Shown here: in pieces, positions 1 through 43,867 of the stretch
Position numbering within the stretch: position 1 is the first letter of the stretch
Layout: each line of letters starts with the position of its first letter
Source: a virus
Virus record (IMG/VR): IMGVR_UViG_3300025132_000083
Span: 1 to 43,867 of that record
Strand: one strand, 5' to 3'
DNA length: 43,867 bases
Notes under the pieces: model-generated
What the model saw: only the letters and a program-made list of their open reading frames with translations
What the model was told of the DNA's origin: nothing
Databases searched by the model: none
Translations under genes and position numbers: made by a program

Positions 1-1
1 G

Positions 2-607
2 GTTATATTTGATTGTCTAAAATACGAACTTGAAACAATAATGAATCTACCTTATTCTGAAAGGTTAGTAAAAATGAAAGATTTACCCGACCAAGCACAC
101 AGAATGGAAGAGGGCGGAGATGTTCTAGCATTTTACAATAGAGCAATCAATGATGGCTTTGAAGGCATTATTATCAAAGACACAACTCTTCCCTATGAAA
201 CAGGTAAGAGAAGTAAAGGTTGGGCCAAGTATAAGCCTCCTAGAATAGAACTAGATGTTGTAGTTACATCCGCTAGATATGGAGAAGGGAGGAGAGGAAA
301 TGTATTTGCTTCCTTCGATATCGCAGTAAAAAATGATGGCGACTATATTTCTGTAGGTTGTGTTGGTACAGGGTTTACTGAGGCAGAACTACTCATGCTA
401 ACCAATAAACTCAGAACTACCATAGAAAAGTATCAAGGCGACACCTACCACTTTTTACCTAGAGTAGTACTAGAAGTTAGTGCAGATTTGGTAACAAGAG
501 ATAAACATGGCAATGTAGGTTTGAGATTCCCTAGAATGAAAAGAATTAGAGAAGACAAGTTTGCTTCCGATGTTAATACGGCTGAAGACCTAAATAGGTG
601 GATTTGA
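2..607 (+). CDS. ATP-dependent DNA ligase, C-terminal part (5' end outside window)
   Basis: The frame is open from the first bases of the window, so this is the 3' part of a longer gene. Visible motifs are those of the ATP-dependent ligase nucleotidyltransferase fold: motif IV (GFEGIIIKD), motif V (KGWAKYKP), then an OB-fold domain ending in motif VI (RFPRMKRIREDK). The catalytic lysine (motif I) lies upstream of the window. The family seals nicks in duplex DNA through an enzyme-adenylate intermediate, which would join Okazaki fragments here. It heads the replication block and its stop codon overlaps the next start (TGATG). No truncation or frameshift is seen inside the window. Confidence 0.93.
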   Translation, partial: VIFDCLKYELETIMNLPYSERLVKMKDLPDQAHRMEEGGDVLAFYNRAINDGFEGIIIKDTTLPYETGKRSKGWAKYKPPRIELDVVVTSARYGEGRRGNVFASFDIAVKNDGDYISVGCVGTGFTEAELLMLTNKLRTTIEKYQGDTYHFLPRVVLEVSADLVTRDKHGNVGLRFPRMKRIREDKFASDVNTAEDLNRWI

Positions 608-960
608 TGTATAGACGCTCAATCTCAGATTGGACTGAAGAATATGGCTTAGTCACATGTTTCTCATATTTGCTATATGCAGAATTATGGGAAGACGAAG
701 AAGAAGCCTTAGCCAACGGATTGAGTTTGCTTTTATTGTCAAAGGGAGTTGAGGAAAAATTTCTAATATTGACCGAAGAAGTTTCAGTTAAAGAAGCGAG
801 AGCATTAGGAGAACATAGGGGAACTCAACTGCAAATAGTATTTCCTGATAGTGCTAGGCACTTAGAAAGATTGGTAAAGAAAGGCCTAAATGATGGCCTA
901 TCTGCTTTAGCAATCAAATATAAATTTCTAGAAATTAGAGAGGTGAAGAATCTTGCATAG
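607..960 (+). CDS. Hypothetical protein, 117 aa
   Basis: I do not recognise this protein. The ATG at 607 overlaps the TGA of the ligase gene; a GTG nine bases upstream is in frame but less attractive. It is mixed alpha/beta and acidic in the N-terminal half (a WEDEEEA stretch), with no cysteine cluster, signal peptide or membrane segment. The C-terminal half, with a TQLQIVF strand followed by an amphipathic helix, could be a small globular or partner-binding domain. Translational coupling to ligase suggests a replication or repair accessory role, which is inference. Confidence 0.7.
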   Translation: MYRRSISDWTEEYGLVTCFSYLLYAELWEDEEEALANGLSLLLLSKGVEEKFLILTEEVSVKEARALGEHRGTQLQIVFPDSARHLERLVKKGLNDGLSALAIKYKFLEIREVKNLA

Positions 961-1351
961 TAAAGATATGATAATTGGAATTCTTATAGGTATTGCTAAT
1001 TGCGATATTAGAATAGAATCTAATTACAGAAGTAATCTTGGCTATCAAGTAAAACCCAGATTACAAGTAAGAGGGGAAATGGCATTCCTTTCTGATTTAC
1101 AGAGAAGCCTCCTACAGTATAATATAGTGGCAAAAATAAAAGAAGAGGAGTCTAAGTTAAGGCCTAAGCCCATACTTAGAATAACTAAAATTACAGACTT
1201 ACAAAAAATATGCGAAATGATTCCTGCTAATCTAGCAGATGCTAGAGAACAGTGGGAAGAATTCAGAACCGTGATAAACATAATGAATAATAAAGAGCAT
1301 CTAACATTAGAAGGCTTGGATAAAATATTGATGATAAAGGGTTTGATTTAA
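953..1351 (+). CDS. LAGLIDADG-like (homing-endonuclease fold) protein
   Basis: The likely start is TTG at 953, preceded by GAGGTG at a good distance; the next in-frame ATG is at 968. The protein has one motif resembling a degenerate LAGLIDADG helix (LIGIANCDI), which keeps the acidic residue at the eighth position but loses the final glycine. It is followed by the family-like pattern GYQVKPRLQV, a helix, and LRITKITDLQKICEMIP. Single-motif members of this family act as homodimers. It is free-standing, not inside a recognisable intron or intein, and sits in an operon between ligase and clamp-loader genes. It could be an active homing enzyme or a domesticated DNA-binding protein. The family assignment is by pattern only. 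Confidence 0.6.
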   Translation: MHSKDMIIGILIGIANCDIRIESNYRSNLGYQVKPRLQVRGEMAFLSDLQRSLLQYNIVAKIKEEESKLRPKPILRITKITDLQKICEMIPANLADAREQWEEFRTVINIMNNKEHLTLEGLDKILMIKGLI

Positions 1352-2193
1352 TGGGACTTAAGAATATAAGTAAAGATAGAACTATAGTAATTACCGGCAA
1401 ACATGGAAGCGGTAAATCTACTATAGCAAAGGAGATGTTTGAGGATGCTATTATCTACTACGCTAATGATATGGAAATACCTGATGTCTATTCACTACCG
1501 AAAGAAAGAGGAATAATTATTGAAGATATCCACTACAAGCCGAAGACAGATGAGATTCTAAATGTACTTAGAAACTATACTGGTAATGTAGTAATGACTT
1601 CTTTAAATCAAAAAGATGTTCCGACTTCTATTAAGAACATGGTGAAGTTCAAGAGAGCAGGTACAACCGAATATCTTAGAGATGAGATAAAGAAGTTGGC
1701 ACCTAGATGTGAAGAACCGTTCTCTAATGAGAGAGATATGTTTTCTTTAATTATGGAATATCTAAAGAATAGTGATAGGGACTTAGTAGTAGATTTGTTG
1801 AAGTTTAACAAACCTGCCGATACTCAAATTATGACTTGGCTGATTGAGAATATTCACCCAAACAAAATATTGTTTGTAGATGGAGTTGTCAAAAGAAGAT
1901 GGAGTCAAAGATACTTCTATGAGATGCTAGGATATTCTTACAATGGTAAGAATTATTCTAGGCCATCTTTTCCAAAGAGAGGTTCTTATTCTAAGATACC
2001 ATATCTCTGTAGAAGATTAAAAGTCAAAGAAGAAAGATTGCTTAGGCAATTATTGAAAGACGAAGAGTTCGCTGATTGGGCGAGAACTAAACTGAATAAT
2101 TCTGAATGCAGATTACTAGGTTTAGGAGAGAAGAAAAGAAAGCGAAGAAAACCTAAAATAAAAATGAATAAATTGAGTGATTATTATGAGTGA
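1351..2193 (+). CDS. Putative clamp loader large subunit-like ATPase (RFC-L-like)
   Basis: 280 aa. Walker A GKHGSGKST lies at residues 16-24, a Walker B-like IIIED ends at residue 59, and a sensor-1-like strand (NVVMTS) is near residue 80. A region around residues 165-200 (WLIENIHP, then a basic RRWSQRYFYEMLGY segment) resembles the collar-domain pattern of archaeal RFC large subunits. A strongly basic linker leads to a C-terminal NKLSDYY, which looks like a PCNA-interacting (PIP) motif; archaeal RFC-L proteins also end in a PIP box. It lies upstream of a clear RFC small subunit. It is shorter than cellular RFC-L (usually over 400 aa) and the Walker B is unusual, so another AAA+ ATPase is possible. 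Confidence 0.62.
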   Translation: MGLKNISKDRTIVITGKHGSGKSTIAKEMFEDAIIYYANDMEIPDVYSLPKERGIIIEDIHYKPKTDEILNVLRNYTGNVVMTSLNQKDVPTSIKNMVKFKRAGTTEYLRDEIKKLAPRCEEPFSNERDMFSLIMEYLKNSDRDLVVDLLKFNKPADTQIMTWLIENIHPNKILFVDGVVKRRWSQRYFYEMLGYSYNGKNYSRPSFPKRGSYSKIPYLCRRLKVKEERLLRQLLKDEEFADWARTKLNNSECRLLGLGEKKRKRRKPKIKMNKLSDYYE

Positions 2194-2401
2194 TGCTATA
2201 GAAAAAATAAAACAAATAGTTGAAGATTTGCAAGGATATAAAGAACTTCTAATCCAACTACAAGATATGGAAACAATATATTGTGGTTTAGATTGGCTTG
2301 ATGTTCACCAGCCCCATCATATAGAGATGGAATTAGCCGAGGCTATTAATGAAGTTGAAAATAAAATAAACGAGATTGAAATTAAATTGGAGAGATTATG
2401 A
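2186..2401 (+). CDS. Small coiled-coil protein, 71 aa
   Basis: The ATG at 2186 overlaps the end of the upstream ATPase gene by 8 bases; an in-frame GTG at 2177 is an alternative. The protein is acidic and almost wholly helical, with two heptad-like stretches (near residues 3-30 and 45-70) around a central GLDWLDVHQPHH. No family is recognised. It sits between two clamp-loader-like genes and could be a small partner of them, which is inference from position only. Confidence 0.6.
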   Translation: MSDAIEKIKQIVEDLQGYKELLIQLQDMETIYCGLDWLDVHQPHHIEMELAEAINEVENKINEIEIKLERL

Positions 2402-2706
2402 TGAACGCTAATTTTGAATCGTTGTTTCAGTTTTTAAAAATACATAATGTTGGTTTATTAGTGAAGTGGATGGATTTTAGCGGCTTTGAAGAGAAAGAGA
2501 ATAAAGGAGAGATTATGATGACGGTAGAAGAGGAATTAAGAATACTAAAAGCAAAACTAGAACTATTAGATGTTCTGAATGATAAAGACAATTATTTAGA
2601 TTATGAAATATTAAATTCAGATGGCTACTTTAGAAGAAGTGAACTAGTAGGGCTTTTTGATGAAGCACTTCTAGAAAATTATGATTATAGAGAGGAGAGA
2701 TGTTAA
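2398..2706 (+). CDS. Hypothetical protein, 102 aa, with a possible second start
   Basis: The ATGATG at 2398 overlaps the upstream stop and is preceded by GGAGAG. A 16-base copy of this initiation region (GGAGAGATTATGATGA, 2389-2404) recurs in frame at 2506-2521, so a shorter 63-65 aa protein starting at 2515 or 2518 could also be made. The C-terminal part is acidic and helical (EEELRILKAKLELLDVL). No family is recognised. Its end overlaps the RFC small subunit start. Confidence 0.5.
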   Translation: MMNANFESLFQFLKIHNVGLLVKWMDFSGFEEKENKGEIMMTVEEELRILKAKLELLDVLNDKDNYLDYEILNSDGYFRRSELVGLFDEALLENYDYREERC

Positions 2707-3617
2707 TGTTATGGACAGAAAAATATAGACCTGAGTTATTGCACCAAATAAAAGGACAAGAGCATTTTGTAATGGATGCTGAAAATTGGGTAGAGTTACA
2801 AAACATGCCTAATGTATTATTTTATGGAGTAAGCGGAACAGGAAAAACTGCTGCTGGATTAGCACTTACTAGAAGTATTCTAGGAGAAGATGCTTTGGAT
2901 AATTTCTTTGAGATTAATGCTTCTGATGATAGAAAGTTAGAAACAGTCAGAACTAAAATTAAGGACATTGCTCAAAGCGGTGGACTAGGACAAGTTCCAT
3001 TTAGAATTATTCTATTAGATGAAATGGATGGGATGACCACAGATGCACAAAACGCTCTCAAGAGAATAATGGAAAGATACTCTAACAATGTTAGATTTAT
3101 CATTACCTGCAACGATAGAAGTAAGATTATTTTTGCCCTACAAAGTAGATGTGCAAACTATCATTTCAAACCCCTATCTTATCAAACAATCTTAGGAGTA
3201 TTGAATGAGATTCTTACGCAAGAAAATCTTGCAGGCAAGTTCCCCGAAGCGGAAATGTTAGCCTTTATTAAGGCATATGAGGGTGATTTAAGGAGGACGA
3301 TAACCGAACTTCAAGCGGCAATCGCATCCAACAAACCTTTAGCAATTCAAGTGCAATCGGGACTACAAGAATATGAAAATATATTAGATAAAATAATTAA
3401 TAAAAATACAGACATCTTAACCCAACTACACAATCTTCTATTTGATGGAAAGACCATCAAAGATATTTGTTTGGGTTTGCATGATGTTGTAATTAATGCA
3501 CAATTAGATAACAGCACCAAATACAAATTATTACGAGTGATAGGTGAAAGTGAATGGCGGTCCTCTACTATGACACCGAGAGTTTTACTCTCATGGATGG
3601 TAGGACAATTAATATGA
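2700..3617 (+). CDS. rfcS: Replication factor C small subunit (clamp loader ATPase)
   Basis: 305 aa AAA+ protein with the full RFC-S signature: WTEKYRP and a GQE motif at the N-terminus, Walker A GVSGTGKT, Walker B LLDEMD, sensor 1 TCN and the SRC arginine-finger motif (ALQSRC), followed by an RFC-type lid and C-terminal collar helices. The family opens PCNA and loads it onto primer-template junctions, with four small subunits and one large subunit. ATG at 2700 or 2706 may start it; GGAG at about 2693 fits the second slightly better. It would act with the RFC-L-like gene at 1351 and the PCNA-like gene at 6027. Confidence 0.95.
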   Translation: MLMLWTEKYRPELLHQIKGQEHFVMDAENWVELQNMPNVLFYGVSGTGKTAAGLALTRSILGEDALDNFFEINASDDRKLETVRTKIKDIAQSGGLGQVPFRIILLDEMDGMTTDAQNALKRIMERYSNNVRFIITCNDRSKIIFALQSRCANYHFKPLSYQTILGVLNEILTQENLAGKFPEAEMLAFIKAYEGDLRRTITELQAAIASNKPLAIQVQSGLQEYENILDKIINKNTDILTQLHNLLFDGKTIKDICLGLHDVVINAQLDNSTKYKLLRVIGESEWRSSTMTPRVLLSWMVGQLI

Positions 3618-3638
3618 AAAAAACAGAGTTGAATAACA

Positions 3639-4853
3639 ATGGATGAAAAAATAAAAGCAGAAATCGGACAAGGTGCAAACCTTCTAGGTCTTAGCACAGA
3701 AGATGCTATGGCTAAGTATGAAGCAATTTGTGGAGAAACGGGAATAGAATTGTCAAGCCCTATTGGACTTGCACAGTGGAGAAGTTATGTTGCTAACGCA
3801 AGAAGGCAAAAGAATACTTCCTCTAACAGTGGAAACAATTCTCTTTCAAAGAAGGCCTTCGGGTTTTTCGTTTCTCTAGAATCACCTAGAGATACTATGG
3901 TATGGAATAGAAACAAAGCAAAAGAAGAATATGCTAGAAATGCAGATGCCGCTATTGAAGCAGGTTTCGTCGCTACAGCAGAACAAACCAATGATGGCTC
4001 TTGGAAAGTACTAAGAGTTCACAATGGGGAATATCAAGAAAGAGTTGTAAAGACTCTACCCGACGGGGCAGAAGAAGTAGATGGGAATATGATTATTCCA
4101 CTAGACTCTACACAAAACTATCCTAGTGGCGCAGTAAATCGAAACTATGGGAAGCCTCTTCCTGCTAACGAGTTTAGGAGAACCGGAGTATTCTATGGAA
4201 TGGTTGGCGATGATACTGAAATGAAACCTTACAACTTCTCTTACAAAAAGAAGGGCTGTATGGATTTTGCACCAAACTGTTTTGAGTTCCTACATATGTC
4301 TGTAATTAAGAATGAGAATGGTCAAGATATTTATGGCTATACTGAAGTCACACTAAACAGTTTAGTGATGAACAATAGTCTAGACCCCGAAAATGAAGAA
4401 TACCGAGATATGGGCAACTATAACTTTGTAGAAATCTTGACAGAAGTATTCTCTTCTAAGATTGCAGAATTAGTAGATATTGATAGACAGCACACCAATA
4501 ATGCCATGCTTCCTGTAAAGGAAAGATATGTGATTACAGATGGAACTGTTTGTAATATGAACATGACTCCTTACGGAAACGGAAATAGAGTCATCAATAT
4601 TACGGATTTGAATGCTGAGTTCGATTATGAAAACGGAAACAATATGACTACATGCTGGGTTCCCGAACATATCAATATTGACTTTGGCATCGGTAGCAAT
4701 GTAATTGTAATTGGGAGAACTTCTCAAAGACAAACAGATGAAGGACTACAGCCTGTTACTATTAACGTCTCCGGACTACTAGTAGTAGAGAGAGTAGGTT
4801 CTCCTGTAGAAATCGAAACGATTGAAGAAACCAACGACGATTGGTTTAGTTGA
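3639..4853 (+). CDS. Putative ssDNA-binding protein (RPA/OB-fold type)
   Basis: 404 aa. There is no diagnostic catalytic motif. A beta-rich region near residues 340-385 (VIVIGRTSQRQ, then VTINVSGLLVVERV) looks like an OB fold, and the protein ends in an acidic tail with terminal aromatics (ETNDDWFS), as in many ssDNA-binding proteins whose tail recruits partners. The N-terminal 60 residues form a separate helical domain followed by a Ser/Asn-rich linker. Its place between clamp loader and recombinase/PCNA, and the absence of any other RPA candidate in the replication block, support an RPA role. The assignment is inferred from features and context, not from a firm family match. Confidence 0.5.
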   Translation: MDEKIKAEIGQGANLLGLSTEDAMAKYEAICGETGIELSSPIGLAQWRSYVANARRQKNTSSNSGNNSLSKKAFGFFVSLESPRDTMVWNRNKAKEEYARNADAAIEAGFVATAEQTNDGSWKVLRVHNGEYQERVVKTLPDGAEEVDGNMIIPLDSTQNYPSGAVNRNYGKPLPANEFRRTGVFYGMVGDDTEMKPYNFSYKKKGCMDFAPNCFEFLHMSVIKNENGQDIYGYTEVTLNSLVMNNSLDPENEEYRDMGNYNFVEILTEVFSSKIAELVDIDRQHTNNAMLPVKERYVITDGTVCNMNMTPYGNGNRVINITDLNAEFDYENGNNMTTCWVPEHINIDFGIGSNVIVIGRTSQRQTDEGLQPVTINVSGLLVVERVGSPVEIETIEETNDDWFS

Positions 4854-4958
4854 TTCTCCTAAAGGGGTCGTTCCCGCACATCACAAGTGTAAACATAAAC
4901 TTGTGGAGAAAATAGATGTTCGATTGGGTGCAAAGCCCATCTCCTTAGAGGAATAACT
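4854..4958 (+). other. Intergenic 105 bp with several possible hairpins (structured leader?)
   Basis: This is an unusually long gap for a block where most genes overlap. It holds GGGGTCGTTCCC (small hairpin), a perfect CACAAGT...ACTTGTG inverted repeat with a 10-base loop (about 4881-4904), and TGGGTGCAAAGCCCA. CTAAAGG near its start can pair with CCTTAG near its end, which would give a closed multi-branch structure. It ends in a ribosome binding site (AGAGGA) for the next gene. A leader RNA, processing site or protein-binding site is possible; no known RNA family was recognised. Confidence 0.35.
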
Positions 4959-5195
4959 ATGTTAGTAAATAAAAAATATATATTGAAGGAAGGAAGTTAT
5001 CTTGCAGATATCGCAAGTTCTGACTTTGTTACAATGAGAAGAAGTGAGAAGGGTGTAATGTTGAAGTTGCACTTTGATACAAAAGAAATTAGATACGAAT
5101 GCGAAATTCAAGAAGCAGAAGAAATTTTAACAATATGGTCTGAGTCTAAAGACAATAAAATTGATTTTGATTTCATAGATTGGTTAGGTGAATAA
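4959..5195 (+). CDS. Hypothetical protein, 78 aa
   Basis: The ATG follows AGAGGAATAACT, a good ribosome binding site. The sequence predicts two beta strands, a beta hairpin and an acidic C-terminal helix ending in DFIDWLGE. No family is recognised. It is the first gene after the structured gap and is translationally close to the RecA-like ATPase at 5197, so it may be a partner or regulator of it. Confidence 0.65.
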   Translation: MLVNKKYILKEGSYLADIASSDFVTMRRSEKGVMLKLHFDTKEIRYECEIQEAEEILTIWSESKDNKIDFDFIDWLGE

Positions 5196-5196
5196 A

Positions 5197-6030
5197 ATGG
5201 GACTATTAAATAATAATATGGAAAGTGTAGAAAAAGATATAGAAGCGCAAAAGAAAAGCATCTTCGGTAAGAAGCAAGAGGAGTTCAATAATTCCTTTGC
5301 GGATTATATGAAAAAGAAAAGAGAAGCCAAGAGTTCTAGAATGGTTCTAGGTATTTGGGGAGAACCTAAATGTGGAAAGACTGGAATTGCTTTGGATTTT
5401 CCAGATAGAAATATCTGTGTTTTAGATTGGGATAAAGGAGTAGATTCTACATGGAGAGAATGGCATGATTCTTCGGAAAGAATTGATGTCTATTGTCCGA
5501 TTGTTATGAACAAAGACAATGTTGTAGATATTGACAAGAGCGATGATAACTCTCACGCTTTCGTTAGATATGTTAGACAAAAGATTGAGGAAGGAGATAA
5601 TCCTATCTTTGTATTCGATGGAGTAGATACTTGGTTTCAATCCTGTTTACTTAAAGTAAATCCAAATCCTAGAGTAGTTACTAAAGTAATGCCATATCAA
5701 TATGGTGCAAGAAACAATATATTCTATCATCTATTGGAAACTATTTACCAACTGAACTGTGATGTAATTTATATTACTCACGAAACAGAGAAGTATCTAG
5801 ATAACTCCCCTGTAGGAATGATGCCTAATTGGAAAGATTGGGGAGGAAAGTTAGAACAAGAAATCTATTGCACTAGAAAGAAAGTAAAGGGTCAAACTCA
5901 CTTTGTTGCAGAACTAGTAGGCAGTAGAACTAACGGAAACTTGGTAGGAAAGTCTTGGACTGTTAGAGAGGGTAATCCTCCTAACATCAAATGGAATGGA
6001 GTACCGGAATTACAGGAGGGTAAAATATGA
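5197..6030 (+). CDS. RecA/RadA-fold ATPase, Sak4-like (phage AAA_24 type)
   Basis: 277 aa. A 45-residue helical N-terminus precedes a single RecA-type core: Walker A GEPKCGKTG at residues 55-63, Walker B IFVFDGVD, and a later strand VIYITHE that resembles the family's sensor strand. Size and order match Sak4-type single-strand annealing/recombination ATPases of phages and short RadA-like paralogues of archaeal viruses. It probably acts with the ssDNA-binding protein in recombination-dependent replication. The ATG at 5197 has GGTGA upstream; an in-frame GTG at 5188 is less likely. It overlaps PCNA by ATGA. Confidence 0.8.
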   Translation: MGLLNNNMESVEKDIEAQKKSIFGKKQEEFNNSFADYMKKKREAKSSRMVLGIWGEPKCGKTGIALDFPDRNICVLDWDKGVDSTWREWHDSSERIDVYCPIVMNKDNVVDIDKSDDNSHAFVRYVRQKIEEGDNPIFVFDGVDTWFQSCLLKVNPNPRVVTKVMPYQYGARNNIFYHLLETIYQLNCDVIYITHETEKYLDNSPVGMMPNWKDWGGKLEQEIYCTRKKVKGQTHFVAELVGSRTNGNLVGKSWTVREGNPPNIKWNGVPELQEGKI

Positions 6031-6767
6031 AATTTGAAATTGATGCAAAGGTTCTCAGCAATGCACTTTCTGATATTCAAGGAAAGGGTAAGTATGGATT
6101 AGTGAATAGCAATCTAAATGATTTAGTATCTTGTTCTCTAGAAGAAGATGTATTAGAAATTTGGAATGCTAATACTACTCTTAGTTTAAACATCAATCTA
6201 CCAGTAACTAAGATTACTGATGGGGAAATTGTTTTCGATGCAAGAGAACTACTACCTTTCTTAAAGAAGTTTAATGGAACAATTACTGTAGAAGGTGGAG
6301 ATGTTCTAACTATCGCAGATGAAGAACAAAATGTTACTCTTCCTAGAATAGTTCTGCATCCCAATCAAAATGCAATCTCTAGGCTAAAGGGAATGTTAAA
6401 CCATATTCGACATGAAACTCCCGAAGAACTTTTTCTTTTCGGGAATGGAAAGTTCGAAGGGGCCTTTACCCTACATGCGGATTATTTTAAAGAAACAATA
6501 GATATGTGTGAACTTGTAAAGAGTGGAATCTACAGATTAGATTATACAGGACAAGAATTGACTATCGGTTCTCAAAATACTCCAACTAATAAATACTCTA
6601 GAGAGTTACCAATAGAGAATGCCATCGGAGAAGCGGCCACTGTAGAGTGGTCTTCTCCCTTGCATAGATTCTTCAAAGGGGAAGTAAACTTCTATGTAAA
6701 GGATGACTTCCCACTTCTTCTAATTTCAGAAGATAGGAAATTAATCTGTGCGCCACATACTAGGTGA
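6027..6767 (+). CDS. pcn: PCNA-like sliding clamp
   Basis: 246 aa, the usual length for archaeal and eukaryotic PCNA. The start MKFEIDAKVLSNALSDI and the end (FYVKDDFPLLLIS, then a strand leading to APHTR) match the PCNA fold; the FPLLL strand near the C-terminus is typical. Two repeated beta-alpha halves are visible, with a loop around residues 115-130 in the interdomain connector region. The trimeric ring tethers polymerase, ligase and nucleases. It lies between the Sak4-like ATPase and PolB, and at least two other products here carry PIP-like motifs. Confidence 0.88.
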   Translation: MKFEIDAKVLSNALSDIQGKGKYGLVNSNLNDLVSCSLEEDVLEIWNANTTLSLNINLPVTKITDGEIVFDARELLPFLKKFNGTITVEGGDVLTIADEEQNVTLPRIVLHPNQNAISRLKGMLNHIRHETPEELFLFGNGKFEGAFTLHADYFKETIDMCELVKSGIYRLDYTGQELTIGSQNTPTNKYSRELPIENAIGEAATVEWSSPLHRFFKGEVNFYVKDDFPLLLISEDRKLICAPHTR

Positions 6768-6771
6768 TGTA

Positions 6772-8484
6772 ATGATAATTGATGTGATGAACGACAATAA
6801 TATATTTTTATCTTGGAGAGAAAGAGGCAAAAAGAAAGTTGAGATTAAAACCTTTAGACCCTATTTTTTCATAGATGATTCGCATAAAGAAATCGCATCG
6901 TATAGGCCGTCTAAATACCTAAAGAAAGATTTCGAGTATGAAGAGGGTGATTGGTTTTCTTTAGAAGGAACAAAGTTGAAGAAAGTATATGTTGATAAAT
7001 ATACAGATATTAGAAGGGCAAAGGAAAGATTCTCTGAAACTTGGGAAGCAGATGTCCCTTACCATAGAAGATTTGCTGTAGATAATTTGGCCGAATTACC
7101 AGAATACAATATGCGTAAATGGTATTGGGATATGGAATGGCAACAAGGCGGAGAACATGATGGTTGTATTACCACTATTGTAGCGTATGATAATTATGAT
7201 GAGATGTATCACCAATGGGTTTGGTTTCCTAATAAATACAAACATGAAATTGAAAAGGTAAAACCGAAATATGTTTTTGGTTCTGAAAAAGAAATGCTTG
7301 AACATTTCATCAATACAATTACTACTAAAGACCCCGACATGTTAATTGCATGGTTTGGTCTAAAGTTCGATTTGCCTAAACTTCTAGAGAGATGCTGTGC
7401 ATTAGGAATCAATCCTCTTGTTATGTCACCTGTAAAAAGAATACAAGGAATCAACTCTACAAAGGACGGGTTTTCTTTTAGGAATAAAGATGGCTTTTCT
7501 CCTATCTCTCAACCGATTGGTGGAAGACTATGTTTGAATCTAGACCTAGCATTTGAGAGGCAGTGGAATGATTCTCAAAGAGGGACACTACCTTCTCTAA
7601 GTCTAAACTATATTTCTGAAACTATCTTGGGAAGAAACAAATTAGAGTCTGATAAGTTTCCCGACCCCAACGAATTCTATCGTAGGGCTTGGTTAGAGGA
7701 TACAGAAACATATCTGAAATATGCTATAATAGATGTAGAGTTAATGGTAGAGATAGATAATACTAACTTCTGTAGCGAAGCGATTATCGCCCTACAAAGA
7801 TTACTAGCAGCACCATTTGATTCTTGTTTCTATGCTAGTCACATGGCTAGTGTTTACTTTATGAGAAATGCTAACTGGAAAGCACCAACAGGATACAGGC
7901 CCAAGAATAAGAAATGTTCTAACTGTGGACATATCAATGATAAGTCTGCAAAGGAATGTTCTAAGTGTAAAGAATCTTTGACCTATCAAGGTGCTATGGT
8001 TTACAATCCTCTTAGTGAGAATACTAATGGCTTACATTTAGGTGTGGCCGCATTCGACTTTGCTGGACTATATCCTTCAATGATATTGGCTCGCAATATC
8101 TCCTTTGAGACTATTAGCGATACACCCACTCCTTTTGCTGCTAATCTAGCAACACCAAAGGATTTCAGTCATACAGACAAAGAGGACATGGTTTACTTCA
8201 AGACGGATAAGTTGGGATTGCTACCAACAGCAGTTCTAGAATTGAAAGAATTGAGGAATGAATATAAACGAAGAATGAAGGAAGCAAGGCTATCGGATGG
8301 CGGAGAATATCAGAAATGGAACAATAACCAAATGGCTGTTAAGAGATTAATGGCTTCATTCTATGGAGTATTGGCATTTGCTGGATTCAGTTGGTCGAAT
8401 GTAAAGTTAGCAGAAAGTATTACTGCAAGTGCAAGAGAAGCAATTAGATTAGCAGCATTCAAAGCAAAGGAGATGGAAGTATGA
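6772..8484 (+). CDS. polB: Family B DNA polymerase, N-terminal part (exonuclease, palm with motifs A and B)
   Basis: 570 aa. Exo I D120-M-E122, Exo II ending at D200, and Exo III Y317xxxD321 indicate an intact 3'-5' proofreading exonuclease. A CxxC-x10-CxxC zinc ribbon (C382, C385, C396, C399) lies just before motif A (D429FAGLYPS). Motif B is K524RLMASFYG, with Ala where Asn is usual. The reading frame stops right after KEMEV, before motif C, which is encoded 1.75 kb downstream at 10236. Start at ATG 6772 after AGGTGA; an in-frame GTG at 6748 overlaps PCNA. Alone it lacks the motif C aspartate and should not polymerise, so it must pair with the C-terminal part or be spliced to it. Confidence 0.93.
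   Translation: MIIDVMNDNNIFLSWRERGKKKVEIKTFRPYFFIDDSHKEIASYRPSKYLKKDFEYEEGDWFSLEGTKLKKVYVDKYTDIRRAKERFSETWEADVPYHRRFAVDNLAELPEYNMRKWYWDMEWQQGGEHDGCITTIVAYDNYDEMYHQWVWFPNKYKHEIEKVKPKYVFGSEKEMLEHFINTITTKDPDMLIAWFGLKFDLPKLLERCCALGINPLVMSPVKRIQGINSTKDGFSFRNKDGFSPISQPIGGRLCLNLDLAFERQWNDSQRGTLPSLSLNYISETILGRNKLESDKFPDPNEFYRRAWLEDTETYLKYAIIDVELMVEIDNTNFCSEAIIALQRLLAAPFDSCFYASHMASVYFMRNANWKAPTGYRPKNKKCSNCGHINDKSAKECSKCKESLTYQGAMVYNPLSENTNGLHLGVAAFDFAGLYPSMILARNISFETISDTPTPFAANLATPKDFSHTDKEDMVYFKTDKLGLLPTAVLELKELRNEYKRRMKEARLSDGGEYQKWNNNQMAVKRLMASFYGVLAFAGFSWSNVKLAESITASAREAIRLAAFKAKEMEV
8473..8481 (+). repeat. Left copy of 9-bp direct repeat ATGGAAGTA at the PolB break
   Basis: These nine bases encode the last three residues (Met-Glu-Val) of the N-terminal PolB gene and are followed directly by TGA. 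An identical copy in the same codon phase starts the C-terminal gene at 10236. Such a pair looks like a target-site duplication or recombination scar around an insertion. Confidence 0.85.
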
Positions 8485-8588
8485 AATGTAGACTTTGCCA
8501 ACGAAAGGTTGAAGCATTACACCCAATACAAAATTGTTGTAGTAGTTGCGTTAGGAAAATTAAATGGAGGAATAAACATGAAAGATAA
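8481..8588 (+). CDS. Small zinc-finger-like protein, 35 aa
   Basis: The ATG overlaps the PolB-N stop (ATGA). The peptide has C-x2-C (residues 3-6) and a Cys-Cys-x2-Cys cluster (residues 19-23), then a basic tail (RKIKWRNKHER). It looks like a minimal zinc-binding, possibly nucleic-acid-binding, peptide. It is the first gene of the cassette that interrupts PolB. Confidence 0.55.
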   Translation: MKCRLCQRKVEALHPIQNCCSSCVRKIKWRNKHER

Positions 8589-8820
8589 AATCAGTTCTTG
8601 GATAGATTATTTAGATGGCCTTAATTTTGTATCGAGTATCCTTGCGTCTGCTATTATTCTAGGGGTAATATTTTTCGTCTTTGTCTGTTTCTATTTCTCC
8701 TTCTTAGAAAAAGAAGCGGCTAGCAGAGGAATTATAGAAGGAACAGTAGTATTCATGGTATCGCTAATTGCTTTACCAATACTTACGATACTATCAGTAT
8801 TTTATGAGGTGGAAGAATGA
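8578..8820 (+). CDS. Small membrane protein with two transmembrane helices, 80 aa
   Basis: Start at ATG 8578 after TGGAGGAATAAAC; an upstream in-frame ATG at 8509 would add a segment that overlaps the zinc-finger gene and is unlikely. Two strongly hydrophobic segments lie at about residues 17-43 and 55-76, separated by a charged loop (EKEAASRG). The size and two-helix layout recall holins and other small viral membrane proteins, but no family is recognised. Confidence 0.6.
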   Translation: MKDKISSWIDYLDGLNFVSSILASAIILGVIFFVFVCFYFSFLEKEAASRGIIEGTVVFMVSLIALPILTILSVFYEVEE

Positions 8821-9011
8821 CATTAGAAACACATGTAGATGTAATACTTTGGCACGAAGATATGGAAACATTAGAAATAACTATGCGAGAGGTTAGAGAG
8901 ATTATTGAATATATGACTAACCGAAAGCGTAGATTCAAAGTTAGTGTTGGAAGAACTGCTGGAACAGATGAGAAAGGTAACAAAGTAATGGGATATCCGG
9001 AGAGAGAATAA
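8817..9011 (+). CDS. Hypothetical protein, 64 aa
   Basis: ATGA overlap with the upstream gene and a GAGGTGG site before the start. It has an acidic first half, a helix (EVREIIEYM), then a basic strand-rich end with NRKRRFKVSVGRTAG. No family is recognised. It lies in the PolB-interrupting cassette. Confidence 0.5.
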   Translation: MTLETHVDVILWHEDMETLEITMREVREIIEYMTNRKRRFKVSVGRTAGTDEKGNKVMGYPERE

Positions 9012-9229
9012 TGAATATGTATTTTAAAAAATGGATAGTAGAAGCGATTGATTCTATAGAAGGAGAATTTAATGCAAAACAGGTTCTAGAAAAAATAGTA
9101 GAAAAACATGGGACTAGCCCATATGTAGGAAGTGTAACTGCAATAGGTTGGTATATGAATAAACTCGATTATGTTGAACACATTTGCAAAGGGCACTCGT
9201 CTAAGACATATAAGAAAAAGGAGTGCTAG
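9011..9229 (+). CDS. Small winged-helix-like protein, 72 aa
   Basis: TAATG overlap with the preceding gene. The helix pattern (FNAKQVLEKIVEKHG, a SVTAIGWYMNKL recognition-like helix, then a short basic wing KTYKKK) resembles a winged helix-turn-helix DNA-binding domain. It may be a transcription regulator. This is the first of three such candidates in the cassette. Confidence 0.5.
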   Translation: MNMYFKKWIVEAIDSIEGEFNAKQVLEKIVEKHGTSPYVGSVTAIGWYMNKLDYVEHICKGHSSKTYKKKEC

Positions 9230-9231
9230 TT

Positions 9232-9363
9232 ATGATGATGGATAAGACAAATGAATTATTAGAAGAATTGCTGGCTATGATAGCAAAATCAAATAAGATA
9301 TTAATGATGGTAAATATCGTAAACATAGCAACCATCATAACAATAGTAACGGTGATAGTATGA
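9232..9363 (+). CDS. Single-pass membrane micropeptide, 43 aa
   Basis: Starts at ATGATGATG (9232) with AGGAG about 10 bases upstream. An acidic amphipathic start (TNELLEELLAM) is followed by a hydrophobic stretch of about 18 residues rich in Ile and Val up to the C-terminus. It is probably an inner-membrane-anchored peptide. No family is recognised. Confidence 0.45.
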   Translation: MMMDKTNELLEELLAMIAKSNKILMMVNIVNIATIITIVTVIV

Positions 9364-9539
9364 ATATAGAAGAATTAAAAGAGGAGATAGTATCTCTAAA
9401 AAATAGAATCAAGGGCTTGGAAAACGATTTAGATTTGCAGATTGAAAAGAACCATAGCATTACAAAAATGTATAATGCCATTAGGGAAATTCAAGATGAA
9501 CTTGTCAAGAAAGGATATTGGTTTAATAGTCAGTTGTGA
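9360..9539 (+). CDS. Coiled-coil micropeptide, 59 aa
   Basis: ATGA overlap with the upstream peptide. Heptad-like repeats with Leu/Ile at a and d positions run from residue 3 to about 50 (EELKEEIVSLKNRIKGLEND), so a dimeric coiled coil is likely. No family is recognised. Confidence 0.5.
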   Translation: MNIEELKEEIVSLKNRIKGLENDLDLQIEKNHSITKMYNAIREIQDELVKKGYWFNSQL

Positions 9540-9543
9540 TATA

Positions 9544-9828
9544 ATGGAAAATAGACTTTATTTTAATAAGAATAAAATATGCAGGAGAATATTTCGAGTC
9601 TTTAAAGAAAGCAACGAAGAGGCATTAACTACTCAAGAAATAATCAATGCGCTTTTTGAGCAAACGACTACTAGCGGAAAGCCTTTCATAAATCGTTTTA
9701 CTAAGCAGACAATAACTCAAACACTTAACAAGTATCCCTTTTTCCTAAAGGCAGGAACTAGAACAGTAAAAAGTATTTCTGGAAATAATATGAATGTGAA
9801 TTGTTGGAAAGTGAAAGAGGGGGTATAA
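9544..9828 (+). CDS. Winged-helix-like DNA-binding protein, 94 aa
   Basis: Start taken at ATG 9544, just after the preceding stop; an in-frame ATG at 9442 would overlap the coiled-coil gene extensively. The pattern RRIFRVFKES, LTTQEIINALFEQ, FTKQTITQTLNKYPFFLKAG, then a wing strand, is that of a winged helix. A transcription regulator or replication initiator-like DNA binder is plausible. Confidence 0.55.
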   Translation: MENRLYFNKNKICRRIFRVFKESNEEALTTQEIINALFEQTTTSGKPFINRFTKQTITQTLNKYPFFLKAGTRTVKSISGNNMNVNCWKVKEGV

Positions 9829-9830
9829 AG

Positions 9831-10166
9831 ATGGGTAGAGGTAACTCCAAAAGTTTAGATTGGGAATTTCTAGATATGAGTTTGGATATGGTTTTGTCAG
9901 AACTAACAGTGGATGAAATATGGGTAGAGGATTTATCTGCTCTTGTTATAGATAGATATGTCAAGTTGAGTAACCATAAAGTTATTCGAAAAAACTACTA
10001 TCCTAGAAATAGATTTCAGAATGCTCTTTCTCGTTCTAGACTATTGTTAAGAGGGTGGGACTGTAAAAGGAGGGTGAGGACATCATTTCTTAAAATAGAA
10101 GGAGAGAAAAGAATGGTTAGAAAATCACAGAGTAAAGCCTTTAGGGTTGGTGAAACCAATGACTGA
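9831..10166 (+). CDS. Basic winged-helix-like protein, 111 aa
   Basis: Start at ATG 9831 after AGAGGGGG; an in-frame ATG at 9801 overlaps the upstream gene. The first half is acidic and helical (LDMVLSELTVDEIWVEDLSALV), then a helix (RNRFQNALSRSRLLLRG) and a long basic tail rich in Arg and Lys. This fits a DNA-binding winged helix with a basic extension. No exact family is recognised. Confidence 0.5.
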   Translation: MGRGNSKSLDWEFLDMSLDMVLSELTVDEIWVEDLSALVIDRYVKLSNHKVIRKNYYPRNRFQNALSRSRLLLRGWDCKRRVRTSFLKIEGEKRMVRKSQSKAFRVGETND

Positions 10167-10245
10167 ATTATTAATGGCATTGATGGTAATTGCTATTTTA
10201 TATTGGATAGGGAATATAGTTTTGGAGGAGAAAGAATGGAAGTAG
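10159..10245 (+). CDS. Single-pass membrane micropeptide, 28 aa
   Basis: ATGA-type overlap with the upstream gene. About 20 hydrophobic residues (LLMALMVIAILYWIGNIVL) are followed by a short charged tail (EEKEWK). Its last codons overlap the start of PolB-C in another frame, and its body contains the GGAGGAG ribosome binding site used by PolB-C. It may exist mainly to couple translation. Confidence 0.4.
   Translation: MTELLMALMVIAILYWIGNIVLEEKEWK
10236..10244 (+). repeat. Right copy of 9-bp direct repeat ATGGAAGTA at the PolB break
   Basis: Identical to 8473-8481. Here the repeat provides the ATG start codon of the C-terminal PolB gene and encodes its first three residues (Met-Glu-Val). The two copies are 1763 bp apart, which is not a multiple of three. 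Confidence 0.85.
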
Positions 10246-11120
10246 TTTACGGGCATACTGATTCAATCTATGTCAAAATAGATTCTCTTAACAAGGCCAA
10301 AGAAGTTGTCGTTGAAATCAATGACCATGTAAGAGAATCGTTTCCTAATCTTCTAAATCTACCTGAACACCCTGTAGTTTTAGAATTCGAGAAATATTTT
10401 TCTTCATTAGGAGTAGGTTCTACCAAAAATAGAAACGCAGGCTTAATTTCATGGAAAGACGGCTATGAGTTAAAGGAACCGGAATTTGTTATGACTGGAT
10501 TTACTGCAAAGAGGATTTCTGAAACCCCTTTGGCAAAAGGTGTGCAAATGACTGTCTTGAAAAAGTGGTTAGATGGAGAATCAAGAAAACAAATCAATTC
10601 GTGGCTACATTCGAAATATAATTCAATAATAAATGGCGATTTTTCGCTTTTGGATATAATTAAGAGAAGCCGACTCAAAGAAAATAGATTTTCTCTAAAA
10701 TGTTACTCTTGTAATAGAAAATACAGTGTAGAGGATTGCTATTCTATAGAATATTGCACTAAATGTGGTAAGTCAAAAGAAAAATTTGTCACAGTCGATG
10801 GCAAAAGGCCTATTTTTGGCGAAGGTATAGCAGGAATCCTCTATGGGAGAGAAAAATTAAACATGGAATACGATGATTCGTATTTATTTATGAAGGTGAA
10901 GTCTACTGATACCTATACTCATCCCTTAACGGATGAACAAAAACAAGTAGAGTATTATTCGGCAACGACTTATGATGATTTCAAAGACGTTAAGCCGAAT
11001 TTAGAGTATTATGCTAAGGTGGTAATGAAAAAAGCCGAACCCGTTTACAAAGCAATGGGTTGGGAGTTAGATTCTATTAGAACAGGCAGTACTCAAAGCA
11101 CTTTTGAAGATTGGTGGTGA
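10236..11120 (+). CDS. polB: Family B DNA polymerase, C-terminal part (motif C, thumb, PIP box)
   Basis: 294 aa. Motif C appears right at the N-terminus (YGHTDS, catalytic Asp9; the first Asp of the usual DTD is His). TKNRNAG near residue 63 corresponds to the KKRY-type DNA-contact motif. A zinc ribbon (C156, C159, C174, C177) sits in the thumb region, and the protein ends in QSTFEDWW, a PIP-like PCNA-binding motif. GGAGGAG lies 6-12 bases upstream of ATG 10236, supporting separate translation; an in-frame upstream codon at 10203 is less likely. It completes the polymerase that stops at 8484. Split PolB enzymes that reassemble are known in archaea. Confidence 0.92.
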   Translation: MEVVYGHTDSIYVKIDSLNKAKEVVVEINDHVRESFPNLLNLPEHPVVLEFEKYFSSLGVGSTKNRNAGLISWKDGYELKEPEFVMTGFTAKRISETPLAKGVQMTVLKKWLDGESRKQINSWLHSKYNSIINGDFSLLDIIKRSRLKENRFSLKCYSCNRKYSVEDCYSIEYCTKCGKSKEKFVTVDGKRPIFGEGIAGILYGREKLNMEYDDSYLFMKVKSTDTYTHPLTDEQKQVEYYSATTYDDFKDVKPNLEYYAKVVMKKAEPVYKAMGWELDSIRTGSTQSTFEDWW

Positions 11121-11127
11121 AATAAAA

Positions 11128-12021
11128 ATGACATATGAACAAGAAATAGAAGAGATGGATGAATATACCTATCAGTGGTTGCCGGAAAATTATGGGAATG
11201 AAGATGAGCCTATCTTGAAGATTACAAAGTCTTCAATGATGAGTCATCTTTGGTGTCCTAAGAAATATCAATTTGGATATATTGAGAGATTACCCCAAGA
11301 CCAATCTGAAGCAATGCGTAAAGGAACTTATGTTCACAATGCTAGAGAGGCATTCTTTGATGACTTCAATATTAAGAAAGCAGAAGAGTTATCGCATAAT
11401 GAATTATTAGATTACTGTACTAGTTTGTTTCCTGTAGATGAATACTTTGATGACTATATTGCTATTGCAGCATTTGAAGCAAATAGATTTTCTCAATCTA
11501 AACTAGAAGGAAAGTTAGAAGATTATCTTCCTCCTTGCAATGAAGGAAAGTTTGATTGTGAAATAACTATTCCTGCTAATACCGACCCAAAATATCCTTT
11601 GAGTAGAGCATATAAGATTCATCTTCAAGGAATTATTGATAGGGTCTTTGAAGAGGATGGTTCTTATATTCCTATGGAATTAAAGACAGGTGTATGGAAA
11701 GACACCAAGACAAGTGGAATGAGAAAAGAGATGGCTTTCTATAAACTACTAATAGAAAATTCTAGCGATGCAGTATTGCAACAAGCAGGTTTAGAACCAA
11801 ATGTCCCTGTTACTCATTGGTCTTGGTATTATCCAACTTCCAATTATATTTATGTCGAGGAAGTAAAGAAATCCTCTACTACTTCAGTAATGAAAAGTAT
11901 TGCTAGGTTGATATATGCGTATGAGCAAAAGAATTTCCCTGCAAAGTTTTTCTACCGAACTTGCGCTCACTGTTCCTACTTTGGAATCTGTGAAGCGGCT
12001 CAAGAAGATACATGGGTGTGA
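11128..12021 (+). CDS. Cas4/RecB-like PD-(D/E)XK nuclease with Fe-S cluster
   Basis: 297 aa. KITKSSMMSHLWCPKKYQFGY is the typical N-terminal helix with the first Fe-S cysteine (C43). RKGTYVHN carries the family histidine (H70). QGIIDRV followed by MELKTG gives the D...ExK active site. The last three cysteines (C279, C282, C288, in CAHCSYFGIC) complete a 4Fe-4S cluster. The family processes DNA ends in recombination and replication. No Cas1/Cas2 or repeat array is present, so this is a viral replication or recombination nuclease, not a CRISPR locus. Start at ATG 11128; GGTGGTGA lies upstream. Confidence 0.88.
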   Translation: MTYEQEIEEMDEYTYQWLPENYGNEDEPILKITKSSMMSHLWCPKKYQFGYIERLPQDQSEAMRKGTYVHNAREAFFDDFNIKKAEELSHNELLDYCTSLFPVDEYFDDYIAIAAFEANRFSQSKLEGKLEDYLPPCNEGKFDCEITIPANTDPKYPLSRAYKIHLQGIIDRVFEEDGSYIPMELKTGVWKDTKTSGMRKEMAFYKLLIENSSDAVLQQAGLEPNVPVTHWSWYYPTSNYIYVEEVKKSSTTSVMKSIARLIYAYEQKNFPAKFFYRTCAHCSYFGICEAAQEDTWV

Positions 12022-12025
12022 TTAA

Positions 12026-12193
12026 ATGAAAGAAATAAAAGAAATAAAACCAATGTATCTTTGTATGTATGCGTATATTTGTGGGTGCAATACTATAATG
12101 TCAAACAACAGAGAAACTATTAGCGCACACATGAAAAAAGTCCACGGTTGGACTCAACAAGATTGTGATGATACAATGATGGGTGATGAATAG
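12026..12193 (+). CDS. C2H2-like zinc finger micropeptide, 55 aa
   Basis: Cysteines at 13, 19 and 21 and histidines at 35 and 40 give CxC-x13-HxxxxH, close to a C2H2 finger but with one residue instead of two to four between the cysteines. HMKKVHGW resembles the finger's helix. Small C2H2 proteins are common in archaeal viruses and usually regulate transcription. Its stop overlaps the next GTG start. Confidence 0.5.
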   Translation: MKEIKEIKPMYLCMYAYICGCNTIMSNNRETISAHMKKVHGWTQQDCDDTMMGDE

Positions 12194-12561
12194 TGAATGA
12201 ATTAATCAAGAAAAAAGTCCTATCTAGGAATTGGTCTTTTAATGAAATATCAAATTTAAAAGATACTATACTAAAACTATCTAGTGAATTATATTCTGAA
12301 ATGAAACTACAGGAAAGATTCGATATGCTAAGAGAACTTAGGATTAGAGAAGATTATGTAGGATTTACATTTGAAGATATTATGCGACAGGCGGTAATGG
12401 CCTCTCTACAAGGAGAAGTTGCCGGAACAATAAAAGATATGCTAAACAATGCAACAATAAAATTTGGTGATAACAATGAAGTTTCCGAGAGAAGTGTGGG
12501 CGGGGAGTCACATCAAGAACGCCCCTCAGATGAAAAGGAAGATAGTAAGAACAAAGAGTGA
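12193..12561 (+). CDS. Hypothetical helical protein, 122 aa (GTG start)
   Basis: A GTG start overlaps the TAG of the zinc finger gene, with GGTGAT upstream. It is mostly alpha-helical, followed by a charged, disordered C-terminus (SHQERPSDEKEDSKNKE). Its last 86 bases overlap the primase gene in another frame, and the disordered tail falls in that overlap. No family is recognised; close coupling suggests a primase partner. Confidence 0.6.
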   Translation: MNELIKKKVLSRNWSFNEISNLKDTILKLSSELYSEMKLQERFDMLRELRIREDYVGFTFEDIMRQAVMASLQGEVAGTIKDMLNNATIKFGDNNEVSERSVGGESHQERPSDEKEDSKNKE

Positions 12562-13522
12562 ATATACTGCGTTTGTGAAATCGCAGAATAATCGCACTAA
12601 TGTTTATACTACAGTCTATGACTTTGGCAAGTTTAGTGAGATGGCAAAGATTGACTCTAGTGTAATTCTAGATAGAATCTTTTTAGACTTTGATGCTCAT
12701 GGAGATAAATTAGATAATGCCTTTGAAGATTTAAAAATGGTTTTAGAATATGTCATTACAAATGATATAGAGCATAACTGCTTCTTCTCCGGAAGAGGCT
12801 TTCATTTATTTTTATTTGGGGAACCTACTAAAGATATTCGTGACATACAAGCCTACTTTAGAGTCATTAAAAAATATCTAAAGAAGAACACAAATTATGA
12901 TATCACTCTAGATGATAGAGTAGGACAATCTACAAGATTGAGAAGAGTCCCAAATACTGTAAATATGTCTAGTAGAAATGCAGACGGGATACCGTATTAC
13001 TGCATTCCTATTTTCTATGAAGACTTAGCGAGAGGATTAGGGCATGTTCTCAAATTAGCAGAAAGGCCTAGACTCATACCTAAAAGAAAGACGGGTTCTA
13101 ATAAAATAGTTTGGCCTAAAGCCAAGCCTTTAGATTCTGTAAAGGGAGAAGTATCTCCTGTAATATTTGATGGAAGACTCCCGCTATTGCCATGTTTACA
13201 TAGTGCAATTATGGTAGAGAATCCTAGCCATATGGCTAGAGCATATCTCGTTTCTTGGTATCGGGATTTACTTTCGGGCTGTAGAAAGGGATTGACTAAG
13301 GAGCAAAATGCGGAAATTTTAGAAAAGGTGGTAGATGAAATTAAATGGTTAGCCACCTCGCATGAAGAAGTGTGGCTAGATTGGGACGAAGCCGAGACTA
13401 GAAAACATGCAAGATTTACGGTATTTGGGGAATACTCCACGCCCCATTGCCAAACCAAACTAATACCTGAAGGGTATTGTATTGGAAAATGTTGGAGATA
13501 TCCCGAAGAGGTGAAAGAATGA
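12476..13522 (+). CDS. Archaeal-type DNA primase (PriS-like catalytic domain with PriL-like cysteine domain)
   Basis: 348 aa from ATG 12476, with GGTGAT upstream. LDFD (D71, D73) is the metal-binding pair of archaeo-eukaryotic primases. SGRGFH (105-110) matches the SGxxxH motif. The LDD near residue 145 and RLRRVPNTVN fit the third acid and nucleotide-binding segment. The C-terminal part has four cysteines (C240, C325, C335, C339) in a helical context resembling the Fe-S domain of the primase large subunit, so the protein may combine both functions in one chain. It would synthesise primers for PolB. The Fe-S reading is less certain than the primase assignment. Confidence 0.83.
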   Translation: MKFPREVWAGSHIKNAPQMKRKIVRTKSEYTAFVKSQNNRTNVYTTVYDFGKFSEMAKIDSSVILDRIFLDFDAHGDKLDNAFEDLKMVLEYVITNDIEHNCFFSGRGFHLFLFGEPTKDIRDIQAYFRVIKKYLKKNTNYDITLDDRVGQSTRLRRVPNTVNMSSRNADGIPYYCIPIFYEDLARGLGHVLKLAERPRLIPKRKTGSNKIVWPKAKPLDSVKGEVSPVIFDGRLPLLPCLHSAIMVENPSHMARAYLVSWYRDLLSGCRKGLTKEQNAEILEKVVDEIKWLATSHEEVWLDWDEAETRKHARFTVFGEYSTPHCQTKLIPEGYCIGKCWRYPEEVKE

Positions 13523-13647
13523 ATATAGATAGTTTAACACATGCAAGTATATGTTTAGATAACGCATTAGAAGAAGCAATGAAAGGAAACCCCGAAAGGG
13601 CAATGGAATACATTCGCAAGGCGAAACAGAGTTTGGAGGCGGTGTAA
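13519..13647 (+). CDS. Small helical peptide, 42 aa
   Basis: ATGA overlap with the primase stop and GAGGTGA just upstream. Two amphipathic helices (CLDNALEEAMKG and ERAMEYIRKAKQSLEAV) separated by NPE look like a TPR-like or MIT-like helical hairpin. It abuts the PIP-box micropeptide without any gap. No family is recognised. Confidence 0.5.
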   Translation: MNIDSLTHASICLDNALEEAMKGNPERAMEYIRKAKQSLEAV

Positions 13648-13734
13648 ATGCGACAATTAACATTAGATGATTTTGGATTAATGATGGAAGGACAAACTAA
13701 GTTAAGTGATTTTTATGTTAGTGATAGACAGTAG
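13648..13734 (+). CDS. Micropeptide with tandem PIP-box-like motifs, 28 aa
   Basis: The ATG follows GTTTGGAGGCGGTGTAA, a strong ribosome binding site. The peptide holds two PCNA-binding-like motifs: QLTLDDFG (residues 3-10, second aromatic missing) and QTKLSDFY (residues 16-23, a full Q-x-x-L-x-x-F-Y match). Its end overlaps the ERCC4 nuclease gene by 20 bases in a different frame. Archaeal XPF nucleases normally carry a PIP box on their own C-terminus, which the neighbour here lacks. So the peptide could act as a PCNA adaptor, competitor or trans-acting PIP element. The open reading frame and motifs are seen; function is inferred. Confidence 0.6.
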   Translation: MRQLTLDDFGLMMEGQTKLSDFYVSDRQ

Positions 13735-14410
13735 AGAAAAGAAAGGTTCTCTACTTGTAGATTTGGTAGAGAAAAAAGCCAAGTCTATGAATATCAAAAC
13801 AGAAAAGAAATGGCTTGAGATTGGAGACTATGTTTTTGATGATGTTTGTTTTGAGGCAAAGTCTGTTGTAGATTTTATTGGTTCTGTAATGTCCAAGAGA
13901 ATTTGGACTCAGATAGATAATATTGATAGGCACTATAATCACAGTATCGTTATTATTTATGGCTCTCTTACCGAAGGCATTAATAACATAATGGAAAATA
14001 GCAAATCTCAGTTGCCTCCTCCTGCGAGGTCTGTAATGCTGAATAATAAGTTTCTTGGTGGTTTAGGAAGAATCACATTAGATACAGATTGTAAAGCATT
14101 TTGGGTTCCCACGGAAAGAGAAGCGGCTAAAATAATAACAGCAATCTGTAAAATGAAACCGATAGAAAGAGAAGTAATAAGACCAGAATTATTCAAAAGA
14201 ATTACTACTGACGATTTAAGATTAGATTTGCTATCGGGCATAAAAGGCCTATCGGTTAAGAAAGCCAAAGGGCTCCTAAAGGAGTTTGGTTCCATTATGG
14301 AAATAGGGGAACAGACAGTTGGTGAACTGAAACAGATAGATGGTATCGGAACTACCATTGCCGAAAGAATACTGAAAGTTCTGAACAATGAAGATAAGGT
14401 GAAAATATGA
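13715..14410 (+). CDS. ERCC4-type (XPF/Mus81-like) structure-specific nuclease
   Basis: 231 aa from ATG 13715 (an in-frame GTG at 13706 is an alternative). The nuclease domain shows IDSREK (D5), GDY (D38) and E47-A-K-S-V-V-D, close to the ERKxxxD signature with Ala for Arg. The C-terminal about 65 residues hold two helix-hairpin-helix units (LSGIKGLSVKKAKGLL and LKQIDGIGTTIAERIL). The family cuts branched DNA such as flaps and stalled forks. No C-terminal PIP box is present; the preceding micropeptide carries such motifs. It overlaps the helicase gene by ATGA. Confidence 0.9.
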   Translation: MLVIDSREKKGSLLVDLVEKKAKSMNIKTEKKWLEIGDYVFDDVCFEAKSVVDFIGSVMSKRIWTQIDNIDRHYNHSIVIIYGSLTEGINNIMENSKSQLPPPARSVMLNNKFLGGLGRITLDTDCKAFWVPTEREAAKIITAICKMKPIEREVIRPELFKRITTDDLRLDLLSGIKGLSVKKAKGLLKEFGSIMEIGEQTVGELKQIDGIGTTIAERILKVLNNEDKVKI

Positions 14411-15930
14411 ATGAAGATATAAATATAGATGAGTTGGCAGAACTCGTAGATATTCCCGAAGAATATCACGGTCTTGCTTTAGAGGAAACAATGCCTTCTT
14501 TAGTAGAAGATTGGACAAGGGCGGTAGTCAGCGTTTCAAAGAAAAACGAAATACCCGCAACGACTTCTTGCTTTGTTATACTGGGGCAAATAGTAAAGGA
14601 CTTTGTTAGGATTCCTAGAGGAGAAAATACAGAAGATAGTAGAATACATTTCTGTTGGATGCAGACTTCCGGTAGTGGAAAAAGCACCCTATGGAATTTT
14701 GTAGGAAAGGTTAACGAGGAAGTAAATGAAAAAATAAATTTATTAGAAGGAACTAATATTATTGAAGAACCTAATGTATATATTCCACATAGATATGATT
14801 TATTCGATATCATTGATTATACCGATGCCGCTTTAATTGGGTTCTATGAAAAGATAGACAATCCGGAACTCGAAGAATATAGAGCATTAAGTTACGAAGA
14901 TAGAGAAGATACTGTTCAGCCTGAAAAGTATGTCTTTGAAAGAAGGTCGGGCGCACTAGAAGGTAACGGACTAGCCCATTGGGATGAGTTCGAATATTCG
15001 GGTATTTTTAAGCAAGGGCAACATAAAGAAAATTCCGTTGTATATATGAATACTTTCATGAATACTCTTGAAGGGGATGCTTGTGTAATTACTAAGAAAC
15101 TCAAAGAGGGCAATGTTATGGAATGCCGTTGTGAGAGGTCTGTATGGGCTACTACTTATATTCCAAAGCATCTACAAAAGGTAATAACCAACAATGGTGT
15201 ATTACAAAGAATGTTGATATTTGTAAGAGAAGTTCCGGAAGACGATATAGATGAAATGAATTTAGAAACAATCGCCCTATCCGGAATTAGAATAAGTACA
15301 GAGAAAGATATCTCGAAATTCTCAAACGCTCTCTTCCGTTTATATTCAGATGTTAAAGCAGAGTTTATTCAGAATGGCTCTGACCCATTTTCTACTATAA
15401 AGTATAGTGCTGGATTTGCAGAAGCACTAGTGAATGAATATAAGAAGATGAGAGATTACATTAAGTCCTGCCATCCCGAAATAAGAAAGGTTGTTAGGAC
15501 TTTCATTACAAGAATGAATGTTCAATTATTAAAACTATCAGTGCTTTGTTGTATTGCTAATAGTCCTAAAGTCAAAGACCCTTCTAAGAAATTTTTAGTC
15601 ACTCCTACACATGTAAGGCAGGCATATATTTTGACCCAACAATGTTATATCACATTGGTAGAGTGGCTAGAGCAAAGCCTAAAGGTTCAGAACTCAGTGT
15701 TGGCCCAAGCGAAATCAAGTATTTTCTTGGATAAATATTACGAGATGATAAATCAAGGAGAAGGAAATAATGGATTCATTAGCAAACCCAAATTATTTGC
15801 TAAGGTCCAAGACTCAGGGGTATCTAGGGCACAATGCTATAGGGATTGGAAACATGCCGAAAGCAAATTCGTGTTGGATACCAAAGGAAGGTCAGTTTTC
15901 TTAAAGGCTAAAGGAGATGAAAAGAAATGA
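14407..15930 (+). CDS. Replicative helicase-like AAA+ ATPase (MCM/DUF3987-like)
   Basis: 507 aa. Walker A is TSGSGKST at residues 87-94, a Walker B-like HWDEFE near residue 195, a sensor-1-like strand (SVWATTYIP), and NGVLQRMLIF in the position where MCM proteins carry the LxRF arginine finger. A helical lid (VTPTHVRQAYIL) and a C-terminal winged-helix-like domain (SKPKLFAKVQDSGVSRAQCYRDW) follow. This arrangement fits a hexameric DNA helicase of the MCM superfamily or the DUF3987 group; I cannot separate these by eye. It is the only large helicase candidate in the replication block. Confidence 0.65.
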   Translation: MNEDINIDELAELVDIPEEYHGLALEETMPSLVEDWTRAVVSVSKKNEIPATTSCFVILGQIVKDFVRIPRGENTEDSRIHFCWMQTSGSGKSTLWNFVGKVNEEVNEKINLLEGTNIIEEPNVYIPHRYDLFDIIDYTDAALIGFYEKIDNPELEEYRALSYEDREDTVQPEKYVFERRSGALEGNGLAHWDEFEYSGIFKQGQHKENSVVYMNTFMNTLEGDACVITKKLKEGNVMECRCERSVWATTYIPKHLQKVITNNGVLQRMLIFVREVPEDDIDEMNLETIALSGIRISTEKDISKFSNALFRLYSDVKAEFIQNGSDPFSTIKYSAGFAEALVNEYKKMRDYIKSCHPEIRKVVRTFITRMNVQLLKLSVLCCIANSPKVKDPSKKFLVTPTHVRQAYILTQQCYITLVEWLEQSLKVQNSVLAQAKSSIFLDKYYEMINQGEGNNGFISKPKLFAKVQDSGVSRAQCYRDWKHAESKFVLDTKGRSVFLKAKGDEKK

Positions 15931-16169
15931 TATGGGAAAACCATTTTTTAGTATTTGATGTAACTAAAGGACCGAAAGTAATAATTGAAGCATTGAATAC
16001 TTATGGAGAAGAAGGTTGGGAGTGCGCTTCCATGATAGCAGTAGCAAATACTAATATCGTAGCCTTCTTAAAAAGAAGAACAGATGCAACAGATGAAAAG
16101 CCGAAGGATGAAGAAGCAGTTAAACTTGCAAAACTGTGGGGAAATCCTTCTAGCAGTAAAAAGGAGTGA
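15927..16169 (+). CDS. DUF4177-like small protein, 80 aa
   Basis: The first 50 residues (FLVFDVTKG, LNTYGEEGWECASMI, NTNIVAFLKRR) match the DUF4177 pattern: strand, helix with LNxxGxEGWE, two strands ending in FLKR. The C-terminus is a charged tail (DEKPKDEEAVK). Function of the family is unknown. ATGA overlaps with the helicase upstream. Confidence 0.6.
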   Translation: MIWENHFLVFDVTKGPKVIIEALNTYGEEGWECASMIAVANTNIVAFLKRRTDATDEKPKDEEAVKLAKLWGNPSSSKKE

Positions 16170-16174
16170 AAGCA

Positions 16175-16765
16175 ATGTCCGTGTTAGCCATTGACTTAGA
16201 AACAAAGAACATGTCTTATGAGATAGGAGGCTTCGGCAATACTCACATGTTTCAAGTTTCTACAGTGGCAACATGGGATGGAACTAGTGGGACAGTCTAT
16301 GCAGATGTCCCTCTAGATTTTGCTAAGTCCGATGTTGTGGTAAAGCCGCTTTCTCAGTTAAAGTATGATTTAGATGACCACCTTCAGAAAGGTGGAAAAC
16401 TACTAGGGCATAATATTGCGGCGTTTGACCTGCCTGTTCTTAGAGACTCTATGGATATATATTGCGTTCGCAAATACTTGAAAGAAGAACAATATATTGA
16501 CACTAGTAAACTTTTAGTTAAGGGTCATGGAGAGAGATTTCAACTTAAAAATTTAGTTAAGTGTTCTCTGTCAGATTCTAAACTAATGGAAAGTGCAGAT
16601 GCACCTAAACTTTGGAAGGCAGGTAATCATAGAGAAGTGGTAGAGTATTGTTTAAAAGATACTCAGTTAGTATATGACTTGTGGAAGTATGGTCAGGAAA
16701 AGAGTTTTGTAAAAGCATTTTCAATAGAAAAAGAAAAGTTTGTAGAATTAGGAGTTGATTGGTAA
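16175..16765 (+). CDS. DnaQ-like 3'-5' exonuclease (DEDDy)
   Basis: 196 aa from ATG 16175 with AAGGAG upstream. AIDLET gives D7 and E9 (Exo I), GHNIAAFDLPVL gives Exo II, and EYCLKDTQLVYDLW gives Exo III with YxxxD, so all four catalytic acids of a DEDDy exonuclease are present. PolB already has an intact proofreading domain, so this second exonuclease may process recombination or repair intermediates, or degrade host nucleic acid. Confidence 0.85.
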   Translation: MSVLAIDLETKNMSYEIGGFGNTHMFQVSTVATWDGTSGTVYADVPLDFAKSDVVVKPLSQLKYDLDDHLQKGGKLLGHNIAAFDLPVLRDSMDIYCVRKYLKEEQYIDTSKLLVKGHGERFQLKNLVKCSLSDSKLMESADAPKLWKAGNHREVVEYCLKDTQLVYDLWKYGQEKSFVKAFSIEKEKFVELGVDW

Positions 16766-16917
16766 TGAGTACAACAGAATGGTTGGGACTAATCCTCTTT
16801 TTAGTTGTCGTGACTTTGCTATTTTTTGCAGCGTTCGGTGGTTCTAAACTAACGGATTCGTCTGTAGAAGAATATCTTACACGATTAATGAAGGAAGAGG
16901 AGAAGCGTGGGCCTTAG
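16765..16917 (+). CDS. Single-pass membrane protein, 50 aa
   Basis: TAATG overlap with the exonuclease gene. A hydrophobic helix covers residues 6-25 (WLGLILFLVVVTLLFFAAF), followed by a charged helix (SSVEEYLTRLMKEEEKRG). It is probably N-out or N-in anchored with a soluble acidic tail. No family is recognised. Confidence 0.55.
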   Translation: MSTTEWLGLILFLVVVTLLFFAAFGGSKLTDSSVEEYLTRLMKEEEKRGP

Positions 16918-17050
16918 AAAGAAATGCCGTTACTGCGGCTCGCAAACAATTGCGAGAAGATTAATGGGATATTATCTTGGGTCTAATGACAAAACAGAAT
17001 TATGGGAATGTAGAGATTGCTTTGGCATTTGGTCAAACAAAACAAAATAG
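16907..17050 (+). CDS. Zinc ribbon micropeptide, 47 aa (GTG start)
   Basis: The GTG at 16907 has GAGGAG upstream. CRYCGS and, 24 residues on, CRDCFG form a CxxC...CxxC zinc ribbon of about 35 residues with a basic linker. The form is that of zinc ribbons in transcription or DNA-processing proteins. It is the last gene of the + block; its stop forms the foot of the terminator. Confidence 0.55.
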   Translation: MGLRKKCRYCGSQTIARRLMGYYLGSNDKTELWECRDCFGIWSNKTK

Positions 17051-17086
17051 AGGAGTCGCCTTCGGGCGGCTTCTCCTTTTTTTTTT
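17050..17086 (+). terminator. Hairpin terminator with C(UUCG)G loop and T10 run
   Basis: Bases 17050-17060 pair with 17065-17075 (11 bp including two G-T wobbles) around a TTCG tetraloop closed by C-G, followed by ten T residues (17077-17086). This is a classic intrinsic terminator shape and ends the + strand block. Archaeal RNA polymerase terminates on T runs, so the hairpin may also protect the 3' end. Confidence 0.8.
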
Positions 17087-17221
17087 ATTTTTTAATGGTC
17101 GAAAATAAGGCATTTTTTCTATAATATAAAATACTATTTTTTTTTTATATATTTTATACAATCACTAATTAAGTAAAATTACTTACTTACAAAATAATAA
17201 GGCTAAAATAATAAGGTTAAA
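17087..17221. other. AT-rich convergent intergenic region
   Basis: No open frame is seen between the two converging gene blocks. It has several T-rich tracts on the + strand, a palindrome AAGTAAAATTACTT at 17171-17184, and a tandem AAAATAATAAGG just downstream of the last - strand gene. T-rich tracts on the - strand (complement of about 17190-17220) are the most likely termination signal for the structural block. Confidence 0.5.
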
Positions 17222-17650
17222 TCACAACGCTGGTGCCGTTACGGTAAAATCAACAACAACACCAATATTAGTTGAACCATCACTTGCAGTACAAGTTGCT
17301 TCAAATCTTGCTTCCCAAACATCACCCGCACCCGGCGGTCTTGCGCCATTAATTGTTAATGTATTATATGTTGGGCCATTAGTGGTCCCTGCTGAAGCAA
17401 CTGAAAATCTATTTCCTGTATCAGAGTTTTCAGATATTTTGCTTACAGCCCAAGAAAAGGTATAACTTCCACTTCCGCCACTTGGAACCACTGTTGCATC
17501 TAATGTTCCCTGAATTGTGGTAAATGTAGCAACTGAACCTGTTGCTGGTGCCGCCATATCTACCACATCTTGTAATGAAGCCCCATCTAACGATGCGCCA
17601 AAAGGTGTTGAAGAACCCTGTTGAGCACAACCCATTAAAGCAATATACAT
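17222..17650 (-). CDS. Ig-like (PKD/cadherin-type) domain protein, 142 aa
   Basis: Start taken at ATG 17650; a TTG at 17659 is in frame. The body (LDATVVPSGGSGSYTFSWAVSKI, about residues 50-75, and VWEARFEATCTASDG near the end) is an Ig-like beta sandwich of the kind found in viral fibre and surface proteins. A short Cys-containing N-terminus (LMGC) looks superficially like a lipobox but lacks a signal peptide. It is the last gene of the structural block, directly after the fibre gene, so it may be a fibre tip or adhesin. Confidence 0.65.
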   Translation of the reverse strand: MYIALMGCAQQGSSTPFGASLDGASLQDVVDMAAPATGSVATFTTIQGTLDATVVPSGGSGSYTFSWAVSKISENSDTGNRFSVASAGTTNGPTYNTLTINGARPPGAGDVWEARFEATCTASDGSTNIGVVVDFTVTAPAL

Positions 17651-17651
17651 C

Positions 17652-19559
17652 TCAACCAACTACCATCCAATTATTAGACCCAATAGCAATACAAGTGGCG
17701 GCCTTGAAAGTTGCTAAAGTAAAGTCCGAACCTGCACCATTAATATTATTTCCATTACGACCAATAGTAATGTTTCCACCCGTTGTATTTAGAATCGCAT
17801 AATGTTCACCAGCAGTAGAAGTAGATGGTAAAGTTATGTTACCTGCACATATATTGTATCTACCAGCGTGGGCTGCTTCCGTTAAAGTAGTGCTTCCCGA
17901 TACTGATACAGTAAGTAGTCTAGTGTTTCTAAATGTACCACCTGTAAGAATATCTAATGTGGCTGAAGGAGAGTTAGTTCCTATACCAACTTCATCATTT
18001 GCAGAATCAACAAACAACATATTGTCATTACCTGTACTTTCTACTCTAAAGTCAATGTCTTTATTACCGCTATTTCCATCTTCATTTACGATTATTTCAG
18101 TGGCACTTAAACTAATCATCTTATTCATAGTACCTGCCTTTTTGGTTCTGAGGTGCATTTTACCGCTTTCTGAACCAGTAGTGGCTACTTGTGCTTCGCA
18201 GAAAATATCAGCATAATTTTTTCTTGTAAGAGTAGTCCAAGATTGTGAGCCTGTTGCAGGGTCATCATCAGTAGTTACGCCTCTCCAAATTAAATGCCCT
18301 AAGTCATCCCCATTAGTAGGAGTAGCACTATTTCTATACAATGCTACATCGGGTGCGGCTGATGCACTAGCATCTGTTGTTTCAAATAATGCGGCATAAT
18401 CTACATCTGTCGTTCTAACATGTAATTTTCCAGCAGGGTCATCAATCCCTATACCAACTCTATTTGTGTCTCCTTCAACAAATACTGTGTGGGTTTCTCC
18501 ACTTGTTTCAATTCTAAAATCACTATCAAGGGAACCATTATTGACTACCACTTCTGTAGCATTACACTCTATTCTATTTCTTTCTGTACCGGCCATAATA
18601 GTTCTAATGAATAATTGTCCATCTTCTGAACCTGCTCCTGTATCGGTAGCCTTAACATAAAATTGAGAATAGGTTACATCTGCGGGAGTACCTGCATCAT
18701 CCTTTCCTCTAAAGATTATATGGCCTAAAGAATCATTATCAGCCGCACTTGCACTATTTCTATACAAAACTAATTCTGGACCTGTTGTGGCACCAGCATC
18801 TGTTGATTCAATCAAAACCATTGGGTTATTATCATCTATACCTGTAGCAGATTGAATATGTAAATCAGCAGAAATAGTATCTCCCGTTCCAATTCCTACT
18901 TTTGATTGCGAACCATCAATTCTCATTACTTCAGTCGGAGTTCCACCATCACTTACTTTGAAAATAATATCTTTATCGTCAACTACATTTTCAAAAGTTA
19001 CATCTCCATCTGCATCTGCATCTACTGTCATTGCTTGAGTATAAACATTAGAATTAGCATATGCAATACTCAAACTATTCGATTCTTTATTTGTGGTAAA
19101 GTATTGAATTAATCTAGAACCAGCAGAAGTTCCAGTAGAATATTCTATCATTGCAACGATAGTATCTCCCAACTTAAATTCGGGAACTCTATTTGCCGCA
19201 GTAGGTGGCCTCATGTATAGAACATCTACAGTTTCTCCGCCTTCTCTTCCATCAGCCACTACCAGCAAATGATAGCCCTTGTCGTAGGTAGTTGTCAAAG
19301 AACTATCTGCAAAGGTCTTAGTTGCGACTTCATGATATTTACCGTTGCGTAATATCTTCCCTGCTGCGACGACTAGGTTTCCTCCGGTCTGATTAATGTC
19401 AAAGTCTGTTCCTGTTTTTACAACAACATTTCCAGCCGCCATTTGATTCAGTGCTTTAATTAATCCCGAATGTGGAAAGTCTACAGTATCCACAGGTTGA
19501 GTCATGCTTGAGCCATTAGCGTTCTGTGAAATATAATGGGGGTTTGGGCTATTAGTCAT
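17652..19559 (-). CDS. Tail fibre / receptor-binding-type protein, 635 aa
   Basis: Start preceded by GAGGTGA. The N-terminal about 170 residues look like a tail-attachment region with beta structure. After that the protein carries repeated beta segments ending in VGIGTxxPxxxLHV-like motifs (SKVGIGTGDT, NRVGIGIDDPAGKLHV, DEVGIGTNSPSATLDI), typical of phage tail fibre and spike trunks. Pairs of longer repeats around ELVLYRNSAS and DVALYRNSAT confirm internal duplication. The C-terminal 60 residues (NITLPSTSTAGEHY, GSNNWMVVG) look like a trimeric tip. It probably contacts the host cell. Confidence 0.8.
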   Translation of the reverse strand: MTNSPNPHYISQNANGSSMTQPVDTVDFPHSGLIKALNQMAAGNVVVKTGTDFDINQTGGNLVVAAGKILRNGKYHEVATKTFADSSLTTTYDKGYHLLVVADGREGGETVDVLYMRPPTAANRVPEFKLGDTIVAMIEYSTGTSAGSRLIQYFTTNKESNSLSIAYANSNVYTQAMTVDADADGDVTFENVVDDKDIIFKVSDGGTPTEVMRIDGSQSKVGIGTGDTISADLHIQSATGIDDNNPMVLIESTDAGATTGPELVLYRNSASAADNDSLGHIIFRGKDDAGTPADVTYSQFYVKATDTGAGSEDGQLFIRTIMAGTERNRIECNATEVVVNNGSLDSDFRIETSGETHTVFVEGDTNRVGIGIDDPAGKLHVRTTDVDYAALFETTDASASAAPDVALYRNSATPTNGDDLGHLIWRGVTTDDDPATGSQSWTTLTRKNYADIFCEAQVATTGSESGKMHLRTKKAGTMNKMISLSATEIIVNEDGNSGNKDIDFRVESTGNDNMLFVDSANDEVGIGTNSPSATLDILTGGTFRNTRLLTVSVSGSTTLTEAAHAGRYNICAGNITLPSTSTAGEHYAILNTTGGNITIGRNGNNINGAGSDFTLATFKAATCIAIGSNNWMVVG

Positions 19560-19560
19560 T

Positions 19561-19917
19561 TCAGTTCACCTCTATTGTTAAAAATAATTCTAAAGTTTCG
19601 GATGCGGTAAAGGGACCAATGCCATCAAAGTTCACCCTTGCAACCATATCATTGTCTGTAGTAGGACTTGTTGAATTCTTGAAGATTCCCAATTCTTTAA
19701 TTACCTTACCAGTAATATTACTTCCAGCACAAGTGACCTTTATTTCTAAAAGATTCTCGGATTTTTCTGAAGCAATAGTAACTGTTGCCCCACTAGGAAC
19801 ATCTAAAGCAGTTGCTCTAGGACTAGTAGAATTTCCACCCATGCCTATTTGAGCAGTTTTAGCAAGTGTGCTTTGTATGTATGAAACTATTTCTGTTCTC
19901 ATGTCATCAGTAATCAA
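19561..19917 (-). CDS. Small tail/baseplate protein, 118 aa
   Basis: ATGA overlap with the giant tail gene upstream. It has an N-terminal helix, a beta strand-rich middle, and the pattern KELGIFKNSTS ... MVARVNFDGIGPFTASETLELFLTIEV, which is common in phage tail or fibre-adapter proteins (EAGIF ... MLAR ... L.V.W.I). It probably links the baseplate to the fibre encoded next. Confidence 0.55.
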   Translation of the reverse strand: MITDDMRTEIVSYIQSTLAKTAQIGMGGNSTSPRATALDVPSGATVTIASEKSENLLEIKVTCAGSNITGKVIKELGIFKNSTSPTTDNDMVARVNFDGIGPFTASETLELFLTIEVN

Positions 19918-22900
19918 AATTCTTCCTCCAATAAATTTGTTATGGTTTCAACACTACTACTGAAACCTAGTGGGGTAGTTGCCGTATTTAGAGTTGACGC
20001 AAATCCCAATGTAGGCCCTGTTGCGCCTATCTTTCTTGCTAGTAATTTAGTAACCTTTACTTCTAGGCCATCTAATATATCAAAGGAGATAGCCCTTTCG
20101 TTAAATTCCTTTGCCCTCAAATCCGAAGAGATTCTTTTATTGTCTGCCAATAGTTCTGCAAATCTATCTTCTAACTGCTTACTATATTTTCCTAATTCTA
20201 AATGTAGCATTCCTAAGAAATCGTGCTGTATCTGTAAAACGAGATAGTCTTCTAATTCTATTCCCTCTTTAGGTAATTCTACCTGCACAATATCTCCTGC
20301 TCTTAATTGGCTAATATTTGTGTGACCTACTGTAATGTTAAGTTTTACATTATCCCATCTTCCACTGTGAACTCTAAGTAAATCTAATGCCCTTTGGTTA
20401 ACTGCTTTTTGAGATGTCAAGTCCTTTTCGTGAACCTCTAAAGTTTTTCTTCCTAATTTCTGAATACTTCTTAAATCCTGTTTCCTGTCTTTATGTTTAT
20501 TTCCATAAACTATTATTTCATTATACAAATCAAATAAATTCTTTGTTTGCTTATATTCAAATATTTGGTGTTCTCCATCTTCATTGAATATTACTTTAGG
20601 ATAATTGGATTCGGATATTTCGTTTACTATACTGAATGTAGGTTCTTTTCTATCATACAAAGTAGAAGCAGTAGGCTGTTCTAATATCGTCTTCTCTTTC
20701 TTTCTTAGGATTAAATTCAGTGCCGAGAATAAATCTACTCCTTTGTAGTTAGGGGCTAAAAAGTAGGGGAAAGAACTCGCTTCATCGGTGAATTCTATAT
20801 CATTACTTTCTAGTAAATCATTAATCAATTCATCTCCCTCGTAGCAAATATTAGCCACTGCGCCTATCATCCCTCTTTTAGCATCGGAAGAAATGCCTCC
20901 GCTTACTGACAATGTAACAGGCTCACTTATAGACACTACTCCAAGTACTTCTTCCATCTTATCAAAAGATAGGAAGTGCCCTATGTCATCCCCATTATCG
21001 GTATAAGTCATAGAAGTTTTGTAGGCTTTATCCCCATCAGAAACCGCCACGGTCAAATCCTCATTAGGAGTAAGGATACTTTCTATATCGTTAACATCTC
21101 TCAACACAATATAATTACTATCGCTCTGAGCATCGGGGTCTAATGCCACATACATAGAAAGTGCCGCCTCCTTTCCACCTGTATTATGGAATCTAGTAAA
21201 TGACCTTCCCCCACTCTTATTTCTAACCATAAAGGAGTTTATTTCTGTAGGATTATAGCACATATCTTCCCCACTAATTTTAGTGTAGGCAGAAGATAGA
21301 GTATTCATTCTAATTTTCTTTGGAGAGAAATCATAGAAGCAAGTGTGATTAGGTTGCATTATTCTATAGAAGTCAGTGACCAAACTTCTATCCAAAGTTA
21401 AAATGTGCCTTTCAGTAGAATTAGTAGTATCTATTTCATGGGATATTACATAGGCAATAATATTAGGAGTCTGTTCATTTAGAGAAGGAGTATTTGCTAA
21501 TAGGCTAGAATAAGTTTGAACATCAAAACTGCTATCATAATATTTACCTTTCTCAGATACTAAATAGCATCCTGTTAAATCATTCATCAACCTTAGACTC
21601 TTTCTATTTATATTTGGGAAATCTTCTGAGTTGCCGCCAGCCTCTTCATCAAAGTAAGTTATACTGGTTACATCAGTATCTAAATCAATAGTATAATTAT
21701 AGACACTTCTATTCCCAGCCGCTATGTTAGAGACTACGGGAGTGTTAGTAAGATATAATCTAGGCTTGAATCCCATCATAACTCCATCTGCATCATCATC
21801 ATAAGACCTATCAATAGTAGTGCTAAAACCCGTACCACTACTAGTGCTGCTTCCCTCGTTTCCTCCATCTTTATAGGAAGCAAAATCATTTAGAAGCCCT
21901 AATCCAATAATGCTAACTTCTTTGGCTTTAACCAAATCTCTTCGCATTAGTCCTGTGACTGGGCCTCCAACTGTTCCCTTAGAAACGAAACTTCCTCCGC
22001 CATCTTCAATATCAAATCTATCTAAGAAAATAGGTAGGTGAGGATTGTATAAACATTCATTTCCAGTAGGCGCAGAATTATCTATTTGTTCTACACTACC
22101 ATGCAAAATATCAAACAGTTTAGATGGGTGGTCAGAAATTAAATTTGCACTATAATCAATACTACTACCTAGAACACTGTCTCCACCTATATTTATTGGG
22201 AGATAAATATTAGGGGTTTTATGTGCCTCAACAGTAGAATCAGCCCCTACGAAATCTAGCATTTCCCCATGCTTTCTCCACCAAGAACTATCTACATAGT
22301 AAACGCCTCCAAATTCAAATAATGTAGGATGAGTTCCATAATGAAGGTCACTGCCAGTAGGATATCTACCTATATCGTTAGCAACCATACTTTTCATCAT
22401 GTGAACTTCCTCATTCAAAACAATAAATGTATCTTCTTTACCATGCCCTTTTATTTCAGTTACCATTGTTGTAGGTGTTCCATCTGCATTTCTCATAGAA
22501 GTTAGAGAGAATAAAGTTCCAGCAAAATAATTTGTTCCATTTGTTTTTCTAGCAGTGTCCATTAAAATTATTTTTCCATTGGGACTAGAGAATTCTGTAG
22601 AGGCAACTTCCCCAATATATCTTCCATTCGAATCTGCAATGATTTCTCTTTCCCCGGTTAAAGTATTAGGATTAACAGTAGTATCAGTAGCAATATAAGA
22701 ACCGAAAGTTAGAGTTTGATTTGAAAGGCTACCTCCTGTAGTAGTGGCCGATATTACGAAATGGGTAGCATCAGTAATACTAGAAATCGTTGCTCCTAAA
22801 GGTATTCCTGAACCCTGAACTGGCATTCCTGCCCTAATAGAAGTATTAGATGGATGAGTTATTGTTGTACCATTATTGTAAGAGCAACCTGTTATCTGAT

Positions 22901-25900
22901 AGTCATTATAATCCCCCGTTGCAACTTCATTACTAGAAGCAAACAAAGTTGCTAAACTATCAAACTTAAATGCAGAGTATTTGAATTTAGGCAAAACTCT
23001 TTCTTTACTGATAATATTTTCAGGGTCTATTTGATTAAACGCCCAATCGAATACTACTTCTGTTAGTCTCATTACAGAAAATCTTTTCAAACTAGAGAGG
23101 GTTTTATCTGCTGAGATAATAGAAGCAGAAGAATAATTAGCATCGTTTAAGGTAAGAGTGTTGGTTTTACCTATACTTCCTTCTTTAGTATCAGAAGAAG
23201 AAGTTTCAATAGGTGGTTCTAGAGCAAAGAAATTATAGTTAGAAATATCTCTAGTTTGACCACCATACATTAGACTATCATATCTCTTTGAAGAGTAAGG
23301 CAATAAATCAGAATTAGCAAACAGAAACATTCTTGCTATTTTATAATCCATTAAATCCAAACGGTCTTTAGCAGTAAATATATTTTCGTGGGTTCCCGCC
23401 ACATCTGCAACAGTGTTTGTAATAGTTGGGTCATGAGTAAATAATACTCTTTGTGCGCTTCCGCCTGATTCGTGTAAATTACTATCAAAGAATCTAGAAC
23501 CATAAACAGAAGTAAATCCTCTAGATTCAGGAAGCAGGTGAGCATCAGTAGTAAACCCTGTTTTCCCTACGCCTGTTATCCCCCCGCCTATATCTCCGTG
23601 AATTTTGTAAGAACTTGCATAGTAGGGAGTTTTGCTTAGAGTTTCTAAGTAATATTCTGAAACATCTTTTATGTTACTGGTAGGAGTAGAAGTAATTCTA
23701 TTATAGTTACCCTTTTCTAAATTTATTATCCTATAATAAGGTGAACCATATTTTTCTACATAAGAAAATTCTTCATCCATTGCATTATAGTAAAGAGGAT
23801 AGTTCATAGAAATTGCCTTATTTAAAGTGTGGCTATTTGTATGTGGGCTGAGTAAAGAAATTATTTTTCCTGTATGTAAATGGCCTCCATTCAATAGACT
23901 TAATTCATGAGTTAATTTCTTAGTTTCATAATAAATGCCCGAACTTTCTTCTGCAAGAATATTTATTGTTTGACCGCTAATAGTAGAACCTAACTTTCTA
24001 TCTAAATATACAAAGATAGTATCGTGGTCTGTATCTAAAGTAACCATAATCACTTTACCAATAAAAACATTATTTGCATAAATAGGCTTATTGTGCATTT
24101 TCCTAGCAGCACCCGTAGTAGATAATAGTTCATCACTTGTTACAGTTCCTCCCCCTGCATCTTTATCTATTGTAAAGAAAGTTGTTCCAGAAGTTCCTGT
24201 AGTGCAAGCCCCTAAATCAGTAAAAGTAGTATCTTGCGTATTTGCAAAATTAATATCTACTCTTCCCAAAGTTAAAGGAATGTGTGGGGCAATTTCTATT
24301 AAAGTTTGATTGTCTGAATTTTTAATGCTTAATATTGAAAAATCAATTAAAGTGTTTATAGTATCAAAATCTTGGTAATTTTTAGTAGAAGCATTATCAT
24401 CTAACCTTGCTTGGAAAGCAGAATCATTCTTTATTCTAGAAACATCACTAATGAAATATCCCAATGCCCTAGAATCGTCACTAGCAGAAGTTCCCACTAA
24501 TGTAGCCGACTCTACACCTGCCGAAGTTATACTTTGACCACTTTCAAAAAATAGACCCCTGTTAGAAGTTGCTGTTAAATCAGTACTAGTATTTTGAAAT
24601 GAATTTGTAGATAGGGCCTTATTAAAAATATAATTCTTATTAGTAGCAAACGCCCCTAAGTCATCCCCTGCTTCTACTCCTCTATTACCACTACTTTCTG
24701 CAAGCGATTCGCTTTCTAAGGTAACTCTAGTAGTGCTAGTAACTTCAGCAATCCTACCAATATAAGAAACAGTTCCTTGACTCGAATGACGAATAAAAAT
24801 ATCTGTTCCGATGTCATTAGTAGTATGAAAGCCATGAGCCAAAGAACTACCGTCTGAAGTATTCTTATAATCTACAATCTTACTATCAAAAGAACATATG
24901 ACATAAGGTGAATTAGTATTCAATGTCACAGTGTTGAATGGACTGTTACTAGAATAAATTATATCTTGGGAATGTAGAGTATTTTCATTTATGATAGGAG
25001 ACAACAATTTAGCAAACTTATTTCTTCCCGATACTTCTAAAATCCGTTGACCGTTTTCTTGATAAGAGTCTATTGTTTCTATTGTCCCATTGAACTTTTC
25101 TATTTCTATTTCATATTCTCCTTCTAGATAATCTAAGGCTGAATTATCCGTAGTCCCATATGTTTTATTGGTAAAAGACAAATCCATAAGTTTCTTCTTT
25201 GCAGCAACAGATGTGACACTTGCTCGCAAAAATCCATAATGTTTAGAAATAAATTTGATAAAGAGATTATTAAATCTACCATTGACTAAGGGAAAGTTTG
25301 TCATTAAGGTTTTATCTTTTCTGTTGAATGCCCTTCTGTATAATTTAGAACCGACAGATATGGTAGGGTTAGATGTAGTAACAAACTTACCCTCAACCCC
25401 ATCATCTGCTTTGTGGTATTTATTGCTAGATGAAGTTTCAAGGGTTAATGTTTGGTTAGCAGGAACAGTTCCAGTAGCAGCAACAAAGGTTCCTATGGAT
25501 TCTATAATGAATATCGTTTCTCCTATCTTAACTTCATCCTTTGTATTTACAAAAAAATTCAAATCAAAATCTGTAGTGAATGTGTATGTAGGAGAAGAAT
25601 CAGTTAATACTTCTACTTCTAACTCAAACCAATCTTCAGTACTTGCTCTATGAACAGAATGTCTAATCCTATATGGCTCATTTTCTACTATCTTTTTATT
25701 TTGAATTCTAAACATATCTGCAATTTTTGTTTCTGCATATCCACCTCTATTTCCATAGGATTCGTAAATTATATTATCAAATACACCGAACACCTGATTT
25801 GATTTATCGGGAGAATATTTGTAGTGCAAATATCTTCTAGGCCCTGTATATACTAAAACCGAATGAATGTCGTTTAAATCTCTTCTAGCATTAGGAAAAG

Positions 25901-27179
25901 TGTCATTGTAATCTGTAAAATCTAAAGTATTTGCGCTATTTCCCTCGTTAGAAGTATTAGTTAGAGGGGCGTCTAAAACCCTTAAGTTGTCAACCAAACT
26001 CGCTCTTAGATTATATCTACTATAGTCTACAATATCTTCCGCATAGTCTGTAACTGTTAAAAAAGTAGTCTTTGTAACAGGAGTAAAGGTTAGCGAATCT
26101 ATATTGGAATTAGTATCAGTAGTGTCAGCACTTAACGTAAAACAAGTTGTGTTATTAATACTAGTAATAGTAGCACCGTCAGGAATACCTGTTCCCGATA
26201 CTACCAACCCTGCAACGATATTCGAATTAGCCGTATGTGTAATATGTCTTACACTTGTAGAAGAACCATCAGATAATCCCGATGTGTGATTAGTGTCACA
26301 AGTAGCATCAGTAAAAGATAATCTTACTGCACCATTTACACTAGCAGTTTGACAATATGCAAAATATTTAGTTCCATGATTCAATTCATTTTTCTTATCT
26401 ACCTTATCATCAAAGAAATAGAATAGGGGCCTAGAGCAAAATAATTCAAATTGTAAATCGCTTTTTATTCCAGCAGACACCGCTACTGCATTAGTGCTTT
26501 TTAGTGGTCCTTTGAATAACATGAACTTAGTTCCTTTTGGGATTTCTGTTCCCAATCTAGGTTCAAACTCAAAAAAATCCCCATCAGTGTCGCCCTTTAT
26601 TACTTCTGTAACTCTAGCAAAGTGATGTAAAGAAGAATTGTCAGAATGAAGCAATACAAAATAATGGTGTTCAGAAAATGCAGAATCACTGTAATTATTT
26701 GTAGCATCTATTAACTGGACACCTTCCCCACTATTAGTATCATAGCATTTTATTTTGTATCCTTCAGTAGCGGCTAAATTCTCCCTTTCTGTATTAGAAG
26801 TAGAAGTTCCGACTTCATTAAACACTATAGTATCATTACTATCATCGGAAAAGATTCCTGTAAAGATTCTATCGGTAGAAGAAAGTGTCTTGGCTAAATT
26901 CATGTGTGGGTTTGTTGGAACATCATAATTTACGGGAGTGAATTTAATATCAGTCGAAAAGGTACCCGTAGTGCTTTTGCTAAGAGTTAATGAAGTGCTA
27001 CCATTAATACTTTTAATGAAAGTGTTTTCTCGAATAGTAGAATCCCCTGTAACTTTCATCCCTACGGTTAGACTACTCGTAGGTGCAGTAACCGAATCAG
27101 TAGAACCGATAGCACTTGCACTAATTAAATGAAATTCCTTCATTCTTCCGGTAGCAAGTATATTCAGCCTATCACTCAC
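19914..27179 (-). CDS. Giant tail hub/baseplate protein, 2421 aa
   Basis: By far the largest gene. The C-terminal part (about residues 2200-2360: YGNKHKDRKQ, SIQKLGRKTLEVHEKDL, RALDLLRVHSG, LRAGDIVQVELP) resembles the hub domain of gp27/gpD-type tail proteins. The rest is beta-rich with several inserted modules of one type ([GM]xVxGxxIxxGTxIxSI...FxLS) at roughly 27098-26934, 26250-26075 and 22865-22700. No peptidase or lysin active site was found. It lies after the tape measure and two distal tail genes, as expected for a central baseplate or tip component. Detailed domain borders cannot be set by eye. Confidence 0.7.
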   Translation of the reverse strand: MSDRLNILATGRMKEFHLISASAIGSTDSVTAPTSSLTVGMKVTGDSTIRENTFIKSINGSTSLTLSKSTTGTFSTDIKFTPVNYDVPTNPHMNLAKTLSSTDRIFTGIFSDDSNDTIVFNEVGTSTSNTERENLAATEGYKIKCYDTNSGEGVQLIDATNNYSDSAFSEHHYFVLLHSDNSSLHHFARVTEVIKGDTDGDFFEFEPRLGTEIPKGTKFMLFKGPLKSTNAVAVSAGIKSDLQFELFCSRPLFYFFDDKVDKKNELNHGTKYFAYCQTASVNGAVRLSFTDATCDTNHTSGLSDGSSTSVRHITHTANSNIVAGLVVSGTGIPDGATITSINNTTCFTLSADTTDTNSNIDSLTFTPVTKTTFLTVTDYAEDIVDYSRYNLRASLVDNLRVLDAPLTNTSNEGNSANTLDFTDYNDTFPNARRDLNDIHSVLVYTGPRRYLHYKYSPDKSNQVFGVFDNIIYESYGNRGGYAETKIADMFRIQNKKIVENEPYRIRHSVHRASTEDWFELEVEVLTDSSPTYTFTTDFDLNFFVNTKDEVKIGETIFIIESIGTFVAATGTVPANQTLTLETSSSNKYHKADDGVEGKFVTTSNPTISVGSKLYRRAFNRKDKTLMTNFPLVNGRFNNLFIKFISKHYGFLRASVTSVAAKKKLMDLSFTNKTYGTTDNSALDYLEGEYEIEIEKFNGTIETIDSYQENGQRILEVSGRNKFAKLLSPIINENTLHSQDIIYSSNSPFNTVTLNTNSPYVICSFDSKIVDYKNTSDGSSLAHGFHTTNDIGTDIFIRHSSQGTVSYIGRIAEVTSTTRVTLESESLAESSGNRGVEAGDDLGAFATNKNYIFNKALSTNSFQNTSTDLTATSNRGLFFESGQSITSAGVESATLVGTSASDDSRALGYFISDVSRIKNDSAFQARLDDNASTKNYQDFDTINTLIDFSILSIKNSDNQTLIEIAPHIPLTLGRVDINFANTQDTTFTDLGACTTGTSGTTFFTIDKDAGGGTVTSDELLSTTGAARKMHNKPIYANNVFIGKVIMVTLDTDHDTIFVYLDRKLGSTISGQTINILAEESSGIYYETKKLTHELSLLNGGHLHTGKIISLLSPHTNSHTLNKAISMNYPLYYNAMDEEFSYVEKYGSPYYRIINLEKGNYNRITSTPTSNIKDVSEYYLETLSKTPYYASSYKIHGDIGGGITGVGKTGFTTDAHLLPESRGFTSVYGSRFFDSNLHESGGSAQRVLFTHDPTITNTVADVAGTHENIFTAKDRLDLMDYKIARMFLFANSDLLPYSSKRYDSLMYGGQTRDISNYNFFALEPPIETSSSDTKEGSIGKTNTLTLNDANYSSASIISADKTLSSLKRFSVMRLTEVVFDWAFNQIDPENIISKERVLPKFKYSAFKFDSLATLFASSNEVATGDYNDYQITGCSYNNGTTITHPSNTSIRAGMPVQGSGIPLGATISSITDATHFVISATTTGGSLSNQTLTFGSYIATDTTVNPNTLTGEREIIADSNGRYIGEVASTEFSSPNGKIILMDTARKTNGTNYFAGTLFSLTSMRNADGTPTTMVTEIKGHGKEDTFIVLNEEVHMMKSMVANDIGRYPTGSDLHYGTHPTLFEFGGVYYVDSSWWRKHGEMLDFVGADSTVEAHKTPNIYLPINIGGDSVLGSSIDYSANLISDHPSKLFDILHGSVEQIDNSAPTGNECLYNPHLPIFLDRFDIEDGGGSFVSKGTVGGPVTGLMRRDLVKAKEVSIIGLGLLNDFASYKDGGNEGSSTSSGTGFSTTIDRSYDDDADGVMMGFKPRLYLTNTPVVSNIAAGNRSVYNYTIDLDTDVTSITYFDEEAGGNSEDFPNINRKSLRLMNDLTGCYLVSEKGKYYDSSFDVQTYSSLLANTPSLNEQTPNIIAYVISHEIDTTNSTERHILTLDRSLVTDFYRIMQPNHTCFYDFSPKKIRMNTLSSAYTKISGEDMCYNPTEINSFMVRNKSGGRSFTRFHNTGGKEAALSMYVALDPDAQSDSNYIVLRDVNDIESILTPNEDLTVAVSDGDKAYKTSMTYTDNGDDIGHFLSFDKMEEVLGVVSISEPVTLSVSGGISSDAKRGMIGAVANICYEGDELINDLLESNDIEFTDEASSFPYFLAPNYKGVDLFSALNLILRKKEKTILEQPTASTLYDRKEPTFSIVNEISESNYPKVIFNEDGEHQIFEYKQTKNLFDLYNEIIVYGNKHKDRKQDLRSIQKLGRKTLEVHEKDLTSQKAVNQRALDLLRVHSGRWDNVKLNITVGHTNISQLRAGDIVQVELPKEGIELEDYLVLQIQHDFLGMLHLELGKYSKQLEDRFAELLADNKRISSDLRAKEFNERAISFDILDGLEVKVTKLLARKIGATGPTLGFASTLNTATTPLGFSSSVETITNLLEEEF

Positions 27180-28318
27180 AAGTCCACCTCCTCAAATCTA
27201 AAGTAAAATAGAGTATCATCGAAATTAGGGAGCAAACTATGAATTCCCTTAAACTGCTTTCTCTCTACTCCCATCATAGACATTTCATGTATCTCTCCCA
27301 TGAATTGTTTATTTGTAGTTGCTGAACCTGCTCCCGTAGAACCTGTCCCATTTGCCCCTATGTAGCAATCCTCTCTAGCAAAGGAAAATGTAGAATTAGT
27401 AGAGTGAGTATTTGTTTTAACTACACTTCCATTAAAAAGAATATTTAGTGTTCTACTACTCTCATTAAAAGTGCAAGCAATATGAAATGTATTGTGGGTA
27501 TACATAGCCATATGTTCTGCCTTTAGAAAAATATCCTGTCCATCAGTTAAAGTAGTTGTAGGTGTAGTTGTAAGAGTTATATCGCTACCACTTATACCTT
27601 GAATTGTTCCTAGTGAAGTCATCACATTATTTACTAAAGCAAATACTTCTTGTTTTCCTCCGGCAAAAAATCTGCTAGCATTGTCAGCCGTAAATGTTGC
27701 ACCACTAGGACTACCAACAACACTAGCCGCCCTAGCATGGGTTTTCCTACCATCAGCAGTAAGATGTAAGGATGGCGAAAACCCTAGTGCTTCATCGAAG
27801 CGATAAAATTGACTACTGGTTGGAACTATGACTTCTTCAGTAGTATACGTTTCAGTAGAAGTTCCTAATTTTAATCTAACTCTAATTTTATATCGGGCAG
27901 GATTATTTTCGTTATGTAATGTAGAATTGATTAAAGATATTTGGAAATTTGCATTATAGAAAATCATCATTTCATGAGTAAGTCTAGCAGTTCTAGAAAG
28001 ATATAATTCGCTTTGGTGATTACCTTCTGTTCCCGCAGTATATACACTTTGAGAAATTGCTGGCATTACTCTCTTGTCACTATAGGTAGGAGCAGTTCGA
28101 CTAGAATGGGTTCCATAACCATTTATCTCATAAGGGGTAATAATACTTTCAAAAGTAAATGAGCCTTCATGGGCCCATAGCCCATAAGCAATATCGTTTG
28201 TAGTAGAAGAATCTCCTCCTGTATCTACAACATTGTCACTATAGTCTATCTTTACATGACCATTACACATAACAGGAAAAACCAAAGACCTTTGCTTTCC
28301 TGTTAATATGTCATACAT
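27176..28318 (-). CDS. Tail protein with LamG/concanavalin-like lectin domain, 380 aa
   Basis: GAGGTGA precedes the start. The C-terminal 110 residues (HNTFHIACTFNESSRTLNIL, FNGSVV, FAREDCYIGANG, FMGEIHEMSMMGVER) match the LamG/ConA-like lectin jelly roll, a fold used for glycan binding. The N-terminal part is beta-rich and may anchor it in the tail. It probably sits at the distal tail and helps surface recognition. ATGA overlap with the giant hub gene downstream. Confidence 0.7.
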   Translation of the reverse strand: MYDILTGKQRSLVFPVMCNGHVKIDYSDNVVDTGGDSSTTNDIAYGLWAHEGSFTFESIITPYEINGYGTHSSRTAPTYSDKRVMPAISQSVYTAGTEGNHQSELYLSRTARLTHEMMIFYNANFQISLINSTLHNENNPARYKIRVRLKLGTSTETYTTEEVIVPTSSQFYRFDEALGFSPSLHLTADGRKTHARAASVVGSPSGATFTADNASRFFAGGKQEVFALVNNVMTSLGTIQGISGSDITLTTTPTTTLTDGQDIFLKAEHMAMYTHNTFHIACTFNESSRTLNILFNGSVVKTNTHSTNSTFSFAREDCYIGANGTGSTGAGSATTNKQFMGEIHEMSMMGVERKQFKGIHSLLPNFDDTLFYFRFEEVDL

Positions 28319-28328
28319 TTATTTCACC

Positions 28329-28991
28329 TCAAGGGAATACTGTTGCTACTTCAAATGTCATGTTAAAAGAAACCTCTACAGTATCAGAAGTAAAATCGCA
28401 ATTGAATTGCCGGATGAACCCCTTAACCCCCTCAGAAGTTTCGGAAGTTGGAAAATCATTTGGGAAGGGAACTCTGTAATTGTCTAATTCATTTGCCCCT
28501 CCTCTAGAAGCAAAGGTCCACGGGATATTAACTTGAAGAGTTCCATTGTCTAAAGAAGAAGCAGAAGGGTCGGAAGGACTATCTGCTAATTTACCCCTAT
28601 CCACAAAATTCTCATTTACTGTAGAAGGAATAAGAAATACCAATTCATCAAATGCTTGATGTTGCGCTGCACCTGTAGAATCTACTCCCGACGAAATCAT
28701 TTGAGCAATCTCATGAGCAGTATAGTTTAACGCTCCTTTATCGTGCCCCCCTGCACCGTCTTTAGTTATAGACTCTGGTAAAATAAATCCTTGAATGCTC
28801 ATGCTTTTTCTAGACATACCTGCATCTAAAGCGGCTACTGTTGCTTCACCAAATGTCAACCCACTAATAGGAACAGGCATAGACGGAATTGTTTTGTCAA
28901 CAGATATACCAATAGAAGTAACCTTTAACGGGATAACATTTGTAGTCAAACTTTCGGAATTTGCTTTAGTTTTTAGATATACATAACTCAT
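28329..28991 (-). CDS. Putative distal tail protein, 220 aa
   Basis: Start with GAGGTGA upstream. It is beta-rich (SYVYLKTKANSE, VIPLKVTSIGISV, then VEVSFNMTFEVATVF at the end) with a Gly/Ser-rich central loop. Its place between tape measure and hub/lectin genes is that of a distal tail protein, but no motif proves it. Confidence 0.5.
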   Translation of the reverse strand: MSYVYLKTKANSESLTTNVIPLKVTSIGISVDKTIPSMPVPISGLTFGEATVAALDAGMSRKSMSIQGFILPESITKDGAGGHDKGALNYTAHEIAQMISSGVDSTGAAQHQAFDELVFLIPSTVNENFVDRGKLADSPSDPSASSLDNGTLQVNIPWTFASRGGANELDNYRVPFPNDFPTSETSEGVKGFIRQFNCDFTSDTVEVSFNMTFEVATVFP

Positions 28992-28995
28992 TTAA

Positions 28996-30531
28996 TCACC
29001 TCATAGTTCTAGAAGAAGTAGTTCTGTTAATTTTATTGTTTACCATATTTCCAATTCTTTCTGCAATTCTTCTAAGTTCTCCATCAGAAGTATCTCTTGC
29101 ATTAATTGTAATGTTGTTGTGAATAATAGTTCCGCCTTGTGCAGTAGCGACCATTCTTCTACTTTGAGCATTAGAATGAACTCTAGCACCTCTAGGAAGA
29201 TTGACTAATTCGGGGCCTCTTTCTCCCACTACTGCCATTCCACCTGTAGCAACACCACCGTTAGCATAAAAATCAATACTATCCCACCAATCTGAAATTG
29301 CGTCTATTAATCCACCAACCGCACTACCAAACCAATCCTTTAGTCCTTTCCAAAATGCTCCCCCACTACTAAAGAAGCGACCAAATCTATCCCAAAACCA
29401 CATTGCTGCATAAAAAAGCACTGTTCCTAGCAATACATAAAATGCTCCTCCCATAAAGAATGCCACTAGGCCCACCACTACCATAAGGATATCCCCTTTT
29501 CCTGAATTTTCCCACCATGCTCTCGCCCTAGACCAAATAGAGCCAACAAGAGTCTGAAAAAAACCAAAAATCATAGTAGGTAGTCCAATAAGTAAAGCCA
29601 GTCCTCCACCAAAAACCATATCTAGGAATGCTGGTATTAGGTCAAAAACCCCAAAGAGCATTTCTTCTAATGAAGTATTGCCGAAAATAAATCCGAATAT
29701 TCCGCCAATTGCACTAAAGAATACTCCTAAGAAATCACCAATATGGCCGAAGACAGTGCTGATAGTAGGCCAAGCAATAGCCCATACGGTTTTGAGGACA
29801 TCAAAAATAACTCCCGCCGTTTCATATAGTAATTTTACTACTACCATAGCAGCAATTATTATTCCTAATACATATGTTAAGTATGGTAAAAATATAGAAA
29901 AGGTTTTGGTAATAGTAAAAACAAGTATTTTTAGTGGAATGAAAACTAATTTACCTGTAAGGCCTGTAAATATTATTAATAGTCTAAGTAAAGCATTTAT
30001 TACTCCTCCCTTTCTAAGATTTTCAAACGCTCCTTTGAAATCTAACTGTTTAAGATTAGACATTATATCATAAATGCCAGCGTCTTTAAAAAGTCCGTTT
30101 ATCGCTTCGGGAACCGCATTTATCGCTTTTTCTATAGGAATTGTAATCTTTTCTACCTGTTCCTTTGTGCCCGAAGCCTTATCTACACCGAATCCCGCCA
30201 CTCCTCCGGCTATTGCCCCCCCTACTGCTGAGAGTTTTTCAGTTATTCCTAATTTATTATTCAGTGCTGTAAATACGGGAGCCGCCAACATGATTGTTCC
30301 CTTTACTGCCCCTACTGCCTTATCTAATGCTTGTAGGCCCGATACTGTATTGCTAATAAACCTAAAAAGACCTAATCTACCGTAAGCGACATTTTTTACA
30401 AATGAAAGCATGGGGTCTTGAGTAGACTTAAACGCTTCTCCTATGAGAGCCATGCTCCCAAAAATGCTTTTTGATGAACCTGCTGTTTTTTGCCTTAAGT
30501 TGTCCAACTCTTGCTTAAACACATCAAACAT
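28996..30531 (-). CDS. Tail tape measure protein, 511 aa
   Basis: The N-terminus is helical and charged. Residues about 190-400 contain several long hydrophobic, probably transmembrane, segments. The end has VVGERGPELVNLPRGARVHS, the hallmark of tape measure C-termini, and a basic tail (KINRTTSSRTMR). The protein sets tail length and is ejected with DNA. At about 0.15 nm per residue a tail near 75 nm is expected. It follows the chaperone pair, as in most siphoviruses. Confidence 0.9.
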   Translation of the reverse strand: MFDVFKQELDNLRQKTAGSSKSIFGSMALIGEAFKSTQDPMLSFVKNVAYGRLGLFRFISNTVSGLQALDKAVGAVKGTIMLAAPVFTALNNKLGITEKLSAVGGAIAGGVAGFGVDKASGTKEQVEKITIPIEKAINAVPEAINGLFKDAGIYDIMSNLKQLDFKGAFENLRKGGVINALLRLLIIFTGLTGKLVFIPLKILVFTITKTFSIFLPYLTYVLGIIIAAMVVVKLLYETAGVIFDVLKTVWAIAWPTISTVFGHIGDFLGVFFSAIGGIFGFIFGNTSLEEMLFGVFDLIPAFLDMVFGGGLALLIGLPTMIFGFFQTLVGSIWSRARAWWENSGKGDILMVVVGLVAFFMGGAFYVLLGTVLFYAAMWFWDRFGRFFSSGGAFWKGLKDWFGSAVGGLIDAISDWWDSIDFYANGGVATGGMAVVGERGPELVNLPRGARVHSNAQSRRMVATAQGGTIIHNNITINARDTSDGELRRIAERIGNMVNNKINRTTSSRTMR

Positions 30532-30535
30532 TCTA

Positions 30536-30736
30536 TCACTTCTTTTTCAGTTTTTCCATTTCTTCTGCTTTTATTTCTTCAAACACCGAATGGGTGGTCA
30601 GCAAGTCTAATACTAAACTCGCTGGCATCTGATAAATCTCCAAAGGACTTATCTTCAACGCACTTGCTAAAGTATATACGATTATGAGGCTTACGGTAGA
30701 AGGAGAACCTTGTCCTCCTTTTAATACCCGCCTCAC
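30536..30736 (-). CDS. Tail assembly chaperone, frameshift extension (gpT-like), 66 aa
   Basis: The frame overlaps the end of the upstream gene by 4 bases in the -1 frame. A GTG start exists, but the nearest AGGAGG lies about 18 bases upstream, too far for efficient initiation. A slippery A7 tract just before the upstream stop suggests it is made as a -1 frameshift extension of that protein. It is a helical sequence ending in a charged tail (EEIKAEEMEKLKKK). Position before the tape measure matches gpG-gpT chaperones. Confidence 0.65.
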   Translation of the reverse strand: MRRVLKGGQGSPSTVSLIIVYTLASALKISPLEIYQMPASLVLDLLTTHSVFEEIKAEEMEKLKKK

Positions 30737-31104
30737 TTCCCTTTTTTTGATGAATCCTCCTGTTGCATAACTTCAAAAGGATTCGGCATTACTTCTTTAA
30801 TTTGATTTCCGACATACGGATTGAGTTTGATTAAATCTACAGTAGACAAAGATGGTTCTGTCTTTGTGATAAAGTTATCAACCATATAGCGATACATCTT
30901 ATTCAAGTCTATATCCATTTCTTGTGTCTTAGGATTAATTTTCATTAATGTATTAATCGCTTTGTCTATCTCTAGCCATGTAGGTTCTTTTACCCAAACT
31001 TTCAGATATTCATCTGAATCGGGGGCTACTTGTATCCAATGGCACTTTGCATCTGCGAGTGCAAACATTACACTCTTGTCACTTACTATTTTTCTATTCA
31101 ACAT
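30733..31104 (-). CDS. Tail assembly chaperone (gpG-like), 123 aa
   Basis: Start chosen at ATG 31104, where AAGGTGG lies 7 bases upstream; a longer in-frame start at 31137 is possible. It is mixed alpha/beta with WVKEPTWLEIDKAINTLMKI in the middle and a helical second half, ending SSKKGK next to the slippery tract. Synteny (tail tube, this gene, tape measure) supports the chaperone role. Confidence 0.6.
   Translation of the reverse strand: MLNRKIVSDKSVMFALADAKCHWIQVAPDSDEYLKVWVKEPTWLEIDKAINTLMKINPKTQEMDIDLNKMYRYMVDNFITKTEPSLSTVDLIKLNPYVGNQIKEVMPNPFEVMQQEDSSKKGK
30742..30748 (-). promoter_or_regulatory. Slippery A-AAA-AAA heptamer for -1 ribosomal frameshift
   Basis: On the - strand the zero-frame codons are TCA AAA AAA GGG AAG TGA. 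The heptamer A AAA AAA followed by GGG allows a one-base backward slip into the frame of the 66-aa gene, bypassing the TGA. It sits exactly where gpG-gpT frameshifts occur in tailed phages. Confidence 0.65.
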
Positions 31105-31154
31105 TTTCTTCCACCTTCTAAACCAACAAACATACAAACGGTGTTGGTGGAAAA

Positions 31155-31235
31155 TTATTCAGTAGTTTCTTCTTTAACTACCTCTTCTTTCTTTGGTCGA
31201 CCCTTTTTCTTAGGAGCCTTGAGTTTTTCTGCCAT
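31155..31235 (-). CDS. AT-hook micropeptide, 26 aa
   Basis: A 26-residue frame with KKKGRPKKEE, the classic GRP-centred AT-hook with flanking lysines, then an acidic tail (EEVVKEETTE). AT hooks bind the minor groove of AT-rich DNA, and this genome is AT-rich. It lies between tail tube and chaperone genes. The ribosome binding site is weak (AAGAGA), so expression is uncertain. Confidence 0.45.
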   Translation of the reverse strand: MAEKLKAPKKKGRPKKEEVVKEETTE

Positions 31236-31268
31236 AATTTTTCTCTTAGTATATTTATCCAAAAAGAA

Positions 31269-32885
31269 TCACCCCTGTAGAATCCAATGCGTCTTTACTG
31301 TGCATTCTTTCAAATCTCTAGGTTTTACCATTGCTTCAACGGTAATTGGGCCTTTATCATCCGGTATTGTAAAGTTTGCACTTTCTAGGAAATAGTTCTT
31401 GAAGGAAATGTTGATTTCTTCTCCATTTGCCTTGTCAAATTGTAAGTCAATTTGTGCGTCAGTGGCAAAGTTTGTTCCGGTTGTAACTACAGAAGTTCCT
31501 GTGTTTTCGTTTCTATTGAATAATTCTTCAAAGAGTAAATCGTCTGTTACTAGAGCAGTAAAGGATAATTCGTAGTTTCTATTCGATGGAATAGCATCTT
31601 GGATAGCAGTATTTCCAACTCCAATAAATCTCTTTTCCTGTAGATTGTTATTGATTTTCAAAGACATGTTTGTAACCTTTAGGAACTGTTGTCCGAATAG
31701 ACTAAAGGAACCCTTTGAAAAGAAGAATGGTTCTAGGAATTCATCTGTTTCAAAGTTAAACAAATTAGTATTGGTAATTCCTGCACCGCCTCTAGATTCA
31801 TATGCTTCATTTTGGTCTAACTTGTGAACAGTTCTTGTCATTAATTCCATAGTCATTTTTACTTCTTCATTTTCATTAGCGGTCATAGTAAAACTATTAA
31901 CTCTATTTCCTCTTGCGATTCTTACGAAGTTTAAGTCTTCTAGATTAGCAGAAGTATCTGTCAAGTTCTCAGAACCACTAACTAGTTTGCTAATAGATTG
32001 TTCTAATGCAAAGGAAGGTAAGTCCTCTCCGTTTGCCTCTATGAATCTATATGTGATTGCATCTGTTATAGAGGAAGGAGTAGAAGGAAGCACTAACTGT
32101 TCTGTATTAGTATGTAAGTCTAAATGATTTACTAATGGAGGAGTTAAAGCATCCCCCGCAGTTCCGGTAGTCGCATATCCTGTCTTGTAAAATATTGGCC
32201 CCTGATTCAGATGAGTCTCAATTGTGCTTTGTCCGGAATCTCCTGCATCTCCTGTATCAATATATACATCCCCTGCCACCGAAGCATCTGTTTTACTAGT
32301 AGGATGGTCATTATTCGTTTTTGCTAAAACTTGGTCACAAGCACCTAAAGCATAGTATAGCCAAGTTCCGTGATTTGCTACAATGTTTAGACTTCCTCCG
32401 CTTGCAGTTTCAATCCCCTTATACTGATAGGTCATATTTCTTGAACCGCCCAATGAAAGATTCATTTGCTTAACTTCAACTTCTACATTTGGAAACTCTG
32501 CACTTTCTAAAATTCCTAGCCAATTATCAGCATTTAATCTCTTAACAGAAGAATTTCTTTGTCCAACGCTAGGTGCGCCATAGGCTCTTATTACTATAAA
32601 ATCTCCCGAAGCAGGAGTTCTGCAAGCAGGTGAAATAGTAAAGGAAGTGGAATCATTTTCAGTAACAGTATGAACAGACAGAGGAGTAGTAGTTCCCGTA
32701 GCATAAAGTTCTAGAACGCACCCCACATATAGATTATTTACAAGAAGATAGTTTACAATAAAGGCATCTTCAGGTATTAATTTAGTAGTGTTGCTAGCAC
32801 TATTATTAACTAAAGCGTATAAATCCAATTCCGGCACTAATGATAATGTTGCACCGCTTCCTAAAAATATGTCTGTGTTTGTCAT
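31269..32885 (-). CDS. Major tail tube protein, 538 aa
   Basis: Beta-rich, with sequence features of phage tail tube proteins: an N-terminal sheet region, SAEFPNVEVEVKQMNLSLGGSR, then FVRIARGNRVNSFTMTANEN and EVKMTMELMTR, and a C-terminal domain with LQEKRFIGVGN and SFTALVTDDLLFEELF. It is large for a tube protein, suggesting an extra surface domain. It lies upstream of the chaperones, as expected. Confidence 0.75.
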   Translation of the reverse strand: MTNTDIFLGSGATLSLVPELDLYALVNNSASNTTKLIPEDAFIVNYLLVNNLYVGCVLELYATGTTTPLSVHTVTENDSTSFTISPACRTPASGDFIVIRAYGAPSVGQRNSSVKRLNADNWLGILESAEFPNVEVEVKQMNLSLGGSRNMTYQYKGIETASGGSLNIVANHGTWLYYALGACDQVLAKTNNDHPTSKTDASVAGDVYIDTGDAGDSGQSTIETHLNQGPIFYKTGYATTGTAGDALTPPLVNHLDLHTNTEQLVLPSTPSSITDAITYRFIEANGEDLPSFALEQSISKLVSGSENLTDTSANLEDLNFVRIARGNRVNSFTMTANENEEVKMTMELMTRTVHKLDQNEAYESRGGAGITNTNLFNFETDEFLEPFFFSKGSFSLFGQQFLKVTNMSLKINNNLQEKRFIGVGNTAIQDAIPSNRNYELSFTALVTDDLLFEELFNRNENTGTSVVTTGTNFATDAQIDLQFDKANGEEINISFKNYFLESANFTIPDDKGPITVEAMVKPRDLKECTVKTHWILQG

Positions 32886-32909
32886 TATTCCCCTCTCCTT
32901 ACTTACTTA

Positions 32910-33419
32910 CTATGGGACTGAGAGTGCGAACCGTTTTGCTTCTATACTTATCTTGTATCCGAATATTCTTTTTTTCCTGTCATTGGATTCATTTCTAGAG
33001 CCTACAAATATTTGATTAAACTTAGAACCATCCGACGCAGTGTATCCGGTTCGCTTCCCCTCAAGCACATGACGAGTAATCAAGTATAAAGCCCTTAGCC
33101 TATCTTTGCCAAAGTTACTATCTGTTCCTGCTCGCTCATCTTGAACATGTCGAATGTGTACTGTAAAGGAATAACTTTCATTTCTTATATCAAAATGCAC
33201 TGTGGGATATTCTATATTTTGACTGTCTTCAAAAATGACAATCAAATCTTTTAGTGACAAATCATACCTGCTTCCTCTATTTGCTTCTAAACTTCGTATG
33301 TCAATAATATTAGGCTTGCCAATATGGTCTGAAGAAATAGTTCCAGCACTTTGTAAAGTAGTGGCAGAACTAGACCAATTACTATCTAAGAGGTCAATGA
33401 GCAAACTAACTTCATCCAT
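32910..33419 (-). CDS. Tail terminator/completion-like protein, 169 aa
   Basis: The arrangement of N-terminal helix (VSLLIDLLDSNW), a strand with KDLIVIFED, then a sheet (YSFTVHIRHV), helix (DRLRALYLITRHVLEG) and final strands is that of tail-terminator or tail-completion proteins. Position just upstream of the tail tube gene supports it. No catalytic residues are expected. Confidence 0.6.
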   Translation of the reverse strand: MDEVSLLIDLLDSNWSSSATTLQSAGTISSDHIGKPNIIDIRSLEANRGSRYDLSLKDLIVIFEDSQNIEYPTVHFDIRNESYSFTVHIRHVQDERAGTDSNFGKDRLRALYLITRHVLEGKRTGYTASDGSKFNQIFVGSRNESNDRKKRIFGYKISIEAKRFALSVP

Positions 33420-33625
33420 TATACTTCCTCAAATGTTTTGTCTATTTTTTCTTGTAAAGTCTTTTCCATATACTCTACTATTTTTTGTTCTGCGTTTTGA
33501 ATAAGTTCTTCTTCTGAAAAAGTAAAGTCTACTCCTAATAATCTAGATACTTCAAGCATTTGCAAATTTCTTTCCTTTTCTATTTCTAGATATTTTTCGA
33601 ACTTTTGCTTTAGGTCTTCAAACAT
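33419..33625 (-). CDS. Small coiled-coil protein, 68 aa
   Basis: Start chosen at ATG 33625, right after the stop of the connector gene. The whole sequence is charged and helical (LKQKFEKYLEIEKERN, EEELIQNAEQKIVEYMEKTLQEKIDKTFEEV). Located between head-tail connector and tail completion genes; a minor virion or assembly factor. No family is recognised. Confidence 0.55.
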   Translation of the reverse strand: MFEDLKQKFEKYLEIEKERNLQMLEVSRLLGVDFTFSEEELIQNAEQKIVEYMEKTLQEKIDKTFEEV

Positions 33626-33629
33626 ATTA

Positions 33630-34949
33630 TCACTCAATAATATAGACAATATCTTTCTTACCATCTAGTATTTCCATAGCCTCTTTCTTTAGAATATCAT
33701 ACTTTTCCTTAGTAGTAATGTTAGCCCCTGTTTCAGCAATAAGAATAGTTTGGTCATCGTGTCTTAGTATTTCTGCCGCCGCTAATTTTGTAGCCGCTTC
33801 ATGTATAGCAGAAGGAACTCTTCTATCTCCTGCAATGTAAGAAACGATTACAGAATTGTTAGTATGATATGGGAAATCTTGTAGGAAAAACAACCTACCT
33901 TCATTGCCTATTTTCCAAAAACTTCCAATTCTTTTCATGTCTTGTTTATCTGTAAAAGCCACAACATCACAAACATTTGGAATAGTATCTGTAGAAGTGA
34001 ATGTTACAGTAGTGCTTCCGCTTCCTGTAGATGTTCCACTTAATTCAACTGTAGTAGAATCTGTAATAGAAGTAATAGTAGTGGTTCCTGCCGCAATATT
34101 AGTTCCCGTCACTACCATTCCTACTGCCAATTTAGAAGAATCTGCTACAGTTAAAGTAGCATCACTACTTACCGTAGTGCAAGATTGCTGAATGGCAACC
34201 TTCAGAGTGCAATCAGAACCATCTTCTCCCATCAATAAACTAGAGATATTTATTTTTCTTCCATTATTTAAATCACTAGCGGCATAGAAAAAATCTGAAA
34301 CATTAAAGTTAGTTCCTCCATCTTCAGTCAAAGTCTTCTTATTATCTGCCCCTGTAAATGTAGAAGTATTAGATGGAAATTGTTCATTAGTTAAAGCAAT
34401 AATTTCTTTTGCAGTGGTTTTAGAACCAAACCTATTATTGAATTTAGAATCAACTAAAGAAGTTCCAACACTAGTGCTAGACTCCATAGTAAATTCTGTT
34501 CCATCCGGTAGGACCAAAATAATACTATGAATATCACCATAATTATCTTCGCTCAAAGTAATACTTGCTTGAGCAGAAGCCAACTCTTTGTATGAATTGC
34601 CTTGCCATATTTGAAGACTTACAATCTTTCTAACTTTCATATGTTGCAACTGAACAAATCCTACATAACCGCCATAGTAAGAATCTGCTGGATGCCTACC
34701 GAAATTAAAATCGTGGAATTCTGTTTCGTGACGAATAGGGCGGTATGACCTTTTTACCTTATCATCAATCATGCCTTCTACTCTTTTGATTATAGAACCG
34801 ACTTGAGCATTAGTAGGATTTGTAGATGCAGTGAAAGCAGGAATTTGTAGCAAGTCTGAGATTGCAGTAATGTCAGTATAGAATCCTTTCCCTGTAGAAT
34901 AATCAGGATTAATGGATGTATAATCACTGGGGGAAAATACGGTTGGCAT
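33630..34949 (-). CDS. Head-tail connector/adaptor with inserted beta module, 439 aa
   Basis: The N-terminal helical region (IIKRVEGMIDDKVKRSYRPIR) and the C-terminal helices (HEAATKLAAAEILRHDDQTIL, YDILKKEAMEIL) resemble the gp6-type head-tail adaptor. Between them, about residues 260-320 form a beta module (LAVGMVVTGTNIAAGTTTITSI) of the type found in the giant hub protein. It is longer than the usual 100-250 residue adaptor because of these insertions. TAATG overlap with the upstream gene. Confidence 0.6.
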   Translation of the reverse strand: MPTVFSPSDYTSINPDYSTGKGFYTDITAISDLLQIPAFTASTNPTNAQVGSIIKRVEGMIDDKVKRSYRPIRHETEFHDFNFGRHPADSYYGGYVGFVQLQHMKVRKIVSLQIWQGNSYKELASAQASITLSEDNYGDIHSIILVLPDGTEFTMESSTSVGTSLVDSKFNNRFGSKTTAKEIIALTNEQFPSNTSTFTGADNKKTLTEDGGTNFNVSDFFYAASDLNNGRKINISSLLMGEDGSDCTLKVAIQQSCTTVSSDATLTVADSSKLAVGMVVTGTNIAAGTTTITSITDSTTVELSGTSTGSGSTTVTFTSTDTIPNVCDVVAFTDKQDMKRIGSFWKIGNEGRLFFLQDFPYHTNNSVIVSYIAGDRRVPSAIHEAATKLAAAEILRHDDQTILIAETGANITTKEKYDILKKEAMEILDGKKDIVYIIE

Positions 34950-36274
34950 TAATTATACCCCCCTATGAAATCTTTAGCGTTTTCTATATCGTCTTCTAAT
35001 TCAACATATCTTTCTTCGATATCTTGTAAGATACTATCCATTTTAATATTTACCTGATAGTTTCCTATGAATTCCGGCTCAGTATCAATCCTAGACCTAG
35101 ACTCTACTAAATCCTTTCTAATTGCTTTAACAGTGTAAATTGCCGCTAAAAATTTCACTACATCAATGGGGTCAATTTCATTTAATGCGTCTTCCATAGT
35201 TTTTATTCCGCTACCTGCTTGAACAATAACATCTAATGTACGGTCTTCTATAGAATCCAATGCTTCTCCCTTATCATAGGTTATCTTTTCTTCCCCCGAC
35301 CCCTTAGAATACTCGCCTATTTGTATTTCGGCTTTATTTTCTTCTATGTATTCTTCAAATTCAGTTTGAGTTATTCTTCTTATTCCGGTCCTTCCAGAAA
35401 TACCTCCAAAAGGTCTTATTTCATATCTTCCTTCTTCCTCTTGAGATATTTCCATTTGTATTTTTAGACGGTCATCTTCTTCTTCTAAAGTATATAGGTT
35501 TATTGCTATAGGGCCGATAATTGATGGATTTATGTTTCCGGCGATAAATCTCCTTAATTTATCCTTCAAGTCTTTTTCTTTGTCGTTTTCAGGATGGACT
35601 ATTGATACTGCCTTTTGAGCATCTTTTGTTGGGCCTTCCTTTCTAACAATTTTGATATTGTCGTAATATTTTAACAAATGTTTTGATTGTGCATCTTCCA
35701 TTCTAGTTTGAGATATTTCTGTAGGGGCCATTCTTTCAGTCCAAATTTCAGAAGGCAATGGTATTGATTCGTGGTCTAAATCGGGTATTCCTTTTAGAGC
35801 CTCGCCCCTTTGTTGAAAATTTTCTTCATCTAAAGTATCCCTAAGTATTGTTTTAGGTTTCCATGTAACATTGCCGTCGTCATCTTCGGTGCCTTCATAG
35901 GAAAAAGTAGAATATCCAATTAATTGATTTCTTTTAAAATCATCATCTATGATATCTCCCAAAGTATAATCCTTGTATTTTTTAAATGCCTCTGTTTTTA
36001 CTTTTTTTCCTCGAAGCATAGATAAGGCCTCTTTACCTTCAGAACCCACCCTATCTAATATATCATAGATTTTTCTTTCTTTTAGGTTTTCTAGTTCCTC
36101 CAACCCATTAGTGATGAAATCTTCAACATCGAATTCAATATCTAAACTAGTGTTAGAACTCCTAACAATTCTCTCAACAGGAACGTCCGTATCTGAAACT
36201 ATAGCCTGTAGAAAATCCTCTTTGAATTCTTCCGGCCATTCACGGATATTCCCGTCAGAGATAACTCTTGTCAT
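34949..36274 (-). CDS. Acidic structural protein, 441 aa, unknown
   Basis: No family is recognised. It is highly charged and acidic, with an N-terminal helical half, a central beta region near residues 240-310 (NPSIIGPIAINLYTLEEE, YEIRPFGG) and a helical C-terminus (DIEERYVELEDDIENAKDF). Placed between the unknown gene 36285 and the connector, it is a candidate for a neck or internal head protein. Confidence 0.65.
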   Translation of the reverse strand: MTRVISDGNIREWPEEFKEDFLQAIVSDTDVPVERIVRSSNTSLDIEFDVEDFITNGLEELENLKERKIYDILDRVGSEGKEALSMLRGKKVKTEAFKKYKDYTLGDIIDDDFKRNQLIGYSTFSYEGTEDDDGNVTWKPKTILRDTLDEENFQQRGEALKGIPDLDHESIPLPSEIWTERMAPTEISQTRMEDAQSKHLLKYYDNIKIVRKEGPTKDAQKAVSIVHPENDKEKDLKDKLRRFIAGNINPSIIGPIAINLYTLEEEDDRLKIQMEISQEEEGRYEIRPFGGISGRTGIRRITQTEFEEYIEENKAEIQIGEYSKGSGEEKITYDKGEALDSIEDRTLDVIVQAGSGIKTMEDALNEIDPIDVVKFLAAIYTVKAIRKDLVESRSRIDTEPEFIGNYQVNIKMDSILQDIEERYVELEDDIENAKDFIGGYN

Positions 36275-36284
36275 AGTACCCGCC

Positions 36285-36941
36285 TCACATTAACCATTTA
36301 GCCCAAGCCGCACCTTTTTGAATTGCACTACCTAATCCTAGTCCACTTTTAGGAGGCTCATACAAAGTTTGTCCTGTTTGTGGGTCTACCCAATATGGCC
36401 TACCGTATGCGTCTGTGCCATTTGGAGGAATAGGATATCCACTTCCATTATTTACAGCACCTTGCATTTGTTGATACTGTTGAGTATTTCCTGTAACTCC
36501 TGCTAGTGCGGCACCTGCTGAAACTTGTTGAGGCATTCCTCCCCCACCAAATCCTTGAGATTCTAGATATTGTTGCTTTGCCATCTTTCTTTGATTAATA
36601 ACTTCTGTATCAATTGCAGAATTTAATAGATTAATAATATCTAATTGAATATTTTCTTGAGTAATTCTCTCATATTCTCTAAGAGAATCAGGATGAACTT
36701 TAATACTCTTAGTAGTATCATCCTGAACCAATTGCAACTTTACTAGCATTTGGCTAACTACCCTCTCTACTACATCTTCTATTAGTTTCTCAAATGTAAC
36801 TAAAAACTTCTCTCCGTGATACTGAAAGAATTCCTCCACATGATTATCTTGCAAAGATAATAGATTATTCATAGACTTAAATGACTGGTCACTCTGCTGT
36901 TGAACTGCGGTTAATACTGTGCCATTACTTGTTCCAAACAT
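36285..36941 (-). CDS. Unknown structural protein with C-terminal WW-like motif, 218 aa
   Basis: Start chosen at ATG 36941, nine bases after AAGGAG. Residues up to about 135 are helical (HVEEFFQYHGEKF, RITQENIQLDIINLLNSA). A Gly/Gln/Ala-rich linker follows (GFGGGGMPQQVSAGAALAG). Near the end, GRPYWVDPQTGQTLYEPP resembles the second half of a WW domain. The protein ends with a short hydrophobic-basic segment (IQKGAAWAKWLM). Function is unknown; it is in the head-to-neck region. Confidence 0.6.
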   Translation of the reverse strand: MFGTSNGTVLTAVQQQSDQSFKSMNNLLSLQDNHVEEFFQYHGEKFLVTFEKLIEDVVERVVSQMLVKLQLVQDDTTKSIKVHPDSLREYERITQENIQLDIINLLNSAIDTEVINQRKMAKQQYLESQGFGGGGMPQQVSAGAALAGVTGNTQQYQQMQGAVNNGSGYPIPPNGTDAYGRPYWVDPQTGQTLYEPPKSGLGLGSAIQKGAAWAKWLM

Positions 36942-36942
36942 A

Positions 36943-37590
36943 TTATTCATCTCCTTCTACTACTACACCTTGTTTTATCATCAAATGATTTAGCCTATCT
37001 GTTAAAATATTAATTTCCCCAACTATTTCAATTGCCTCATTGGTAGCCGACTTATTATCCGCTAAGGTGGGCGGTTTAATAAGCCATCCGGCAGAAACTA
37101 AACTAGTAACATCTTCTTTTGTTAGAGTAGTAATTGGACCGGACCTAGTTAATCTAGGTATTCTAGGGATAAAGGCCTTGAACTCTAAGCCATGTTGTTC
37201 TGCTAGAATTTGTTGTTGAAGCATTTCCATTTGCCTATGAATACCTGCATGTTTAGGACAATAAGTTCCTCTCATTGGCCTACCTTTAGTGACATGTGTT
37301 AGTGGAATTGGTGGTCTCATATAATCTCCACTTTCCCAAACATGATGGGTTCCGCAAACCACGCAGCGTTCTTTGAGATTAAATTTGTAGCCGTAGTTTA
37401 TCTTCAAAAAGGATTTCTTTTCCGGATTTAATACTTTAGTTAATTCCTTCAATTGTTTTTTTGGTTTGATATTCATGCACTTATATTCTTCTACAGGTCC
37501 ACTTGCTCTTGCTCTTTGTAGTGGTGGCAAGAATGCAGATGGCGCATTTGTGTTCATCGGTTGTCCTATTAAACTTGGTTGTTGAAACAT
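36943..37590 (-). CDS. Putative zinc-binding structural protein, 215 aa
   Basis: ATG 37590 is used; a TTG at 37599 with AAAGGAT upstream is an alternative. The N-terminus is Pro/Gln-rich and disordered. In the middle, CVVCGTHH and, about 35 residues later, YCPKHAGIHRQ provide a likely zinc site. A helical C-terminal region (AIEIVGEINILTDRLNHLM) may oligomerise. Follows the GTPase gene with slight overlap or adjacency. No family is recognised. Confidence 0.6.
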   Translation of the reverse strand: MFQQPSLIGQPMNTNAPSAFLPPLQRARASGPVEEYKCMNIKPKKQLKELTKVLNPEKKSFLKINYGYKFNLKERCVVCGTHHVWESGDYMRPPIPLTHVTKGRPMRGTYCPKHAGIHRQMEMLQQQILAEQHGLEFKAFIPRIPRLTRSGPITTLTKEDVTSLVSAGWLIKPPTLADNKSATNEAIEIVGEINILTDRLNHLMIKQGVVVEGDE

Positions 37591-37595
37591 AGTAA

Positions 37596-38258
37596 TCAAT
37601 AATCCTTTATCATTGTTGTAACTCCTCTGTAAACCATTTCGGGTTGTGATTTAGCCGATACGATATACTTGAAAGTAGGTATGCCTTTATCGTTTAACCT
37701 TTGCATCCCATATTTAAAAGGCTCGAAGATGGGATGGTCCTGTATCTCTCCATTATGATTATATTTCTTTCCCCATAAATCATATTTATTGGCCCAAATT
37801 CCTATTCCCATAGGATAGTCGGCTTCCTTTTTCTTTTTTCCATCGGGCCATGTAGAAGAATAAATAGCATCTACTAAAAATTTCCATGCTAGTTGATGGT
37901 CTAAGTTTGCAGAACTTTCTAGATGTCTATGGTCTATCATAAATATAATATAATTTACTTTCCTCTTCCTCATATCTTTTATCCATTCTTGCCAATAGAA
38001 AGATTCTCCTCCAACATCTGCTGTCTTGAGAGTATGGGTTTCGCCATCTAACTTTATTGTTTTGCGAGTTCCTCTATGTAGGCCAACAGTCCTTTTCTTA
38101 ATATCGGGAACTTCTCCCCTAGTTCTAAGTTGATGATGTAAAGTAGTTTTACCCACTCTAGTTGCACCATAAACTCCAAAATTAATTGCATGTATTCTTT
38201 TGTAAAAAGCAATCGCCGCTTCTGTAATTACAATAGCGAAACCTGCGAGGACTGACAC
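37596..38258 (-). CDS. Membrane-anchored Arf/SR-beta-like small GTPase, 220 aa
   Basis: A hydrophobic N-terminal helix (residues 2-18) is followed by a complete Ras-superfamily G domain: G1 GATRVGKTT (31-39), G2 Thr in RTVG (57), G3 DVGGE (81-85), G4 NKYD (157-160), G5 SAK (201-203). DVGG and the RTVG switch I motif are those of the Arf/SR-beta branch; the glutamine that normally follows DVGG is Glu, which may alter hydrolysis. The anchor plus Arf-like core matches the layout of SR-beta. It lies in the virion gene cluster next to two membrane protein genes. Function in a virus is unknown. Confidence 0.85.
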   Translation of the reverse strand: MSVLAGFAIVITEAAIAFYKRIHAINFGVYGATRVGKTTLHHQLRTRGEVPDIKKRTVGLHRGTRKTIKLDGETHTLKTADVGGESFYWQEWIKDMRKRKVNYIIFMIDHRHLESSANLDHQLAWKFLVDAIYSSTWPDGKKKKEADYPMGIGIWANKYDLWGKKYNHNGEIQDHPIFEPFKYGMQRLNDKGIPTFKYIVSAKSQPEMVYRGVTTMIKDY

Positions 38259-38264
38259 ATTTAA

Positions 38265-38492
38265 TCACCCAAAGGTATAGTTCCAAGCCTCTTTACAAGT
38301 TTCTAATAGCCAGCCTAACACATTAATATCAAATACGCCTAGTATATTTCCTATTAGAAAACCGGACAAAGCCGCACAAGTTCCCCAAAAATATGCTCTA
38401 AATTTAAGAAACCAAATGTCAGCAGAGTGCGCCCTTTGTAGGTCATACGCCATAGCAGTTTCATCGAATCCGGTAAAAACCAAAGGTTTCAC
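38265..38492 (-). CDS. Small membrane protein, 75 aa
   Basis: One clear hydrophobic helix (about residues 33-56, YFWGTCAALSGFLIGNILGVF) and a second weaker one (INVLGWLLETC). The N-terminus is soluble (FDETAMAYDLQRAHSADIW). Lies directly upstream of the GTPase gene in the same transcript. No family is recognised. Confidence 0.6.
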   Translation of the reverse strand: MKPLVFTGFDETAMAYDLQRAHSADIWFLKFRAYFWGTCAALSGFLIGNILGVFDINVLGWLLETCKEAWNYTFG

Positions 38493-38493
38493 C

Positions 38494-38889
38494 TCACTGT
38501 TCGATAGCCGCTAAAAACTCATTTCCTATTCCGTCGCTTTCCATTTGAGAAACAAACTGCGGTTGAGTATTATATGTTGTATTATAATTCTTCATGGTTT
38601 CTCGAATCTTTTGCTTCTGTTCTTCTTCCTTTCTCTTTTGTGCCCAAAAGTGACTAACTCTTCTATCTAACAAATACATTTCTATCTTTTCATTTAAAGC
38701 CAAATCAAATACTGCTTTTAAAATCATAATAGCCCCTACCGTTATCAGCCCAAATAAAGTCGCATGTGCTAAAGTGGTATATGGGAAATTTGTTCCATAG
38801 TTAGCGTAAAAGAAAACATTCGCTCCGCTAACTGTTCCTACGAATAGGATAGTCATGACTAATCGTGTGTCGTGTGCTAGTGCTGGCAT
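38494..38889 (-). CDS. Membrane protein with two helices and charged tail, 131 aa
   Basis: Hydrophobic segments at about residues 9-30 (LVMTILFVGTVSGANVFFY) and 41-66 (LAHATLFGLITVGAIMILKAVF), then a highly charged coiled-coil-like tail (RKEEEQKQKIRETMKN) and an Asn/Gln-rich end. Possible inner membrane or virion membrane-interacting protein. No family is recognised. Confidence 0.6.
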   Translation of the reverse strand: MPALAHDTRLVMTILFVGTVSGANVFFYANYGTNFPYTTLAHATLFGLITVGAIMILKAVFDLALNEKIEMYLLDRRVSHFWAQKRKEEEQKQKIRETMKNYNTTYNTQPQFVSQMESDGIGNEFLAAIEQ

Positions 38890-38898
38890 AATAAAACC

Positions 38899-39225
38899 TC
38901 AGTTAAATTCTACGGAAACTGCATGTCTTGTAGTAGCATCCGGACTTCCTGCACTATTTGTAATTTGCAAATAAAGCCCTTCTCTAGCCAAAACTCCGTG
39001 CATATCGTATTCTATATTGTTTACAGTTTGTGTAGCCTCAACTACCACTCTAGCCAATTCAGTATTTCCTGTCAAAGTAGAATCCTTTGAATCAAAAACT
39101 TTTACCGTTACAACATCAGGCCCACCGGCAAAAATGCTGAAATGTATGCTCTTTAATTTACAAGGGTGTGCCGCTACTACTGCACTCGCCGTTAATACTC
39201 CGCTTGACCTACAAGAGTCTACCAT
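38899..39225 (-). CDS. Small beta-sandwich structural protein, 108 aa
   Basis: Start with GGAGAG upstream. Strands KLKSIHFSIFAG, VTVKVFDSKDSTL, TELARVVVEATQTV and GLYLQITNSAG suggest a jelly-roll-like beta sandwich as in minor capsid or decoration proteins. No catalytic motif. Confidence 0.6.
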   Translation of the reverse strand: MVDSCRSSGVLTASAVVAAHPCKLKSIHFSIFAGGPDVVTVKVFDSKDSTLTGNTELARVVVEATQTVNNIEYDMHGVLAREGLYLQITNSAGSPDATTRHAVSVEFN

Positions 39226-39274
39226 AATATTCTCTCCGTATGTCCGTAGTTCCGATGATACTTGAAGATGTTGG

Positions 39275-39658
39275 TCATTCAGAATCTTCAGATTCTTCTA
39301 CAACTTCTTCAGTTTTCGTCGGCACTACTGCTTCTTTTACCTTTTTAGCGGCTTTCTTGGCACTTGTTTTTGCCTTTGTAGCCACTGTTTTCTTAGGTAA
39401 AAGCAATTTAACCAAGTCTGCACCTGTAGGAACAGTAGGAAGATTTAGGATGCCTTGCGACATTCCTAAAATCTTCTCACTTAATCCTAACAATTCTTCT
39501 TCATCGGACTCTTCAAAAGTAATGGAAAGGTTGGGGTCTTGCTTTCTTAGCAGACCTTTTAGTGCGGAGATTTCACAAGAAACTTCTCTTGTGATTTCTT
39601 CTCGCCCAACTCTCAACCTTCCCATTACAGAAGACTCACTAAGAATAATCTTAGCCAT
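39275..39658 (-). CDS. Small head protein with Lys/Ala-rich segment, 127 aa
   Basis: The N-terminal 65 residues are globular and acidic. Residues about 88-112 (LPKKTVATKAKTSAKKAAKKV, in pieces) are rich in Lys and Ala like a histone H1 tail, followed by a strongly acidic C-terminus (EEVVEESEDSE). It could contact packaged DNA or capsid. Gene order (after decoration-type gene 39669) places it with head genes. No family is recognised. Confidence 0.6.
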   Translation of the reverse strand: MAKIILSESSVMGRLRVGREEITREVSCEISALKGLLRKQDPNLSITFEESDEEELLGLSEKILGMSQGILNLPTVPTGADLVKLLLPKKTVATKAKTSAKKAAKKVKEAVVPTKTEEVVEESEDSE

Positions 39659-39668
39659 TTATTTCACC

Positions 39669-40019
39669 TCAAAGATTTCCGTAAACTCTTACTCTAATGA
39701 ATCCCAAATCGGAATTAGCCGATTCAGCACCCGAACTAGCAGTAGTTCCTACTAGAGAGAAAGAACTTGCACTTTCATAAGCACCCGCAGTGCTTAATTC
39801 CACAACGAATCTTTCAGCGGCAACTCCGGATGCCGTTTCAGCACCCGTAATCATAACTGCATTGATTGTGCTTAGTCCTAGAGAAGACGCAGAAATTACT
39901 TCTCCATCTTCTGTGTATGAAGTAATCTCAATGTTTGCATCTACGAAATACTCATCTCCGGAAACTCTTGGCCTTGTCTGTCCTTTATGGTCAGCCAACA
40001 ATGTTACAGTGTGTGTCAA
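39669..40019 (-). CDS. Putative capsid decoration/head protein, 116 aa
   Basis: A small beta-rich protein (THTVTLLADHKG, YFVDANIEITSY, RFVVELSTAG, GFIRVRVYGNL), encoded directly after the major capsid gene, where head decoration proteins usually lie. Function is inferred from position and fold type. Confidence 0.6.
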   Translation of the reverse strand: MTHTVTLLADHKGQTRPRVSGDEYFVDANIEITSYTEDGEVISASSLGLSTINAVMITGAETASGVAAERFVVELSTAGAYESASSFSLVGTTASSGAESANSDLGFIRVRVYGNL

Positions 40020-40029
40020 TTAAAACACC

Positions 40030-41391
40030 TCACTGTACGTTGGTAATCTTACCTTGACCCTTAAAGAATGAACAGCCCATTTCACCGATAGTGCGATAAA
40101 GTGCTTGGTTTCCTAGACGACCGACACCGAATGGGTTTCCGTTAGTGATACCATCTTCAAAGTATTGTGTAGGTTTCATAACTGCCAACCATAGATGGTC
40201 AGTGTCAAGGAATAGCAAGTCACTTAGTTTTGTGCTTGCGTTTCCTGTAGAAGCCATATCCTTACAAGGAATTAGTGGGATATCGTAGTATGTTGCTACT
40301 CTGAATCCAACTTCTGCACCCTTTACTCCACGAATACCATTTACAGTAGGAACTATTTCCTTTCTGTCCATGAATCTTTCTTGGCTTTGCAATAGGTCTG
40401 CGACTGCTTGAATAGTGTCATATCCAGTTAGAATTACCTTTGGAGAACCGCCAGCAATTCGTAGGTTGCGAATCATGTTGTTCAATAGTGTTAGAGTTAG
40501 TGAACGAACATCGCCACTAGCGTATCCGCTTCCAAAGTCTACTTCTGAATCTAGGAAAGAAGCAGCATTAAATCTTTCATCACCATAGAGTTTACCCAAG
40601 TTGTTTGTTGCACTTGTAGTATCAGTAGCAATAACTCCACCATCAATTGCCAAAAGTTCTGCACGACTTGTAACAATCTTGTTTAGGGAAGTGTAGTTTC
40701 TCTCGATGTTTTCTAGACGACCTGTAGATTGGTTTGTTGATTCACCGTAATGCTCTAGTGGCATTAGTAGCATCATGTTTTGTGCTTCTGCGTGAGCAAT
40801 TCCCATATCTTCTCTCATTTGCGCTCTGATGTCTCCAATACCGTCATCAATTGCTGCCATCTCCATTGCCAATTCGCTGAAATCGAATTGATGTGCAACA
40901 GTCTTTGGACTCATAAACAATTGTGCGTATGTTGGAGCCATAGAACCTAGTCCGTCAGCAGCAGTAGATAGTCCAGCGTTTTCTGGAACACCACCAATAG
41001 CGTCTGCGGCTGGTGTATCTTCTCCAATACCGGAGTTTGCGGCGTCTGAATCATTTACAATTGCTTCTGCTAGAGTGTTACCGGAGCCACCAAAAGGTCT
41101 GCTCTTTAGAACTCTCCATCCGGAGGAACTGTATGGTCTCTTTGAAATCATTGATAGTGCGTTTACTTCACGATTTAGCATAGACCAAACTTTCTGTCCG
41201 TAAAGAACATTGTAAAGTCCGGTTGCGGTAATTCCAGTAACTCCCGATGCCGCCGTATCAGCGATATCGTGAGCAGTGTGTAATCCTTGAACTACCCCTG
41301 CTTGCTTTAGAATATCATTGCCGCCGAATGCGCCACCAATTCCGTATGTCTGTGCTTCTAAGTCTCTAATTGTGTTTACATATCCTGCCAT
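40030..41391 (-). CDS. Major capsid protein, HK97-fold type, 453 aa
   Basis: GGGGTGA precedes the start. The N-arm, a long Ala/Gly-rich loop region, the spine helix region (FDFSELAMEMAAIDDGIGDIRAQMRED), P-domain-like sheets and helix (TLTLLNNMIRNLRIAGGSPKVILTG) and the C-terminal A-domain strands (YYDIPLIPCKDM, DLLFLDTDHLWLAVMKP) fit HK97-type capsid proteins. It follows a protease-scaffold gene, the standard order. No delta-domain-like leader is needed because the scaffold is separate. Confidence 0.85.
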   Translation of the reverse strand: MAGYVNTIRDLEAQTYGIGGAFGGNDILKQAGVVQGLHTAHDIADTAASGVTGITATGLYNVLYGQKVWSMLNREVNALSMISKRPYSSSGWRVLKSRPFGGSGNTLAEAIVNDSDAANSGIGEDTPAADAIGGVPENAGLSTAADGLGSMAPTYAQLFMSPKTVAHQFDFSELAMEMAAIDDGIGDIRAQMREDMGIAHAEAQNMMLLMPLEHYGESTNQSTGRLENIERNYTSLNKIVTSRAELLAIDGGVIATDTTSATNNLGKLYGDERFNAASFLDSEVDFGSGYASGDVRSLTLTLLNNMIRNLRIAGGSPKVILTGYDTIQAVADLLQSQERFMDRKEIVPTVNGIRGVKGAEVGFRVATYYDIPLIPCKDMASTGNASTKLSDLLFLDTDHLWLAVMKPTQYFEDGITNGNPFGVGRLGNQALYRTIGEMGCSFFKGQGKITNVQ

Positions 41392-41403
41392 TTAAATCAC
41401 CCC

Positions 41404-42048
41404 TCAATTTCCAGCAAGCCTGTTTAAGTCGGCCCAAGACATGTTTGCTACATCATCCATAGATGGTAGTGCAACTGATTTTGGTTGCTGTGCTTTGAGA
41501 ATAGTTTCTTTTTCTACAGTAAAGGACTTTCGCAATTCTGCTAGTTCTTCCTTTAGTGCAGATACTTCGCTCTTTGCGTCATAGTTTTGCTTTGAAATAA
41601 TATCTGTTCTTGTAGATACTTCGTTCTTGAATCGTGCCTCGAAAGACTTTGCTAGATTGTCATATGCAATCTTTTCTAGTTGTTCTGCTCTGAACTCAAC
41701 GTATGCTTTCTCAATGTTTGCAGGAGAAAGGTTTAGTGAAGAAATTTCATCATTTCCAAAGGACTTGACTACTGTTTGCGGTTGATGCTTTGGCTTTCCG
41801 CCTTCTATTACAACACGACTTGGGTTATCTCCGATTTCTACTCCGGCCCCGTCAACAGTAGGAACATATCCCTTTGTTTCGGCATCTGTGTATTCCATCA
41901 ATTCTTCGTCCATCATTTCTTCGTCCATCATTTCTGCGTCTTCCATAGCCGCAGGAGATTTCTCTGTTTCTTCTTCCTTCCTCAAAGAATTGACTTCCTC
42001 TAGTAGAGTGTCAAGTTCTCCAAGTGCCTTTTCTAATTTTTCGCTCAT
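41404..42048 (-). CDS. Nested scaffold protein, 214 aa (internal start)
   Basis: An in-frame ATG at 42048 has AAGGTGA at ideal distance and begins MSEKLEKALGELD, right at the boundary between protease and scaffold. In lambda (C/Nu3) and other phages the scaffold is made from just such an internal start. The product is coiled coil and acidic, ending with helical domain and SMDDVANMSWADLNRLAGN. Confidence 0.65.
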   Translation of the reverse strand: MSEKLEKALGELDTLLEEVNSLRKEEETEKSPAAMEDAEMMDEEMMDEELMEYTDAETKGYVPTVDGAGVEIGDNPSRVVIEGGKPKHQPQTVVKSFGNDEISSLNLSPANIEKAYVEFRAEQLEKIAYDNLAKSFEARFKNEVSTRTDIISKQNYDAKSEVSALKEELAELRKSFTVEKETILKAQQPKSVALPSMDDVANMSWADLNRLAGN

Positions 42049-42573
42049 ATTTTCACCTTCTTGTTTCAAAATATCAAATTTCGCTTCCGGATTAATTCCT
42101 TTTTCGCATATTGTTACTTCATGTAATTCCAACTTACTGATTTCACTATATTCTCCTAGTTCATCATGTTGTTTTTTTACTTTCTGTAACGCTTGCCCCC
42201 CTATGCTAAAAGACCTTAATGTTCCTTTGCGAATTCCTCTTCCAATTTCTTTGGCTTTTTCGATGTCATCTCTTAATTTTATTACTACAAAAAACCCAAC
42301 ATCATCAACTTCTGTTTTCCATAGTTTCCCATTTTTATCTCTATAAGATTTTACTACTTCTCCTACTTGCACATTTGAGTGATTAGTCATTACATTTCTA
42401 AACTTGGCATTCTCCATGTATTTTTGTACTGCATCTTCTAGTGCTTTGAGTGTAATTAAATCATTTTGCTTATCCACGATTTCTATGCTTGCATATCCCC
42501 CAATCATTAAATCGCTTTGGCTTTTGAGTATATGAAAGTCCATTTCGCTTTTCGCTATAACAGCACTGCTCAT
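41404..42573 (-). CDS. Prohead protease (XkdF/S78-like) fused to scaffold, 389 aa
   Basis: Start at ATG 42573, with GAGG four bases upstream; an in-frame TTG at 42582 is an alternative. The N-terminal about 170 residues carry the serine protease pattern: GGYASIEIVDKQNDLI, TNHSNVQVGEVV (His65) and LRSFSIGG (Ser121 or Ser123). Next comes a coiled-coil, acidic segment with a MMDEEMMDEE run, and a C-terminal helical domain, as in scaffolds. The protease matures the capsid and removes the scaffold. An internal start at 42048 would give the scaffold alone. Confidence 0.82.
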   Translation of the reverse strand: MSSAVIAKSEMDFHILKSQSDLMIGGYASIEIVDKQNDLITLKALEDAVQKYMENAKFRNVMTNHSNVQVGEVVKSYRDKNGKLWKTEVDDVGFFVVIKLRDDIEKAKEIGRGIRKGTLRSFSIGGQALQKVKKQHDELGEYSEISKLELHEVTICEKGINPEAKFDILKQEGENMSEKLEKALGELDTLLEEVNSLRKEEETEKSPAAMEDAEMMDEEMMDEELMEYTDAETKGYVPTVDGAGVEIGDNPSRVVIEGGKPKHQPQTVVKSFGNDEISSLNLSPANIEKAYVEFRAEQLEKIAYDNLAKSFEARFKNEVSTRTDIISKQNYDAKSEVSALKEELAELRKSFTVEKETILKAQQPKSVALPSMDDVANMSWADLNRLAGN

Positions 42574-42614
42574 TTTCCTCAACCCCTTCTTTTTTACTTT
42601 TGGTATTTAACACT

Positions 42615-43867
42615 TTATTCTTTTTCCGGATTTATTACTAATTTGGAATACTTATCTTTATTAATATTCCAAAGGCCTTCATCTCCTTCTTTATCAGCAG
42701 GAGTTTGCTTATATCCAGTCCAAGCCAACCACATCTCATTTTCATCTACAGGGACAACTCTTACATGTAATTTAGTTTCGAACTTATTTCCTTTTAAGAA
42801 ATATTCGTGATATCCTGTCCTTTGAACACCCAATTCTATTTCCCCTTCATCTACAACAGTTCCATCTATAGGAGGAGTAGTTGCTACTTGTGCAGGGAAT
42901 TTGCCTGCTTTTCCAAATAAATTGAATATATCATCATCTGAATTAATGTCAATAGTCCAAGACATTGTAGTGTCTTTTAATTTAATTACTAAATTTAAAT
43001 CGTCATCTTTTCTAGAATAAATTTTGAAACCCCCCGTTCTATATTCTGATGGAGTTTTATAGGATTCTTCTTCCATCATTATTTTATCACTGTCTGCAAA
43101 AAATTTCCTAGTATTAGAATCAAAACTTATTCCGTCCCTATTATTAAACCAATCTTTTATCCTATCCTGTTTACTTTCTAATACATTGTCGTATAATCGC
43201 CCGTGTTCTCTAACTAAGAAATTATGTAAATCTCTAATATTCAAAGGCTGATTTTTTAACTTCTGAAATACCGCTACTGTTAATTCGCTTTGCTTAGTTT
43301 TCATTATGTTTTCAGCATCAGTCTTCCACGAATCTAAATTCATCATGGCATGTTTAGACATTAGATTATCCTTTTCGAATTCATATAGAGAAAACCCGTT
43401 CATAGATTTTAAAATGGCTTCTCCATGAATGTGGTCTGTAATCAGAATGCCTTTCTTTAAGGCTTTAGCCTTAAACTTTAAACTAGGCTTAGTATCCTTA
43501 GAAAGTAGTTCTAGAGTAACTACTTTTTCCGGCATTTCGACTTCCGGTATTTCTATAGCAACTGCATTGTAAATAGTAAACTTGTCTTCAGAACCCTTGA
43601 CTTCATCTACCTTTACTCTTAGGATTTCTCCAATATCAACATCTAATTTAGTATTATTTGCCTTACCAACATTCATGTATTTTTTACCATTAATTTCTTG
43701 ACCTTCATCTACAGGCCCTGCACCTAATGTATAAGAGAACATATTGGATTTAGTTTTCTTTTTATCTAAAACAATTAAATCTAAATCTACAAACTTCTTC
43801 CACTTAATCCACTTAGGATTCTTTTTCGTTCCTATAAAATATGTTGATTCAATGTCTTTGATAACTA
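42615..43867 (-). CDS. DNA-ligase-like fusion protein, C-terminal part (5' end outside window)
   Basis: The frame stays open to the window edge. Near the edge, VIKDIESTYFIGTKKNPKW and IKWKKFVDLDLIVLD match the end of ligase motif IV and motif V (WxKWK). An OB-like segment follows (KLDVDIGEILRVKVDEV). The last about 130 residues (LNLVIKLKDTTMSWTIDI, then HEYFLKGNKFETKLHVRVV and MWLAWTG) resemble the fold of LigD-type phosphoesterase domains but without the His-Tyr-Asp signature, so that part is probably not active. Such a protein next to prohead protease and capsid is unexpected. Whether it ligates DNA cannot be judged without motif I. Confidence 0.65.
   Translation of the reverse strand, partial: VIKDIESTYFIGTKKNPKWIKWKKFVDLDLIVLDKKKTKSNMFSYTLGAGPVDEGQEINGKKYMNVGKANNTKLDVDIGEILRVKVDEVKGSEDKFTIYNAVAIEIPEVEMPEKVVTLELLSKDTKPSLKFKAKALKKGILITDHIHGEAILKSMNGFSLYEFEKDNLMSKHAMMNLDSWKTDAENIMKTKQSELTVAVFQKLKNQPLNIRDLHNFLVREHGRLYDNVLESKQDRIKDWFNNRDGISFDSNTRKFFADSDKIMMEEESYKTPSEYRTGGFKIYSRKDDDLNLVIKLKDTTMSWTIDINSDDDIFNLFGKAGKFPAQVATTPPIDGTVVDEGEIELGVQRTGYHEYFLKGNKFETKLHVRVVPVDENEMWLAWTGYKQTPADKEGDEGLWNINKDKYSKLVINPEKE

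Follow-up and report, generated by a model that had tools for sequence, protein, structure and literature searches.

Why does a viral DNA polymerase gene stop immediately before motif C and resume only after nine further genes? Could the inserted cassette itself have broken the gene and left a 9-bp scar on either side? We examined this locus in IMG/VR record IMGVR_UViG_3300025132_000083, positions 1 to 43,867 (hereafter the window, 43,867 bp), and in its relatives. The answer that we consider probable is an ancient split, with two halves that assemble into one polymerase, at a translationally coupled junction that has been invaded recurrently.

Pfam matches in the window include RFC, ligase, PolB, ERCC4, capsid and prohead protease; PCNA and primase are identified solely by position and inspection. 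The replication genes (PolB, PCNA, RFC, ligase) are clustered, the structural genes lie on the opposite strand, and the skew switches near 17 kb. Judged by gene content and this layout, the source viruses are uncultured marine archaeal tailed viruses of magrovirus type. The ICTV profile of Magrovirales/Aoguangviridae describes replisome and structural genes in two opposing clusters and, for virus YSH_150918, lists PolB as a pair of genes, PolB-NTD and PolB-CTD (PMC10768690). The split itself is thus already annotated. Our likeness is drawn from the description in that profile, which merely labels both genes, without split position, origin, gap content or junction scars (PMC10768690).

Table 1. 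Features of the split polymerase locus (positions in the window).
Feature	Position	Strand	Description
PolB-N	6748..8484	+	exonuclease domain, motifs A and B, palm/fingers; ends KAKEMEV-stop immediately before motif C
Junction AAGGAGATGGAAGTATGA	8467..8484	+	insertion hotspot; final PolB-N codons double as GGAG Shine-Dalgarno and ATGA stop/start overlap of first cassette gene
Left copy of ATGGAAGTA	8473..8481	+	codons M-E-V of PolB-N
Cassette gene 1	8481..8588	+	35-aa CxxC protein
Cassette gene 2	8578..8820	+	80-aa membrane protein; nearest relatives only
Cassette gene 3	8817..9011	+	64-aa family, VKVxYDTEETWxxTLxEVxEIF
Cassette gene 4	9011..9229	+	72-aa protein, winged-helix-like (inspection)
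Cassette gene 5	9232..9363	+	43-aa membrane microprotein (..SNKILMMVNIVNIATIITI..)
Cassette gene 6	9360..9539	+	59-aa coiled-coil-like protein
Cassette gene 7	9544..9828	+	94-aa protein; window's own clade
Cassette gene 8	9831..10166	+	111-aa protein (MGRGNSKSLDWEF..)
Cassette gene 9	10159..10245	+	28-aa membrane peptide; stop overlaps PolB-C start
Right copy of ATGGAAGTA	10236..10244	+	start codon plus codons E-V of PolB-C
PolB-C	10236..11120	+	motif C (YGHTDS), remaining palm, thumb with conserved CxxC..C motif; GGAGGAG upstream

The polymerase is indeed broken before motif C, as originally predicted. Two ORFs make up one family B DNA polymerase with all catalytic motifs and non-overlapping domains: PolB-N matches Pfam DNA_pol_B_exo1 and DNA_pol_B, PolB-C matches DNA_pol_B, and the two cover complementary parts of the latter profile (positions 39-210 and 220-379, respectively). 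The PolB-N profile aligns with solved family B polymerases across the N-terminal ~520 residues of those, and PolB-C aligns with them beginning just upstream of motif C. Both ORF calls bear out the seamless protein ends, KEMEV followed by a stop and MEVVYGHTDS from the ATG at 10236, and the second gene has its own GGAGGAG before this ATG, as had been claimed. AlphaFold models PolB-C alone with a confident thumb, and its palm part (49-94) with pLDDT below 50; residues 540-578 of PolB-N likewise fall below 50. The isolated halves are thus poorly folded where contact between them is expected. Most likely, PolB-N and PolB-C are translated separately and, to go by these models, would reassemble into one polymerase. 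We also considered separate histories for the N and C halves; a sliding comparison finds mosaic recombination region-wide and no special breakpoint.

Splitting often precedes loss, and this speaks for a reading in which one or both halves are decaying while another polymerase replicates the virus. Such decay is very improbable: both halves are retained in all split loci and are under strong purifying selection (pN 0.04-0.11 vs pS 0.28-0.68), PolB-N is conserved across all of these loci, and the catalytic residues are invariant, including motif C, YGHTDS, in the PolB-C of split relatives. Could the gap instead be an intron, self-splicing or of the bulge-helix-bulge type, with PolB made as one chain? 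With MEV counted only once, the two protein sequences would indeed join without a seam. However, Rfam at two thresholds detects no catalytic intron RNA (group I/II or archaeal), with no match at gathering level and, within the gap, none near it; coupled ORFs take up most of the gap, which ranges from -4 to 2819 bp across split loci and has unrelated contents; and PolB-C has a Shine-Dalgarno-like motif of its own in 61 of the 77 split lineages. An intron, which the original prediction also ranked low, is scarcely credible. The in-frame intein was rightly dismissed at the outset, the spacing of 1763 bp being 2 mod 3; across split loci, all three frames are represented among the gap lengths.

Is the 9-bp repeat a target-site duplication? 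Exact copies of ATGGAAGTA do stand at both ends of the cassette (8473 and 10236), each in the codon phase of its own gene; these are the only two in the 43,867 bp, and the opposite strand of the window has none. The match is not random, because it sits on homologous codons, yet it is not locus-specific. Mean identity between the two copies is 7.00/9 within loci vs 7.12/9 between loci (permutation p = 0.99), and it is 6/9 in the nearest relative, the 92%-identical sister L003, and 7/9 in L004. On this comparison the 9-bp identity reflects shared M-E/K-V codons and no recent scar, and the predicted duplication does not hold. We likewise rejected a transposon insertion, since the flanking repeat is not locus-specific when within- and between-locus identities are compared.

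The cassette might nevertheless have entered polB as nine genes in one event. The presence of ATGGAAGTA on both sides and nowhere else in the window would fit, as would the single M-x-V/I at the corresponding place in uninterrupted relatives, and an ancestral event may have duplicated the M-x-V codons. Against this stand the missing within-locus excess and the decay of the repeat in L003 and L004, the ancestral position of the split on the PolB tree, and the genes gained and lost since, gene 1 being absent at that point in L004. We regard the one-event entry as improbable.

The split codon is identical in 165/165 IMG/VR relatives having both halves, and about 58 relatives have an uninterrupted PolB. 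The latter, which the original prediction had proposed to look for, include the outgroup L034, syntenic with the window (ATPase-PCNA-PolB-PD(D/E)XK nuclease-primase-ERCC4). An assembly artefact was rejected, as one independent GenBank MAG contig shows the split as well, besides the 165 loci from IMG/VR. A PolB tree of 119 sequences (77 split and 42 uninterrupted lineages), a quick tree with some long branches, gives the split one origin, by a single change at support 100, and no reversion. That the present cassette split this gene, as had been proposed, is thus not supported: the split is single, ancient and fixed in 77 lineages, and the cassette content has changed repeatedly since. Of the constancy in split, repeat and cassette that the original prediction took as telling against it, that of the split is found; the repeat decays and the cassette varies. 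A GTDB scan for host genome context returned one match, in a Maricaulis bin, which we interpret as a mis-binned viral contig.

How, then, did the split arise? Because L142 and L144 are split without a cassette, the TGA stop of PolB-N overlapping the ATG of PolB-C, the split may have a cause separate from that of the cassette. A frameshift or stop near an internal Met and Shine-Dalgarno-like codons could have left two coupled ORFs (ATGA overlap), with genes captured later. L142 and L144 have exactly such a form, and two split sub-clades hold unrelated gap genes. L142, however, is nested among lineages with gaps of 0.2-1.4 kb, so that loss of the cassette is no less likely there, and the PolB tree does not settle the basal branch order of the split clade. 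Overall we find this origin unlikely, if a serious contender.

The probable reading, an old split at a recurrently invaded junction, draws on what happens at the end of PolB-N. ATGA is found there in 49 of the 77 non-redundant split lineages, with a Shine-Dalgarno-like motif in all 49. At the PolB-N / first-gene junction 30 of 62 close pairs differ by a clean indel, whose direction (insertion or loss) we infer in most pairs. New genes arrive mainly directly downstream of PolB-N, and their ends are often copies of its last 12-30 bp; such copied tails occur in 32/479 gap ORFs vs 15/1723 ORFs elsewhere (p = 7e-12). Part of this enrichment is shared constraint, because it drops to odds 2.9 (p = 0.002) among SD+ATGA-coupled ORF ends only. 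Many inserted genes are non-endonucleases; several encode endonucleases of the GIY-YIG or HNH type. Compared with L094, L105 has a 600-bp insert (GIY-YIG-like; Pfam MUG113/T5orf172) whose right end, AAAGCAAAGGAGATGAAAGAATGAGTAGAA, equals the PolB-N end of L094. HNH inserts occur in L061 and L089, that of L061 without a copied tail. In L105 vs L094 and in L049 vs L051 a fixed site carries an endonuclease gene in one locus and not in the other, the flanks otherwise matching; by this measure mobile-ORF (homing-endonuclease) insertion is indicated in relatives, not in the window. Insertion scars thus do exist, at the inner PolB-N/first-gene junction in relatives and not as the predicted repeat around the whole cassette.

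The multigene cassette was correctly recognised: nine same-strand ORFs fill the break (Table 1), and their content varies among relatives. ORFs cover 90% of the gap's bases on the + strand vs 43% on the - strand. None of the nine has a Pfam match above the curated cut-off or a convincing PHROGs match. Gene 1 looks like a recent insertion or loss, because it is missing at the corresponding point in L004 (97 bp difference). The gene 3 family is present in 43/48 lineages of three clades and never outside the gap; within the non-redundant set, 34 gaps contain the gene 4 family, which is likewise confined to the gap. The gene 5 microprotein is found in 48/48 lineages of the three clades, under purifying selection (pN/pS 0.21). 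Apart from this microprotein, gap content mostly turns over between lineages.

The locus had been contrasted with other split PolBs, and here the claim was too strong. In Aeromonas phages 25 and 44RR, gene 43, a family B replicative polymerase, is also made as two products; the break may contain an endonuclease gene, as it does in phage 25, or lack one, and gp43A and gp43B of phage 25 co-purify and polymerise (PMC2988022). These phages are bacterial and T4-like, and the break is a single endonuclease gene or untranslated spacer, with no changing multigene cassette; this part of the contrast stands. The PolB of Methanothermobacter thermautotrophicus is an archaeal family B enzyme that consists of two polypeptides and involves no intein splicing (Kelman 1999, cited in PMC3984812); unlike the viral one it is cellular, and the likeness drawn here is in the two-polypeptide make-up. 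Fungal mitochondrial mobile ORFs resemble the hotspot inserts in that LAGLIDADG/GIY-YIG endonuclease ORFs sit at a gene's 3' end and duplicate its C-terminal end; they differ in residing in eukaryotic organelles and in supplying a foreign C-terminus (PMC3630166), whereas the piece copied at the hotspot is 12-30 bp and doubles as the next gene's ribosome-binding site. The free-standing mob/seg endonucleases of T4 are encoded by promoterless HNH and GIY-YIG genes that interrupt replication genes or lie between them, and they share the stop/start overlap; a copied gene end is not described in the available portion of PMC2988022.

In the scenario we favour, a single break in polB, directly ahead of motif C, would have occurred in the ancestor of a magrovirus-type clade of tailed archaeal viruses and never been rejoined. 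The palm of PolB-N would obtain motif C, along with the thumb, from PolB-C. At the end of PolB-N, the final codons (AAGGAG..ATGA) would provide whichever gene comes next with its ribosome-binding site and a stop/start overlap, while genes were repeatedly inserted and lost at this 3' junction; inserts with their own 3' copy of the last 12-30 bp would retain the next gene's coupled start. Endonuclease inserts, GIY-YIG-like or HNH, could drive insertion by cutting the junction, in the manner of the mobile ORFs of fungal mitochondria and the free-standing endonucleases of T4-like phages. Subunit assembly, cutting at the junction and the same route for the first split are the steps that we infer. 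A bolder proposal, to which we give somewhat less than an even chance, makes the PolB-N 3' end a dedicated gene-capture site: incoming endonuclease and other genes would bear a portable copy of its last codons, at once target, recombination tract and ribosome-binding site. Cargo could then be swapped inside an essential replication gene with the expression of PolB and of the next gene undisturbed, the split polymerase enabling the swapping.

We found no description of the hotspot or its copied ends in the literature. The locus offers a naturally split replicative polymerase, long kept in many lineages, and relatives that share the gene order but have an uninterrupted PolB make it possible to test whether a two-chain polymerase is costly or beneficial. 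The 43-aa membrane protein, kept throughout three clades, is an easily testable viral microprotein. Mobile genes repeatedly enter one codon-level site here and keep expression by copying the end of the host gene; insertion at such a junction helps to explain the gain and loss of small genes in large tailed viruses.

Was the family B DNA polymerase (PolB) split by the cassette that now lies within it? Profile comparison with solved polymerases places the start of PolB-C just before motif C, where the original prediction had located the split, and the end of PolB-N just after motif B. IMG/VR scans with each PolB half, together with an alignment of the C-terminal half, yielded 165 loci with a readable break, which falls at the same codon in all 165. 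Uninterrupted PolB exists in related viral genomes too: a scan with that of L034, an outgroup virus whose neighbour genes are identical in kind and order to those of the window, recovered a continuous PolB in about 58 loci. The distribution of split and uninterrupted forms over a tree built from 119 non-redundant PolBs calls for only one change (support 100), and no rejoined gene appears among the split lineages, although the short repeat would permit precise excision in some of these. Judged from these sequences, the split is old and has a single origin. One split PolB of the window's kind (L253) lies in a contig of a Maricaulis MAG (NZMJ01000151.1), probably an archaeal-virus contig that was misbinned.

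Features of the window discussed in the text
Feature	Position	Strand	Remark
ATP-dependent DNA ligase	1-607		truncated at window start
PolB-N	6748-8484	+	ends ..KAKEMEV*
9-bp repeat, left copy	8473		ATGGAAGTA
43-aa membrane microprotein	9232-9363	+	within the PolB gap
9-bp repeat, right copy	10236		ATGGAAGTA
PolB-C	10236-11120	+	starts MEVVYGHTDS

The 9-bp direct repeat indeed flanks the cassette and occurs nowhere else in the window. The nearest uninterrupted sequences read M-x-V/I-Y-G-H-T-D-S at the place of the split; PolB-N retains codons up to about M-E-V and PolB-C opens with its own M-E/K-V, and therefore both repeat copies encode homologous residues. The copies are no more alike within loci (7.00/9) than between different loci (7.12/9; permutation p = 0.99), and in L003, the closest relative, they agree at 6/9. 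Contrary to the original prediction, the present cassette did not leave this repeat, which may instead go back to the ancestral splitting event. Between 5188 and 13500, nucleotide identity of the window to L003 alternates between ~73% and 99% over short distances, a pattern that indicates mosaic recombination among window-type viruses.

Gap lengths across the 165 split loci range from -4 to 2819 bp, with all three frames represented. A clean indel starting at the PolB-N end was seen in 30 of 62 close pairs differing in gap size, although the 30 are not all independent events, because some share an insert; in about half of them the right flank opens with a stretch of 12-30 bp similar to the end of PolB-N. 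Insertion is seen most clearly in L105 compared with L094, in which a 600-bp insert is bordered by flanks identical at 124/124 (left) and 173/174 (right). This insert encodes a MUG113/T5orf172 protein, both being families of the GIY-YIG group; its gene ends AAAGCAAAGGAGATGAAAGAATGA, identical to the L094 PolB-N end, and the exact flanking repeat is 15 bp. Another virus, L049, carries a relative of this gene. HNH genes occupy the gaps of L089 and L061; the first ends AAGGAGATGAAAATATGA, and the copied tail is absent from the end of the second. Genes with no relation to these have the copied tail too; they encode a 563-aa protein (L093), membrane proteins (L007, L055) and small proteins (L017, L044, L070, L090). 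Overall, 32/479 gap ORFs carry one, versus 15/1723 other ORFs; among coupled ORF ends only, the enrichment has an odds ratio of 2.9 (p = 0.002). A DNA N6/N4 methyltransferase gene within the gap of L016 (4671-5444) ends GGCGTGGAGGTGAAGGCGTGA, which repeats the terminal sequence (GGCGTGGAGGTGAAGGTGTGA) of the gene before it.

The nine small genes described between the window's PolB halves are present, and gaps are packed with + strand ORFs in 74 split loci, frequently in the order winged-helix-like protein, 64-aa protein, 43-aa membrane microprotein, coiled coil. The microprotein, strongly conserved in sequence, occurs in 48/48 lineages of three clades and 0/29 of a sister sub-clade, and nowhere outside the PolB gap in the loci examined. 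With pS 0.61, pN 0.13 and third codon positions varying most, its sequence marks it as a real coding gene. About 22 loci of the sister sub-clade, L173, L145, L169 and L150 among them, have in the gap a family of small membrane proteins (..YGxxSxLQDVNxI) particular to that sub-clade. Most remaining gap genes turn over between near relatives; the window's first cassette gene is absent from the PolB-N junction in L004.

PolB-N terminates in ATGA in 49/77 lineages (control: 208/850 long ORFs). All 49 have a suitably spaced SD-like motif, formed in the window's clades by the K-E codons AAGGAG. An SD-like motif also precedes PolB-C in 61/77 lineages, compared with 981/4760 random ATGs. Both halves are under purifying selection and all catalytic motifs are retained. 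AlphaFold predicts the thumb of PolB-C alone with confidence and its palm portion poorly, as it does the last 39 residues of PolB-N; this would be expected if each half completes the other, and is no more than suggestive. In Foldseek, PolB-C gives weak matches to PolBs. In phage 25, gp43A and gp43B co-purify and are active (PMC2988022). On the basis of selection, motifs, profile and structure predictions and this precedent, we favour a two-chain polymerase in which PolB-N and PolB-C would work as one enzyme, the break being a coupled-translation junction that was invaded repeatedly, with endonuclease genes accounting for part of the insertions. The first break may have been made by an endonuclease insertion or by a frameshift; L142 and L144, split without a gap, have the form that a frameshift would leave. 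CxxC..CxxC-type motifs in both halves (PolB-N around residues 390-411; PolB-C about 156-177, conserved, in the thumb) look like zinc ribbons.

The window, a viral record of 43.9 kb and a genome fragment since its ligase is truncated, carries a + strand replication cluster and - strand structural genes, with Pfam matches to DNA ligase, RFC-like ATPase, PolB (two pieces), PD-(D/E)XK and ERCC4 nucleases, SU10-like major capsid protein and prohead protease. This plan agrees with that described for Magrovirales (PMC10768690), an ICTV profile in which the split is already annotated as PolB-NTD/CTD. In the literature searched, which did not include the original magrovirus paper, we found no account of the cassette, copied ends or microprotein. 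In fungal mitochondria, mobile endonuclease ORFs are known to have duplicated gene ends behind them (PMC3630166). The split PolB and mobile-ORF-like insertion are known elements, here combined at one site.
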